Source: Kiritimatiellia bacterium (GTDB lineage: Bacteria; Verrucomicrobiota; Kiritimatiellia; CAIQIC01; Lenti-01). From it: DNA of 43,301 nucleotides. The notes beneath the pieces are model-generated. The model ran no database searches. It was not told where the DNA came from and was given only the letters and a program-made list of their open reading frames with translations. The stretch is taken from NCBI GenBank assembly GCA_017527155.1, contig JAFXQI010000040.1, forward strand, positions 1-43,301, read 5' to 3'. How positions within the stretch are numbered: the stretch's first letter is position 1; each line of letters opens with the position of its first letter. The translations under genes were made by a program, and so were the position numbers. Shown here piece by piece: positions 1 to 43,301 of this stretch.

Positions 1-2
1 CC

Positions 3-83
3 CAGCTCGACCTGACCCTTCCCGCCCAGCCGCCGCCCAAGGTCTCGCCCTCCCTGTCTCCCCGCATGAACACAGTCGTGTAG
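3..83 (+). CDS. Possible C-terminal end of a gene cut by the left edge
   Basis: One plus-strand frame is open from the window edge to a TAG at 81-83. It would encode QLDLTLPAQPPPKVSPSLSP and then RMNTVV. The third codon positions are nearly all G or C, as in neighbouring genes, and the frame converges on the gene at 148-1329. The piece is too short to assign a family, and it could equally be an open frame by chance in GC-rich DNA. The ATGAACAC at 66-73 resembles the end of the dispersed ATG45 element, but the rest of that element is absent. Confidence 0.3.
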   Translation, partial: QLDLTLPAQPPPKVSPSLSPRMNTVV

Positions 84-147
84 TGGAGACCTCCGAGCAA
101 AATCTTAGGAAACTCGTGGGGTTTACCCTCGAATATGGAAACTCGGG

Positions 148-1329
148 CTATTCGTCGATGCGGATCAGCCGCTCCTCGCCGGGCTGCTCTTCCGGCGGGG
201 GCGGGTCGGACGGCGGGAGGATGGTCTGGCCGTGGCGCACGGCGGTCAGCCCGACCCGGTCCGGGCGGGAAAGGTCGAAATCGAACTCCGTCTGCCACAC
301 GCAGGTGCCGGAGGGGATTGTGCTGAATGCCTCCGCACCGTCGATGTTGAAGTGCAGGTTGGCGGCGGCCCGGAGCGTGACCGTGGCCTTCGTGCCGTCT
401 TCGCTGAGCTTCAGTTCGTACGTCGACTCCCAGTTGGCCTGGAGACTCCTTTGCTGGAAGAATTCGTCGTTGTGGGGCACGGTCAGGAACAGGTCGTGCC
501 CCTTCACCGAGGTCATCTTGGCGTTCTTGTATCCGGGGGTGGGCGGCAGGGCGTCCCGGATGGAACGCGTGGCCCCGGCACCGCCCGTCATCTGGGTCAT
601 GAACGCGGACAACGCCTTGCGGTGCAGGGGGTTGGCGATCGTGTCCTTGAACGCCTGCGTCAGGCGGTCGCGCTTCTCCGGCCCCGGGGGGAAGACTTCG
701 TCGCCGATCTTGTACTCGTTGCGCTCGGCATCGCCGCGGAAGGCGTCGAACATGCTGTCCGCGTCGTAGTGGTCGTTTTGCGCCGGCCCCAGGTGTTCCT
801 TGAGCACGGCCTGCCAGTATTTCGTCATCTTGGCGTCGAACGTGGCGAGCCGGATGTCGCCCGGCCGGAAGGTGCGGACGTTCTTGAGCGTCTCCGCGAC
901 CCGGCGGACGATCTCGTCGATGTCCTCGTCGTCGTACATGCGGTGGTTGGAGGCGTCGACAGCGGCCGCTGCGTATCCGGCCAGGACGCCCAGGCTGGAG
1001 GCGGTCAGGCCCGCGCCGTGTTTCACGACCAGGCGGGCGGCCTTGTCGCGCGCGGCCGCGTCGAGATTGAGCCGCTCGAAGCGCTGCATGCCGATCATTT
1101 TCGGGGAAAGGTCGTTCATCCAGGCCACCGCGGTGTCGACGAGGCCCCGCGCCTTCTTCGGGGAGACCCGCGCGGTCAGGGGTTCGCTGGCCTCCATGAT
1201 GGCCCGGCTCACCTTGAGGATGCGGCGCGCGGTGAGCGGCTTGCCCTGGAAGTAGTCCTCCGTCTTCATCACGTCCAGGACGCTCCGGGGAATCTTCTTG
1301 GCGCCGCCGAACATCTCGGCGACCGCCAC
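148..1329 (-). CDS. Uncharacterised protein, possibly 5'-truncated
   Basis: This encodes 393 residues from a GTG start and I recognise no family. The N-terminal two thirds are mixed helical and charged (AEMFGGAKKIPRSVLDVM near the start, YDDEDIDEIVRRVAETL near residue 130). The last third looks beta-rich (ATVTLRAAANLHFNIDGAEAF) and ends in a proline- and acid-rich tail (PPSDPPPPEEQPGEE). There is no signal peptide or membrane segment. The start is doubtful: no Shine-Dalgarno precedes the GTG, and the frame stays open and protein-like for about 30 codons upstream (GKRSADAKQANDRTRELFA) back to a TAA at about 1423-1425, with no ATG in that frame. An ATG at 1419-1421 lies one base out of frame, so a one-base loss in the GCGGCGGCG run is possible. 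Confidence 0.6.
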   Translation of the reverse strand: MAVAEMFGGAKKIPRSVLDVMKTEDYFQGKPLTARRILKVSRAIMEASEPLTARVSPKKARGLVDTAVAWMNDLSPKMIGMQRFERLNLDAAARDKAARLVVKHGAGLTASSLGVLAGYAAAAVDASNHRMYDDEDIDEIVRRVAETLKNVRTFRPGDIRLATFDAKMTKYWQAVLKEHLGPAQNDHYDADSMFDAFRGDAERNEYKIGDEVFPPGPEKRDRLTQAFKDTIANPLHRKALSAFMTQMTGGAGATRSIRDALPPTPGYKNAKMTSVKGHDLFLTVPHNDEFFQQRSLQANWESTYELKLSEDGTKATVTLRAAANLHFNIDGAEAFSTIPSGTCVWQTEFDFDLSRPDRVGLTAVRHGQTILPPSDPPPPEEQPGEERLIRIDE

Positions 1330-1419
1330 GGCGAACAGCTCGCGGGTCCGGTCGTTGGCCTGCTTGGCGTCCGCCGAGCGCTTGCCGATCGGGCGGACCT
1401 TGTCGCCTCTCGCCGCCGC

Positions 1420-1449
1420 ATTTTACCGGAACCGCGAGCGGACGGGCAA
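1420..1449 (-). promoter_or_regulatory. Candidate sigma-70 promoter
   Basis: On the minus strand there is a -35-like TTGCCC (1444-1449), an 18-bp spacer, and a -10 TAAAAT (1420-1425). Transcription would start near 1412, about 80 nt before the GTG at 1329 and inside the open upstream extension. This supports initiation downstream of the ATG at 1421, which overlaps the -10 box. Confidence 0.5.
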
Positions 1450-1551
1450 CATTTTTGCGGCACCGGCCGGAAAGCGCGGTCGCCCCGGAAGGGCGCGCGC
1501 TCATGGAAGCGGTGGGGGACGGGGCGCCGGGGGGCCCCAGGGGGAGGCTCC

Positions 1552-1587
1552 CTAGATCTCTAGACATCTAGATATCTAGGTATCTAG
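1552..1587. repeat. Five CTAG tetranucleotides at an exact 8-bp period
   Basis: CTAG occurs at 1552, 1560, 1568, 1576 and 1584, separated by ATCT, ACAT, ATAT and GTAT. Each CTAG contains TAG on both strands, and because 8 is not a multiple of 3 the array puts stop codons in all six frames. The last copy supplies the TAG stop of the minus-strand gene at 1584-1975. Restriction-like words (AGATCT, TCTAGA, GATATC, and GGATCC at 1592-1597) arise as a by-product. Confidence 0.9.
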
Positions 1588-1975
1588 GGGGGGATCCACT
1601 GGGCGGCGGGGAGTTTGTTGGTGGCCGTCTTGTCGGCCATGACTTCGTTCGCGGCGGTGTCGTCGAAGCGGGTGTAGTCGAGGGAGGCCAGGCGGTCGAG
1701 TTCGTTCGCCTTGATCTCCAACGTCAGGTGCGATTCGGCGGTGCTGCCGGGGGCGGTCTGGAGGACGGTGAGGTTCTGGACGCCGTCGAACTGCATCGTC
1801 AGGCGGCCGGTTTCGTCGAAGGACAGGGCGATGGTGCGGGTGTCGGCTTCCTGGTCGGACAGGGTGACGACGGGCGGGCGGGCGTTGTCGATGAGGTCCT
1901 TGGGCTCGTAGGATTCGGGGCCGATGCGGTGGGCGTAGACCTTGCGGAGGGGTGAAACGGGACCAGCGTGTTCAT
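1584..1975 (-). pseudogene. Small frameshifted gene of unknown function
   Basis: A convincingly protein-like frame runs from about 1945 to the TAG at 1584-1586 (VYAHRIGPESYEPKDLIDNA, then FDETGRLTMQFDG, ending KLPAAQWIPP), but it has no in-frame start codon until well inside. The ATG at 1973-1975, the last part of an ATG45 repeat element, opens another frame. Adding one C to the CCCC run at about 1948-1951 would join them into about 130 residues beginning MNTLVPFHP. So this is either a frameshifted gene, a sequencing error in a homopolymer, or a 3' gene fragment. The predicted protein is acidic and soluble-looking, with no signal peptide. No family is recognised. Confidence 0.5.
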
Positions 1976-2033
1976 GGAGGGGAGGATGGGGGAAAAACGG
2001 GAAAAACCCCAATGTTTCCCGTAATTGCAAAAC
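1970..2033 (-). repeat. ATG45 dispersed element, copy A
   Basis: On the minus strand this reads TTGCAATTACGGGAAAC, then a TTTTTCCC stretch, a C/T-rich run and ATGAACAC. The first G after TTAC is 45 nt from the A of the ATG. GGGAAAC and GTTTTTCCC can pair as a short stem. The ATG is the probable original start of the frameshifted gene downstream. Confidence 0.8.
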
Positions 2034-2071
2034 CGGGAACGACGGGCGCCCGCGGGGCCGAAAGGAGGCGG

Positions 2072-2104
2072 GGGTGAACGCACGCGGAGGCGCGGAGGGC
2101 GGAA
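2072..2104. repeat. Dispersed GCGGAGGCGCGGAG repeat, copy 1
   Basis: A GTGAACGCACGCGGAGGCGCGGAG stretch (split here as GTGAACGCAC and GCGGAGGCGCGGAG) recurs in related form at 15067-15108 (CACGCAGAGGCGCGGAGAGG). It lies between genes and is purine-rich on the plus strand. No function is evident. Confidence 0.55.
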
Positions 2105-2200
2105 AAGAGGGTCCAGGCCGCGATCCGGCCGGACGCCGGGATGCCCAGAAGCCTTTCCGCCAGGATGACGGGGGAGCCGACGGCGAAGTCGTCGCGGGCC

Positions 2201-2854
2201 TCAGAGCAGGGCCGCGATTTCGGCGTCGATGGTTTCGGGCGTCGTGGTCGGGTGGAAGCGCCTGACGACGTGGCCGTCGCGGTCGACCAGGAACTTGGTG
2301 AAGTTCCATTCGATGTCGCCGGGAGCCGTCGCGCCCCGGAGGCCGTGCTGGGCCAGGAGGGCGCGGAGGCCGGCGATGTCGGCTTCGGGCGCGTCGTCCT
2401 TCGGGCGCGCGGCCTTGAGGAAGACGTAGATCGGGTCGGCGCCGGGGCCGTTCACCTCGATCTTGGCGAGCTGGTCGAAGGACGTGTGGTACTTGAGCGC
2501 GCAGAAGGAATGGATTTCGTCGTCGCTGCCGGGCGCCTGGTGTCCGAACTGGTCGCAGGGGAAGTCGAGGATTTCGAGCCCGCGCGCGTGGTACTTGGCG
2601 TGGAGCGTTTCGAGCCCTTCGTACTGGGGCGTGAACCCGCAGCCCGTGGCGGTGTTGACGACAAGCAGGACCTTGCCCTTGAGCAAGGCGAGATCGAGGC
2701 TCGTGCCGTTGCGGCCCTTGGCCGTGAAGTCGTGGATGGTCATGGCGGTGGTTCCTTTCCGGGTGGAGGGTCCGTCCGCGGTACCCGCGCGGCCGGCGGC
2801 GGCCGCCAGCAGGATCGCGAGCATCGCGGCGCAGAGATGGAGGGTGCGTTTCAT
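2201..2854 (-). CDS. Exported glutathione peroxidase-family protein
   Basis: This 217-residue protein belongs to the glutathione peroxidase family (thioredoxin fold), which reduces peroxides using thiols. The family blocks are clear: NTATGCGFTPQYEGLE holds the catalytic Cys (not selenocysteine), FPCDQFGHQAPG holds the active-site Gln, and WNFTKFLVDRDG holds the Trp and Asn of the catalytic tetrad. The first 25 or so residues (MKRTLHLCAAMLAILLAAAA) are a signal peptide, so it should act outside the cytoplasm. An internal ATG (AMTIHDFTAKG) could give a cytoplasmic form. Bacterial Cys-type members usually take electrons from thioredoxin rather than glutathione. The start has no Shine-Dalgarno and sits 9 nt from a -10 box. 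Confidence 0.93.
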   Translation of the reverse strand: MKRTLHLCAAMLAILLAAAAGRAGTADGPSTRKGTTAMTIHDFTAKGRNGTSLDLALLKGKVLLVVNTATGCGFTPQYEGLETLHAKYHARGLEILDFPCDQFGHQAPGSDDEIHSFCALKYHTSFDQLAKIEVNGPGADPIYVFLKAARPKDDAPEADIAGLRALLAQHGLRGATAPGDIEWNFTKFLVDRDGHVVRRFHPTTTPETIDAEIAALL

Positions 2855-2863
2855 GGCGGTCTG

Positions 2864-2892
2864 TTTCTACCACAGTCGCGGACAAGTGAACA
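2864..2892 (-). promoter_or_regulatory. Candidate promoter of the peroxidase gene
   Basis: An extended -10, TGGTAGAAA (box TAGAAA at 2864-2869), lies 9 nt before the ATG, which predicts a leader of only a few bases. The -35 (TGTTCA, 2887-2892, 17-bp spacer) is weak. The word CTGTGGTAG is shared with the promoter at 20079-20108. Confidence 0.45.
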
Positions 2893-2897
2893 GGGCC

Positions 2898-2985
2898 AAG
2901 TGGTGCCTTCCCCGGGAGGGTCGCGCTTCCGCGCGACCTTGGGGGGAAAAAACGTCCGGGAAGCCACAGAAAAGCGCAACCCGCT
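2898..2985 (-). repeat. R1 dispersed repeat, partial copy
   Basis: GGGAGGGTCGCGCTTCCG and the following GCGCGACCTT are the reverse complement of the left part of the R1 copy at 19562-19727, and similarity continues through the AACGTC..GGGAAGCCACA block. It contains the perfect hairpin GTCGCGC-TTCC-GCGCGAC. It fills the gap between two minus-strand genes. Confidence 0.75.
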
Positions 2986-5937
2986 CTAAGAGGCGGGGAG
3001 AAGCGGGCGGAGGGAGTCGGGGGTGACGGGCTTGAGGAGGAGGGAGTCGAAGCCCTTGGAAACGTATTCGGCCTGGAGTTCGATGTCGGCGGTGATGACG
3101 TGGACGGGGATGGACGCGAGATGGGGATCGGCCCGGATGGCGCCCACCAGGCCGCCGCCGTCGAGGTTCGGCATCCAGTAGTCGGTCAGGACCAGCGAGA
3201 AGGGGCGGTCGCCGGCGTGGCGGAGCATCTCCAGGGCTTCGTTGCCGTCGGAGGCCATCGCGATGTCGTAGTTGCCCAGGCGCTTGAGGAGGGCCTTGAG
3301 GACCATGAGGTTCATCTTGGCGTCGTCGACGATGAGGATGCGCGGGAGGGGCGCCGCCGGGGTTGTCGCCTCGGTCGCGGCGGGCGCGGCGGCCGCGGTC
3401 GCCGGAGGCTCGGGCGCGGGCGGATCGGGGACGGCGGGGGTGGCGGGCGCGTCGAGGGGCGCGTCGTCGTCTTCGGGGACGGCGTTGGGGTCGTCTTCGG
3501 CGGTCTTGAGGTGGGGGAGGAAGACGGAGAAGGTGGTGCCGTGGCCGAGCGCGGAGCGGACGCTGAAGGTGCCGCCCATCGCGGTCGCGAGCTGGCGGCA
3601 GACGGCCAGCCCGACGCCGGTCCCGCCGTTGCGCGCGAGTTTGGCGCCGTGCTGGACGTAGGCGGTGGCGATGCGGGGTATGTCTTCGGCGGAGATGCCG
3701 ACGCCGCTGTCTTCGACTTCGATCAGCAGGTCGCCGACCATGGCGCCGATGGCCGGGGTGTAGGTCAGGCGCACCTCGACGAAGCCTTTTTCGGTGAACT
3801 TGATGGCGTTGCCCACCAGCTGGAAGACGATCTGCCGCAGCCGCACGGCGTCCACCAGCAGCCGCGGCATGGACGGGGTCTTGACGCGCAGGTCGAGCCC
3901 GGCCTTGCGCGCGGAGTCGGCGAAGGCCCGCGCGACGCGACGCACCAGGACGGGGCAGTCGGTCGGCTCGGGGTTGAGGACGAAGCTGCCGGTCTCGATG
4001 CGGGAGAGTTCGAGGATGTCGTCGACGATCCGCAGGAGGGTGCGGGAGGAGGTGAGGATGGCGGCGAGGGTTTCTTCGCGTTCGCCGCGGGTGGTGGGGG
4101 GGGCGAGGCGGAGGGTCTCGGTGAAGCCGACGATGGCGTTGATGGGGGTGCGGATGTCGTGGGAAATGGTCGAGAAGAAGTAGTCCTTGGCCTTGGCGGC
4201 GGCGTGTTCGCGGCGGGCGATGACGGCGTAGATGCTGAACATGACGCCGAGCGCCAGCACGACCATCGCCAGCTGGACGAGGTGGTAGCGGGTGAGGGCG
4301 TCCTCGATGGTGTCCTCCTGCTGCAGCAGGAAGGGGTCGTCGGGGGCCAGCGCCTCGTGCGAGGCTTCGGCGGCGTAGTGGGCGCCGACTTCGGTGACGA
4401 CGTCGTCGGCGATGTGGTACGTCGCGAGCCGCACCCACATGTGCGAGGCGAAGAAGACCAGCAGCAGCAACGCCAGCCACACGACGGTGGACTTGCCCAG
4501 CCGCCCCGTCTTGTCGTGCACCAGCAGGTGGCGGAAGACGAGCGAGCCGAGGATGCCCCAGACCGCCAGGATGAGGTAGGAGTCGGTCGCGAACGTCACC
4601 ACCGACATCAGGTGCGGCACCAGGCAGTACACCGCGAAGGCCACCGCCGCCAGCACCCCCGCGATCCCCGTCGCCGCGTACAGCCGCGACCCGCCGTGCT
4701 GGTGCGACGCGACCAGCGCGCACCACGAGACGTAGCCGTACGCCACCGAGGCGCCGATCGTCGTCACGTCCACGATCCACCCGATCGCCGTCCGCCCCGC
4801 GAACGGCACCAGGCACGAAACCGCCACCAGCAGCCACACCGCCGCCGCCGGGCTCTTCCCGCGCGTCAGCTTCCCGAGCCACGCCGGCAGCAGCTCGTCG
4901 CGCGCCATGGCGTTGATCAGCCGGCTCGCCGCCGTCAGCATCCCCAGCAGCCCCGTGAACACCGCCGCCAGCGTCGCCACCGCCAGCAGCACCGCGCCCG
5001 GCCGGCCCAGCGCGTTCTCGACCGCGTTGAAGACCGGCATCCCGGCGATCCCCGGGTACGAATCCAGCGCCGCCACGTGCTGCGGCCAGCCCGCCACCCC
5101 CTCCGGGCGCGCCAGGGGCGAGGCCGCGACGGCCGCCAGCGCCGCGTAGGCGAAGGCCGACACCGCCAGCGCCGCCCCCATCACCCATCCCGCCAGGCGC
5201 CGCGAAAACCGGAACCCCTCCACCGAGTGCGACACCGACTCGAACCCCACGTACGCCCACGGCGCCAGCGCCACGATCCCCAGCACCTGCGGCAGCGCCC
5301 GCTTGCCGCCCGCCGGGAAGGCCGGCGCCATCGCCGCCAGCCCGCCGCCCGACTTCCACAGCACCGCCCCCAGCGCCACCGCCGCGCCGGCCGCCAGCAC
5401 CACCGCCAGCGCCAGCTGCACGCGCGCCGCCCAGCGCTTCGCGTGCGCCAGCAGCGCCCCCGCCACCACCAGCGCCCCCGCCGAAAGCAGCAGCTCGCCG
5501 CCCCACACCTCCCAGCCCGCGAAACCGTAGTGGAAGCCGAAGCAGAAGACGCCGCGGAACATCGTCCTGCCGATCAGCGCCAGGGCCGTCGCGTTCGCCC
5601 AGGCGATCGCCGCGTAGGTCAGCACGAGGAACCACGCGCAGAGGAAGGCGTGGTCGTGGTTGCACAGCTCCTTGACGTAGGCGTAGGCGCCGCCGGCGTC
5701 CGGATGCCGCTGCATCAGGAAGTGGTAGTTGAGCGCGATGACCCCCATCACCAGCGCGCCGACGACGATCCCCAGCAGCGTCCCCAACGGCCCCGCCACC
5801 GGCAGGAACGTCGTCCCCGGCATCACGAACGCGCCCCAGCCCACCGCGCTGCCGAACGCCAGCGCCCAGGCCGCCGCGGGGGAGAGGTAGTCGCCGCGTT
5901 CCGCGGTGTTGACCGGATCCGGGATGTCGTGTTTCAC
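2986..5937 (-). CDS. APC-type amino acid permease fused to a hybrid histidine kinase
   Basis: This is a 983-residue protein. Residues 10-470 are a polytopic APC-superfamily transporter domain: the GWGAFVMPGTTFLPVAGPLG start is typical of TM1, followed by about 11 more hydrophobic segments. Residues 485-500 and 553-575 are two further membrane segments around an extracytoplasmic loop of about 50 residues. Then come a kinase with H593 (SHDIRTP), N-box N710 (NAIKF), G1 DSGVGIS at 743 and G2 GGTGVGLAV at 771, a Pro/Ala linker, and a receiver with D871-D872, phosphoacceptor D919 (LVLTDYWMP), T949 and K969. It probably senses or transports an amino acid or amine and signals by phosphotransfer. The start is GTG with AAAGGA 10 nt upstream. 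CbrA-type sensors are analogous but use an SSS-family transporter. No separate regulator gene is adjacent. Confidence 0.92.
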   Translation of the reverse strand: MKHDIPDPVNTAERGDYLSPAAAWALAFGSAVGWGAFVMPGTTFLPVAGPLGTLLGIVVGALVMGVIALNYHFLMQRHPDAGGAYAYVKELCNHDHAFLCAWFLVLTYAAIAWANATALALIGRTMFRGVFCFGFHYGFAGWEVWGGELLLSAGALVVAGALLAHAKRWAARVQLALAVVLAAGAAVALGAVLWKSGGGLAAMAPAFPAGGKRALPQVLGIVALAPWAYVGFESVSHSVEGFRFSRRLAGWVMGAALAVSAFAYAALAAVAASPLARPEGVAGWPQHVAALDSYPGIAGMPVFNAVENALGRPGAVLLAVATLAAVFTGLLGMLTAASRLINAMARDELLPAWLGKLTRGKSPAAAVWLLVAVSCLVPFAGRTAIGWIVDVTTIGASVAYGYVSWCALVASHQHGGSRLYAATGIAGVLAAVAFAVYCLVPHLMSVVTFATDSYLILAVWGILGSLVFRHLLVHDKTGRLGKSTVVWLALLLLVFFASHMWVRLATYHIADDVVTEVGAHYAAEASHEALAPDDPFLLQQEDTIEDALTRYHLVQLAMVVLALGVMFSIYAVIARREHAAAKAKDYFFSTISHDIRTPINAIVGFTETLRLAPPTTRGEREETLAAILTSSRTLLRIVDDILELSRIETGSFVLNPEPTDCPVLVRRVARAFADSARKAGLDLRVKTPSMPRLLVDAVRLRQIVFQLVGNAIKFTEKGFVEVRLTYTPAIGAMVGDLLIEVEDSGVGISAEDIPRIATAYVQHGAKLARNGGTGVGLAVCRQLATAMGGTFSVRSALGHGTTFSVFLPHLKTAEDDPNAVPEDDDAPLDAPATPAVPDPPAPEPPATAAAAPAATEATTPAAPLPRILIVDDAKMNLMVLKALLKRLGNYDIAMASDGNEALEMLRHAGDRPFSLVLTDYWMPNLDGGGLVGAIRADPHLASIPVHVITADIELQAEYVSKGFDSLLLKPVTPDSLRPLLPAS

Positions 5938-6050
5938 GATTGCATGTTCCTTTCGCGTTGTCGATTGTACCCTTGCGTTTCCCGCGCGCAAGCGCGAATG
6001 ACGCCTCCGAATTCTCCCGGAACGCCCCTTCCCGGCCTTGTCCGGAACTC

Positions 6051-6115
6051 TTTTGCAACCACGTGAAACCCTCCGTTTTCCCCTTTTTTCCCCCCACCTC
6101 CCCGCCCATGAACAC
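6051..6115 (+). repeat. ATG45 dispersed element, copy B
   Basis: TTTTGCAACCACGTGAAAC is followed by GTTTTCCCC, a C-rich run and ATGAACAC, with 45 nt from the block G (6063) to the ATG (6108). The ATG is in frame with the TolC-like gene and would add 24 residues before its signal peptide. It lies between the divergent sensor-kinase gene and the efflux operon. Confidence 0.85.
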
Positions 6116-6179
6116 ATCCCCCCTCCCCCGACGCGAACGCAGGCTGGACATTTCGCCCCCTCTGTCCCAAGGTTCCCCC

Positions 6180-7658
6180 ATGCCCCGCACCCGCCATCCG
6201 TGCCCCCCGACCGCCGCCCTCGCCGCGGTCCTCCTCCTTTGCACCCTGGCGCTCCCCGCACCCTCCGCCGAGACCACGCCCGATCCCCCCGTTCCCCTCG
6301 TCCTCACCCTCGAAGACGCCATCGCCCGCGCCCTCGAACACAATCTCGGCCTCGCCCGCGGGGCGATCGACATCGAATCGCACGGCCTCGAAGCCGACCG
6401 CGCCGCCGAATCGGTGCGCGGCATGCGCATCACGCCCGCCGGAGCCGCCGAGACCGGACCCGACTCCTCCCTCTGGCGCGCCGGCCTGGGGACCTCCGCG
6501 ACGCTCCCGTGGGGTACGGTCGTGGGCGCCGAGGCCACCGCCTCGCAGGCCGATACCGACGGCGCCGACCCCGACCGGCGCACCCAGATCGCCCTCTCCG
6601 TGTCCCAGCCCCTATTCCGCCGCTTCGGCACCCTCGTGCGCGACGAACCCGCCGTACTCGCCTCCGAGGCCCTCCGCGCCGCCCGCCGCGCGTGGGAACG
6701 CGACCGCTCGGCGCTGGTCCTGCAGGTCGCCGAGTCGTGCGAATCGATTGCCTGCCTCGCCCGGCGTCTCGAATGCGACCAGGCGCAGGCCCTCCGCCTC
6801 GAACGCCTGGCCGCGCTCGCCGCCGTGCGCGAAAACCGCGGCGACGCCACCCGTACCGAGGTCCTGCGCCTCGACCTCCAGCGCGGCGAAGCCGAATCGC
6901 GCATCGAGACCGACCGCGCCGGGCTGGACATCGCGGAGGAGACCTTCGCCGACCTCCTCGGCCTGCCGCCCGGCACGCCCGTCGGCATCGTCCCCCCGCC
7001 CCCCCTCGAACTCGAAGACGTCCCCCCCGCCCGCGCCCTCGACGTCGCCCTCCGCTCCCGTCCCGACTACGCCCAGGCTCTCGACGACATCGCCACCGCC
7101 GACCGCCAGGCCCTCCTCGCCCGCCGCGCCCTCCTCCCCGACCTCGCCCTGGCCGCCCGCCACGTCACCTACGGCGACGCCTCCGACTGGTCCGGCGCCT
7201 CCCGTCTCGACGAAACCGACTGGCGCATCGGCCTCGAAGGCTCCATGAACCTCGACATCCGCGAGGCCCGCCTCTCCGCCCGCAAGGCCGCCACCGACGC
7301 CGCCGGACGCCGTACCGCCGCCGAAATCGTGCGCCGCCGCCTCGCCCTCGACGTCCATTCCGCCCAGACCGAGTGCCGCCGGGCCCGCCGCGAACGCGAC
7401 CTCGCCCGCCGCAATCTCGACCTCGCCGACCGCCGCGCCGAGCTCGCCCGCACCCTCTTCGAGGCCGGACGCGGCACCGCCGACGCCGTGTCCGACGCCG
7501 AAGCCGACGCCCTCTCCGCCCGGCTGCGCGACCTCGAAGCGCAGCGCGCCGCCTCCGTCGCCTCCTACCGCCTCCTCCACGTCCTCGGCACCCTCGTGCC
7601 CGCCCCCGGCGACCTCCTCGCCGACCTCCCCGACATCCCCCAGGAGCCCGCCCCATGA
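6180..7658 (+). CDS. TolC-family outer membrane efflux protein
   Basis: This 492-residue protein has a signal peptide (AALAAVLLLCTLALPAPSA). The mature part begins with LVLTLEDAIARALEHNLGL, the hallmark start of outer membrane factors, where TolC-type proteins trimerise into a beta-barrel with a long alpha-helical periplasmic tunnel. Two long Arg/Glu/Ala-rich coiled-coil repeats follow, the second ending FEAGRGTADAVSDAEADAL. I chose the ATG at 6180 because it directly precedes the signal peptide; the in-frame ATG of the repeat element at 6108 is the alternative. It is the first gene of an operon whose stop overlaps the adaptor start as ATGA. It should form the outer membrane exit duct for the adaptor and permease encoded next. 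Confidence 0.9.
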   Translation: MPRTRHPCPPTAALAAVLLLCTLALPAPSAETTPDPPVPLVLTLEDAIARALEHNLGLARGAIDIESHGLEADRAAESVRGMRITPAGAAETGPDSSLWRAGLGTSATLPWGTVVGAEATASQADTDGADPDRRTQIALSVSQPLFRRFGTLVRDEPAVLASEALRAARRAWERDRSALVLQVAESCESIACLARRLECDQAQALRLERLAALAAVRENRGDATRTEVLRLDLQRGEAESRIETDRAGLDIAEETFADLLGLPPGTPVGIVPPPPLELEDVPPARALDVALRSRPDYAQALDDIATADRQALLARRALLPDLALAARHVTYGDASDWSGASRLDETDWRIGLEGSMNLDIREARLSARKAATDAAGRRTAAEIVRRRLALDVHSAQTECRRARRERDLARRNLDLADRRAELARTLFEAGRGTADAVSDAEADALSARLRDLEAQRAASVASYRLLHVLGTLVPAPGDLLADLPDIPQEPAP

Positions 7659-8890
7659 ACCGCCTCCCCCTCGCCGCCCTCGCCCTCCTCCTCGTGGCCG
7701 CCGTCCCCGCCTGCCGCCGCGCCCCCGCCGACGCCGACGCCCCCCGATGGGTACCCGCCGCCCGCGCCGGCATCCGCCAGACCCTCGCCTTCCAGGGCGA
7801 ACTCGAAGCCCGCACCATGCTCCGCGTCGCCGTCCCCCTCCAGGGCTCCGCCGTGCTCGAAGAACTCGTCGCCGAAGGCACCCGCGTGCACGAAGGCGAC
7901 GTCCTCGCCCGCTTCGATTCCGCCCAGATCGCCCAGGACCTCGCCCGCCAGGAAAGCGAAGCCGTGCGCGCCCGCCAGGAACTCGGCAGCCTCGAAAAGG
8001 CCGAACTCCCCCTCGAGCGGCTCGACCTCGAATCCCGCCGCGACGAACTCCTCGCCGCCCTGCGCGCCGAAGAAGCCTTCCTCGACGCCGCGACCGGCCT
8101 CCGCGACCGCGGCCTCATGTCCGATGCCGAGCTCCTCCGCCAGCGCGACAAGATCGCCGCCGTCCGCGCCGACGCCGACCGCGCCGCCACCCGCCTCGAC
8201 CTGACCGCCGGCCCCCTCCACGCCGCCCGCCTCGCCAAGGCCCGCGCCGCCCTCGAAGCCGCCGAACGCCAGCGCGACTACACCGCCCGCCAGCTCGCCC
8301 TCTGCACCGTCACCGCGCCCGCCGGCGGCACCGTCTCCCTCGTCCCCCTCCCCGTCGGCGGCGAATACCGCACCGCGCGCGTCGGCGACAGCCTCTACCG
8401 CAACCAGGTCTTCCTCTGCATCCCGCGCGACGACGCCCGCATCGTCCGCGGCCACGTCGAAGAATCCGCCCTCCCCTCCGTACGCCCCGGCGCCCCCGCC
8501 ACCGCCGTGCCCGCCGCCTTCCCCGACCTGCGCCTGCCCGGCCGCGTCGAATCCGTCGGCTCCATGGCCCGCTCCCTGCCCGGCCAGCCCGCCTGGCGCA
8601 AATACTTCCCCGTCGCCGTCGCCCTCGATCCCCTTCCGCAGGACCAGGACCTCCCCGCCGGCCTCACCATGAATGTCGAAATCGTCTCCGGCGAAGCCCC
8701 CTCCGCCCTCGCCATTCCCCGCGCCGCCCTCGAATCCGAATCCGGACGCCTCTACGTCCAGCGCCGCCCCGCCGCCGCCCTCCCCTCCGCCCCCCCCGTC
8801 CGTACCGAAGTCCGGATCGGCCTCGCCGACACCGACTCCGTCCAGATTCTCTCCGGCCTTTCCGACGGCGACCTCGTCCTCTGCCCATGA
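7655..8890 (+). CDS. HlyD/MacA-like periplasmic adaptor lipoprotein
   Basis: This 411-residue membrane fusion protein starts with a lipoprotein signal ending AAVPAC. A biotinyl-lipoyl half-motif (PLQGSAVLEELVAEGTRVHE, then GDVLARFD) is followed by a long coiled-coil hairpin (residues 90-205) and the second lipoyl half (CTVTAPAGGTVS), then beta-barrel and membrane-proximal domains (GLTMNVEIVSGEAPSALAIP, LSDGDLVLCP). Adaptors of this kind bridge an inner membrane transporter and a TolC-type duct across the periplasm. It overlaps both neighbours by 4 nt (ATGA), so translation is likely coupled. Confidence 0.9.
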   Translation: MNRLPLAALALLLVAAVPACRRAPADADAPRWVPAARAGIRQTLAFQGELEARTMLRVAVPLQGSAVLEELVAEGTRVHEGDVLARFDSAQIAQDLARQESEAVRARQELGSLEKAELPLERLDLESRRDELLAALRAEEAFLDAATGLRDRGLMSDAELLRQRDKIAAVRADADRAATRLDLTAGPLHAARLAKARAALEAAERQRDYTARQLALCTVTAPAGGTVSLVPLPVGGEYRTARVGDSLYRNQVFLCIPRDDARIVRGHVEESALPSVRPGAPATAVPAAFPDLRLPGRVESVGSMARSLPGQPAWRKYFPVAVALDPLPQDQDLPAGLTMNVEIVSGEAPSALAIPRAALESESGRLYVQRRPAAALPSAPPVRTEVRIGLADTDSVQILSGLSDGDLVLCP

Positions 8891-10029
8891 TCCCCTCCCC
8901 CCGCGAAACCCTCCTCGACGCCCTCGCCGGCCTGCGCGCCGCCCCCGCCCGCGCCATCCTTTCCGCCCTGTCCCTCGCCGCCGGCTTCCTCGTCCTCTCC
9001 CTCCTCCTCGCCGTCTGGACCGGACTCGACCGCGAGGCCGCCACCCTCGCCTCCTCCTTCGGCGCCGACGCCTTCGCCCTCCTTCCACCCGGCGGATCCG
9101 CCCCCTCCTGGACCCGCCCCCTCGCCGACTCCCTCCGCGCCGCCCTCCGCCACCGCGCCCACGTATCCGCCGCCCGCCCCATCCACCCCGGCATCCCCGA
9201 CGCCCCCGCCCTCCTCCTCGCCACCGACGAACACTGGCTGGCCGCCCACGGCTGGCGCATCCTCCGCGGACGACCCCTCGACGGCGCCGACATCCACCGC
9301 GCCGCCCCCGTCGTCCTCCTGCCCGACGCCGCCGCCCGCGCCGCCCGGCTATCCCCCGGCGACGCCTATCCCCTCGGCCCCGCCACCCTGACCCTCGTCG
9401 GCACCACCACCGCCCCCGCCGACACCCCGCCTCTCGTACCCTGGACCCTCCGCCTCCTCGACCCCGGCGACGCCCCGCCCCCTGCCGACGCCATCGACCG
9501 CATCTGGATCCGCGCCCGCCCCGGACACTCCCCCGACGCCCTCCTCGACCTCCTCCTCCCCCGCCTCGCGCCCCTCGGACTCCCCTCCGCCCGTCCCGTC
9601 ACCCCCGATACCCTCCTCTCCAACGTCCACCGCTGGCGCAAGACCCTCGCCTGGACCGCCGGTTCCGGCGCCCTCCTCGCCCTCCTGCTCGGCGCCACCT
9701 CCCTTGCCGGACTCCTCCTCGCGGCCGTCCGCGAACGCATCCCCGAGATCGGCCTCCGCCGCGCCCTCGGCGCCACCCCGACCGACGTCGCCTCCCTCTT
9801 CGTGGCCGAAGCCCTCCTCCTGACCCTGGCCTCCTCCCTTCTCGGAACCCTCTCCGCCGCCCTCCTCCTCCACTTCCTGGGAGCCACCCTCCCCCTCCCC
9901 TGGGCCTTTTCCCCCACCCTCGCCCTCCTCCCCATCCTCCTCTCCCTCCCCCTCGCCGCCGCCACCGCCGCCCTCCCCGCCCTCGCCGCCTCCCGCCTCC
10001 CCCCCGCCGAAGCCCTCCGCAACGACTGA
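8887..10029 (+). CDS. FtsX/MacB-like ABC transporter permease
   Basis: This 380-residue protein has the MacB/LolC permease layout. TM1 lies near residues 20-48 (RAILSALSLAAGFLVLSLLL), a periplasmic core domain of about 200 residues follows, and three C-terminal membrane segments make up the FtsX domain with the signature AAVRERIPEIGLRRALGATP and a final LPALAASRLPPAEALRND. These permeases transmit ATP-driven movement to the periplasm (mechanotransmission) rather than carrying substrate through the membrane. The MacB-type ATPase domain is absent, and no ATPase gene lies in this operon, so the partner must be encoded elsewhere. The ATGA overlap with the adaptor gene supports a common complex. 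Confidence 0.87.
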   Translation: MIPSPRETLLDALAGLRAAPARAILSALSLAAGFLVLSLLLAVWTGLDREAATLASSFGADAFALLPPGGSAPSWTRPLADSLRAALRHRAHVSAARPIHPGIPDAPALLLATDEHWLAAHGWRILRGRPLDGADIHRAAPVVLLPDAAARAARLSPGDAYPLGPATLTLVGTTTAPADTPPLVPWTLRLLDPGDAPPPADAIDRIWIRARPGHSPDALLDLLLPRLAPLGLPSARPVTPDTLLSNVHRWRKTLAWTAGSGALLALLLGATSLAGLLLAAVRERIPEIGLRRALGATPTDVASLFVAEALLLTLASSLLGTLSAALLLHFLGATLPLPWAFSPTLALLPILLSLPLAAATAALPALAASRLPPAEALRND

Positions 10030-10049
10030 CCTTTTTTCCTCCCCACTCC

Positions 10050-10112
10050 TGCAATCACGAGAATCCCCTTGACATCCCCCACCCCATCCCCCACACTCCC
10101 CTTCCATGAACA
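10050..10112 (+). repeat. ATG45 dispersed element, copy C (divergent)
   Basis: TGCAATCACGAGAAT, a C-rich tract and ATGAACAT match the element, but the spacing is 47 nt rather than 45 and the hairpin is lost. It contains TTGACA (10069-10074). Its ATG is the start codon of the gene at 10106, the clearest case of the element providing a translation start. Confidence 0.65.
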
Positions 10113-10972
10113 TCCTGGAAACCGCCTCCTCCCGCACCACCCCCATCACCCGCGCCGCCCTCGACATCGCCGGCACCCAACACGCCGGCATCGCCCTCGG
10201 CCTCGTTCCCCTCGTCCTCGGCGTGAGCGTCGCCGCCTTCACCGTCTTCGCCGCCACCGAGACCGGCCTGGCGATCGTCCGCGAACTCAAGCGCCGCCAG
10301 CGCCTCCGCGAAAAACACCCCGACAGCCCGTCCCTCCGCGGCACCCCCACCCCCGCCGAACTCGCGGCCGACATCGGAATCCGGCCCCGCACCCTCCTCG
10401 TCCGTCTCCGTCTCGGCTCCCGTCTGGCGGACCTCGAACCCACGCTCGACACCACGACCCTCGGCTTCAAGAAACTCCGCAACGGCCAGAAGCGCATCCG
10501 CTCCCGCGCCCCCGGCATGAAAGGGTGGCTGGCGGACCGCCGCATTCCCGCCAACTACACCACCCTCGTCCGCTACAAGAAACTCGCCCAGCGCCTCCGC
10601 CAGCTCCTCGCCCTCGACGACCGCCTTCCGCTCGAATGGCTTCTCCCCGGCGAGGCGCCCGACCGCCCCCTTCCACCGGACCTGCTCGCCTCCTACGCCA
10701 CCGCCCGCCGCCGCCTTGCCCGCCTTCTCCGCGACCACTGGAACTTCACCCGCCTGAAAGCCCACGTCGAAACCAAACTGGGGCTCCCGCCGCTTCTCCC
10801 CTCCCGGCGGCCCCGCCGTCCCCGCGCCACGCCGCCGCACGACCGATCCGTGCAAGTCGACGCCACCAAACGCGAACTCATCCGCTTCCTCCGCGAGCCC
10901 CCGCCCACCCGCAAACTCGGTCGCCTGCGGGACCAAGCCCTCGCCTGGCTCCACGCCGCCCCAACCGACTGA
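10106..10972 (+). CDS. Uncharacterised single-pass membrane protein
   Basis: This encodes 288 residues with no recognised family. A hydrophobic segment at about 25-50 (HAGIALGLVPLVLGVSVAAF) is followed by a very basic soluble region. It includes ELAADIGIRPRTLLVRLRLG, which could be a helix-turn-helix-like segment, the lysine/arginine stretch FKKLRNGQKRIRSRAPGMKG, and RQLLALDDRLPLEWLLPGE. The high Arg and Pro content suggests nucleic-acid or membrane-surface contact, but that is only a guess. The ATG belongs to the repeat element just upstream, and no strong Shine-Dalgarno is present. It is transcribed toward the shikimate gene cluster and may be monocistronic. Confidence 0.7.
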   Translation: MNILETASSRTTPITRAALDIAGTQHAGIALGLVPLVLGVSVAAFTVFAATETGLAIVRELKRRQRLREKHPDSPSLRGTPTPAELAADIGIRPRTLLVRLRLGSRLADLEPTLDTTTLGFKKLRNGQKRIRSRAPGMKGWLADRRIPANYTTLVRYKKLAQRLRQLLALDDRLPLEWLLPGEAPDRPLPPDLLASYATARRRLARLLRDHWNFTRLKAHVETKLGLPPLLPSRRPRRPRATPPHDRSVQVDATKRELIRFLREPPPTRKLGRLRDQALAWLHAAPTD

Positions 10973-11177
10973 TTCCCGCGGCCATCCCGCCCCGCGATTT
11001 CCGACTTTGCCGGCAGAGTCGGACGGACCACCGCGCCCGGATTCCGCCCAGCCCCCTTGGGTGAGGCCTGTTGCGGGGGGCTCAGCGCGGAACGGCGGCT
11101 TCGCGAGCAGGAGAATGGCCGGAGGCGGGGGACAAGCGTCCGGGAACGTGCCGGGGGCATTCCGCAGACAGCGCCTC

Positions 11178-11239
11178 TTCATGGGAGGAGAGTGCAGGGG
11201 AAATGGGTGGTTTTCCGTGGATTTCACGTGATTGCAAAA
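11178..11239 (-). repeat. ATG45 dispersed element, copy D
   Basis: On the minus strand this reads TTTTGCAATCACGTGAAAT, a variable middle, CATTTCCCC, a C/T run and CCCATGAAG. The spacing from block to ATG is 45 nt. It lies downstream of the aroE-aroK stop on the same strand, so it is not a leader of a recognisable gene. The rest of the 10973-11277 gap shows no gene or hairpin that I can support. Confidence 0.75.
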
Positions 11240-11277
11240 GTGGGGGGAGAGGTGGAGGAACGAGGGAAGAAGGTCGG

Positions 11278-12633
11278 TCAGGGAGACAGGGCGGAGATGA
11301 AGGCGGAGGCGAGGCGGGGGACCGTCGCATCGGGGGGGGTGGCGTTGGAGGTGGGGACGGAGAAGTCGCAGAAGTCGCGGTAGAGGGGTTCCCGGCGGGC
11401 GTGGAGGGCGGCAGCCTTCTCCCGGTCGCGGGCGAGCGGGCGGACGGGGTCGCCGGCAATCCGCTCCCACATCGCGGGGAAGTCCGAGGCGATGTGCAGG
11501 ACCAGCGTGTTGGTCTCCCGGACGAGCGCCCGGTTTTCCCCGCGTTCCGGGAAGCCGCCTCCGGCCGCCACCACGCGCGACACCGGTCCGGCCAGCACGC
11601 GCCGCGCGGTATCCCGTTCGAGCGCCCGGAACGCCTCTTCCCCGGACTCCGCGAAGACCGCGGGGATGCTCCGCCCGGCCGCCGCCTCGATTTCCGCATC
11701 GAGATCCGCGAAGGGCAACCCGAGCCGCCGCGCCAGTTCCCGGCCGACCGTGGTCTTGCCGGCGCCCATGAATCCGGTCATGAGGATGTTCGTGGGATTG
11801 CGCCGCCACAGGTCCGCGGCGAGTCCGGGCAGCAGCCGTGCGGCGACGGCGTCGGGGTCGGCGGCGATGCCCGGATTCCATATCTTCTCCGCCGCGACGG
11901 CCTGGTGCACGAGCATGGAGAGACCCCCGACCGCGCGGCATCCGCGCTTGCGGGCGTTGAGGACGAGGCGGGTCGGCGTCGGGCAGTAGACCGGATCGAA
12001 CACGGCGAGCCCCGGATGCAGGTCTCCGGCCTCGACCGGAATCCCACCCGCGCGCGGCCACATTCCGACGGGGGTCCCGTTGAGCAGGAGCGAAGCCCCG
12101 GCGAGCGCCGCGCGCCGGTCCCCGGGGGAATCCGCGGCGGCGAGACGGCACCGGGCCTCCGGGACGCGTCCGCGCAGGGCGTCGAGGAACGCGCGCGCCC
12201 GCCCGGGGTCCGTCGAGAACACGACAAGGCTTTCGGCGCCCGCGGCGGCGGTTTCGGCGGCCATCATGGCGGCGACCCCGCCCGTACCCAGCAATACCGC
12301 GCGCGCTCCCCGAAGCGGCATTCCGGCCGCGCGGAATCCGGCCGCGTCCGTGTTGTATCCGATCCCGCCGCAGACGGCATTGACGGCCCCGCATCGCCGC
12401 GCCTCGGGCGAAAGCCCCGCGAGGTAGGGCAGAACCGCCTTCTTGTAGGGGATCGTGATGTTGAACCCGTCGAACCGCTCCATCATCTCCGGCCACCGCT
12501 CGGCGATTTCCTCCGGCGCGACATCCACCAGCGAGTACGTTCCCCCGATCCCCGCCGCATCCAGGATGGCCCGGTGGATTCCGGGCGACAGGCTGTGGCC
12601 CAGCGGGTGGCCGACGAGCGCGAATGCCTTCAT
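11278..12633 (-). CDS. aroE-aroK: Shikimate dehydrogenase-shikimate kinase fusion
   Basis: This 451-residue protein joins two steps of the shikimate pathway. Residues 1-270 are AroE (3-dehydroshikimate to shikimate, NADPH-dependent): substrate motif GHPLGHSLSP, NITIPYKKAV with catalytic Lys64, YNTDAAGF with Asp96, the nucleotide loop GTGGVAAMMA and the C-terminal GLSMLVHQA. Residues 281-451 are AroK (shikimate to shikimate 3-phosphate): P-loop GFMGAGKTT with Lys293, DLDAEIE, and AAGGGFPERG. The two enzymes are sequential, so fusion is sensible. The ATG lies 14 nt after the ABC ATPase stop, making this the last gene of the importer operon. The kinase part is near the usual length. Confidence 0.95.
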   Translation of the reverse strand: MKAFALVGHPLGHSLSPGIHRAILDAAGIGGTYSLVDVAPEEIAERWPEMMERFDGFNITIPYKKAVLPYLAGLSPEARRCGAVNAVCGGIGYNTDAAGFRAAGMPLRGARAVLLGTGGVAAMMAAETAAAGAESLVVFSTDPGRARAFLDALRGRVPEARCRLAAADSPGDRRAALAGASLLLNGTPVGMWPRAGGIPVEAGDLHPGLAVFDPVYCPTPTRLVLNARKRGCRAVGGLSMLVHQAVAAEKIWNPGIAADPDAVAARLLPGLAADLWRRNPTNILMTGFMGAGKTTVGRELARRLGLPFADLDAEIEAAAGRSIPAVFAESGEEAFRALERDTARRVLAGPVSRVVAAGGGFPERGENRALVRETNTLVLHIASDFPAMWERIAGDPVRPLARDREKAAALHARREPLYRDFCDFSVPTSNATPPDATVPRLASAFISALSP

Positions 12634-12647
12634 GCGGTCCGGCCCCC

Positions 12648-13421
12648 TCACCCGCCGAAGCGGCGGAGGAACGCTTTCGTCCGCTCGACCTTCGGCGAAT
12701 CGATCAGCTCGCGGGCGGGGCCCTGCTCCACCACCACGCCGCCGTCCATGAAGAGGATGCGGTCGGCGACGTCGCGGGCGAACGCCATCTCGTGGGTCAC
12801 GATGACCATCGTCATCTTCTCGGCCGCGAGCCCGCGGATGACGCCGAGGATTTCCTGCGTGAGCTCCGGGTCGAGCGCACTCGTCGGTTCGTCGAAGAAG
12901 AGGACTTCCGGGTCGAGCGCCAGCGCCCGCGCGATGGCGGCGCGCTGCTGCTGGCCGCCGGAGAGTTCGCACGGATACGATGACTCCTTGGTGGCGAGCC
13001 CCGCCTTGGCGAGAAGGTCGCGGGCGCGGGCCTCGGCGTCTTCGCGGGTGCGCCCGAGGACGTGGATCTGCGCCTCGGTCAGGTTGCGCAGGACGGAGAA
13101 GTGCGGGAACAGGTTGAAATTCTGGAACACCAGCCCCATGTGCAGGCAGGCCTCGCGCAGGGTGTGGCGGTCGGCGTAGATGCCGTCCCGGACGAGGGTT
13201 TTCCCGCCGATGCGGATGGTGCCGCCGGTCACCGGTTCGAGATGCGTCACGCACCGCAGCAGCGTGGACTTGCCGCCGCCGGAGGGGCCGATCACCGCGA
13301 CGACTTCGCCGCGCGCGACGGTGAGGTCGATGCCGTGCAGGACGCGCAGCCCGCCGTAGTCCTTGACGAGGCCGGCGACTTCGACGACGGGTTCCGGGGA
13401 AACTGGAGGGGTTGCGCTCAC
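12648..13421 (-). CDS. Polar amino acid ABC transporter ATPase
   Basis: This 257-residue GlnQ/HisP-type ATPase has Walker A GPSGGGKST, the Q-loop in VFQNFNLFPHFSVL, signature LSGGQQQR, Walker B EVLFFDEPTSALD and the switch His in IVTHEM. The NLFPH motif after the Q-loop is typical of amino acid importers. The GTG start overlaps the permease stop (GTGA), so the two are probably translationally coupled. It should power the permease and binding protein encoded upstream. Confidence 0.94.
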   Translation of the reverse strand: MSATPPVSPEPVVEVAGLVKDYGGLRVLHGIDLTVARGEVVAVIGPSGGGKSTLLRCVTHLEPVTGGTIRIGGKTLVRDGIYADRHTLREACLHMGLVFQNFNLFPHFSVLRNLTEAQIHVLGRTREDAEARARDLLAKAGLATKESSYPCELSGGQQQRAAIARALALDPEVLFFDEPTSALDPELTQEILGVIRGLAAEKMTMVIVTHEMAFARDVADRILFMDGGVVVEQGPARELIDSPKVERTKAFLRRFGG

Positions 13422-14095
13422 GAGTAGTAGGAAAGCCTCCGTTCGAGGTGGTTGAAGACGACGGAGACGACGCCGTTCATCAGGAAGTAGAACGCGCCCG
13501 CGACGAAGATCGGCACCACCGAGAAGCGTGCCGCGGAAATCGTCTGCGCCGCCCGGAACAGCTCCGCCACGCCGATGGTCTGCGCGAGGGCCGTGTCCTT
13601 GACCAGCGTGATGACTTCGTTGCCGACCGCCGGCAGCGTCCGCTTGACCACCTGCGGGAGCACGATGCGGAAGAACGTCTGCGCCGGCGTGAACCCCAGC
13701 ACCTGCGCCGCCTCCCACTGGCCGCGCGGGATGGATTCGATGCCGCCGCGGAAGATTTCCGCGAAGTAGGCCGCGTAGTTGAGCACGAACGCGACGATGA
13801 CCGCCGCGAACCGCGTGTAGATCGACACGCCGAGGATGTAGTACGGCGCGAAGTAGGCGAAGAGGATCTGCAGGATCAGCGGCGTCCCCCGCATCACCAG
13901 CAGGTACCCGTTGACCAGCCGCCGCAGCGGCGCCCACTTCGACATCCGGCCGAACGCGATCGGGATGGACAGCGGAATCGACAGCGCCAGCGTCAGCGCG
14001 AAGACTTCGAGCGACACGACCGACCCCAGCAGCATCGGCCGCAGCATCTGCCACTGGCCGGCCGCCCAGCCGCCGTCCGTCAACGTCCCGAACAT
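13418..14095 (-). CDS. Polar amino acid ABC transporter permease
   Basis: This 225-residue HisM/GlnP-type inner membrane permease has about five membrane segments. Diagnostic pieces are LLVMRGTPLILQILFAYFA, FVLNYAAYFAEIFRGGIESI with the following PRGQWEAAQVLGF, and the EAA-loop region with PQVVKRTLPAVGNE and VKDTALAQTIGVAEL. Only one permease gene is present, so a homodimer is likely. It sits 36 nt after the binding-protein stop and overlaps the ATPase start. Confidence 0.94.
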   Translation of the reverse strand: MFGTLTDGGWAAGQWQMLRPMLLGSVVSLEVFALTLALSIPLSIPIAFGRMSKWAPLRRLVNGYLLVMRGTPLILQILFAYFAPYYILGVSIYTRFAAVIVAFVLNYAAYFAEIFRGGIESIPRGQWEAAQVLGFTPAQTFFRIVLPQVVKRTLPAVGNEVITLVKDTALAQTIGVAELFRAAQTISAARFSVVPIFVAGAFYFLMNGVVSVVFNHLERRLSYYS

Positions 14096-14131
14096 GGTGC
14101 CGTGCCGCTTCCGCCGTCCCGCGCGTGCGCG

Positions 14132-14914
14132 CTACTTGCCGATGATGGAGATGTCGGCGCCGAGCCACTTCTCGGCGATTTTCGCGACGGTGCCGTCCGC
14201 GGCCATGCCTTCGAGGGCGCCCCAGATCTTCTCCATCAGCTCGGTGTCGCCCTTGCGGAAGCCGATCCCGTACTCCTCGGCGGCCAGCGACTCCTCGAGG
14301 ATCGCGAAGCTGTGCTTGCCGGAGCGGCGGATGCAGTCGTTGGCGACGATCAGGTCCATGACCACGGCGTCCACGCCCTTGGATTCGAGGTCCATCAGCG
14401 CCGTCAGGTAGTCCTTGACCTCGACGACCTCGGCGAGGGATTCCTTGAAGGCGGGCGTGTCGTCGATGGCTTCCTTGCCGGAGGAGCCGGCCTGGGTGGC
14501 GACCTTCTTGCCGGCGAGGTCGGCGAGGGTCTTGATGCCGGAGTCGGCGCGCACGACGGCGACCTGGGCGTTGCGCAGGTACGGCGGGGAGAAGGTCATC
14601 GCCTGCTTGCGTTCCTCGGTGATGGTGAAGCCGTTCCAGATGCAGTCGATGTTCCGGGTGTTCAGCTCGAGCTCCTTGGCGTTCCAGTCGATGGGCTGGA
14701 GCTTGAGGTCGAGGCCGAGGCGCGCGCAGGCTTCCTTGGCGAGGTCGATGTCGTAGCCGACGATCTCGTGGTTCTCGTCGCGGAACCCCATGGGCGGGAA
14801 CGAATCGTCCAGGCCCAGCACGAACGCGTTGGGAGCGGACTTGTCCGCGGGCGAGCAGCCCGCCATCACCAAGGCGCCCAGACCGGCCGCCAGTCCCATC
14901 AAACTCTTCTTCAT
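14132..14914 (-). CDS. Amino acid ABC transporter substrate-binding lipoprotein
   Basis: This 260-residue periplasmic binding protein family 3 member has a lipoprotein signal (MKKSLMGLAAGLGALVMAGC). The mature part shows the usual order FVLGLDDSFPPMGFRDENHE, VGYDIDLAKEACARLG, then WNGFTITEERKQAMTFSPPY, and the C-terminal lobe with VATQAGSSGKEAI and EEYGIGFRKGDTEL. The Asp in VGYDIDL and the TFSPPY motif fit a polar amino acid ligand, but the specific ligand cannot be read. The ATG at 14914 is preceded by AAAGGA at good spacing. It is the first gene of the importer-aroEK operon. Confidence 0.94.
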   Translation of the reverse strand: MKKSLMGLAAGLGALVMAGCSPADKSAPNAFVLGLDDSFPPMGFRDENHEIVGYDIDLAKEACARLGLDLKLQPIDWNAKELELNTRNIDCIWNGFTITEERKQAMTFSPPYLRNAQVAVVRADSGIKTLADLAGKKVATQAGSSGKEAIDDTPAFKESLAEVVEVKDYLTALMDLESKGVDAVVMDLIVANDCIRRSGKHSFAILEESLAAEEYGIGFRKGDTELMEKIWGALEGMAADGTVAKIAEKWLGADISIIGK

Positions 14915-15066
14915 CGTCAATCCTTTCTGGTTGTTGAACACGCTGAGGTCGCCGCCTGCGGCGGCATCCGTCAACCTTTACCCCCAACCCCGCCCCGCGT
15001 CCACTCCAAAAACAGCGGCCCGGCCGGGGACCGAAGCGCGGAGGGGGGAGGGAGGAGCGGAGGAGG

Positions 15067-15108
15067 AAGCTCACGCAGAGGCGCGGAGAGGCAGAGACGC
15101 GGAGGGGA
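15067..15108. repeat. Dispersed GCAGAGGCGCGGAGAG repeat, copy 2
   Basis: GCTCACGCAGAGGCGCGGAGA followed by GGCAGAGACGCGGAGG is an extended version of the repeat at 2072-2104. It lies in the 581-bp gap between the importer operon and the cupin-regulator gene, next to an R2 copy. No function is evident. Confidence 0.5.
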
Positions 15109-15118
15109 TTGGAAGGGG

Positions 15119-15202
15119 ATTGGTGGGGCGAGCACTCCGTACGAGCCGCACGGGCGAATGGGTCGGAACGGCTCGCTCGGAGAGCTCGCCCCACCTGGCC
15201 GG
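15119..15202. repeat. R2 palindromic repeat, copy 1
   Basis: GGTGGGGCGAGCACTCCGT at one end and its near-complement ending GAGCTCGCCCCACC at the other enclose CGAGCCGCAC...GAACGGCTCG. The whole block can fold into a long imperfect hairpin. The same sequence occurs in opposite orientation at 20277-20366. Confidence 0.7.
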
Positions 15203-15277
15203 AAGACATGGCAGGGGCGTTTTTCCGGCCTGTTCCCGCGGGCGGGACGCCCGCGCCCCTGGTCGGCCGCGGGACGG

Positions 15278-15432
15278 TTTTCCAATGGTTGGAAAAAAAG
15301 TTTCCAATGGTTGGAAAAACCGGGCCGTTTTTTCCAATGATTGGAAAAAATTTTCGCCGGTTTTCCAATGATTGGAAAAAATTTTGAGGATTTTTCCAAT
15401 GATTGGAAAATTTTTTTCCAATGGTTGGAAAA
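15278..15432. repeat. Array of six TTTTCCAATSATTGGAAAA palindromes
   Basis: Six near-identical palindromes of 18-23 bp lie at 15278-15296, 15301-15318, 15328-15350, 15361-15379, 15392-15410 and 15414-15432. The centre base alternates G or A (ATGGTT or ATGATT). Spacers are only 3-12 bp and differ in sequence. The array ends 63 bp before the ATG of the XRE-cupin regulator. It is either an operator cluster for a dimeric DNA-binding protein or a local expansion of an intergenic palindrome of this lineage. The AT-rich palindromes stand out against the GC-rich genome. Confidence 0.9.
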
Positions 15433-15495
15433 CTTTTGGGCTTGCGGTCGGGGAAATGGCGGCGTATACGGCGCGGTGATTGGAGAAAAAACCAC

Positions 15496-16050
15496 ATGTC
15501 CACGCAACGCGAAGAGATTGCCGCCCGGCTCCGGGAACGGCGCGAACTGGAAAACGTCCCCGCCGAGGAAATCGCGGAGAAAATCATGATTCCGTACTCG
15601 GATTACCTGGAGTACGAGAGCGGCGCGAAGGACATTCCGGCCAGCGTGCTCCACAATGCGGCGCACGTGCTCGGCGCGGACTTGACGGAGCTGCTCACGG
15701 GGGAGGCGCCGCGGATGAAAATCTTCACGGTGACGCGCGCGGGGATGGGGGTCAAGGTGGAACGCCGGAGCGATTACAGGTACCTCAACCTGGCGACCAA
15801 TTTCATCGGCCGCAAGGCGGACGTCTTCGAGGTGACGGTTCCGCCCGAGACCGAAACCGAGGGCGCGCACGAGAACGCGCACCCCGGGCAGGAGTTCAAT
15901 TACCTCCTGGAGGGTTCGTTGCGCGTGAACATCCACGGCAACGAATTGATTCTCCGGCCGGGCGACTGCGTGTATTTCGACGCCACCCACCCGCACTCGA
16001 TGCAGGCGTTGGGCGGGAAGCCGGCCAGGTTTTTGGCGCTGATCATTTGA
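15496..16050 (+). CDS. XRE-family transcriptional regulator with C-terminal cupin
   Basis: This 184-residue protein has a helix-turn-helix domain at residues 1-70 (AARLRERRELENVPAEEIAE, then IPASVLHNAAHVLG) and a cupin_2 barrel at about 105-180 (HENAHPGQEFNYLLEGSLRV, RPGDCVYFDATHPHSMQALG). The cupin is a likely small-molecule sensor. GGAG precedes the ATG at 15496. The following gene encodes an AMP-forming acyl-CoA synthetase. A regulator of this type next to an acyl-CoA synthetase is a known arrangement in gut anaerobes, and suggests control by the ligase substrate or product. The palindrome array just upstream is the natural candidate operator. Confidence 0.92.
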   Translation: MSTQREEIAARLRERRELENVPAEEIAEKIMIPYSDYLEYESGAKDIPASVLHNAAHVLGADLTELLTGEAPRMKIFTVTRAGMGVKVERRSDYRYLNLATNFIGRKADVFEVTVPPETETEGAHENAHPGQEFNYLLEGSLRVNIHGNELILRPGDCVYFDATHPHSMQALGGKPARFLALII

Positions 16051-16156
16051 GGGGCGGCGTCGGCCGGAGGCTGGAGGACCGGGAAGCCGGTTGTTCGGTT
16101 GTTCGGGAGTTCGGGAGTTCGCGTTTTGCGAGGTTAAGGAAGAGAAGGGTTTTGCC

Positions 16157-17848
16157 ATGTTGGATTTGTTGGAGCGTTTTTTGGTCCGTACGGAGTTTTC
16201 GTCGTACGAGGATTTTTTCAGGGGGTTCGCCATCCGGGTGCCGGAGGAGGGGTTCAATTTCGGCTATGACGTGGTCGATGCGCGCGCGGCCGACGAGCCG
16301 GGCCGCATGGCGCTGCTCTGGTGCAACGACCACGGGGAGGAGCAGCGGCTCTCGTTCGCGGACATGAAGGCGGGGAGCGACCGCGCGGCCCAGGTCTTCG
16401 CGGCCCACGGGATCGGCAAGGGCGACGCGGTGATGCTGACGCTCAAGAACCGGTACGAGTTCTGGTTCTGCATCGTGGCGCTCCACAAGCTGGGCGCGGT
16501 GGTGGTGCCGGCGACGCACATGCTCACGGAGCACGACCTGGAATACCGCTTCACGAAGGCGCACGTGAAGATGATCGTCTGCGCCCCCGACGACGGCCTC
16601 TGCGGCTACGTGGACCAGGCCTGCGCCGCGATGGGCGCCGCGGCGCCGCTCCGTGCGCGCGTGGCGGCGGCGCCGCGGGAGGGGTGGATCGATTTCTCGG
16701 CGGAGTGGAAGGCCGCGGACGGGCAGTGGGAGCGCCCGGCGTGGACGGTCGGGGCGGACGTGCACGAGCCGCTGCTGATCTATTTCTCGTCCGGCACGTC
16801 GGGGCACCCGAAGATGGTGCTGCACAACCACCTGTACCCGCTGGGGCACATCATCACGTCGCGCTACTGGCACAACGACCGGCCCGGCGGCGTGCACTAC
16901 ACCGTCGCGGACACGGGCTGGGGCAAGGCGGTGTGGGGCAACCTCTACGGGCAGTGGATCGTCGGCAGCACGGTGTTCGTCCACGACTACGACCGCTTCC
17001 ATGCGGCGCGCACGCTGGAGCTGTGCTCGAAGTACGGGGTGACGAACTTCTGCGCACCGCCGACGGTGTACCGGTTCCTCATCAAGGAGGACATGTCGAA
17101 GTACGATTTCAGCGCGCTGGAGTACGCGTGCGTCGCCGGCGAGCCGCTCAATCCCGAGGTCTACAACCGCTTCCGCGACGCGACCGGGCTGCGGCTCATG
17201 GAGTGCTACGGGCAGACGGAGACGACCTGCTCGGTCGGCAACTTCATCTGGATGGAACCCAAGCCCGGCAGCATGGGCAAGCCGTCGCCGCTCTTCCGGA
17301 TCAAGCTCGTGCGCCCCGACGGGACCGAGTGCGACGCGGGCGAGCACGGGGAGATGGTCGTGCCGCTGGGGACGGCGGGGGAGCGTCCGGCGGGGCTGTT
17401 CAACGAGTACCTGGAGAACCCGGAGGCGAACGAGTACGCGACGCGCGGCGGCGTGTACCACACCGGCGACGTGGCGTGGCGCGACGAGGAAGGCTACCTC
17501 TGGTACGTCGGGCGCGACGACGACCTCATCAAGTCCAGCGGCTACCGCATCGGGCCGTTCGAGGTCGAGAGCGCGCTGATGGAGCACCCGGCGGTGCTCG
17601 AGTGCGCCGTCACCGGCAAGCCCGACCCGGACCGCGGGCAGATCGTCAAGGCGACCATCGTGCTCGCCAAGGGCTACGAAGCGAGCGACGCGCTGGTCAA
17701 GGAGCTGCAGGAGCACGTCAAGAAGGCGACGGCGCCGTACAAGTATCCGCGCGCGATCGAGTTCGTGAAGGAGCTGCCCAAGACCATCAGCGGGAAGATC
17801 CGCCGCGTGGCGATCCGCCAGCATGACAAGGAAGCCTCCGGGAAGTAA
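16157..17848 (+). CDS. AMP-forming acyl-CoA synthetase
   Basis: This 563-residue member of the ANL adenylating superfamily activates a carboxylic acid to acyl-AMP and then acyl-CoA. The ATP loop is YFSSGTSGHPKMV. Other core motifs are YGQTETT, YHTGDVAWRDEEGYLWYVGR, DDLIKSSGYRIGPFEVES and the C-terminal PKTISGKIRR carrying the catalytic Lys. Overall it resembles medium-chain acyl-CoA ligases (ACSM-like) rather than acetyl-CoA synthetase. The substrate cannot be told from sequence. The ATG at 16157 follows GAGAAGGG and gives the usual N-terminus, 106 bp after the regulator stop, so the two genes probably form one operon. Confidence 0.92.
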   Translation: MLDLLERFLVRTEFSSYEDFFRGFAIRVPEEGFNFGYDVVDARAADEPGRMALLWCNDHGEEQRLSFADMKAGSDRAAQVFAAHGIGKGDAVMLTLKNRYEFWFCIVALHKLGAVVVPATHMLTEHDLEYRFTKAHVKMIVCAPDDGLCGYVDQACAAMGAAAPLRARVAAAPREGWIDFSAEWKAADGQWERPAWTVGADVHEPLLIYFSSGTSGHPKMVLHNHLYPLGHIITSRYWHNDRPGGVHYTVADTGWGKAVWGNLYGQWIVGSTVFVHDYDRFHAARTLELCSKYGVTNFCAPPTVYRFLIKEDMSKYDFSALEYACVAGEPLNPEVYNRFRDATGLRLMECYGQTETTCSVGNFIWMEPKPGSMGKPSPLFRIKLVRPDGTECDAGEHGEMVVPLGTAGERPAGLFNEYLENPEANEYATRGGVYHTGDVAWRDEEGYLWYVGRDDDLIKSSGYRIGPFEVESALMEHPAVLECAVTGKPDPDRGQIVKATIVLAKGYEASDALVKELQEHVKKATAPYKYPRAIEFVKELPKTISGKIRRVAIRQHDKEASGK

Positions 17849-17897
17849 TGGCGGGCGGGGGGGGACACGGGCGGACGTGGGGGGGGCATGTTCCGGG

Positions 17898-17926
17898 TTC
17901 ACGGCGGGCGGGGATTCCGCTATAGT
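17898..17926 (+). promoter_or_regulatory. Candidate sigma-70 promoter of the amidohydrolase gene
   Basis: A -10 TATAGT at 17921-17926 and a weak -35 TTCACG at 17898-17903 are separated by 17 bp. Transcription would begin about 60 nt before the ATG, leaving room for the GGAGG at 17977-17981. Confidence 0.5.
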
Positions 17927-17991
17927 GGTGGCCGTTGCGGGGCCGGGTGCATGGTGCGCCCGGCGACCGCACGCACGGAGGGCTTGCGGCC

Positions 17992-19266
17992 ATGGACAAA
18001 CTGATACTCGAATCCGCCTGGCTGGACGGCGGCCCGCGCGACGTCCTCGTCGCGGACGGCAAATTCGCCAACACCACGGGCGACCTCTCCCCGCAGGACC
18101 GCGAAGACGCCGAAACCGTCGACTGCCGCGGCCTCGCCCTCGTCCCCGCCTTCTACAACGGCCACTGCCACGCCGCCATGACCCTCCTGCGCGGCTACGC
18201 CGACGGCATGCCCCTCGACAAGTGGCTGCAGGAATGCATCTGGCCCTTCGAGGCGCGCCTGGGGCCCGGCGACATCGAGATCGGGACCCGCCTCGCCGTC
18301 CTCGAAATGATCAAGTCCGGCACCGTCTTCTTCTCCGACATGTACTGGCAGCGCGAGATCACCATGCGCGTCGTCGAAGAAATGGGCATCCGCGCCACCA
18401 TCGGCGTCACCATCGCCGAAAACCTCGAGCCGCCCGAGCGCATCGAAGAACACTTCCGCTTCCTCGCCGAACACCGCTTCGAGACCGACCGCGTACGCCT
18501 GGCCGTCATGCCCCACGCCATCTACACCGTGGGCGAAAACGTCTTCCGCCGCTGCGCCGAGGTGGCCCGCGCCGAAGGCTACATCCTGCACACCCACCTC
18601 TCCGAGACCCGCCGCGAAGTCGACGACTGCCTCCGCACCCACGGCTGCACCCCCGCCGAACTCCTCGACCGCTGGGGCGCCCTCGGCCCCAACCTCGTCG
18701 CCGCCCACTGCGTCCACCTCACCGGCCCCGAGATGGCGCGCATGGCGGACGCCGGCGCCACCGCCATCCTCAACCCCTGCTCCAACCTCAAGCTCGGCAG
18801 CGGCATCCCGCCCATCGCGGCCATGCTCGCGGCCGGCATGAAGCTCGGCCTGGGCACCGACGGCGCCTCCTCCAACAACAACCTCGACATGCACGAGGAA
18901 ATGAAGATCGCCGCCCTTCTCGCCAAGGCCACCCCCGGCGGCACCGCCGAGACCCTCCCCGCCGCGCGCGCCCTCGAACTCGCGACCGCCTCCACCGCGG
19001 CGGCCTACGGCCTCCGCGCCGGCCGCATCGCCGACGGCTGCCTCGCCGACGCCCTCCTCGTGGACCTCGCCGACGAACGCCTCGCGCCCGCCCACGACTT
19101 CACCGGCAACTGGGTCTATTCCGCCGATTCCTCCTCCATCCGCTCCGTCCTCTGCGCCGGCCGGTTCGTCATGCGCGACCGCCGCATCCCCGGCGAAGCC
19201 GAAATCGTCGCCGAAGCCGAACGCGCCGCCGCCCGCCTCGCCGGCCGCCCCCCGCGCCTCCCCTGA
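17992..19266 (+). CDS. Amidohydrolase of the MTA/SAH deaminase type
   Basis: This 424-residue metal-dependent hydrolase of the TrzN/ATZ/SsnA/MtaD branch has a metal site FYNGHCHAAM (His58, His60), HTHLSET (200-206), AAHCVHL (His239) and GLGTDGASSNNN (Asp290). Together with GDMPL-like substrate-loop residues (YADGMPLDKWLQ) these fit 5-methylthioadenosine/S-adenosylhomocysteine deaminases, which convert MTA or SAH to the inosine derivatives. Other aminohydrolase substrates such as guanine or other adenosine derivatives remain possible. GGAGG precedes the ATG. The protein is cytoplasmic, and a small Cys-rich protein gene follows after 9 nt. Confidence 0.88.
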   Translation: MDKLILESAWLDGGPRDVLVADGKFANTTGDLSPQDREDAETVDCRGLALVPAFYNGHCHAAMTLLRGYADGMPLDKWLQECIWPFEARLGPGDIEIGTRLAVLEMIKSGTVFFSDMYWQREITMRVVEEMGIRATIGVTIAENLEPPERIEEHFRFLAEHRFETDRVRLAVMPHAIYTVGENVFRRCAEVARAEGYILHTHLSETRREVDDCLRTHGCTPAELLDRWGALGPNLVAAHCVHLTGPEMARMADAGATAILNPCSNLKLGSGIPPIAAMLAAGMKLGLGTDGASSNNNLDMHEEMKIAALLAKATPGGTAETLPAARALELATASTAAAYGLRAGRIADGCLADALLVDLADERLAPAHDFTGNWVYSADSSSIRSVLCAGRFVMRDRRIPGEAEIVAEAERAAARLAGRPPRLP

Positions 19267-19275
19267 GCGGCCCCC

Positions 19276-19521
19276 ATGAACACGACCAAGGCCGATTACT
19301 GCACCTGCGCCGACCGCGCATGCCCCCTGCATCCCGCGAACCACGGCAAGGGCTGCACCCCCTGCATGATGAAGAATCTCCGCGCGGGCGAAGTCCCCAG
19401 CTGCCTCTGGAATCTCGTATCCACCCGCGAAGAGCGACAGCGCGAGGGGTGCGACTACCGGATCGCCTCCTTCGCCGAGATGGTCCGCCGCAAGGCGCCC
19501 CCGCCATCCCCGTCCCCGTGA
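19276..19521 (+). CDS. DUF6485-like small Cys-rich protein
   Basis: This is an 81-residue protein with a dense Cys/His pattern: CTCADRACPLHPANHGKGC, TPCMMKNL, then PSCLWN and a later EGCDYR. The pattern matches what I recall of DUF6485, a small family of unknown function widespread in anaerobes, and looks like a metal-binding (zinc or iron-sulphur) module. It lies 9 nt after the deaminase stop and is probably cotranscribed with it. Confidence 0.8.
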   Translation: MNTTKADYCTCADRACPLHPANHGKGCTPCMMKNLRAGEVPSCLWNLVSTREERQREGCDYRIASFAEMVRRKAPPPSPSP

Positions 19522-19561
19522 CCGCGCCCGCCGCCCGGGCGGCGGCGGCCCACGCAAGTTC

Positions 19562-19727
19562 TAGAGTATTCTGTGGCTCCCCAGACGTTTCCCAACCACA
19601 AGGTCGCGCGGAAGCGCGACCCTCCCGGTGCGTTCTCCACGGGGAGGGACGCGCTTCTGCGCGTCCGCGGTGGGAAATGGCCGGTGAGATAACGGCTCGA
19701 AGCCACACTGTTTTTGAAACCGCTCTA
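19562..19727 (+). repeat. R1 dispersed repeat, full copy
   Basis: This is the longest R1 copy. It begins near GAGTATTCTGTGGCTCCCC, continues through the hairpins GTCGCGC-GGAA-GCGCGAC and GGACGCGC-TTCT-GCGCGTCC, and ends in AACGGCTCGAAGCCACACTG followed by a T-rich tail. The three full copies (here, 31244-31369 and 35030-35185) are near-identical over about 110 bp. It touches the stop of the converging TPR lipoprotein gene. Confidence 0.85.
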
Positions 19728-20072
19728 TTCCCCGCCCAGGTAGTACGGGACGCCCCGGCGATAGGCGTCCAGTTGCTTCAGGTCGTCCGGTTCGGCGGTG
19801 CCGGCATCCACGAGGCCCTGGAGAAGGGCGATGGCGCGGTCGGGCTCGCCGTTTTCCGCGAGGACGTTGCCCCGACCGCGCCAGGCGGCGGCATCGGCGG
19901 GATCCGCTTCCAGGGCGCGGTCGTAGTGGCGGGCCGCGCGTTCCAGGGCGCCCCGGCGGAAGCTGCGGTCGCCGAGGGCCGTTTCCGACGGCCATTTCGA
20001 GCAGCCGCTGAATCCCGGGAGGGCCACCGCCAGCAACGCGGCCCGCGCCGTATTGATCCATTTCGAGTCCAT
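19725..20072 (-). CDS. TPR-repeat lipoprotein
   Basis: This is a 115-residue lipoprotein with the signal LLAVALPGFSGC and a mature part of about two tetratricopeptide repeats (ALERAARHYDRALEADPADA, then AAWRGRGNVLAENGEPDRAI). TPRs mediate protein contacts, and the partner is unknown. The ATG has no Shine-Dalgarno; a -10-like TAGTTT lies only 6 nt upstream, so translation may start on a leaderless RNA. Confidence 0.85.
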   Translation of the reverse strand: MDSKWINTARAALLAVALPGFSGCSKWPSETALGDRSFRRGALERAARHYDRALEADPADAAAWRGRGNVLAENGEPDRAIALLQGLVDAGTAEPDDLKQLDAYRRGVPYYLGGE

Positions 20073-20078
20073 GCCCGC

Positions 20079-20108
20079 AAACTACCACAGGCCCCCGCCC
20101 ACTGTCCA
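20079..20108 (-). promoter_or_regulatory. Candidate promoter of the TPR lipoprotein gene
   Basis: On the minus strand TGGACA (20103-20108), an 18-bp spacer and TAGTTT (20079-20084) end 6 nt before the start codon. The CTGTGGTAG around the -10 box is identical to that of the peroxidase promoter at 2864. Confidence 0.5.
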
Positions 20109-20132
20109 CCCGCTCTCCGTCCGCCCTCCGTT

Positions 20133-20195
20133 TTCATGGGGGGCGGCATGCGGAAATTCAGGTGGAATTCCATTGTTTTTCCGTAATTGCAAGAC
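20133..20195 (-). repeat. ATG45 dispersed element, copy E
   Basis: CTTGCAATTACGGAAAAAC, a middle containing GGAATTCC, then GAATTTCCG, a C run and CCCATGAAAAC. The spacing is exactly 45 nt. It lies about 60 bp upstream of the TPR lipoprotein start, on the same strand and before that gene's promoter. Confidence 0.8.
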
Positions 20196-20276
20196 ACGGC
20201 CGCCCCCCGCGATTCCGGCCGGCTTGAGGGGTTTAGAGTGGGTCAAGAAACAGTTCAGCTCCTGTTTCGCCTTCCA

Positions 20277-20366
20277 GACGGTGGGGCGAGCTCTCCGAGC
20301 GAGCCGTTCCTTGCGCCTCTGCGGCTCGCACGGAGTGCTGGCACCACCGGGTCCCTGTCACGGGGC
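20277..20366. repeat. R2 palindromic repeat, copy 2
   Basis: GGTGGGGCGAGCTCTCCGAG...CGGCTCGCACGGAGTGCTGG...CACC is the reverse complement of the copy at 15119-15202. It lies between the TPR lipoprotein and helicase genes. The remaining stretch 20367-20547 shows no feature I can support. Confidence 0.65.
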
Positions 20367-20547
20367 GGCAACAGTATTTCCCAACCCGCTCCAGCCCCAA
20401 GCAGGTGGTTCTCCGTCGGCATCCGGAACCCGGTTGCGGGCATTTGGCACAAGGCAGGACCGGACTTCTCCCATGCGGACAGCGGGTGGTACCCAATCCC
20501 CTGCCGGCTCGCATCATGCTCCGGCGCGCGGCATTTCATTGCCAACA

Positions 20548-20611
20548 CGGCTGACGGTCGCGCGGAAGCGCGACCCTCCCCGGCGCTTCGCGCTTCCCGG
20601 AGGTTTTCCGG
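20548..20611 (+). repeat. R1 dispersed repeat, partial copy
   Basis: GGTCGCGCGGAAGCGCGACC followed by CTCCCCGGCG matches the first hairpin of R1. The rest of the repeat is missing or replaced by CTTCGCGCTTCCCGGAGG. It abuts the helicase stop codon. Confidence 0.65.
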
Positions 20612-23413
20612 TCATCCGGGGGTGAGGCAGTCGCGGAGTTTGCGGGCACGGTCGCGGACGGTGGGGTCCGGGTCGTCCAGGAGGGCGGACAATCCCGGGG
20701 GCAGGGTCCGGGCGGCGCGGCAAGCCGCGAGGAAGTAGTAGCGGGCAAGCCAGTCGGGGTCGGTCGCGTCGCCGGCGGGGCGCGGGGCGCGCAGATGCAG
20801 GCGCTCGAGCCAGCGGCGGCCGGTGCCGAGGAGGCGGGCGTAGAGGTCGGGGCGGCCCGGATCGAAGCACTCGAGCACCGGCGACAGGAACGGGGACGGG
20901 GTGCCGGTGCACAGCAGCCAGAGATGGGTACGGGCGCGGGTCATGGCGACGTAGAGGACGCGGGCGCTTTCGTCGCGGTCCGCGCCGTCGCGGTCGAAGG
21001 GGTGCGGGTAGACGCCGTCCTGGGCGTCGGGGACCACCACGCGCGGGAATTCGAGGCCCTTGGCCTTGTGGACGGTCGAGACGACGATCGGTTCGTCGCC
21101 GACCAGCAGGTCCACTTCCTTGAACCGCGCGAGGAAGCGGCTCTCGCGGCGGACGATTTCGAGGAACGGGCGCGTCTTGCAGTCGTCGCCCCAGGCGTGG
21201 TCGGCGTAGCGGAGGAAGCGGGCGGCGGCGCGGTCGAGTCCCTCGCGCGCGGCGGCGGGGTCGTCGCCGGCGGCGGCGGGCGCGGCGGCGGCGAGGGAGG
21301 CATCGAGGAAGGCGCTCCACGCGCGGCGGAAGGTGGCGTGGCGCCCGGGGTGGTCGGCAAAGGCGCTCCAGAGCGGACGGAAGGTGTCGCGGAAGCGGAC
21401 GATGGCGCCGGCTTCGCCGCGGAGGAAGGCGCGGCGGGCATCGGCGCGGGCGTCGGCTTCGCCAGCGAGGTGCCGGAGGAGGTGGGCGGTGGCGTCGACG
21501 TCGTCGACGGCGTTGTGGGTGTTGGCGCCGGGAAGGCGGAATTCGGCGATGAGGTCGGCGAGGCGGCGGGATTTGAGGTCGGGATGCAGGCGGCGGGCGG
21601 CGTCGAGGGTGTCGACGAAGGGAGTGTCCGGCGGGAGGGGGGCGAGTCCGTGGCGGTCGAGGGCGGAGGCGAGGAAGGCATGGTCGAAGTTGACGTTGTG
21701 CCCCGCCAGGGGCGCGCCGTCCGCGAAGGCCAGGAAGTCGCGCAGGGCGTCGGCGGGCGCGACGGCGTGGGCGTCGAGGAAGGCGCGCGAGATGTGGTGG
21801 ATGGGTTCGGTGGCGGAGAGGTCGCGGTCGGTCCGGAGGTAGCGGCAGAAGGCGCGGCCGGGGCGTCCGCCGACGAGTTCGAGGGCGGCCAGCTGGATGA
21901 TGTCGTCGCGGTCGGCGGCGAGACCGGTGGTCTCGGTGTCGAAGACGACGGTGCGGGTGCCGGGGGCGACGGCGCGGCGCAGGGCGTCGAGCGGCGTGGC
22001 GCCGGGGTCGGGCGGATCGGACGCGAGGAGGTCGGCGGGGCGGAGTCCCGCCGCGAAGAGGGCCGCGATGCGGTCCCGCGCGGCGCCGGGCGGCAGGGAC
22101 GGGGAGCCGCCCGCGGCGAAAAGCCGCCAGAGGCGCGCCCACGCCATGCGGTCGTCGGGCTGCGCGAGGACCCGCAGGAAGGCCTTGAAGTCGCGGGCTT
22201 CGGGACGGGCGGACCAGTCGGCGCCGGATACCTTGCAGACGGGCAGGCCGGCGGCCTGCAGCGCGGTCTCGAAGTCGTCGGCGCGGCGGTTCGTCCGCAC
22301 GAGAATGGCCGTGCGCGGGAGGGCGTCCGGCGAGGCGGCGCGGTCGCGCTCGCGGCGGAGTTCGCGCGCGAGCCAGTCTTCGTGGGGCGTGCCGCGGGGG
22401 ATGCCGGCCAGGCGCAGGGCGCCGGGGGCGGGCGGGGCGACGGTGCCGGGCATCGGGAGGATGTCCCAGCCGGCGTGGAGGGTCTTGAGGGCGTAGCGGA
22501 CGGTCAGGTCGAGGAGGTAGGAGCGGGAGCGGTAGTTCTGCGAGAGCGTGTGGATGCCGTCGCAGGATGCCGCGACGCGCGCCAGGTGCGGGGTCGCCGC
22601 CCCCAGGAACGAGAAGATCGACTGCTCGCCGTCCCCGAAGAACACCTGGTGCGCGCGCGGCGCGGAGAGGGCCCGCACGAGTCCCCACTGGAGGGGGTTG
22701 AGGTCCTGGACTTCGTCGATCTGCACCCAGGTGCATTTGTCGCGGTCGGGGATGGATTTCTTCAGGGCGACGAACCAGTAGGCGTAGAGGAGGAGGTCGT
22801 CGTAGTCGAGGAGGCGGAGGGCTTCCTTGCGGCGGCGGTAGGCGTCGGCGATGCGGCGGAGGAGGTCCGGGGAGGCCGTGCCCAGCGCGTCGCCGGGGGG
22901 CGGAAGGCGCAGGACGTCGTCCGGGAAGTGCAGGTCGCGCTGCCGGATGCGCGCCGCGTGCGCCAGCAGGGCCTCGGCGGGCAGCTCGCCCGCGCGGTCG
23001 CGGAGGGAGCCGATCCGCCGCGCCAGGGACGCCGATTCCGCGGCGAGCGCCGCCAGCGTCTCGCGCATGAGATCCGTCTGGAGCACCTCGTCCACGACCT
23101 GCCAGCCGCCCGGTACCAGCTTGCGCGACCGCAGGAACCGGTGGCACCAGTGGTGGAAGTTCCCCAGCTCGGGGAGGGCGCGTCCGCGCGGGACCGTCTC
23201 GCGGATGCGCTGTTCCATCTCCTTCGCCGCGCGCACGGTGAAGGTCAGGCACAGGATGCGGTCCGGCGGGATGCCCGACAGCAGGGCGTCGCGCACGCGC
23301 AGGGCCAGCAGCTCGGTCTTGCCGGTGCCGGGGGGCGCCAGGACCAGATGGCGCCCGGCGTTCAGCTGGAGGATCTCCCGCTGCTCCGGGGATAGCTGCC
23401 GCGTGTCGTTCAT
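20612..23413 (-). CDS. UvrD/Rep-family helicase with an inserted DnaQ-like exonuclease
   Basis: This 933-residue superfamily 1A helicase has all main motifs: Walker A APPGTGKT (Lys32), motif Ia CLTFTVRAAKEM, motif II VQIDEVQDLNP (Asp233, Glu234), motif III GDGEQSIFSFLG, motif IV QNYRS, motif V STVHKAKGLEF (779-789) and motif VI VLYVAMTRAR. Between motifs IV and V, residues 487-650 form a DEDDh 3'-5' exonuclease: FDTETTG (Asp492, Glu494), AGHNVNFDHAFL (Asp577) and HNAVDDVDAT (His633, Asp638). All five catalytic residues are present. The enzyme may unwind DNA and trim 3' ends in repair or replication restart. I prefer the ATG at 23413; upstream in-frame starts are possible. Confidence 0.93.
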   Translation of the reverse strand: MNDTRQLSPEQREILQLNAGRHLVLAPPGTGKTELLALRVRDALLSGIPPDRILCLTFTVRAAKEMEQRIRETVPRGRALPELGNFHHWCHRFLRSRKLVPGGWQVVDEVLQTDLMRETLAALAAESASLARRIGSLRDRAGELPAEALLAHAARIRQRDLHFPDDVLRLPPPGDALGTASPDLLRRIADAYRRRKEALRLLDYDDLLLYAYWFVALKKSIPDRDKCTWVQIDEVQDLNPLQWGLVRALSAPRAHQVFFGDGEQSIFSFLGAATPHLARVAASCDGIHTLSQNYRSRSYLLDLTVRYALKTLHAGWDILPMPGTVAPPAPGALRLAGIPRGTPHEDWLARELRRERDRAASPDALPRTAILVRTNRRADDFETALQAAGLPVCKVSGADWSARPEARDFKAFLRVLAQPDDRMAWARLWRLFAAGGSPSLPPGAARDRIAALFAAGLRPADLLASDPPDPGATPLDALRRAVAPGTRTVVFDTETTGLAADRDDIIQLAALELVGGRPGRAFCRYLRTDRDLSATEPIHHISRAFLDAHAVAPADALRDFLAFADGAPLAGHNVNFDHAFLASALDRHGLAPLPPDTPFVDTLDAARRLHPDLKSRRLADLIAEFRLPGANTHNAVDDVDATAHLLRHLAGEADARADARRAFLRGEAGAIVRFRDTFRPLWSAFADHPGRHATFRRAWSAFLDASLAAAAPAAAGDDPAAAREGLDRAAARFLRYADHAWGDDCKTRPFLEIVRRESRFLARFKEVDLLVGDEPIVVSTVHKAKGLEFPRVVVPDAQDGVYPHPFDRDGADRDESARVLYVAMTRARTHLWLLCTGTPSPFLSPVLECFDPGRPDLYARLLGTGRRWLERLHLRAPRPAGDATDPDWLARYYFLAACRAARTLPPGLSALLDDPDPTVRDRARKLRDCLTPG

Positions 23414-23488
23414 GTCCGGGAGCATGGCGGCTACGGGGGCGGAGGGAAAGTCCAAAGTGGGCCGACGGCAAAAAATCGGAATCGGGTC

Positions 23489-23517
23489 TTGACAGAAGGG
23501 GAGCGGCGTGCTAGAAC
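23489..23517 (+). promoter_or_regulatory. Sigma-70 promoter of tRNA-Ala
   Basis: A perfect -35 TTGACA (23489-23494), a 17-bp spacer and -10 TAGAAC (23512-23517) would start transcription about 15 nt before the tRNA. This is the best anchor for what a housekeeping promoter looks like in this genome. Confidence 0.82.
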
Positions 23518-23539
23518 GCGGGTCAACGTCTGAGGATTT

Positions 23540-23615
23540 GGGGGGTTAGCTCAGTTGGTAGAGCGCCTGAATGGCATTCAGGAGGTCGGGAGTTCGAACC
23601 TCCTACCCTCCACCA
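23540..23615 (+). tRNA. tRNA-Ala (anticodon GGC)
   Basis: This 76-nt tRNA includes an encoded CCA. The acceptor stem pairs GGGGGGT with ACCCTCC with one G-T pair. The D arm has TTAGCTCAGTTGGTAGAGC, the anticodon stem CCTGA/TCAGG carries the loop ATGGCAT, and the T arm has GGGAGTTCGAACCTCC. Anticodon GGC reads GCC, the alanine codon that dominates these GC-rich genes. It has its own promoter and terminator. Confidence 0.97.
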
Positions 23616-23636
23616 AATCCGACGACGACGGAAAGG

Positions 23637-23662
23637 CCGTGCGGGTGACCGCGCGGTTTTTT
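23637..23662 (+). terminator. Intrinsic terminator of tRNA-Ala
   Basis: CCGTGCGG, a GTGA tetraloop and CCGCGCGG form an 8-bp stem (one T-G pair), followed by six T. It ends 22 nt after the CCA. Confidence 0.88.
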
Positions 23663-23698
23663 GTTGCCCGCGGAGCGCGGGGCGCGGGCGAGGGGAAA

Positions 23699-24274
23699 TC
23701 AGTCCGGGATGAAGAGCTTCTGGCCGACGAAGATGGTGTTGGCGTTCTTCAGGCCGTTGGCCTTGATGAGTTCGTCGGTCTTCTTGTTGTAGGCCTGGGC
23801 GATGGTGGAGAGGGTGTCGCCGGGCTGGACGACGTGTTCGATGCCGGTCTGCCGGGACGACGTCCTGGTGGACGTGGCGGCGGGGGCGGACTTCTTGACG
23901 ATTTCGGCGACCTTCCGGGAGATGTCGTCGTAGATGGCGCGCTTGTCGGCGGCGCGGGCGGCGTCGAGTTCGCGGACCTGCCGCTGGAGGGCTTCGATCT
24001 GCTCGCGCAGCACGGCGATGTCGGCGGGCGTGGCGGCGGCGGGACGGTTGGCTTCGGCGGAGTAGAGGTTCCGCTGGATGTCGCCGTACTGGGCCTCGGA
24101 AGCCTGGAGGCGGTCGTTCATGCGGCGCATTTCGTCGCGCAGGTACTGGACTTCGGCCTTGGTGGCCGGCGGCGGCTCGTTGGCGTCGGGCACCATCACG
24201 CACCCGCCGGCGGCGGCCAGCAGCAGGACCAGGGAAAGGGAGAACGGACGGGATGTCGGGAAAGTCGTTTTCAT
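23699..24274 (-). CDS. LysM-domain lipoprotein with a coiled coil
   Basis: This 191-residue protein has a lipoprotein signal (LVLLLAAAGGC), a charged helical stretch at about 40-115 likely to form a coiled coil (TKAEVQYLRDEMRRMNDRLQ, LREQIEALQRQVRELD) and a C-terminal LysM domain (EHVVQPGDTLSTIAQAYNKK, GLKNANTIFVGQKLFIPD). LysM binds the N-acetylglucosamine backbone of peptidoglycan. A lipid anchor plus LysM suggests an envelope tether. No Shine-Dalgarno is visible, and the -10 box lies 8 nt before the ATG. Confidence 0.92.
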   Translation of the reverse strand: MKTTFPTSRPFSLSLVLLLAAAGGCVMVPDANEPPPATKAEVQYLRDEMRRMNDRLQASEAQYGDIQRNLYSAEANRPAAATPADIAVLREQIEALQRQVRELDAARAADKRAIYDDISRKVAEIVKKSAPAATSTRTSSRQTGIEHVVQPGDTLSTIAQAYNKKTDELIKANGLKNANTIFVGQKLFIPD

Positions 24275-24282
24275 GCCGCCGG

Positions 24283-24311
24283 ACTCTAGAGGTTTCCCCC
24301 TCCGGGTGCAA
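24283..24311 (-). promoter_or_regulatory. Promoter of the LysM lipoprotein gene, leaderless type
   Basis: On the minus strand TTGCAC (24306-24311), a 17-bp spacer and TAGAGT (24283-24288). The -10 box ends 8 nt before the ATG, so transcription should start at or within a few bases of the start codon. Confidence 0.65.
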
Positions 24312-24388
24312 GCGGGAAGAGGCGGTCGGGAAGCCGGGGCCGCCGGCCCGCCGGGACCGCGGGCTTCGCCGCCATGACCCGCCCATTC

Positions 24389-24450
24389 GCGATATCAAGG
24401 AAAACGCGAGCATTTCCGCCGGTTCCATGCCATTCTCCCCCGCATGAACG
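24389..24450 (+). repeat. ATG45 dispersed element, copy I
   Basis: GCGATATCAAGGAAAAC, then CATTTCC, GGTTCCATGCC, a C run and GCATGAACGCAC. The spacing is exactly 45 nt. It lies upstream of the secreted-protein gene at 24586 but before that gene's promoter. Confidence 0.7.
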
Positions 24451-24512
24451 CACGCCCCCCGCCCCCTCCGCCGCCGCCAGCATGTTTTTTCGCGGAAAGC
24501 CGCGGAAAAGTT

Positions 24513-24541
24513 TTGCCATGCGCGGGCGGGCATGGTTGAAT
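24513..24541 (+). promoter_or_regulatory. Sigma-70 promoter of the secreted-protein gene
   Basis: TTGCCA (24513-24518), a 17-bp spacer and TTGAAT (24536-24541). The predicted leader of about 38 nt contains AAGGAG at 24573-24578. Confidence 0.65.
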
Positions 24542-24585
24542 GCACGGGAATCCCCGGAAGGGGAACCCATCCAAGGAGTTTGACG

Positions 24586-25272
24586 ATGAAGAAACTGATG
24601 GTCCTGCTGGCCGCCCTCGTGGCGGGCGTCACCCTGCTGTCCACCCCGGTCCGCGCGGCCGACGGCGACGCGGTGCTGCTGGTGGCGCCGGCGCGCTACA
24701 CCGTGATGCAGGTGGCGTTCGATCTGGCCCGCCGCTATCCGACCGTGCTCGTGAGCTACCAGAGCGCCGATCCCGATCCGCGCCTGCACGTCTGGAACGG
24801 CTACGAATGGATGCCGCTGCAGCCGGACGACTACCGGAGCGGGTCCTTCCTGCAGACCTTCCCCTCGCGCACGCTGCTGCTCGGCGACGACTCCCTGCTG
24901 CCGGCAAGCCTGCGCGACGTCTCGGCGTGGTGCCCGGAGACGAAGCAGTTCCCGGACCTGGAGACGCCGGCGCTGGTGAACGCGATCGGGCAGTACATCC
25001 CCTTCACGCCGTCCGACTGGCGCTGGTTCGCGGGCCGCTACAACCTGACGCTGGCGGACACCTCCGCCGCGAAGCGGCAGCAGCTCGCCTCGGAAAGCTA
25101 TTACGACAGCACCGCGCCGGTGAAGGATCCCGCGCCGGGCTTCTTCAAGTACTTCACCCGCTCCCGCCGTTCCCGCGCCAGCGCGGCCGACGCGCCCATC
25201 GAGCCGGTCGAGCCGGCCCCCGGCGAAGTGATCACGCTTGACAGCGCGGCGGATTCCGTCCCCGCGAACTGA
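24586..25272 (+). CDS. Uncharacterised secreted protein
   Basis: This is a 228-residue protein with a clear signal peptide (LVAGVTLLSTPVRAADG). The mature part opens with DAVLLVAPARYTVMQVAFDL and contains WNGYEWMPLQPDDYRSGSFL and a later FTPSDWRWFAGRYNLTLADT. It ends in a low-complexity Glu/Pro tail. The Trp/Tyr-rich middle suggests a compact extracytoplasmic domain. I recognise no family. It has a good promoter and AAGGAG. A small lipoprotein gene follows 20 bp later and is probably cotranscribed. Confidence 0.8.
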   Translation: MKKLMVLLAALVAGVTLLSTPVRAADGDAVLLVAPARYTVMQVAFDLARRYPTVLVSYQSADPDPRLHVWNGYEWMPLQPDDYRSGSFLQTFPSRTLLLGDDSLLPASLRDVSAWCPETKQFPDLETPALVNAIGQYIPFTPSDWRWFAGRYNLTLADTSAAKRQQLASESYYDSTAPVKDPAPGFFKYFTRSRRSRASAADAPIEPVEPAPGEVITLDSAADSVPAN

Positions 25273-25292
25273 CCGTACCGCGACCTCCGGCC

Positions 25293-25646
25293 ATGACCCG
25301 CCGCCGTACCCTTCTCTCCGCTGCCGTCCTCCTGCTGGCCGCAGGCCTGCTGGGCGGATGCGTCCACGAGGAACTGCTGCCCGTGCGCGAGACGACGCTG
25401 ACCGTCGCCCGCGCCGCCGGCGAAGTGACGCTGGCGTGGACCGGCCGGCGCGGCACGTACTACAGCGTGATGTATTCCCCGACCAACGGCACCCGCGCCC
25501 GCTGGCAGCCGTTGCCGGACGCCGTGAACATCCAGGTCGCGTCCGACGGCGAACGCGTGATCGTGAAGGACCGCATCCCGGCCTCCACCGAGCGCTACTA
25601 CCGCCTCGTGCAGGGCCCCCGCCCCGTCCAGTCCGCCGCCTACTGA
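25293..25646 (+). CDS. Small lipoprotein with a fibronectin-like fold
   Basis: This is a 117-residue lipoprotein with signal LLLAAGLLGGC. The mature part (TLTVARAAGEVTLAWTGRRG, TYYSVMYSPTNG, STERYYRLVQG) has the spacing of an immunoglobulin/fibronectin type III-like beta-sandwich, similar to C-terminal modules in verrucomicrobial secreted proteins. That fold assignment is inference. It is the second gene after the secreted protein at 24586 and is followed by a terminator. Confidence 0.78.
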   Translation: MTRRRTLLSAAVLLLAAGLLGGCVHEELLPVRETTLTVARAAGEVTLAWTGRRGTYYSVMYSPTNGTRARWQPLPDAVNIQVASDGERVIVKDRIPASTERYYRLVQGPRPVQSAAY

Positions 25647-25675
25647 CAGCCGATTCCCCATCCGGCCGTTTCCTT

Positions 25676-25712
25676 CCGCCCCCGCCCCCCCCGGTGGGGG
25701 CGGTGCTGTTTT
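25676..25712 (+). terminator. Probable intrinsic terminator
   Basis: CCGCCCCC and GGGGGCGG can form an 8-bp stem around a C-rich loop, followed by TGCTGTTTT. It lies 30 nt after the lipoprotein stop and before the next promoter. Confidence 0.6.
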
Positions 25713-25734
25713 CCGTACAGCCGGGCGTCATGCC

Positions 25735-25763
25735 TTGACAAATCCCGCCGCCTCCTCTTGAAT
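25735..25763 (+). promoter_or_regulatory. Sigma-70 promoter of the ModA-like/folE pair
   Basis: A perfect TTGACA (25735-25740), a 17-bp spacer and TTGAAT (25758-25763). The leader would be only about 16 nt, with GAGGAA as ribosome binding site. Confidence 0.75.
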
Positions 25764-25785
25764 GGGCGCATCCGAGGAACCGACG

Positions 25786-26259
25786 ATGAAAAAACGCTCC
25801 ATCCCCCTGCTGGCCGCCCTGCTGCTGGGCGCGGCCGTCCTGTCCGTCCTTCCCGCGCGCGCCGCCGAACCCACGCTCGGCGTCGCCGCCGACACCGCCT
25901 TCCGCGACGCGCTCGCCGAGATCGCGCCGCTGTTCGCCGGGTCCACCGGCCTGGCCGTCGACGCGCGCTACGGCGACTCCGCCGCGCTCGCGGACGGCCT
26001 GCTCGCCGGCGAGACCGCGGACGTCTGCCTGCCCGCCGATCCGGCAATCCTCGACCGCCTCCGCGAGAAGGGCATCGTCGATGTCGCGCTCGCCCGCAAC
26101 GTCGTCGTGCTCGAACGTCCCGGCGAGGATCCCGCCTACGTGCGCGCCGTCGTCCTGACCTCGGCCCCCCACCGCATCCAGGCGCTGGCCTTCCTCGATT
26201 TCCTGGTGTCCGAGACCGCCCGCGGCATCTTCGCCGCGCACGGCTTCGCGCTCCCCTGA
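25786..26259 (+). CDS. Shortened ModA-like periplasmic binding protein
   Basis: This 157-residue protein has a signal peptide ([13 protein letters not shown]). The start of the mature part matches molybdate/tungstate-binding ModA proteins: [60 protein letters not shown]. The next residues jump straight to the ModA C-terminus ([28 protein letters not shown]). About 90 residues that normally build the second lobe are missing, with the reading frame intact. No modB or modC is adjacent. It may be a non-transporting remnant, a repurposed domain, or a pseudogene with an in-frame deletion. Confidence 0.8.
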
Positions 26260-26261
26260 CC

Positions 26262-26825
26262 ATGGACCGCGACCATCCCGAAGCGCTCGTGCGCCGCTGG
26301 CTCGAAGCCATCGGCGAAGACCCCGCCCGCCAGGGCCTGGCCGGGACGCCGCGCCGCGTCGCGGACGCCTGGCGCACCCTGACCTCCGGCTACGGCCAGG
26401 ACCCCGTCGCGCTCCTGCACGGGGCGATGTTCGACGTCGACGCCAACCACATGATCCTCGTGCGCGACATCGAAGTCTATTCCCTCTGCGAGCACCACCT
26501 CCTGCCGTTCTTCGGCGTCTGCCACATCGGCTACATCCCGCGCGGCAAGGTCGTCGGCATCAGCAAGCTCGCGCGCCTGACGGACCTCTTCGCCCGGCGC
26601 CTGCAGATCCAGGAGCGGCTGACCAACCAGATCGCCCGCACCATCATGGACGTCCTCAAGCCCGAAGGCGTGGGCGTCATCATCGAAGCCAGCCACCTGT
26701 GCATGATGATGCGCGGCGTCGAAAAGCAGAATTCCCGCACCGTCACCTCCGCCATGCTCGGCAGCTTCCACGACTCCGCCGCCACCCGCAACGAGTTCCT
26801 CCACCTCGCCGGCGCCGCCCGGTGA
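26262..26825 (+). CDS. folE: GTP cyclohydrolase I
   Basis: This 187-residue enzyme converts GTP to 7,8-dihydroneopterin triphosphate, the entry to folate and (via QueD) queuosine synthesis. The zinc ligands are Cys76 and His79 ([11 protein letters not shown]) and Cys147 ([11 protein letters not shown]). Family blocks also include [16 protein letters not shown] and [11 protein letters not shown], and the length is normal. The ATG is 2 nt after the ModA-like stop, so the two genes are cotranscribed, although no functional link is evident. Confidence 0.96.
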
Positions 26826-26840
26826 AATCGCCGGGACGGC

Positions 26841-26880
26841 GATGGTTGGATGGTTTGATGGTTGGATGGTTGGATGGTTT
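26841..26880. repeat. Left 8-bp minisatellite (five GATGGTTK units)
   Basis: Five contiguous units GATGGTTG or GATGGTTT start 16 bp after the folE stop. They are the reverse complement of the ACCATCNN units at 26944-27095, so the two blocks can pair. Confidence 0.9.
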
Positions 26881-26943
26881 CCCCGTTCCAGCCAAACACC
26901 CGAATCACAAGACGATCCTACAACTCAACTTTCAACCCCCCGC

Positions 26944-27095
26944 ACCATCCCACCATCGCACCATCCCACCATCAAACCATCAAACCATCGCACCATCGCA
27001 CCATCGCACCATCAAACCATCAAACCATCGCACCATCGCACCATCGCACCATCAAACCATCAAACCATCGCACCATCAAACCATCAAACCATCGC
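26944..27095. repeat. Right 8-bp minisatellite (19 ACCATCNN units)
   Basis: Nineteen exact 8-bp units ACCATC+NN run up to 7 bp before the lpd start codon. The last two bases follow an order CC, GC, CC, AA, AA, GC, GC, GC, AA, AA, GC, GC, GC, AA, AA, GC, AA, AA, GC, which gives a 40-bp higher-order repeat. No ribosome binding site is left before the lpd ATG. Confidence 0.93.
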
Positions 27096-27102
27096 ACCAC
27101 CC

Positions 27103-28560
27103 ATGAACACCCTGACCATCCTCGGCGGCGGTCCCGCCGGCTATCCCGCGGCCTTCCTCGCGGCCGACCTCGGCATGGACGTCACGCTCGTCGATCCCGC
27201 GCCCGCGCTGGGCGGTACCTGCCTCCACCGCGGTTGCATCCCGTCCAAGACCCTCCTGCACGCCGCGCGCGAACTGGCCGCCGCCGGCGCTCCCGAACCG
27301 GGGGGGTATGACTTGGCGACTTGCGACTTGCGCGGAGGACCACCCTGCGCCGCCCTGCTGGAGCGCTTCCGCGTCCGCAAGGCCGAGGCCGTGTCCGCGC
27401 TCGCCGCCGGGCTTGACCGCCTCGCCGCCGCCCGCAAGATCCGCCGCATCCGCGCCCGCGCCGCGTTCGCCGCGCCGGGGCGGCTCGTCCTGGACGGGCC
27501 CGGCGGCGAACTCCCCTGCGACCGCCTTCTCGTCGCCACCGGATCGGAGCCGGTCGTTCCCTCCGCCTTTCCCGCCGGCCATCCCGACCTCTGGACCTCG
27601 ACCGAAGCCCTCGAGCTGCCGTGCATCCCGGACCGCCTCCTCGTGGTCGGCGGCGGCGCCATCGGCCTCGAACTCGGCACCCTCTACGCCGCGCTCGGCT
27701 CCCGCGTCACCCTCGTCGAAGCCCTCCCCGCGCTGCTCCCCGGCACCGACCGCGACCTCCTGGTACCGCTGCTCAAACGCCTGCGCGCCGCCTTCGAAGC
27801 CCTGTACACCGGAACCGTCGCCACCGACATCGAGCCCCTGTCCGGCGGCGGCTTCCGCGTCACCCTCGCCCCCGCCCCCGGTCGCCCCGCCGCCGACGGC
27901 TTCCCCCGCACCGAAACCTATTCGACCATCCTCGTCGCCGCCGGACGCCGCCCCGCCCTCGACGCCCTCCATCCCGGACGCGCCGGACTCTCCCTCGACG
28001 GCCGCGGCTTCCTCCTTCCCTCCCCCGACGGCACCGTACGCCCCGCCGGCGATTGCGCCTCCGCGCCCCTCCTCGCCCACAAGGCCACACACGAAGCCCG
28101 GCTCGCCGCCGCCCGCTTCGCCGCCGACGCCGGATGCCCCGGCGCCGCCGAAGCCCTCGCCGACCTCTCCGCCGCCTCCGGCACCGTCCCCTCCGTCGTC
28201 TATACCGACCCCGAACTCGCCGTCTGCGGCCTTTCCGAGACCGCCGCCAAGGCGGCCGGGATCCCCTGTGCCGCCGCCAAATGCCACTGGGCGGGCGTCG
28301 GCCGCGCGCAGGCCATCGGGCGGACCGACGGCCTGACCAAATGGATCTACGACCCCGGCACCCACCGCATCCTCGGTGCCGCCATCGTGGGCGCGGGCGC
28401 CGGCGACCTGCTGGGCGAAGCGCTCCTGGCCATCGAATGCAAGGCGACCCTCCGCGACGTCGCCCGCGCCATCCACCCCCACCCTACCCTCTCCGAGACC
28501 TGGGCCGAAGCCGCCGAAGCCCCCTTCTTCCCCGTACACGCGCTTCCGCGCCGCCGTTGA
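27103..28560 (+). CDS. lpd: Dihydrolipoyl dehydrogenase
   Basis: This 485-residue flavoprotein reoxidises dihydrolipoamide in 2-oxoacid dehydrogenase or glycine cleavage complexes using NAD. The FAD motif is LGGGPAGYPAAFLAADLG, the redox-active disulphide is GGTCLHRGCIPSK, the NAD motif is VVGGGAIGLELGTLYAALGS, and the interface ends with the catalytic His-Glu in AIHPHPTLSETWAEA. No E1/E2 or glycine-cleavage genes are adjacent. The ATG follows the minisatellite directly. Codons 66-78 (GYDLATCDLRGG) are encoded by a local GACTTGC-type triplication with AT-richer codons, probably a small insertion in a surface loop. Confidence 0.93.
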   Translation: MNTLTILGGGPAGYPAAFLAADLGMDVTLVDPAPALGGTCLHRGCIPSKTLLHAARELAAAGAPEPGGYDLATCDLRGGPPCAALLERFRVRKAEAVSALAAGLDRLAAARKIRRIRARAAFAAPGRLVLDGPGGELPCDRLLVATGSEPVVPSAFPAGHPDLWTSTEALELPCIPDRLLVVGGGAIGLELGTLYAALGSRVTLVEALPALLPGTDRDLLVPLLKRLRAAFEALYTGTVATDIEPLSGGGFRVTLAPAPGRPAADGFPRTETYSTILVAAGRRPALDALHPGRAGLSLDGRGFLLPSPDGTVRPAGDCASAPLLAHKATHEARLAAARFAADAGCPGAAEALADLSAASGTVPSVVYTDPELAVCGLSETAAKAAGIPCAAAKCHWAGVGRAQAIGRTDGLTKWIYDPGTHRILGAAIVGAGAGDLLGEALLAIECKATLRDVARAIHPHPTLSETWAEAAEAPFFPVHALPRRR

Positions 28561-28709
28561 AGCCTGCACGGCTTCGGAACCAGCCTGGCCGCCGCCCATT
28601 GTGCCAGCACCTTTCCACCGCGGACGCGCCAAACGCGTTCCACCCGTTCCGCAAAGGGGCCCCGTCCCCGCCCACTGGCCCACCTTCGCGGACGGGAGAA
28701 CGGGAAATG

Positions 28710-28773
28710 TGTTCATGCTGGAGAGGATGGGTAAAAACCATGGAAAACATCGATGTTTCCCGTAATTGCAAAC
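28710..28773 (-). repeat. ATG45 dispersed element, copy F
   Basis: GTTTGCAATTACGGGAAAC, then the perfect palindrome GGAAACATCGATGTTTCC within the block, GGTTTTTACCCATCC, and GCATGAACAC. The spacing is 45 nt. It lies downstream of the phosphatase gene on the same strand and converges on lpd. No gene follows its ATG. The rest of 28561-28866 shows no gene. Confidence 0.85.
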
Positions 28774-28866
28774 GTGTTTTGGAAAGCGGGGCACAAGGGC
28801 AGGGAAGGCGGAGGGAAGTGTCCGCGCGGACGGTTTACGCCGGCGCGTTTCCGCGGGACGGGGACG

Positions 28867-31095
28867 TCAGGCGAAATTCTTGCGGAAGGTGAAGATGTTG
28901 CAGCCGTGGGCGCGCTTGTAGGCGACGGAGTCCATGGTCTTGCGCACGAGCAGGAGGCCGAGTCCGCCGATGGGGCGCTTGTCGGCGGGGAGCGTCGTGT
29001 CCGGCGGCGGGACGGCGAGGGGGTCGAACGGCGTGCCGTCGTCGGAGACCGACACGGCGGCGCCGCGCGGGTCGCGCCCGAACCTCACTTCGATGGCCAG
29101 CCCCGACGCGCCGGAGCAGCGGACGACGTTGGACACGATTTCGTCCAGCGCCACCATCAGCTGCGCCTTGGGCCGCGCCGGGCAGTCCGCCCCGTCGAGG
29201 ACTTCTTCTAGGAACGCGGCCGCCGCCGCCATGGCGCCGGCGTCGCAAGGGAAGGTCTTCAGCCGCCGCTCGGGCGCGCCGAGGTAGCGGACGGAGAGGA
29301 TGGTCAGGTCGTCGGCGCGCGGGGCGCCATTGACGAAGGACACGACGGCCTTGCGCACGGCGGCGCCGAGGTCGCGCGGTTCGCGGGAGGGGACCTTGGC
29401 GAGCGTCGCGGCGAGGCGGGAGTCGCCGAACAGCTCGCCCGCGGGATTCATCGCCTCGGTCACGCCGTCGGTGTAGAGGAAGAGGGCGTCGCCGGGGGCG
29501 AGGACGACCTCGCGCGGGCGGTAGTTCGCGGCGCCGAAGCAGCCGAGGGGGATGCCGGAGAGCCCGCGCAGCCATTCGGGGACCACGCCGTCGCGCAGGA
29601 CGAGCGGCGGGTTGTGGCCGGCGTTGGCGAAGGCGACCCGTCCGGTTTCGAGGTCGAGGACGCCCACCCACGCGGTGATGAACATCTGCGCGGGGTTGTT
29701 GGCGCAGAGCTCGGCGTTGACGCGCGCGAGGGCCGCGGCGGGGTCGCGGGAGGGGTCGGCGAGGAGCGTGTCCTTGACGAGGGTCTTGGCGTTCATCATG
29801 TAGAGGGCGCCCGTGACGCCCTTGCCGGAGACGTCCGCGACGAGGAACGCGCGGTGCGTCTCGCCCAGCGGGAAGAAGTCGTAGAAATCGCCGCCGACCT
29901 CGCGCGCGGCCACCATGCAGGCGTCGAGGCGCCAGCATTCCTCGTCGGGGAACTCCATGGGCAGCGAGGCCTGCTGGATGGTGCGGCCGAGCTCCAGGTC
30001 CTGCTCGACGCGCCGGATGCGTTCCGCCGCGGCGGTGCGGAGGGCGTCGACCGTGGCGTTGATGTTGTCTGACAGCTCGGAGAATTCGCGGCAGGAGCGC
30101 ACGTCCGCGCGGCCCGCCAGGTCGCCGCCCGCGATGCGCCGCAGCGCGCCGCCGATCTGCCGCACGGAGCCCGCGACGCGCCTGCGGAGCATCCGCGAGA
30201 CGAAGGCGAACAGCGCCGCGAACACGACGAGCTGCACGGCGGCCATCCGCGGCATGAAGCGGTTGCGGGAGGCGAAGACGTCGTCCTCCGGGTTGGCGAG
30301 GACCGCCAGGTAGTCGCGCACCGGCCCGGCGTAGCAGAACACCGGCTCGCCGCCGATCGTCGCCTGGAAAACCGTGCCGGTCGGGACCGCGGCGGGGTTC
30401 AGGCCGGTCGCCGCTTCCAGGGTCTTGCCGGCGAGCGACATGTCGGCGTGGCTCGTGATGACGCCGGCGCCGTCCACGAAGATGATGTATCCGCGCTCGT
30501 CGATGTGCCAGCTGCGCGTGTAGCCGTAGGCGCGCTGCCGCAGGTAGCGGAGGAAACGCTCCTCGGACCAGCCGACCTCGATGTAGCCGCTGCGGTCGGG
30601 GAAGCGCACGGCGGCGTACTTGAAGACCTTGCCGTCGGACGTGCGCGGGCGGTCCGGCTGCGCCATGGATTCGGGCCCGTCCGGCTTGAGCAGCACCAGG
30701 AACTCGGACCACTGCTCGCCGTGCACCTTCTCCCCGACGAGGCGGCTGCCGCCGACGACGATCCCGCGCGTGTCGATGTCGTAGATTTCCGCGATTTCCT
30801 CCTCGGCGCAGAGCGCGGCCACGTCCTCCGAGGCGAGCTTGCCGGAGGAGCCGAGGCGGTTCGCGATGTCGCGGGCGATGGAGACGAGCTGGTAGTCGGC
30901 ACGGTCCGTGAAGCCGCGCGAAACGTCGCGGTAGTTGATTTGCAGCAGGCGCTCGACGTCGCGGCGCGAGCGGATCGTCTCGCCCTTCCAGAGGACGAAG
31001 ATCGCGACGACGAACGACACGGCGACGAGGACCAGCAGGCGCAGCCGCAGCTGGAACGTGAGGGTCTGGCGTTCGTTCATCTTCGCGATGTTCAT
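28867..31095 (-). CDS. Membrane PP2C (RsbU-type) phosphatase with C-terminal RsbW-like ATPase
   Basis: This is a 742-residue protein. It has TM1 at about 18-37, an extracytoplasmic sensor of about 245 residues with Cache-like features (DIDTRGIVVGG, DERGYIIFVDGAGVITSHAD), TM2 at about 283-301, a HAMP-like segment (RIAGGDLAGRADV), a PP2C/SpoIIE domain with metal ligands in GGDFYDFF (Asp403, Asp406), DVSGKG, YTDGVTE and ADDLTIL, and a GHKL ATPase at 615-740 (DEIVSNVV with Asn656, SDDGTPFDP, GGLGLLLV). In partner-switching systems a phosphatase of this kind dephosphorylates an anti-sigma antagonist and an RsbW-like kinase phosphorylates it. Here both activities share one chain. No STAS-domain antagonist gene lies nearby. 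An alternative start is Met6. Confidence 0.93.
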   Translation of the reverse strand: MNIAKMNERQTLTFQLRLRLLVLVAVSFVVAIFVLWKGETIRSRRDVERLLQINYRDVSRGFTDRADYQLVSIARDIANRLGSSGKLASEDVAALCAEEEIAEIYDIDTRGIVVGGSRLVGEKVHGEQWSEFLVLLKPDGPESMAQPDRPRTSDGKVFKYAAVRFPDRSGYIEVGWSEERFLRYLRQRAYGYTRSWHIDERGYIIFVDGAGVITSHADMSLAGKTLEAATGLNPAAVPTGTVFQATIGGEPVFCYAGPVRDYLAVLANPEDDVFASRNRFMPRMAAVQLVVFAALFAFVSRMLRRRVAGSVRQIGGALRRIAGGDLAGRADVRSCREFSELSDNINATVDALRTAAAERIRRVEQDLELGRTIQQASLPMEFPDEECWRLDACMVAAREVGGDFYDFFPLGETHRAFLVADVSGKGVTGALYMMNAKTLVKDTLLADPSRDPAAALARVNAELCANNPAQMFITAWVGVLDLETGRVAFANAGHNPPLVLRDGVVPEWLRGLSGIPLGCFGAANYRPREVVLAPGDALFLYTDGVTEAMNPAGELFGDSRLAATLAKVPSREPRDLGAAVRKAVVSFVNGAPRADDLTILSVRYLGAPERRLKTFPCDAGAMAAAAAFLEEVLDGADCPARPKAQLMVALDEIVSNVVRCSGASGLAIEVRFGRDPRGAAVSVSDDGTPFDPLAVPPPDTTLPADKRPIGGLGLLLVRKTMDSVAYKRAHGCNIFTFRKNFA

Positions 31096-31219
31096 GGCTT
31101 GGTGGTTTCCGGTGTTGTCCGCGGGTCCGCTCCCGTGCCGCCCATCCTACACGAAACGGCCCCCGCGCGAACTATTTTTTCACGCCGGCGCCGCCCCGGG
31201 CGCATTCCCGTTGCGACGT

Positions 31220-31369
31220 ACGCCTGCCGTTCCCCGGTCTCATGGTCGCGGGGAAGCGCGCCCCTCCCGATGCGTTCTCCACGGGGAGGGACGCGCTTCT
31301 GCGCGTCCGCAGTGGAAAATGGCTGGTGAACCAACGGCTTGAAGCCACACGATTTTTGAACCCGCCCTA
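31220..31369 (+). repeat. R1 dispersed repeat, full copy
   Basis: GGTCGCGGGGAAGCGCG through GGACGCGCTTCTGCGCGTCC, then AACGGCTTGAAGCCACACG and a T-rich tail, match the 19562 copy closely. It ends at the stop codon of the converging Cys-rich gene, just as the 19562 copy ends at the TPR gene stop. Confidence 0.85.
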
Positions 31370-31678
31370 GTGTTCGTGGTGCCCGCCGGGGGCGTAGCTG
31401 CACGACCCGAAGGAGGAGGAGCCGCAGAAGCGGCACTTGCCGTGGCCGTAGCCGTGTTCGTGCTTTCCGTGCGGGGAGAGGGAGCAGGAGCCGTAGGAGG
31501 ACGAGCCGCAGAACATGCACTTGTCCCCGCCGGCATCCGTGTGCTTGTGGCACTTGGCGTACGGACACGATCCGTAGCCGGACGAACCGCAATAGGAGCA
31601 GGTGGCGCTTGCGGCGGAGGGAAGGGCGAAGGCCAGCGCGGCGGCCAGCAGGAGAGCGTGGGGAATGGATGGTTTCAT
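31367..31678 (-). CDS. Secreted Cys/His-rich protein with three CGSS repeats
   Basis: This is a 103-residue protein. A signal peptide (LLLAAALAFALPSAASA) is followed by three copies of C-x2-CGSS-x2-GSC: CSYCGSSGYGSC, CMFCGSSSYGSC and CRFCGSSSFGSC. They are spaced by His- and Lys-rich linkers (KCHKHTDAGGDK, SPHGKHEHGYGHGK), and the chain ends GGHHEH. Each repeat has three Cys and could bind zinc, copper or another metal, or form disulphides outside the cell. The repeats are near-identical, so they look recently duplicated. No family is recognised. The start lacks a Shine-Dalgarno and sits 10 nt from a -10 box. Confidence 0.85.
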   Translation of the reverse strand: MKPSIPHALLLAAALAFALPSAASATCSYCGSSGYGSCPYAKCHKHTDAGGDKCMFCGSSSYGSCSLSPHGKHEHGYGHGKCRFCGSSSFGSCSYAPGGHHEH

Positions 31679-31688
31679 GGTGCCGTCG

Positions 31689-31717
31689 AACGTACCGAAT
31701 CCCCCTCCGCGGGGCAA
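31689..31717 (-). promoter_or_regulatory. Candidate promoter of the Cys-rich gene, near-leaderless
   Basis: On the minus strand TTGCCC (31712-31717), a 17-bp spacer and TACGTT (31689-31694), 10 nt before the ATG. Confidence 0.5.
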
Positions 31718-31748
31718 GAACCCAAAAACGGAGGAAGGGCAATCCTTG

Positions 31749-32531
31749 TCACTCGTCCGGCACGGGGGTGAGGCAGACGCGGAAGCCGACGTTGTTGTAG
31801 CGGCAGGCGGGGGGGAGGGAGAGGCGGTCCTCGCGGAGGCGCCGGGTGAACCACTCGTCACCGCACCAGTTGCCGCCGCACACCACGCGCTCGGTGCCGG
31901 TGGCGGGGCCGGCGTAGTTCGCCGCGGGGGCCTTCGGCCACGGGGCGAACCAGTCCTCGCACCACTCGCTGACGTTGCCGTCCATGTCGAAGAGGCCCCA
32001 TTCCAGCGCATCCGGCCGCCCCGCGGGGTGGGTATGGCCTCCGCTGTTCTCGGCCGTCCAGGTCCGCGGGGAACGCCACCGGGCGGCTTGCTGCGCCAGG
32101 AGCCATTCCATTTCCGTCGGGAGGCGCAATCCCGTCCGGCGGCAGAACTCCATGGCGTCGTCCCAGGAGACGCATTCGACCGGCAGCTCCGCCCGACGGG
32201 AGGCCGCGGACAGCTCCTCGCCGCGGAAATGGGACGGATTGGTCTCCATCACGCCCGTCCACTGCTTCTGGGTCACCTCGCAGACGCCGATCCAAAAGCC
32301 CTCCACCGGCACCCTGCGGGAGGATTTCTTCTCCCCGGTGGGAACCTCGCCCGCCTCCATCCAGGTCAGCACCAGCTCCGCGCCGCCGGGCAGCACGACC
32401 GTCCGTTTTTCGAATGGTCCCTTTCCCGGCGGCAGGGTGCAGGGGCCCTCCGGCGGTGCGGCAAGGGCCGGCGACGCCACGAAGAACGCCGCCAGGGACG
32501 CGAACAGCCATCTGCACGCGCGTTTCACCAT
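31749..32531 (-). CDS. Secreted SUMF1/FGE-sulfatase-domain protein
   Basis: This is a 260-residue protein with a signal peptide (LFASLAAFFVASPALAAPP) and a formylglycine-generating-enzyme-like fold: FWIGVCEVTQKQWTGVM, LPVECVSWDDAMEFCRRTGL, RLPTEMEWLLAQQ, GLFDMDGNVSEWCEDWF and NNVGFRVCLTP. True FGEs oxidise sulfatase Cys or Ser, but many bacterial relatives tied to kinases have unknown or ligand-binding roles. Its start (ATGGTGA) overlaps the stop of the kinase gene, whose C-terminal domain is of the same family. It is therefore probably a partner of that signalling system rather than a sulfatase activator. Confidence 0.9.
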   Translation of the reverse strand: MVKRACRWLFASLAAFFVASPALAAPPEGPCTLPPGKGPFEKRTVVLPGGAELVLTWMEAGEVPTGEKKSSRRVPVEGFWIGVCEVTQKQWTGVMETNPSHFRGEELSAASRRAELPVECVSWDDAMEFCRRTGLRLPTEMEWLLAQQAARWRSPRTWTAENSGGHTHPAGRPDALEWGLFDMDGNVSEWCEDWFAPWPKAPAANYAGPATGTERVVCGGNWCGDEWFTRRLREDRLSLPPACRYNNVGFRVCLTPVPDE

Positions 32532-34402
32532 CTTCCCTCTTCCTTGGCCTCGTTTTCCCAGTGCGCGATGGCGTTCTTCAGCGCTTGTTTGGCGGGATTT
32601 TCGGGAGGGTTGCGCGGCTCCGCCCACAGGCGGAAGCCGATTTCGCCGGGGGCGGGACAGACCGCGTACGGGTAGTCGCTGGGGAGGGTGCCGGGTCCGG
32701 GGACGGCATGGTCGTAACGCTCCATGTGCCGCCGGACGAACCGGGGTTGCTCCAACACCGACTGCGGAACGCCCTCCCCCGCGGCGGAATCCGCCCAACT
32801 CCCGCCCATGCACAGGAATCCTTCCTTTCCGTCCTCCTCGCCCCAGGTGAAGGTCAGTTCGCGGACGTTCCCGAACAGGTCGGCGCAGGGGCCGTCCGCC
32901 GCCTTTTCGCCGACCGGATGCGTCCGCCCGCCGGCATTCTCCGCGAACCACCCCGCCGCCAAGCGGCCATCGGGGGCCGCGTCTTCCGCCAGCTCCTCCC
33001 ACTCCCGTGCCATCGGCAAGCGGAACTTCAGGTCTTCTTCCTTGGCGATGGAGGTCGCGTTGAGGCGTTCCAGGAACTCCAGGCACGCCCCCGGGGTCAG
33101 GGAATCCACGGGCAGATCATCGCCCTTGAAGCGCGAAGGGTTGCCGTCCATCAGGGCCGACCACTGCCTTTGGGTGACCTCGTGGCGTCCGCACCGGTAT
33201 GGAATCCAGTCTTTCATGCCCGGGGCGTTCTTTTGCATGTCGTCCACCAGCGAGAGGATGGCATCCTTTCTCCACTCCTCGGACTCGAAGCGCGACAAGG
33301 CGGCCACCCGCTCCGTAGTGGCGCCTGCCACGCGGACGCCCGGGGCAGGCGGCGCCGCGGGTTCGGGCGTGGCGATGGCTTCAGGGGGGGCGGGGGCTTC
33401 GGGGGCTGCCGGAAGCGCCGGAGTCTCCGGAGGGGCCGGTGTTTCCGGAGGGGGCGGGGGCTCGGGCGCGACCGTTGCGGGCGGCGCCTCCTCCCGCCAC
33501 GCGCTCCACAACCACGCGCCCGGCGCCGCGACCAGCACGAGCGCCAGCAGCGCCCACGTCCAATTCCGTCCCCGGTGCCGACGACGGATGGCCCGGAGCA
33601 TCGGTGCCACGTCCGGGTAGCGCTGGCGGGGCAGCGCGGCGGTCGCCCGCCGGATGATCTTCTCCCACGCGCGCGGCGGGTGGCCTTCAAAACACTCCTC
33701 CGCCAGCATACCCAGGGCATAGACGTCCGCCGCGGGCGTCGCGCCGCCGCCCGCGAACTGCTCCGGCGCCGAATGGCCCGGCGTGCCGACGCCCGCCTCG
33801 CGGCCGCCCACCACCGACGGCGACTGCCGTTCCGACGCCGCGTCCGACGGCGCGTCGCCCGTGCCGACGGCCTTCAGCAGGCCAAAATCCGCCAGGACGG
33901 CATGTCCGTCCTCGCGCCGCAGGATGTTCCCGGGCTTGATGTCGCGGTGGAGCCAGCCGCGGGCATGCAGGGTCGCCACGCCCTCCCCGACGTCGAGCAG
34001 GTAGCGCGCCACCCCGCGGTCATCCGAGGGCGGAGGGAACTCGTCGAGCAGCTCCATCGCCACCCACGGGCGTCCGTCCTCCATCCCCGCGCCGTAGAAC
34101 GCGGGGAACGACGGCCCGGGGTTGCCCATCATGAAGCGCGACTCCTTGTCGAACCGCGCCCGCGGCCCCTCCCCGTCGCGCCAGAGGACCTTCAGCGCGG
34201 CCCGCGTGCCGAGCCGCCGGTGCTTCGCGCAATAGACCTCGGAGCCGCCCCCGCGCGCGAGGAAGCCCGTGACCGTCCACTCGCCGACCTCCCGCCCGTC
34301 CTCCCACAGGCGCGGCGGCGCCTCTCCGCCCAGGTCTTCCTCGCCGGATTCGGCGAGGTACGCCGCCAGCAGCTCGTCGCTGTCATCGAATCCCGTCGAC
34401 AT
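32525..34402 (-). CDS. Membrane Ser/Thr protein kinase with extracytoplasmic SUMF1 domain
   Basis: This is a 625-residue protein. Residues 40-265 are a Hanks-type kinase with a glycine loop LARGGGSEVY, Lys71 (ALKVL), catalytic HRDIKPGN (Asp154), ADFG (Asp172) and HSAPEQF. TM lies at 281-299, followed by a Pro/Ala/Glu linker (305-355) and a SUMF1-type domain (395-605: CGRHEVTQRQWSALM, FRLPMAREWEELAED, DLFGNVREL, EIGFRLWAEP). The N-terminal 38 residues are acidic. The SUMF domain should lie outside the membrane and may sense a ligand. The gene overlaps the sigma-factor gene by 20 nt and the secreted SUMF gene by 7 nt. An ECF sigma factor fused by operon to such a kinase suggests the kinase controls sigma activity by phosphorylation. 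Confidence 0.93.
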   Translation of the reverse strand: MSTGFDDSDELLAAYLAESGEEDLGGEAPPRLWEDGREVGEWTVTGFLARGGGSEVYCAKHRRLGTRAALKVLWRDGEGPRARFDKESRFMMGNPGPSFPAFYGAGMEDGRPWVAMELLDEFPPPSDDRGVARYLLDVGEGVATLHARGWLHRDIKPGNILRREDGHAVLADFGLLKAVGTGDAPSDAASERQSPSVVGGREAGVGTPGHSAPEQFAGGGATPAADVYALGMLAEECFEGHPPRAWEKIIRRATAALPRQRYPDVAPMLRAIRRRHRGRNWTWALLALVLVAAPGAWLWSAWREEAPPATVAPEPPPPPETPAPPETPALPAAPEAPAPPEAIATPEPAAPPAPGVRVAGATTERVAALSRFESEEWRKDAILSLVDDMQKNAPGMKDWIPYRCGRHEVTQRQWSALMDGNPSRFKGDDLPVDSLTPGACLEFLERLNATSIAKEEDLKFRLPMAREWEELAEDAAPDGRLAAGWFAENAGGRTHPVGEKAADGPCADLFGNVRELTFTWGEEDGKEGFLCMGGSWADSAAGEGVPQSVLEQPRFVRRHMERYDHAVPGPGTLPSDYPYAVCPAPGEIGFRLWAEPRNPPENPAKQALKNAIAHWENEAKEEGRW

Positions 34403-34973
34403 CCTTCAGCCTCTCCACGAGCTCCCGCAGGCGGTCCGTCATCCGCTTCTTCGTGACGTCCACCACGCCGCGGGAGACCCCCAGGGACTCCGCGACGGCC
34501 TGCGGCTTCTCGCCGCGCAGCGCCGTCCGCAGGAAGATCTGCTTGCCCCGCGCCCCCAGCCGCGGATTGTCCATCAGCTGGCCCAGCGCCACGGCATAGA
34601 CCGTCCGGCGCCACGCCTCCGCCGCGCCCCCCGCGACGCCGTCCGGCGCATCCCGCGTCGCGAGCGCCTCCGCCTCGCCCCGGCGCCCGGCCTTGCGCAG
34701 CGCGTCGACGGCCTTGTGGCGCAGGACGCCCGTCAGGAAATTGTGGAACGCCCCCTTCCGGTCCTCGCGCTCGACGTACCCCGGCAGCGCCTTCATCACC
34801 CCCAGCAGCGTCTCCTGGATCAGGTCGTCGGCCTCCACCCCGGGAAAGCGCTCCCGCGCGTGCGCCTCCAGCATCGGCCGGTACTTCGCGACGAACTCCG
34901 CCCAGCGCGGATGCTCCGCCGCGCCGGCGATCTGCTTGAGCAGTGTCGTGGATGTCGTCGGAACCTTGGCCAT
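34383..34973 (-). CDS. ECF-type RNA polymerase sigma factor
   Basis: This is a 196-residue protein. Sigma-2 region at 20-95: FVAKYRPMLEAHARERFPGV, EADDLIQETLLGVMKALPGY, FHNFLTGVLRHKAVDALRK. Sigma-4 at 130-190: IFLRTALRGEKPQAVAESLG and VSRGVVDVTKKRMTDRLREL, a helix-turn-helix. No anti-sigma gene is adjacent; instead the Ser/Thr kinase gene overlaps its end by 20 nt. In several PVC-group ECF families, control by a neighbouring kinase replaces the classical anti-sigma factor. The helix-turn-helix is intact. Confidence 0.92.
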   Translation of the reverse strand: MAKVPTTSTTLLKQIAGAAEHPRWAEFVAKYRPMLEAHARERFPGVEADDLIQETLLGVMKALPGYVEREDRKGAFHNFLTGVLRHKAVDALRKAGRRGEAEALATRDAPDGVAGGAAEAWRRTVYAVALGQLMDNPRLGARGKQIFLRTALRGEKPQAVAESLGVSRGVVDVTKKRMTDRLRELVERLKDVDGIR

Positions 34974-34979
34974 GCCTTT

Positions 34980-35008
34980 CCCCTACTCTTCCGCGCGCAT
35001 CCCATCAA
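34980..35008 (-). promoter_or_regulatory. Candidate promoter of the sigma-kinase operon
   Basis: On the minus strand TTGATG (35003-35008), a 17-bp spacer and TAGGGG (34980-34985), ending 6 nt before the sigma-factor ATG. If the operon is self-activated, an ECF-type promoter would be expected, and I cannot distinguish the two. Confidence 0.4.
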
Positions 35009-35029
35009 GCGCAAATCCGCCCCTCCCCA

Positions 35030-35185
35030 GGAGCGCGACCCTCCCGATGCGCTCTCCACGGGGAGGGACGCGCTTCTGCGCGTCCGCTGTGGGAATTGGC
35101 TGGCAAGACAACGGCTTGCGGCCACACTGTTTCCGCAACCGCTCTTGAGGGCGGACAACTTCCGGAAAGCCACGGCAAACGCAAA
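35030..35185 (+). repeat. R1 dispersed repeat, full copy
   Basis: AGCGCGACCCTCCCGATGCG through GGACGCGCTTCTGCGCGTCC, GACAACGGCTTGCGGCCACA and the trailing ACTTCCGGAAAGCCACGG. The last block also occurs in the 2898 copy, which helps define the right end of R1. The remainder of 34974-35415 holds only an ATG45 copy. Confidence 0.8.
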
Positions 35186-35278
35186 ACGCCCTGGAGTTTC
35201 CCGCCGCCCCCTCCACTTTCCCAAAACGCCCGCCAACCTCTTTTCCCCGCGGTCGGGGACACGGCGGATGGGATGCTC

Positions 35279-35340
35279 GCGAGATTATGGAAAACCGCCC
35301 TGTTTTCCCTGTTCCCGAGACATCGGATTGCCCATGAACG
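35279..35340 (+). repeat. ATG45 dispersed element, copy G
   Basis: GCGAGATTATGGAAAAC-CGCCCT-GTTTTCC gives a good stem-loop, followed by a variable segment and CCCATGAACGCAC. The spacing is exactly 45 nt. The plus strand downstream has only the converging hpf gene. Confidence 0.8.
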
Positions 35341-35415
35341 CACAGGGCGGCGTCCCCGGAAAATGCAAAGCGCGCCGTCGCGGGAAAGCGGCGGCGCGCG
35401 GCGGCAGCGGGTGTT

Positions 35416-35754
35416 TTACATGCCGGCGGGGGGCTCGGCGTCGGCAAGGCGCTGGCGCTCCTGGCCGCGGGCGATCATCTTGTCGCGGGACTTGCGGAGC
35501 TGCTTGTCGATGCGGTCCGCCGCCGCGTCAATCGAGGCGTAGAGGTCGTTGGACGTCTCTTCGGCTTCCAGGTGCATCTTGTCCCGGCCCTGGACGATCA
35601 CGGCCGCCGTGAAGCGGTACTTCTCGTTGGTGCAGATGACGTGGCAGCTCTCCACGCGCGGATAGTCCCCGATGACGGGAAGAAGGCGCGACTCCACCCG
35701 GTCCTTGATGCTGTCGTTGATTTCGACGTTGCGGCCCGTGATTTTGATGTCCAT
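35416..35754 (-). CDS. hpf: Ribosome hibernation promoting factor
   Basis: This 112-residue short HPF/YfiA-family protein begins MDIKITGRNVEINDSIKDRV and continues TAAVIVQGRDKMHLEAEETS and NDLYASIDAAADRIDKQLRK. It binds the 30S decoding centre and, in the short form, promotes 100S ribosome dimers with RMF where that exists. AAGGAGC precedes the ATG. It follows lptB after 42 nt. In many proteobacteria the order is lptB-rpoN-hpf; here rpoN is missing from the cluster. Confidence 0.94.
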   Translation of the reverse strand: MDIKITGRNVEINDSIKDRVESRLLPVIGDYPRVESCHVICTNEKYRFTAAVIVQGRDKMHLEAEETSNDLYASIDAAADRIDKQLRKSRDKMIARGQERQRLADAEPPAGM

Positions 35755-35796
35755 GCTTGCTCCTTGTTGGTTGGTTTGCGGGGGCCGACGCGGCCC

Positions 35797-36549
35797 CTAC
35801 ATCGTGAATCCCTCCCCGAGGTATTTCTTGCGCGCTTCCGGGTCGTTCACCAGGAACTCGCGCGTGCCTTCGCACAGGACCGAGCCGGAATAGACGACGT
35901 AGGCGCGGTCCACGACGGAAAGCGTCTCGCGCACGTTGTGGTCCGTGATCAGGATGCCCAGCCCGCGGCGCTTGAGGTCGAGGATGATCTGCTGGACGTC
36001 GTAGACCGCGAGGGGGTCGACGCCGCTGAACGGCTCGTCGAGCAGGATCAGCGACGGGTTCGTCACCAGCGCGCGGGTGATTTCGAGGCGGCGGCGCTCG
36101 CCGCCCGAGAGGGTGTAGGCCTTCTGCTTGGCGAGGTAGGCGATCTTCAGCTCGTCGAGCAGGTACTCCAGGCGTTCGCGGCGCTCGCGGGCGCCGAGGG
36201 GGAGCGTTTCGAGGATGGCGAGGACGTTCTCCTCGACGGTGAGGTTCCGGAAGATGCTCGGCTCCTGCGCGAGGTAGCCAAGGCCCATGCGGGCGCGCTT
36301 GAACATGGGCAGGCGGGTGACCTCGCGGCCCTTGAAGTAGACGTGGCCGGAGGTGGGGCGGATGATGCCCGTGATCATGTAGAACGTGGTGGTCTTGCCG
36401 GCGCCGTTCGGGCCGAGCAACCCGACGATCTCGCCGGGGCGCACGTTCATGTTGATGCCGTTGACGACGCGGCGGCGGCGGTATTCCTTGACCAAATCCT
36501 TGGTCTCCACCAGCATTTCCTGTGTATCGGGCGTTGGATTGTCGCTCAC
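35797..36549 (-). CDS. lptB: Lipopolysaccharide export ATPase
   Basis: This 250-residue ABC ATPase has Walker A GPNGAGKTT, the Q-loop in LAQEPSIFRNLTVEEN, signature LSGGERRR, Walker B LILLDEPFSGVDP and ILITDHNVRETL. The LAQEPSIFR and TDHNVRETL segments are typical of LptB, which drives LPS extraction from the inner membrane with LptF/LptG. This implies a diderm envelope. The start is a GTG with GAGGAG 7 nt upstream. ATG at 36513 (MLVETKDLVKEY) is an alternative without a ribosome binding site. Confidence 0.94.
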   Translation of the reverse strand: MSDNPTPDTQEMLVETKDLVKEYRRRRVVNGINMNVRPGEIVGLLGPNGAGKTTTFYMITGIIRPTSGHVYFKGREVTRLPMFKRARMGLGYLAQEPSIFRNLTVEENVLAILETLPLGARERRERLEYLLDELKIAYLAKQKAYTLSGGERRRLEITRALVTNPSLILLDEPFSGVDPLAVYDVQQIILDLKRRGLGILITDHNVRETLSVVDRAYVVYSGSVLCEGTREFLVNDPEARKKYLGEGFTM

Positions 36550-36572
36550 CGCTTGCTCCTCGTTACGCCTGC

Positions 36573-36601
36573 ATCCTACCGCGCCTCCCGCCCTCCCGCA
36601 A
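36573..36601 (-). promoter_or_regulatory. Promoter of lptB-hpf
   Basis: On the minus strand TTGCGG (36596-36601), a 17-bp spacer and TAGGAT (36573-36578), about 23 nt before the GTG start with GAGGAG in between. Confidence 0.6.
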
Positions 36602-36701
36602 GTGTTCTTTCCTGCCCCCGCGCGCCCGGGGCCGACCGGGCGCATCTCCGCTTTGTGCAGGCTCCCCCGCAGGCGGACAGGGAAGACGGGGGAGGCCGGG
36701 G

Positions 36702-37198
36702 AAAAACTCCGATTGGTCCGATTCCCTCCGCTACCGCTCCGGGGCGCTCGGCCTTTCCGGAACCTGTCCTTGGCGAGCGGACGGACACTCCGGTTTTTCC
36801 GATCGAGTTGTCACGCAAAACCTTGTGTTTTTCCATGCGCAGGGATGGGTAGGGCGGGCAGTCCCTGCCCGCCGGCGCCAGAAATGCCGACAGAATGCGC
36901 CGGAGATGCGCGGACGCATGTTTCCCGTTCGTTCTGGCCGAATGGCATCCGCACATCCAACGTCATCCGATGGTCCGTTCCGGCAACCGGCGGCGAAGGG
37001 ACTCGCCGCCCTACCCGGCTTCGCACGAGAGCAAACACATGGGTTTGCCCGAGGGCTGGGCGCCACCTGGGACGCCCATGGTGCCGCACAGGAAATCGGA
37101 ACAATCGGAGTGTCCATCCGGGGCCGGGAAATCCTCTCCCGATTCCCCGCATCCCGGAGCGGTAGCGGAGGGAATCGGAAAAACCGGAGTTGGTTTCC
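36702..37198. repeat. About 500-bp imperfect palindrome with a nested R3 element
   Basis: The left arm (36702-36804: GATTCCCTCCGCTACCGCTC, later GGACACTCCGGTTTTTCCGA) is the approximate reverse complement of the right arm (37093-37198: GAGCGGTAGCGGAGGGAATC, AATCGGAGTGTCCATCCGG). The centre, 36805 to about 37050, is an R3 element whose own ends are inverted: GAGTTGTCA near GGGTAGGGCGGGCAGTCCC on the left, GGGACTCGCCGCCCTACCC and AAACACATGGGTTTGC on the right. There is no plausible gene inside. It occupies most of the gap between lptB and the MFS pair. Confidence 0.8.
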
Positions 37199-37281
37199 TC
37201 CGGCAAGCGGGCGTTCGGGTCGAGGTCTCCCCGGGGGGAGACCTTGCACAACCCGGAGATGCGCCCGGGCCCCCCCTTTCA

Positions 37282-37599
37282 TCACAAGGCCATCCCCGTC
37301 GCATAGCTGGCGACGTTCATGGCGGCGGCGAGGCCGAGCAGGCGCAGCCGGGACACGCCGCGGTAGACCGCGCACAGCATTCCCCACTCCGCCGCCAGCA
37401 CGACGCCCTCGCACGCCGCGACGAATCCCGGCGCGTACCCGAACCGCGCCAGCACCAGCATCAAGACCGGATGCGTCACCAGGTTCACGCCCGCGACGGT
37501 CGCGCCCCAGCGGGACAGGCGTGCCCATCCCGCCGTCGCGGTATATTCGAGGGTGATGTTCACCCATTCCCAGGCCAGAAGACGGAGCAGCTCGTTCAC
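37282..37599 (-). CDS. Small integral membrane protein
   Basis: This 105-residue protein (reading NELLRLLAWEWVNITLEYTA from residue 2) has three or four hydrophobic segments, such as VNLVTHPVLMLVLARFGYAP and LGLAAAMNVASYATGMAL. I recognise no family. The GTG start overlaps the TGA of the upstream MFS-like gene (GTGA), so it is probably translationally coupled and may work with it. Confidence 0.75.
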   Translation of the reverse strand: MNELLRLLAWEWVNITLEYTATAGWARLSRWGATVAGVNLVTHPVLMLVLARFGYAPGFVAACEGVVLAAEWGMLCAVYRGVSRLRLLGLAAAMNVASYATGMAL

Positions 37600-38567
37600 A
37601 GGAGACTCCCCGCGAACAGGCCGAGGCAGTTGAGACCGAACGCGGCCCCGCCGCGGCCCCCCGTCCGGTCGTACACCATCGACAGTACCGGCCCCGTCGC
37701 CAGTTGCGCCACGAAGAGCAGCGCCAGCCACGCCCCCGTCCACGCCGGATCGCACGCGAACGCCAGCAGCGCGCTGCCTCCCACGCTCGCCGCCGTCACC
37801 CGTCCCCGCCCGCACCGCTCGCCGAGATACCCCCCCGCCGCCTTGCCCGCCAGCGTCACCGCCGCCCCCGCGAAGAGCAGCACCGCGCCGCCTCCCGCCG
37901 TCCGCATCCCCGCCTGCAAGCCCGCCCAGCTCCGCCACGCGATCAGCAGGAACAGCCCCCCCAGCACGGCCAGCGCCGCCATCCTCGGCACCCCGTCTCC
38001 GTCATCCCGCCCCGGCGCCGGCATGGCCGCCCTCCGGGCGCCCCGTCCTTGCGCCCCCTCTCCCCCATTCCACCGGACCGCCGCCCATCCGCCGCACGCC
38101 GCCAGCGCCCCTGCCCAGACCCACGGCCAGATCCCCGCCGCATGCCCCATTCCCAGCTTGCCCGCCATCAGCCCCAGCGCCCCCGTCGCGATGAACACGC
38201 CAATCGGCCCGCCGCGCCCGCCGTGTTCCTCCAGCAGATGCTTTCCCGCCGCCAGATGGAACAGCGCGTTGCCCAGGCACACCGCGAGCAGCACGCCCCA
38301 TCCGCCCGCGCCCAGCACCGACGCCACCGCCCCGCCGACCGCCAGCGCCGTCCCCGCGAACAGCCCGCCCCTCACCAGCCCCGGACACGCATCCAGCGCC
38401 ACCCCGAACGGCAGTTGCAGCGCGAACGCCACCGCGTTGTACGCCATCACCCGCTCCCACGTCACGCCCCCCGCCAGCAGCACCCCGTACGAACACGCGT
38501 CCACCAGCGGATGCATCGCCGTGAACAACCCCAGCATGCCCGGACGGCCCGTTTCGCTCTGACTCAT
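37596..38567 (-). CDS. MFS-like multi-pass membrane protein
   Basis: This 323-residue protein has about ten membrane segments, a central charged loop (RWNGGEGAQGRGARRAAM) dividing two halves, and MFS-like loops such as AGKAAGGYLGERCGRGRV. It starts FTAMHPLVDACSYGVLLAGG. It is shorter than a typical 12-TM transporter (about 400 residues), and the substrate is unknown. AAGGAGG precedes the ATG at 38567. In that leader a tiny reading frame ATGAAGCGATGA overlaps the true start. It forms an operon with the small membrane protein gene downstream. Confidence 0.75.
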   Translation of the reverse strand: MSQSETGRPGMLGLFTAMHPLVDACSYGVLLAGGVTWERVMAYNAVAFALQLPFGVALDACPGLVRGGLFAGTALAVGGAVASVLGAGGWGVLLAVCLGNALFHLAAGKHLLEEHGGRGGPIGVFIATGALGLMAGKLGMGHAAGIWPWVWAGALAACGGWAAVRWNGGEGAQGRGARRAAMPAPGRDDGDGVPRMAALAVLGGLFLLIAWRSWAGLQAGMRTAGGGAVLLFAGAAVTLAGKAAGGYLGERCGRGRVTAASVGGSALLAFACDPAWTGAWLALLFVAQLATGPVLSMVYDRTGGRGGAAFGLNCLGLFAGSLL

Positions 38568-38663
38568 CGCTTCATCCTCCTTGTCTCAACCCGTTTTTCA
38601 AAAGATAACACCTTCCCACAACCCCTTGTCAGGCGATAATCCACCGCCCTGTTCCCTCGCACC

Positions 38664-38697
38664 GCCCCGGTAGGGGCCGACCTCCGGGCGGCCCGCC
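38664..38697. repeat. GTAGGGGCCGACCTCCGGGCGG repeat, copy 1
   Basis: CCGGTAGGGGCCGACC followed by TCCGGGCGGCCCGCC recurs with few changes at 41061-41098 (CGGCAGGGGCCGGCC, TCCGGGCGGCCCGCC). It is self-complementary in part (GGGCGGCCCGCC). Intergenic. Confidence 0.65.
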
Positions 38698-38730
38698 AAA
38701 TACGTTTCCGTAATGCCTCCAAACTGGAAT

Positions 38731-38790
38731 GCGAGATTATGGAAAATCGTCGCTTTTTCTCCGTTTTCACCCATTCCGTCCCCCCATGGG
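38731..38790 (+). repeat. ATG45 dispersed element, copy H, abutting R3
   Basis: GCGAGATTATGGAAAATCG, CTTTTTCTCCG, GTTTTCACCCATTCC, a C run and ATG at 38786-38788. The spacing is exactly 45 nt. The usual AAC after the ATG is replaced by GGAGTTGCC, which is the left end of the R3 element, so R3 appears to have joined or inserted exactly at the ATG. Confidence 0.8.
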
Positions 38791-39045
38791 AGTTGCCAGA
38801 CGAAAAACTTGCGATTCCCCGTGTGAAAGGACGGGTAGGGCGGGCAGTCCCTGCCCGCCGGAGCATGGAATGCCGGAGGGACGCATCGGCGAAGCGCGGA
38901 CGCCTGTTTTCCCTTTGCCGCGGCCGGATGGCCTCCGCACATCCCGAGATCTCCGCTTTCACGTCCCGGCTTCCGGCGGCGAAGGGACTCGCCGCCCCAC
39001 CCGGCTTCGCGCGGGCGAAAACACATGGTTTTCGCCTGACAACTC
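38790..39045. mobile_element. R3 MITE-like element, copy 2
   Basis: This 256-bp block has imperfect terminal inverted repeats of about 70 bp. Left: GAGTTGCCAGACGAAAAAC ... GGGTAGGGCGGGCAGTCCC. Right, read inward from the minus strand: GAGTTGTCAGGCGAAAACC ... GGGTGGGGCGGCGAGTCCC. The interior matches the R3 copy at 36805-37050 (CGGACGC.TGTTT.CC...ATGGC.TCCGCACATCC). It has no open frame for a transposase. A non-autonomous element is the best guess; target-site duplications were not found. Confidence 0.6.
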
Positions 39046-39122
39046 CATCGGAACAAACCGCCCGCCCCGCCCTGGTAGGCCCACCTCCATCTCGATTTAA
39101 CTCTCTCGTCCACAGTAGAATC

Positions 39123-39707
39123 TTAATCCCCCGCAGCAGTATCAAATTCTATTTCATCCGCGACCCCCGCAGCGTTGTTGAACTCATCATAATGGTATGG
39201 GCGGGGTGATCGGTGGACCAAGGGAGTGCTGTACGCCCCCCACGCCAGAAGCACAATCGCGCACGCCGCCACAACTGCGGATGCAACCAGCCACACCCGT
39301 GATTGCGTGCGCCGCCCCACGACCAACGCCACGGCCGCCAAAACGGCGGTCCCTGCACTGGCAATCTGGACTCCAGACGAAATTTGCACCCCAAATATTT
39401 GCTCCAAAAGAGAGAACAAGGCATCCCCGAAAACCACCCAAATGACCCCTTCCACCCCCAACAGCAACACAAAGTCCAGTACCGCACGCCATCTCGGCAT
39501 CTTGCCCGAACGCACGCCCATCAGCAACCACGCCCCGAGTGCCGGCAGAAGGGCGACGAAAACCATCGATCCGCCGACGCCCGCTCCCAACGCGGCTCTT
39601 TCGTACGGATCCTGATCCGGCATGTACACATGATCCCCCCATGCCACCGCCGCCCATGCCAGCGCAATCGCCAACGCCCCCAACACCATCTTCCATCGTT
39701 TCGTCAT
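39123..39707 (-). CDS. Tandem paralogous membrane protein 3
   Basis: This is a 194-residue protein with the shared leader MTKRWKMVLGALAIALAWAA. Four further hydrophobic segments follow, including FVALLPALGAWLLMGVRSGK, then MPRWRAVLDFVLLL and VWLVASAVVAACAIVLLAWG. The C-terminus is acidic and soluble (YHYDEFNNAAGVADEIEFD). The family is unknown. AAGGAG precedes the ATG. The closest relative by eye is the gene at 40380-41021, which shares ALLPA.GAWLLMGVR.GKMP.WR.VL. Confidence 0.8.
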   Translation of the reverse strand: MTKRWKMVLGALAIALAWAAVAWGDHVYMPDQDPYERAALGAGVGGSMVFVALLPALGAWLLMGVRSGKMPRWRAVLDFVLLLGVEGVIWVVFGDALFSLLEQIFGVQISSGVQIASAGTAVLAAVALVVGRRTQSRVWLVASAVVAACAIVLLAWGAYSTPLVHRSPRPYHYDEFNNAAGVADEIEFDTAAGD

Positions 39708-39765
39708 GTTCCATTCTCCTTGCTGTTGCCATTCACCGTTTCTGCGGCCCCCGGGTCCGGCTCCG

Positions 39766-40338
39766 TTATAAGCCCGGACCGTCATCGTGGTAGTAGTGGT
39801 ATGGCCGCACAGGCGGTTCTTCCCGCAGCGGCGGCGACGCCTTGCCCGCCGCCCAGGCCAGAAGCACGATCGCGCTCGCCGCCACGACCGCGGACGCCAC
39901 CCGCCACACCCACGATTTCGCACGTTGCCCGCAGACCAACGCCACGCCCGCCAAGACGGCCTCCCCTGCACAGACCATCCAAACGCCCATCGGAATTTGC
40001 CGCGCAAGATTGGGCAGCAAATTTCCAAAGACCATGCCAACCGCTACGATGGCCGCAACAATCAACATCATCAACACCACATATTCCATTATTCTGGGAT
40101 GCCCTTTGGCCTCCTTGCCCGATCGGACACGCGCCATCAGCCAGCCCGGCCAAAAGGCAACCCCAACCAATGCCCCGCCGAAAACAGCTCCCAACATGGC
40201 CCGCCCCATCGAATCGGACACCCACGCCGGCCCGCCCCTGTATTGGTATTCGTCTATCACCAAATCCCCCCACGCCATCCCGGCCCATGCCAGCGCAACC
40301 GCCAACGCACCCAACACCATCTTCCATCGTTTCGTCAT
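39766..40338 (-). CDS. Tandem paralogous membrane protein 2
   Basis: This is a 190-residue protein with the same leader (MTKRWKMVLGALAVALAWAG) and similar topology. The middle has diverged most (FWPGWLMARVRSGKEAKGHP), while the last membrane segment (VWRVASAVVAASAIVLLAWA) is close to paralogue 3. The C-terminus, RPYHYYHDDGPGL, echoes RPYHYDEF of paralogue 3. No function is recognised. It lies 58 bp upstream of paralogue 3 on the same strand. Confidence 0.8.
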   Translation of the reverse strand: MTKRWKMVLGALAVALAWAGMAWGDLVIDEYQYRGGPAWVSDSMGRAMLGAVFGGALVGVAFWPGWLMARVRSGKEAKGHPRIMEYVVLMMLIVAAIVAVGMVFGNLLPNLARQIPMGVWMVCAGEAVLAGVALVCGQRAKSWVWRVASAVVAASAIVLLAWAAGKASPPLREEPPVRPYHYYHDDGPGL

Positions 40339-40379
40339 GTTCCATTCTCCTTGCCGTTGTCCGTCATTGTTGCGAAATG

Positions 40380-41021
40380 TCACCGACCATAAAGGATGTC
40401 ATTTCCATGCCTCCACTCCCATTCCCGCCTCCGCTCTTCCAGCATCCGCTGCCGGGCCTCGTTGTGTTCCCGTTCCCACTTGTCCTGAAGTTCGTTCCAT
40501 TCCTTTCGCGTGTAGCGAGCATTCGGAACCGGAAGGTACAGGGCACACGACAGAAACACGATTGAGCTCGCCGCCAGAACGGCGGCCACAACCAGCCAGC
40601 CCCGTCGTTTTGACCGAAGCGCCTCATACAAGGTGGCCGAGGCGAAAACCACCGATCCCAAAGCAATCCAAACGGCAGGCGTCACTTGCGCAAGTTTCCC
40701 TCCCATACCCACAATGAACCACAGCAAACCAATACTGCACGCCCACAGCACAAGCACGAGCTCCAGCACTACGCGCCATTTCGGCATCTTGCCCACCCGC
40801 ACGCCCATCAGCAACCACGCACCGATGGCGGGCAAAAGGGCAATCAAAACCATCACGCCGCCCATTACCGCGCTCTCCACGGCCCCCGTCCCCGAATCGC
40901 TCAGAAGGGGGTTTCCATAGGGATACGGTCTCCGCTCGTAGGCCAAGTCCCCCCACGCCGACGTCACCCAAACCAGCGCCATCGCCAACGCGCCCAAGAC
41001 CATCTTCCATCGTTTCGTCAT
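40380..41021 (-). CDS. Tandem paralogous membrane protein 1
   Basis: This is a 213-residue protein with leader MTKRWKMVLGALAMALVWVT and four more hydrophobic segments (LIALLPAIGAWLLMGVRVGK, LELVLVLWACSIGLLWFIVG, AVWIALGSVVFASATLYEAL, LVVAAVLAASSIVFLSCALY). It has a distinct highly charged helical tail (KWEREHNEARQRMLEERRRE) absent from the other two. This is the first gene of the three. The ribosome binding site and first codons are virtually identical in all three genes. Confidence 0.8.
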   Translation of the reverse strand: MTKRWKMVLGALAMALVWVTSAWGDLAYERRPYPYGNPLLSDSGTGAVESAVMGGVMVLIALLPAIGAWLLMGVRVGKMPKWRVVLELVLVLWACSIGLLWFIVGMGGKLAQVTPAVWIALGSVVFASATLYEALRSKRRGWLVVAAVLAASSIVFLSCALYLPVPNARYTRKEWNELQDKWEREHNEARQRMLEERRREWEWRHGNDILYGR

Positions 41022-41060
41022 GTTCCATTCTCCTTGCGGTCATCCTTCATGTTGTCCTCG

Positions 41061-41098
41061 CCCCGCCGGCAGGGGCCGGCCTCCGGGCGGCCCGCCCC
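41061..41098. repeat. GGCAGGGGCCGGCCTCCGGG repeat, copy 2
   Basis: Near-identical to 38664-38697. It lies between the paralogue array and the membrane protein gene at 41158. A related short piece (GGCCGTGCCCTACCGGGC) follows at about 41127-41144. Confidence 0.6.
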
Positions 41099-41157
41099 CA
41101 TGCGCCATCCGGCCACGCGGCCCGCCCGAAGGCCGTGCCCTACCGGGCAATTCGCAT

Positions 41158-41817
41158 TCATTGCATTCCTTGCTCCCACATGTCCCTCTCGCTCCTCAAC
41201 GACTTCCTGAACGCCTCGTATGCGTTCGTGACGGCTTCCGGAGCGCCCTCGCGCATCTTGGGAATCCGACGCCAGTACCGATACGAATGTTCGCCCGTCG
41301 AGTCGCCGCGGTGGGCGTTGTACCAATCGATGCACTCCTGGTCGTATTCCGCGCGCAGCCTCGGGGTGTCGAAGTACAGCATCGGCGGCCATGCGCTTCC
41401 CCACGCGCCTGGATTCGCCACCAGTGTTTCCCATGCGGCCGCAAGCCCCCAGAGAATCAGAAGGCCCAAGATGCCCCATTCCATCCACCTGGCTTTTCGG
41501 TTGGGTTGGCCGAGAGGCTTGAGTGTTCCGCGTGCCTGTGCACGGGCCATGGCGACCAGACACACCAAAACCGTTCCGCAGAAGACCAGGAATCCCAAAG
41601 CCAGCCATCCCGGCAACCCCGGATGGCGTTCCACCAGTTTTCCGAATCCCTCCTGCGGCAGGACGCTGAAGTAGTGCCTTCCCCGGAACAGGAACCCCGT
41701 GTAGTCATTGGGCGGCGCCGCGATGTCCGCCCGCGCGGCAAGGGGCCGGAACGCCGCCAGCAGGGCCGCGGCCGGTAGGAGGAAGGGACGGAGGGGGGTG
41801 CGAACGGGGCAATTCAT
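41158..41817 (-). CDS. Uncharacterised membrane protein
   Basis: This is a 219-residue protein with a signal peptide or TM (FLLPAAALLAAFRPLAARAD). It then has a short extracytoplasmic stretch (YTGFLFRGRHYFSVLPQEGF), two membrane segments (WLALGFLVFCGTVLVCLVAM and WMEWGILGLLILWGLAAAWE) and a charged soluble C-terminus (YDQECIDWYNAHRGDSTGEH). No family is recognised. AAGGAG precedes the ATG. It lies between the surface-protein gene and the paralogue array, all on the minus strand, and could be part of the same transcript. Confidence 0.75.
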   Translation of the reverse strand: MNCPVRTPLRPFLLPAAALLAAFRPLAARADIAAPPNDYTGFLFRGRHYFSVLPQEGFGKLVERHPGLPGWLALGFLVFCGTVLVCLVAMARAQARGTLKPLGQPNRKARWMEWGILGLLILWGLAAAWETLVANPGAWGSAWPPMLYFDTPRLRAEYDQECIDWYNAHRGDSTGEHSYRYWRRIPKMREGAPEAVTNAYEAFRKSLRSERDMWEQGMQ

Positions 41818-41875
41818 CGGCCGTTTCTCCTTGGAGTATTCAGGCCGGACATTGCGTCGTCGCGGGGGCATTCCG

Positions 41876-43301
41876 CTATTTCTCCAGCAATTGGAAGAAG
41901 CCGCACGTCCAATTGCCCGGCATGGCGGATTCCCACGACAGGACGCCGTCGGCAGTGGCGGCGACGGTCCCGACGCCGGTCCAAGGGCCGTCGAGCGACG
42001 GAGCGCGCCTGACGGCGTAGGTCTTGCCGTTCTCGCCCACCCATTGGACGCGGACGAGGCCGGCGGAAGAGTCGACCGCTTGGTCGAAGATGCCGAAACC
42101 GCCGTCCTGCACCACTTCGATTGCGTATTCCGTTCCATCCACGTCCACCGTCACCGTCCCCATGCGCTTCGCCCCGTCGTTCGGGTGGCAATCGATGGAG
42201 ATGGTGGTGGTGAAGGTCCCGCCGGACACCGCGACCTGGAGCGAACTGTCCACCCACGCCGGCCCATCAGGATCGGAGGTCGAACTGCCGCCGGAGACCA
42301 CCAGGCTCCGGGTGCCGCCTTCGGTTCCGAACGAGAAGCGGAAGGTGGTCGGAGCCGGAACGGGGTCGGTGACATCGAAGGTCAGCGCGCGCGAATTGTC
42401 GCTCTCGTCGATTTCGTCCACCGTCCCTTCCGGGTCGAGCACCACCGTCACCGTATACGTTCCGGCCGCCGTGATGGTCGCGTTCGTCCTCGCGTCCACC
42501 ATGATGTTGTCGTCGGTCACCGTCCATCCCCGGTGGCTCTCCAGCCCGCTCCAGCCAAGGTACCAGAAGGCGATTTCGTTCCCCGACGCGTCGGTGATGG
42601 CCACCCGCGCGAGATATTCCCCGGCATCCGCCTCCCCGAAGTTCGCGTGCCCGAAATGGAGATACACGGGGGTTCCCAGGGTAAAGGAGCGCGCCGCGTC
42701 CGTGCTTTCCGGCGTCTCCGCCAGGAACATGGCCGTAGGCCACTCGTCGGGGAGGAAGAATCCGAGGTCCGCCTTCGCGCCGTCCCCCGTCCAGTGCGCA
42801 TGGAGCGTCGCCACGTCGGCCGTGACGGTGTCCCCTTCCTCGACCTGCGTCCCTCCCTCCACTTCGGTGAACCACCCCGCGAAGACATGGTTGCTCCACG
42901 AAACGGACGGGAACGACCCGTACGTCCCGCCCACCGTGTAGGTCCGCGTCTGGGTCCCGGGTGTGCCGCCGTTGCCGTCGAAGGTGACGGTCAGGGAAGG
43001 GCTGACGACGCTGAACGACAGCACCCGCATGTTGTCGGTTTCATCGCTTTCCGCAACGGTGCCCGTGGAGTCCAGGGTGATGGACACCGTGTAGCCGCCC
43101 GCCGGCATCGCCACCTCGATGGGCGCCGAACGCAGGATCACCTCGTTCGTTCCGAAGGCGTTGGTCCGGCTGTGCCACCACTCTTCGACCAGCCCGCCGG
43201 ACGCGTCCTGCACCAGCACGTGCGCGTGGTGGGGGGCTGCATCCGCGGTCCCGCTGTTGTCGTACGAGAAGCTCACGTACACGGGGGTTCCCGTCTCGAA
43301 G
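41876..43301 (-). CDS. C-terminal part of a modular surface protein (5' end outside window)
   Basis: At least 475 residues in an open frame that continues past the right edge. In order there is a CARDB-like beta-sandwich (GTPVYVSFSYDNSGTADAAP, ending AESDETDNMRVLSFSV), a Listeria-Bacteroides (Flg_new) repeat (VTFDGNGGTPGTQTRTYTVG, HVFAGWFTEVEGGTQ), a second CARDB-like domain (LGTPVYLHFGHANFGEADAG, DEIDESDNSRALTFDV), a BACON-like domain (SGGTFTTTISIDCHPNDGAK, YAIEVVQDGG) and a small C-terminal module (VQWVGENGKTYAVRRAPSLD, WTCGFFQLLEK). Such proteins are secreted and adhesive or glycan-binding. The signal peptide is not in view. The last module resembles the common ending of verrucomicrobial extracellular proteins. 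Confidence 0.85.
   Translation of the reverse strand, partial: FETGTPVYVSFSYDNSGTADAAPHHAHVLVQDASGGLVEEWWHSRTNAFGTNEVILRSAPIEVAMPAGGYTVSITLDSTGTVAESDETDNMRVLSFSVVSPSLTVTFDGNGGTPGTQTRTYTVGGTYGSFPSVSWSNHVFAGWFTEVEGGTQVEEGDTVTADVATLHAHWTGDGAKADLGFFLPDEWPTAMFLAETPESTDAARSFTLGTPVYLHFGHANFGEADAGEYLARVAITDASGNEIAFWYLGWSGLESHRGWTVTDDNIMVDARTNATITAAGTYTVTVVLDPEGTVDEIDESDNSRALTFDVTDPVPAPTTFRFSFGTEGGTRSLVVSGGSSTSDPDGPAWVDSSLQVAVSGGTFTTTISIDCHPNDGAKRMGTVTVDVDGTEYAIEVVQDGGFGIFDQAVDSSAGLVRVQWVGENGKTYAVRRAPSLDGPWTGVGTVAATADGVLSWESAMPGNWTCGFFQLLEK

Follow-up and report, generated by a model that had tools for sequence, protein, structure and literature searches.

Leaderless promoters and mRNAs are known, for example in mycobacteria (PMC4633059), and E. 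coli has mRNAs with a 5'-terminal upstream AUG (5'-uAUG; PMC4965119). The element described here, nine copies of which lie in a stretch of 43,301 nt (the window) of a Kiritimatiellia genome of 3.23 Mb, shares features with both. As in leaderless promoters, a -10-like hexamer stands ~7 nt ahead of an ATG that is the predicted +1, an arrangement seen in the genes of a protein family that the element opens. Unlike those promoters, the element adds a constrained 19-bp block at -57..-40, found in several subtypes, and phased T-tracts, and hundreds of its copies have an ATG that opens no conserved ORF. As in 5'-uAUG mRNAs, the predicted transcript of a solitary copy (one that opens no family gene) consists of a 5' AUG, a leader and the real start, but here the AUG sits in repeated DNA of fixed geometry, in several hundred copies. 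The periodic A/T promoter of Campylobacter jejuni RpoD, going by the outline in PMC3656092 (citing Petersen et al. 2003), also has phased A/T tracts upstream of the -10 and a weak -35; measured against that outline, the element differs in its fixed block, its fixed ATG, its GC-rich genome and its restriction to a subset of promoters. Finally, REPIN/RAYT systems (PMC3116915) resemble it in comprising hundreds of short intergenic elements of few flavours, each flavour tied to a gene. However, the element is not a hairpin doublet (17 copies yield no consensus pair) and no mobility was seen; no search identified the associated protein as a Y1 transposase, and it has ~70 paralogs, as against the single genes of RAYTs. 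We found no described element of this kind in the Verrucomicrobia/Kiritimatiellae literature.

We measured the distance from the G of GCAA, GAGA or GATA in the block to the A of the ATG. It is 53 nt in eight of the nine window copies and 55 nt in the copy at 10050, equivalent to the 45 and 47 nt that an earlier note, made from the sequence alone, had counted from the later G of ACGG. All nine copies listed in that note are present, and a genome-wide model search returned no further ones in the window (Table 1). When the exact block TTGCAATYACGNGAAA was searched alone, the genome gave 13 matches and the reversed control none; all 13 are followed by an ATG at 53-55 nt, nearly always as CCATGAA. 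Using a PWM built from the block alone, with strong blocks defined by a score of at least 24, we found an ATG at 52-55 nt behind 77 of the 84 strong blocks in the sampled stretches (1.24 Mb of 3.23 Mb), compared with 1.6 on average for other intervals of that width; on reversed sequence the PWM picked up one block, with no ATG. The fixed distance between block and ATG is far beyond chance. The constant length claimed earlier stood in 59 of the 84 strong blocks, at exactly 53 nt, and is not absolute, since the overall spread is 52-55. The spacing therefore held genome-wide and no Rfam family was matched, two points on which the earlier note had been prepared to give up its proposal.

Table 1. 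Element copies, family genes and neighbouring repeats. Positions without a locus prefix are those of the window.
Feature	Position	Strand	Description
Solitary element	1970..2033	-	Block subtype GCAATTACGGGAAA; ATG at 1975, not in frame with the coding fragment that follows
Element	6051..6115	+	Block GCAACCACGTGAAA; ATG at 6108, in frame with an ORF ending at 7658
Gene-associated element, 55-nt form	10050..10112	+	Block GCAATCACGAGAATC; -35 TTGACA, N17, -10 CACACT
Family member	10106..10972	+	288 aa; hydrophobic N-terminal segment and basic helical domain
Solitary element	11178..11239	-	Block GCAATCACGTGAAA; ATG at 11182, followed by no gene; convergent context
Solitary element	20133..20195	-	Block GCAATTACGGAAAA; ATG at 20137
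Solitary element	24389..24450	+	Block GATATCAAGGAAAA; ATG at 24444
Solitary element	28710..28773	-	Block GCAATTACGGGAAA; ATG at 28716; between two convergent gene ends
Solitary element	35279..35340	+	Block GAGATTATGGAAAA; ATG at 35334
Solitary element	38731..38790	+	Block GAGATTATGGAAAA; ATG at 38786, where an unrelated dispersed repeat of 270 bp adjoins
Family gene with internal inverted block	L078:3079	+	
Family gene with internal inverted block	L078:9993	+	
Family gene with internal inverted block	L078:18831	+	
Family gene with internal inverted block	L094:3374	+	
Family gene with internal inverted block	L086:3285	-	
TTTTCCAATSATTGGAAAA array	L077:19873-19975		
TTTTCCAATSATTGGAAAA array	L084:16635-16790		
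TTTTCCAATSATTGGAAAA array	L091:5562-5664		

With a model built from the sequences of 17 copies alone, we recovered at least 150 copies in the source genome and at least 150 in RUG11196 (G001), the same-genus MAG used for comparison, which we take to be a rumen genome from the RUG series. Other genera, among relatives that include Verrucomicrobia and Kiritimatiellae MAGs, gave weak, scattered matches alone. We counted 142 elements in 1.24 Mb, which would scale to ~370 for a whole genome. The same genus has both the element and the close protein family. In a 65% complete genome of the sister genus (G002), the block motif occurs with no accompanying ATG, and no family protein was detected. ATG-less relatives of the GAGATTAYGGAAAA block are found at L085:715(+) and L095:8553(-) and at the G002 loci L062, L067 and L069, and perhaps represent an ancestral binding motif. 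One locus, L093 (-), holds four tandem copies of an element-bearing unit of ~285 bp, with ATGs at 15754, 16038, 16317 and 16602.

Within the window, the ATG at 10106 is the true start of the family gene, as had been proposed. The ATG at 6108, put forward as a plausible start, is indeed in frame, but coding may begin at 6180, in which case the upstream ATG would give a possible N-terminal extension of 24 residues. The same proposal for the ATG at 1975 fails on its reading frame. The coding fragment at 1584-2012(-) (..KVYAHRIGPESYEPKDL..), which has the 1970 element at its 5' edge, contains no in-frame ATG near its 5' end and reflects a truncation, a frameshift or an assembly error. An earlier internal ATG is additionally present in the 20133 and 24389 copies.

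Column profiles anchored on the ATG were drawn from 55 family-gene copies and 124 solitary copies, all chosen for having an ATG; the evidence for the ATG that is free of this selection is the TTGCAATYACGNGAAA search and the block-only PWM. The two profiles agree, with the same phased tracts, -10-like bases and start context. Specifically, the 19-bp block spans -57..-40 and includes an A-tract at -43..-40, T-tracts follow at -31..-29 and -21..-18, and these A/T tracts are spaced by ~10-11 bp around a variable -35 zone. A-12, T-11 and T-8 form a -10-like CATnnT at -13..-8, and C-2 and C-1 precede ATGAA (CC-ATG-AA). Gene copies alone add TTG at -36..-34, and the -35 is weak in solitary copies (T-36 0.34, G-34 0.45). 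The block of most family genes continues as TTGAC/TTGCAT-N17/18-CATnCT-N7-ATG, mostly with N17, a -35/-10 pair that places the ATG at the predicted +1. The position and AT-richness of the block fit a putative site at -60..-38 for the alpha-CTD, as in a UP element, or for a cognate activator. A sigma54 -24/-12 reading of TTGCA was rejected, since by eye most copies lack a GG at the right distance. Start codons across the source genome are generally preceded by CC, and [TC]AnnnT is enriched 5-8 nt ahead of them (14% vs 2-3%), indicating that leaderless genes probably exist there.

Genome-wide, the element has a promoter-like architecture, precise spacing and high abundance, and it supplies the start codon, and the region ahead of it, for the genes of a protein family of ~70 members. 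This link is the key fact that was missing from the earlier note, whose interpretation is otherwise partly supported. Twelve of the 15 long-frame genes that we examined behind an element ATG, including 10106-10972, encode this one family. Searches with tblastn gave 75 matches in the source genome (some of them fragments), 46 in RUG11196, and ten distant ones in a third genus (G003); another 53 genomes from the order and class had none. Comparison of the proteins with Pfam, NCBIfam, PHROG, PADLOC and PDB sequence profiles returned nothing significant. An AlphaFold model (pLDDT 81) gave no significant structural match (Foldseek best E 1.1 in pdb and 0.36 in viral; VIA best Z 3.9), which is not evidence of a new fold. 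The block scores above threshold at its fixed place in 55 of the 61 family genes examined; four of the remaining six have divergent blocks at the same place, and in two the script had misassigned the start. Block subtypes track protein clades, GATATCAAGGAAAA going with MKTEPxFPPGYLK, GGAAACAGGAAAAA with MNNKVKYALREAAG and GAGATTCCAGAAAA with MNTHLSNVLDNTG, a pairing that is not telling by itself because linkage predicts it. The 14-mers of family-gene promoters are, letter for letter, among the commonest solitary blocks: GATATCAAGGAAAA occurs in 26 solitary and three gene copies, and GGAAACAGGAAAAA in nine and two. The distant G003 homologs have ordinary leaders and no block. A matching block also lies, inverted, within the 3' coding region of family genes, ~750-790 nt after the ATG, clearly so in two clades only (Table 1); because it also encodes a conserved peptide (NPLISQ/FSGISQ), any role of it as DNA is inseparable from coding.

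At close to an even chance, we favor reading the element as a leaderless (5'-AUG) promoter/operator module of fixed geometry that the paralogs probably control. Because it also serves as the promoter of the ~70-member family, it has the look of a large gene-control system not described before. In such a module, the block would occupy the place of a UP element or class II activator site, and the predicted RNA would begin at the ATG itself, as a leaderless 5'-AUG transcript. Family proteins would bind blocks of their own subtype and, when bound, would regulate their own gene as well as solitary copies. A solitary copy would thus serve as an upstream second promoter, with a transcript that opens with AUG and continues across a leader into the real gene, whose start typically lies 56-90 nt downstream, often with a sigma70-type promoter of its own. 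The interior may be variable because helically phased contacts and the start alone would matter. Two suggestions of the earlier note bear on this reading. A protein-binding unit is plausible, because the paralogous family genes carry the same block subtypes; a translated 5' leader is in line with the anatomy, and falls short in that the frame after solitary ATGs is not conserved.

In a comparison set of 149 elements, with genes called by a custom script, one is intragenic and 23 stand at the start of a family gene, leaving 125 solitary copies. By neighbor context, 49 are co-directional with both neighbors, 14 run against both, 31 are divergent and 21 convergent. On the same strand, distances from stop codon to block cluster at 34-52 nt, and the nearest downstream start is at least 56 nt away, with a cluster at 56-90. 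Many downstream genes have by eye their own sigma70-type, often leaderless, promoter 20-45 nt past the element ATG. Stop codons ahead of the next gene are not enriched after solitary ATGs (33% vs 49% expected), and the idea that a 5' uORF is coupled to the gene downstream was rejected on this ground. Several of these results count against the promoter/operator module: the weak -35 of solitary copies, the orientation of those of the 125 that are convergent (21) or run against both neighbors (14), the unkept solitary frame, the G002 block without ATG or protein, and the G003 homologs without block.

Genes of RUG11196 are 92-97% identical to those of the source genome. The element is kept at all seven sites with both flanks collinear, and no empty site was found. 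Between ortholog pairs, CCATGAA changed at one of 49 positions and the first T-tract at none of 21, and the interior changed by 12-14%, compared with 2.8% in flanks that include coding DNA. The 24389 copy, for instance, retains its block, -10 and ATG in RUG11196, with an interior that has diverged without indel, and at 20133 the two genomes share the element and the gene downstream of it, with entirely different sequence upstream. At one conserved site the block subtype has switched, being GCAATCACGTGAAA in one genome and GGAAACAGGAAAAA in the other, with the rest recognizably the same. Single-base indels within 20 nt of the ATG alter the frame in three of eight solitary ortholog pairs (37 vs 317, 7 vs 377 and 31 vs 275 codons), indicating that there is no conserved peptide; the strict conservation of solitary ATGs is not explained by a peptide, because the frame behind them is not kept. 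The window genes are spread over ~11 RUG11196 contigs in blocks of 2-3 kb, and the breakpoints of this shuffling are intergenic, in some cases coinciding exactly with an element's left edge.

These comparisons also bear on a REPIN/MITE-like non-autonomous mobile element, in which the 5' end of a family gene, from block to start codon, was spread by the family protein or a transposase and the ATG is the right end. We consider this unlikely, though it accounts for the high copy number, the intergenic placement and the block subtypes held in common with the gene family, for blastn similarity among copies that covers about -62..+7 and then stops, for a few pairs with related interiors, and for the one copy (38731) that adjoins another repeat exactly at its ATG. 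However, every collinear site is occupied, target-site duplications show no clear excess, the constraint pattern is unlike that of decaying copies, and mean interior identity among copies equals that of shuffled columns (0.391 vs 0.391), with a small excess of related pairs. None of the four Y1_Tnp matches, three of them above cut-off, has a block within ~1.5 kb. Recent transposition was rejected on the absence of empty sites and of clear duplications and on the mostly unrelated interiors, and with it the tiny mobile cassette of the earlier note, as a recently mobile unit.

Alternatively, the element could be a pure protein-binding or chromosome-organizing site, where family proteins on the phased A/T tracts would anchor or insulate DNA and the ATG would be a contact instead of a start. 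The ~10-11-bp phasing, the way copies fill gaps between gene ends and promoters, convergent regions included, the hydrophobic N-termini of the family proteins and the unconserved frame after solitary ATGs all suit such a site. We nevertheless judge it improbable: CC-ATG-AA is exactly the genome's start-codon context, and family genes begin with it, behind a good -35/-10; none of this would be required of a site made for binding. Far weaker is the idea that the solitary ATG opens a short translated ORF whose product matters. It has in its favor that the ATG and its ATGAA context are the most constrained part of the element, and we regard it as very improbable since the encoded peptides share no common features, one-nucleotide indels shift the frame between orthologs and stops are not enriched ahead of the next gene; a sequence-specific small peptide is largely refuted by the dissimilar peptides and unconserved frames. 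Equally remote is a structured RNA, another suggestion of the earlier note, or an intrinsic terminator formed by GGAAAAC...GTTTTCC, to which the palindromic form of some copies (GGGAAACATCGATGTTTTCC at 28710) and the many copies 34-52 nt past a stop codon lend some color, but the GAAAAC/GTTTTCC stem described earlier shows no covariation, the consensus fold of 17 copies has neither a pair nor compensatory changes, Rfam is silent, many copies lie in divergent regions and the right arm is missing in gene copies.

Returning to the promoter/operator module, we tentatively extend it to a genus-specific regulatory system without a described counterpart, made up of ~70 possibly membrane-anchored DNA-binding paralogs, a clade-wise block code and several hundred operator-promoter-start-AUG modules, although we think this whole picture more probably wrong than right. 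If it is true, the block switch at a conserved site (GCAATCACGTGAAA/GGAAACAGGAAAAA) would rewire a gene that stays in place. In this one small genome, intergenic sites numbering several hundred share one architecture and are tied to a 70-member family absent from the libraries. Should the proteins indeed read the blocks, the paralogous regulators and their operators would form a code of unusual size for so small a bacterial genome, and would offer a natural experiment in the diversification of DNA-binding specificity. If RNA starts at the solitary ATGs, the role of a 5'-terminal AUG could be tested on hundreds of natural copies.

Other repeats lie nearby. Between 37.6 and 41.9 kb the window has no gene called by the custom script. 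Tandem palindrome arrays of TTTTCCAATSATTGGAAAA, with spacings of ~21 and 31 bp, are intergenic at 15296-15432 of the window and in many places of the genome (examples in Table 1), and are a separate intergenic repeat family, unrelated to the block. Both genomes also contain many copies of a dispersed 270-bp repeat (GGAGTTGTCAGGCGAAAACCTTGCGAT...), which in the window occurs at 36805-37046 and at 38785-39054, one copy beginning exactly at the ATG of the 38731 element.

Follow-up and report, generated by a model that had tools for sequence, protein, structure and literature searches.

We found by sequence comparison that an ECF-type sigma factor and a transmembrane Hanks-type Ser/Thr kinase, encoded by the first two genes of a three-gene locus, form the conserved unit, rather than the whole trio. 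The unit occurs in gut members of the class Kiritimatiellae, and the kinase probably controls the sigma factor. Our proposal, which we regard as reasonably probable, is that phosphorylation by the membrane kinase, whose lectin-like sensor is exchangeable, controls the sigma factor translated together with it. The core of this mechanism would be the two proteins made from overlapping genes, with the kinase domain in the cytoplasm, one helix passing through the membrane and the exchangeable sensor outside. Ligand binding outside the cell would alter the pairing or activity of the kinase, which would then phosphorylate its own sigma factor, and the sigma factor would direct its regulon. We infer both this phosphorylation and its sign and site; it would act away from region sigma2.2, most likely on an N-terminal TSTT cluster. 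In the analysed stretch of 43,301 nt (the window), the sensor would be a non-catalytic, C-type-lectin-like SUMF domain, and the third gene would contribute a secreted SUMF protein. All three genes lie on the minus strand: the sigma gene (196 aa; 34383..34973) overlaps by 20 nt (34383..34402; similar spacing in 56 loci) with the start of the kinase gene (625 aa; 32525..34402), whose end overlaps by 7 nt with the gene of the secreted SUMF protein (260 aa; 31749..32531). For the latter, the listed open reading frame begins at 33086 and the ATG at 32531 was taken as the sensible start. The overlap of all three genes claimed in the original prediction is therefore real.

To place the locus in its class, we compared it with the best 60 of at least 115 places (a hand count) in families of the class other than the window's own; scoring covered the three top candidates in each genome, so that the counts are lower bounds. 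In 56 of these 60 loci, the sigma gene lies directly upstream of the kinase gene on the same strand, and because of this recurrence the gene order is not attributable to chance. In the other four of the best 60, the sigma gene is on the opposite strand (one locus) or no sigma gene was found in the examined stretch (three loci); two of these three (L203 and L213) start at a contig end, and in the third (L239) roughly 4 kb of upstream sequence gave no sigma match and the contig ends downstream. Kinase starts were picked near the sigma stop, which biases them towards overlap, but the distance between the sigma stop and a conserved residue of the kinase is free of that choice (median 86.5 nt, range 58-181, n=56). 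When the first downstream frame of the class loci was clustered, we found neither a recurrent downstream partner of the kinase nor a SUMF gene following it; one candidate (L229) was rejected as the kinase's own SUMF domain continuing in another frame. A secreted SUMF gene follows the kinase gene in the window's genus only, where two of two genomes (G000 and G001) have it, so that of the trio, whose conservation had been left to be checked, the sigma-kinase pair held and the third gene did not. The one further genome of this genus, G001, has the kinase and SUMF genes (SUMF protein 95%) with no sigma gene upstream; homology stops at window position 34416, and a related sigma gene (80%) stands alone on contig C248 with no kinase following. 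This could mean that the two proteins act in trans there, that their linkage is not needed or that the contig was joined wrongly. The expectation that the ECF sigma factor is kinase-linked and that the pair includes no classical anti-sigma gene was borne out, the pair being class-wide, and Pfam detected no such gene among the seven window proteins scanned. A SpoIIE phosphatase-like protein with an RsbW-like ATPase domain is encoded 0.65 kb downstream (28867-31095) and was considered as a partner of the unit; it was not seen on the G001 contig.

The sigma factor matches Sigma70_r2 of Pfam (E=3.9e-12) and is assigned to the ECF type by TIGR02937 (sigma70-ECF; 58.6 bits against a curated cut-off of 42.9, aa 24-184). 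Region 4 is matched weakly by Pfam (HTH_23, 0.011), and the score against TIGR02989, the Rhodopirellula/Verrucomicrobium family, is 35.9 bits, below its cut-off of 124.55. The region 2.2 motif EADDLIQE (aa 47-54; 34812..34835, minus strand) keeps its acidic residues: Asp or Glu occupies positions 47, 49, 50 and 54 in 89, 95, 97 and 94% of 65 sigma factors, among which Ser/Thr hardly ever replaces these acids. The TSTT cluster (aa 7-10; 34944..34955, minus strand), just before region 2.1, is conserved at 89-98% in the same set (T7 in 64, S8 in 61, T9 in 59 and T10 in 58), which makes it a candidate phosphosite and the likeliest kinase target in the sigma factor. Alternatively, the cluster may cap the first helix. 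In the window's own genome, we observed by eye an N-terminal Ser/Thr cluster in 5 out of 5 kinase-linked sigma factors versus 0 out of 4 unlinked ECF factors (two primary-type sigma rows were excluded). The linked and unlinked sigma factors of this genome also differ by descent. A common promoter, suggested in the original prediction as a route to the regulon, did not emerge: a simple two-box count upstream of sigma genes (63 stretches, 55 once near-duplicates were removed) gave nothing above shuffles.

The kinase matches Pkinase (7.2e-19), and six catalytic positions (Lys of beta3, HRD...N, DFG and APE) are intact in 61 out of 61 aligned kinases, the window's included. The kinase domain (33668..34264, minus strand) is predicted to lie on the cytoplasmic side of a single hydrophobic segment at about aa 281-299 (33506..33562, minus strand), which has a positive RRRHRGR stretch on the kinase side and is predicted to be transmembrane from its sequence and the hydropathy of homologues; membrane segments were called by a hydropathy script, an untrained predictor. 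The ectodomain (32615..33244, minus strand) sits between the linker and a C-terminal tail (32528..32617, minus strand) that is common to SUMF-less kinases of two related genera, the tail's score against genomes G016 and G015 being reached by 1 and 0 of 2000 shuffles, respectively. Pfam alone places the SUMF domain below its cut-off (E=0.0026, 17.9 against 23.3 bits), but the ectodomain matches the downstream SUMF protein by BLAST (E ~5e-15) and a SUMF profile at 55.6 bits. Its structural model, of modest confidence (mean pLDDT 57), has as best PDB match 2y3c (E=5.8e-6), the SUMF/C-type-lectin protein TvpA of Treponema denticola, with Mtd as a weaker fold match. Taken together, the sequence matches and the model indicate a genuine though divergent SUMF domain, in agreement with the external SUMF domain originally ascribed to this kinase. 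Across the class loci, ectodomains vary while the kinase domain and membrane segment stay, which suggests that in Kiritimatiellae evolution repeatedly changes the part of the kinase outside the cell. Among the best 60 of at least 115 loci, we distinguished stacked-strand (25), clear SUMF (7, of which 4 are tandem pairs) and LRR ectodomains, and 12 kinases with almost none. Of the 58 kinases that have a membrane segment, 12 expose fewer than 60 aa outside, so the unit can do without a large external sensor. The modelled core of a stacked-strand ectodomain reaches pLDDT >90 but resembles no PDB entry significantly (best E=0.23), and 'beta-solenoid-like' is for that reason our own reading of its strands.

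The sigma-kinase pairing is of a known kind, and the feature that appears to differ is the switch, which from its sequence would be unlike that of EcfP/ECF43. EcfP-PknT of Vibrio parahaemolyticus and EcfK-PknS of Xanthomonas citri, both of group ECF43, resemble the window's pair in having an ECF factor adjoining a transmembrane Hanks kinase and no anti-sigma gene in the pair, and varied outside domains are reported for ECF43-linked kinases (PMC8999054, PMC13147305). However, ECF43 factors lack most or all of the sigma2.2 acids and are phosphorylated in that region (for EcfK, also in the linker), whereas the window's family keeps the acids and has its conserved Ser/Thr cluster at the N-terminus; the adjacent kinase of ECF43 is thus present and the uncharged, Thr-containing region 2.2 is not. 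An ECF43-like switch, in which phosphorylation of region 2.2 provides the missing negative charge as in EcfP/PknT, would fit the gene pairing but is contradicted by EADDLIQE and by acids kept at 89-97%, and we regard it as very improbable. Because these acids, which bind RNA polymerase, are in place, the polymerase contact is probably not something that phosphorylation creates here, unlike in EcfP. In the literature consulted, direct activating phosphorylation by the neighbouring kinase is demonstrated for the ECF43 type only, and according to one review other kinase-linked groups may differ. Such groups include ECF59, ECF61, ECF62 and ECF217 of Planctomycetes, which the window's sigma factor resembles in its gene pairing. 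According to PMC8999054, their kinase control is predicted from gene neighbourhood and non-ECF43 groups retain the acidic motif or something close to it; PMC8103513 differs, with ECF59 and the old ECF60 phosphorylated on serine in that motif. The statement that Hanks-kinase control of ECF factors is known in PVC bacteria thus stands as a prediction for Planctomycetes groups (PMC8999054), whereas experimental proof comes from Proteobacteria, with EcfP, EcfK and a Hyphomonas example. Our literature search, whose scope did not extend to Iyer et al. (2020), Casas-Pastor et al. (2021) and Jogler et al. (2012), gave no recognised description of an ECF-kinase-SUMF unit or of this sigma-kinase family. 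A different possibility is that the kinase is an inhibitor that holds a competent sigma factor at the membrane until signal-induced (auto)phosphorylation frees it. The pair without an anti-sigma gene, its tight co-translation and the intact acids, with which the sigma factor should be active if free, would suit such a role, but Pfam shows no anti-sigma-like segment in the kinase and catalytic positions intact throughout would be needless for a pure anchor, which leaves this possibility decidedly unlikely. Control by phosphorylation away from sigma2.2, the reading we prefer, would find a clean test in this family, given its intact acids, one near-invariant Ser/Thr cluster and dozens of kinase partners with differing ectodomains.

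The third gene encodes a secreted SUMF protein, as was originally predicted (FGE-sulfatase, E=1.4e-33, 117 bits; signal peptide by eye), and its closest solved sequence relative is again 2y3c. TvpA and Mtd are C-type-lectin proteins of diversity-generating retroelements. Unlike these, neither window SUMF is a variable region of the retroelement in their own genome: in a target, nearly all differences from the template repeat should fall on template adenines, as they do in the element's own target (21 out of 23 mismatches), and the window SUMFs show too many non-A mismatches (28/105 in the secreted protein, 31/100 in the kinase). Lectin-like proteins hypervaried by retroelements were found on contig C42 of the same genome and at two loci in genome G257. 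The window SUMFs share the domain family PF03781 with FGE/SUMF1, and the family name and the 117-bit match might suggest formylglycine-generating enzymes that activate sulfatases. We rejected this reading, named in the original prediction as the one opposed to its own, and give it scarcely any credence, as the catalytic cysteine pair (GG.[FWY].C....C) is missing from 28 out of 28 proteins, both window SUMFs included (two of the 28, own_L008 and own_L014, have no SUMF-profile match and are perhaps wrong frames), and the nearest relative of solved structure is a variable protein from Treponema. The window's family also suggests that SUMF domains are able to act as receptors without enzyme activity. 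The original model joins the secreted SUMF protein to the SUMF ectodomain of the kinase and has the kinase triggered by the resulting pair or by the pair's ligand. Consistent with such contact are the 7-nt overlap, the presence of both genes in the two genomes of the genus and a fused counterpart, four sigma-linked kinases with tandem SUMF domains in G174 and G175, two genomes of another genus. However, these tandem pairs are of a different SUMF subtype and hence a parallel case rather than an instance of this pair; in the tree, the two window domains do not group clearly as sisters (89/81, long branches), ectodomains of other kinds or almost none prevail among the relatives, the genome holds 15 SUMF matches in total, and another related kinase from the window's genus (C139) carries a single ordinary SUMF domain without a SUMF gene overlapping its own. 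Paired sensing therefore keeps the support of the tandem kinases but loses that of a conserved trio, and we consider it unlikely for the window. Slightly less doubtful is that the secreted protein is an output or accessory, such as a surface binding protein, outside the sensor: its gene is restricted to one genus, the pair exists without it elsewhere and the genome has many more SUMF genes, but with its start lying within the end of the kinase gene it would be made in step with the kinase.

Combining these observations, we tentatively suggest, while thinking it improbable as a whole, that a second sigma phospho-switch operates across gut Kiritimatiellae, with TSTT as the target in an otherwise competent sigma factor, that stacked-strand, LRR, TPR/Sel1-type and SUMF ectodomains have been swapped, and that SUMF was recruited from a retroelement-hypervaried lectin-like pool. 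If so, ready-made receptors may be recruited to rewire transcription. The R1 repeat upstream of the trio (35061..35085, plus strand), once taken as its boundary, has a further copy downstream (31284..31308, plus strand), and its 25-nt core occurs 340 times in the genome at up to 3 mismatches (168 + 172; reversed-pattern control 0); with so many copies it marks nothing particular. Finally, a small secreted Cys-rich protein of 103 aa without a family match is encoded 70 nt after the SUMF gene (31367..31678, minus strand) and is a possible fourth gene of the operon; it is found near the kinase in G001 and at another place in G016.

Three genes on the minus strand overlap, as the original prediction described. 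The first (34973-34383) codes for an ECF-type sigma factor; 20 nt of it are shared with the gene of a transmembrane Hanks kinase (34402-32525), whose end in turn shares 7 nt with the gene of a secreted SUMF protein (32531-31749). The draft genome, of which the window is a single contig, totals 3.23 Mb, and its relatives are Kiritimatiellae genomes from rumen and gut. We compared the kinase with 345 genomes of the class, scoring three candidates per genome, and found a match at E<=1e-45 in at least 73. Of the matching places, 115 lie outside the window's family; among the best 60 of these, 56 have a related sigma gene immediately before the kinase on the same strand, one (L248) has it on the opposite strand, like contig C79 of the window's own genome, and three have none in the sequenced stretch examined. 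Spacing within the pair is tight: between the stop of the sigma gene and a conserved kinase residue there is a median of 86.5 nt (range 58-181, n=56). Six catalytic positions are kept in all 61 kinases (the 60 loci and the window). Clustering the frames after the kinase at the class loci revealed no recurrent protein family, and the groups of similar frames look like repeat-derived ORFs. Only two genomes, the window's and G001 (the sole other one of the genus), have a secreted SUMF gene after the kinase, and the two proteins are 95% identical. The observation of the original prediction is confirmed and its interpretation partly supported; the trio is not a conserved unit. Judged from sequence, the conserved unit is the sigma-kinase pair. 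As a kinase-linked ECF, the single window locus is ordinary; the family behind it is consistent, with a different candidate switch and exchanged sensors.

The kinase-SUMF pair of G001 lacks an upstream sigma gene. DNA homology between window and G001 (93%) ends at 34416, within the final 34 nt of the sigma gene; at 80% identity, a sigma lies on G001 contig C248 with no kinase beside it. The genes may truly have separated, or the contig may be misassembled. At 31367-31678 (minus strand) a small secreted protein is encoded in which CxxCGSSxxGSC-like units are repeated and His-rich stretches occur; it has no Pfam or NCBIfam match. This protein also occurs beside the G001 kinase-SUMF pair and, far from the pair, in G016 (another genus of the family).

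In EcfP, of the known ECF43 group, the negative charge missing from region 2.2 is supplied by phosphorylation, according to PMC8999054 and PMC13147305. In contrast, an alignment of 65 sequences, eight taken from the family and 57 from class loci, retains D/E at positions 47, 49, 50 and 54 of the window sigma in 89, 95, 97 and 94%, and therefore contradicts an ECF43-type switch. The same alignment contains a conserved N-terminal cluster: T7 (64/65), S8 (61/65), T9 (59/65) and T10 (58/65). By eye, such a Ser/Thr cluster is present in all five kinase-linked sigmas of the own genome (C93, C79, C72, C86 and C80, the last with a weak kinase match), whereas the four unlinked ECFs (C56, C62, C41, C54) all lack it, after two primary-type sigma rows were dropped. 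We propose that the kinase would phosphorylate the sigma factor at these residues, switching it either on or off. The motif could also be explained by helix capping or by shared ancestry. The main rival is that the kinase is a direct membrane inhibitor of the sigma factor. For a Ser/Thr phospho-switch, a possible candidate phosphatase is a HAMP, SpoIIE phosphatase and RsbW-like ATPase protein encoded 0.65 kb downstream of the trio (28867-31095, minus strand), which was not seen on the G001 contig.

A membrane segment C-terminal to the kinase domain is found in 58 of 60 loci. The outside part is shorter than 60 aa in 12 of these 58 kinases, and 25 of the 46 longer ones form one family, modelled as stacked strands. 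SUMF is clear in seven class kinases (L192, L194, L202, L208, L229, L237, L247), the first four being tandem doubles from two genomes of one genus, and weak in L238. L248 and C79 carry LRR_5, and a further set of related loci carries TPR (L132) or Sel1 (L129, L134). The kinases of L189, L190, L191 and L195 have an outside tail of only 37 aa with the common end EHxEIxEMLxxDVY. Pairs closely related to that of the window occur in two other genera of the family, in G016 (sigma 81%; kinase 81% over aa 1-306) and in G015 (63-66%); SUMF is missing both from these kinases and right after them. Their short kinase tail is common with the window kinase C-terminus (score reached by 1 and 0 of 2000 shuffles, respectively), so a shared linker and a shared tail flank the window SUMF.

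This SUMF part is too divergent to reach the Pfam cut-off and is akin to the downstream secreted SUMF in sequence. A structural model of it, with modest confidence (mean pLDDT 57), has its best match in 2y3c, a SUMF/C-type-lectin protein (E=5.8e-6), followed by PvdO (1.3e-3). In the SUMF tree it joins the C44 kinase of the own genome (support 100/99), and SUMF domains in the other family's kinases form a further lineage. The C44 and G001 C139 kinases, at matching loci of sister species with the same 909-aa neighbour (L073:7181-8350 and L077:10325-12016), have different SUMF subtypes, which amounts to an ectodomain swap. Given the separate lineages and the SUMF-less close relatives, kinases probably acquired SUMF more than once.

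Sulfatase activation, which the original prediction had set against a sensing role, is disfavoured: the formylglycine-generating enzyme cysteine pair is absent from all 28 proteins examined, both window proteins among them. Among solved structures, the secreted SUMF is closest to 2y3c, a Treponema variable protein. Beside another SUMF gene of the own genome, a reverse transcriptase match (C42:30439-30951) belongs to a likely diversity-generating retroelement (L250:2865-7552) with a 142-nt template 299 nt from the gene's variable 3' end; of 23 sites differing between that end and a nearby copy, 21 fall at a template A. By analogy with this diversified SUMF, ligand binding is the likely role of SUMF in the window unit. 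Template comparison rules out the window SUMFs as targets of the C42 element. Genome G257 has two similar retroelements; six SUMF-bearing class kinases, compared with their two templates, do not fit as targets either.

R1 copies lie at 19642, 31284 and 35061 of the window. The 25-nt core has about 340 copies in the 3.23 Mb genome (<=3 mismatches; reversed-pattern control, 0), equally on both strands, or one per about 9.5 kb. Palindromic TTTTCCAATGRTTGGAAAA units form a tandem cluster at 15278-15454, and similar units recur in G001, on C248 and a short way upstream of the C172 kinase locus. An array of 8-nt units (ACCATCGC/ACCATCAA), with inverted copies too, occupies 26839-27107 before a gene starting at 27103.
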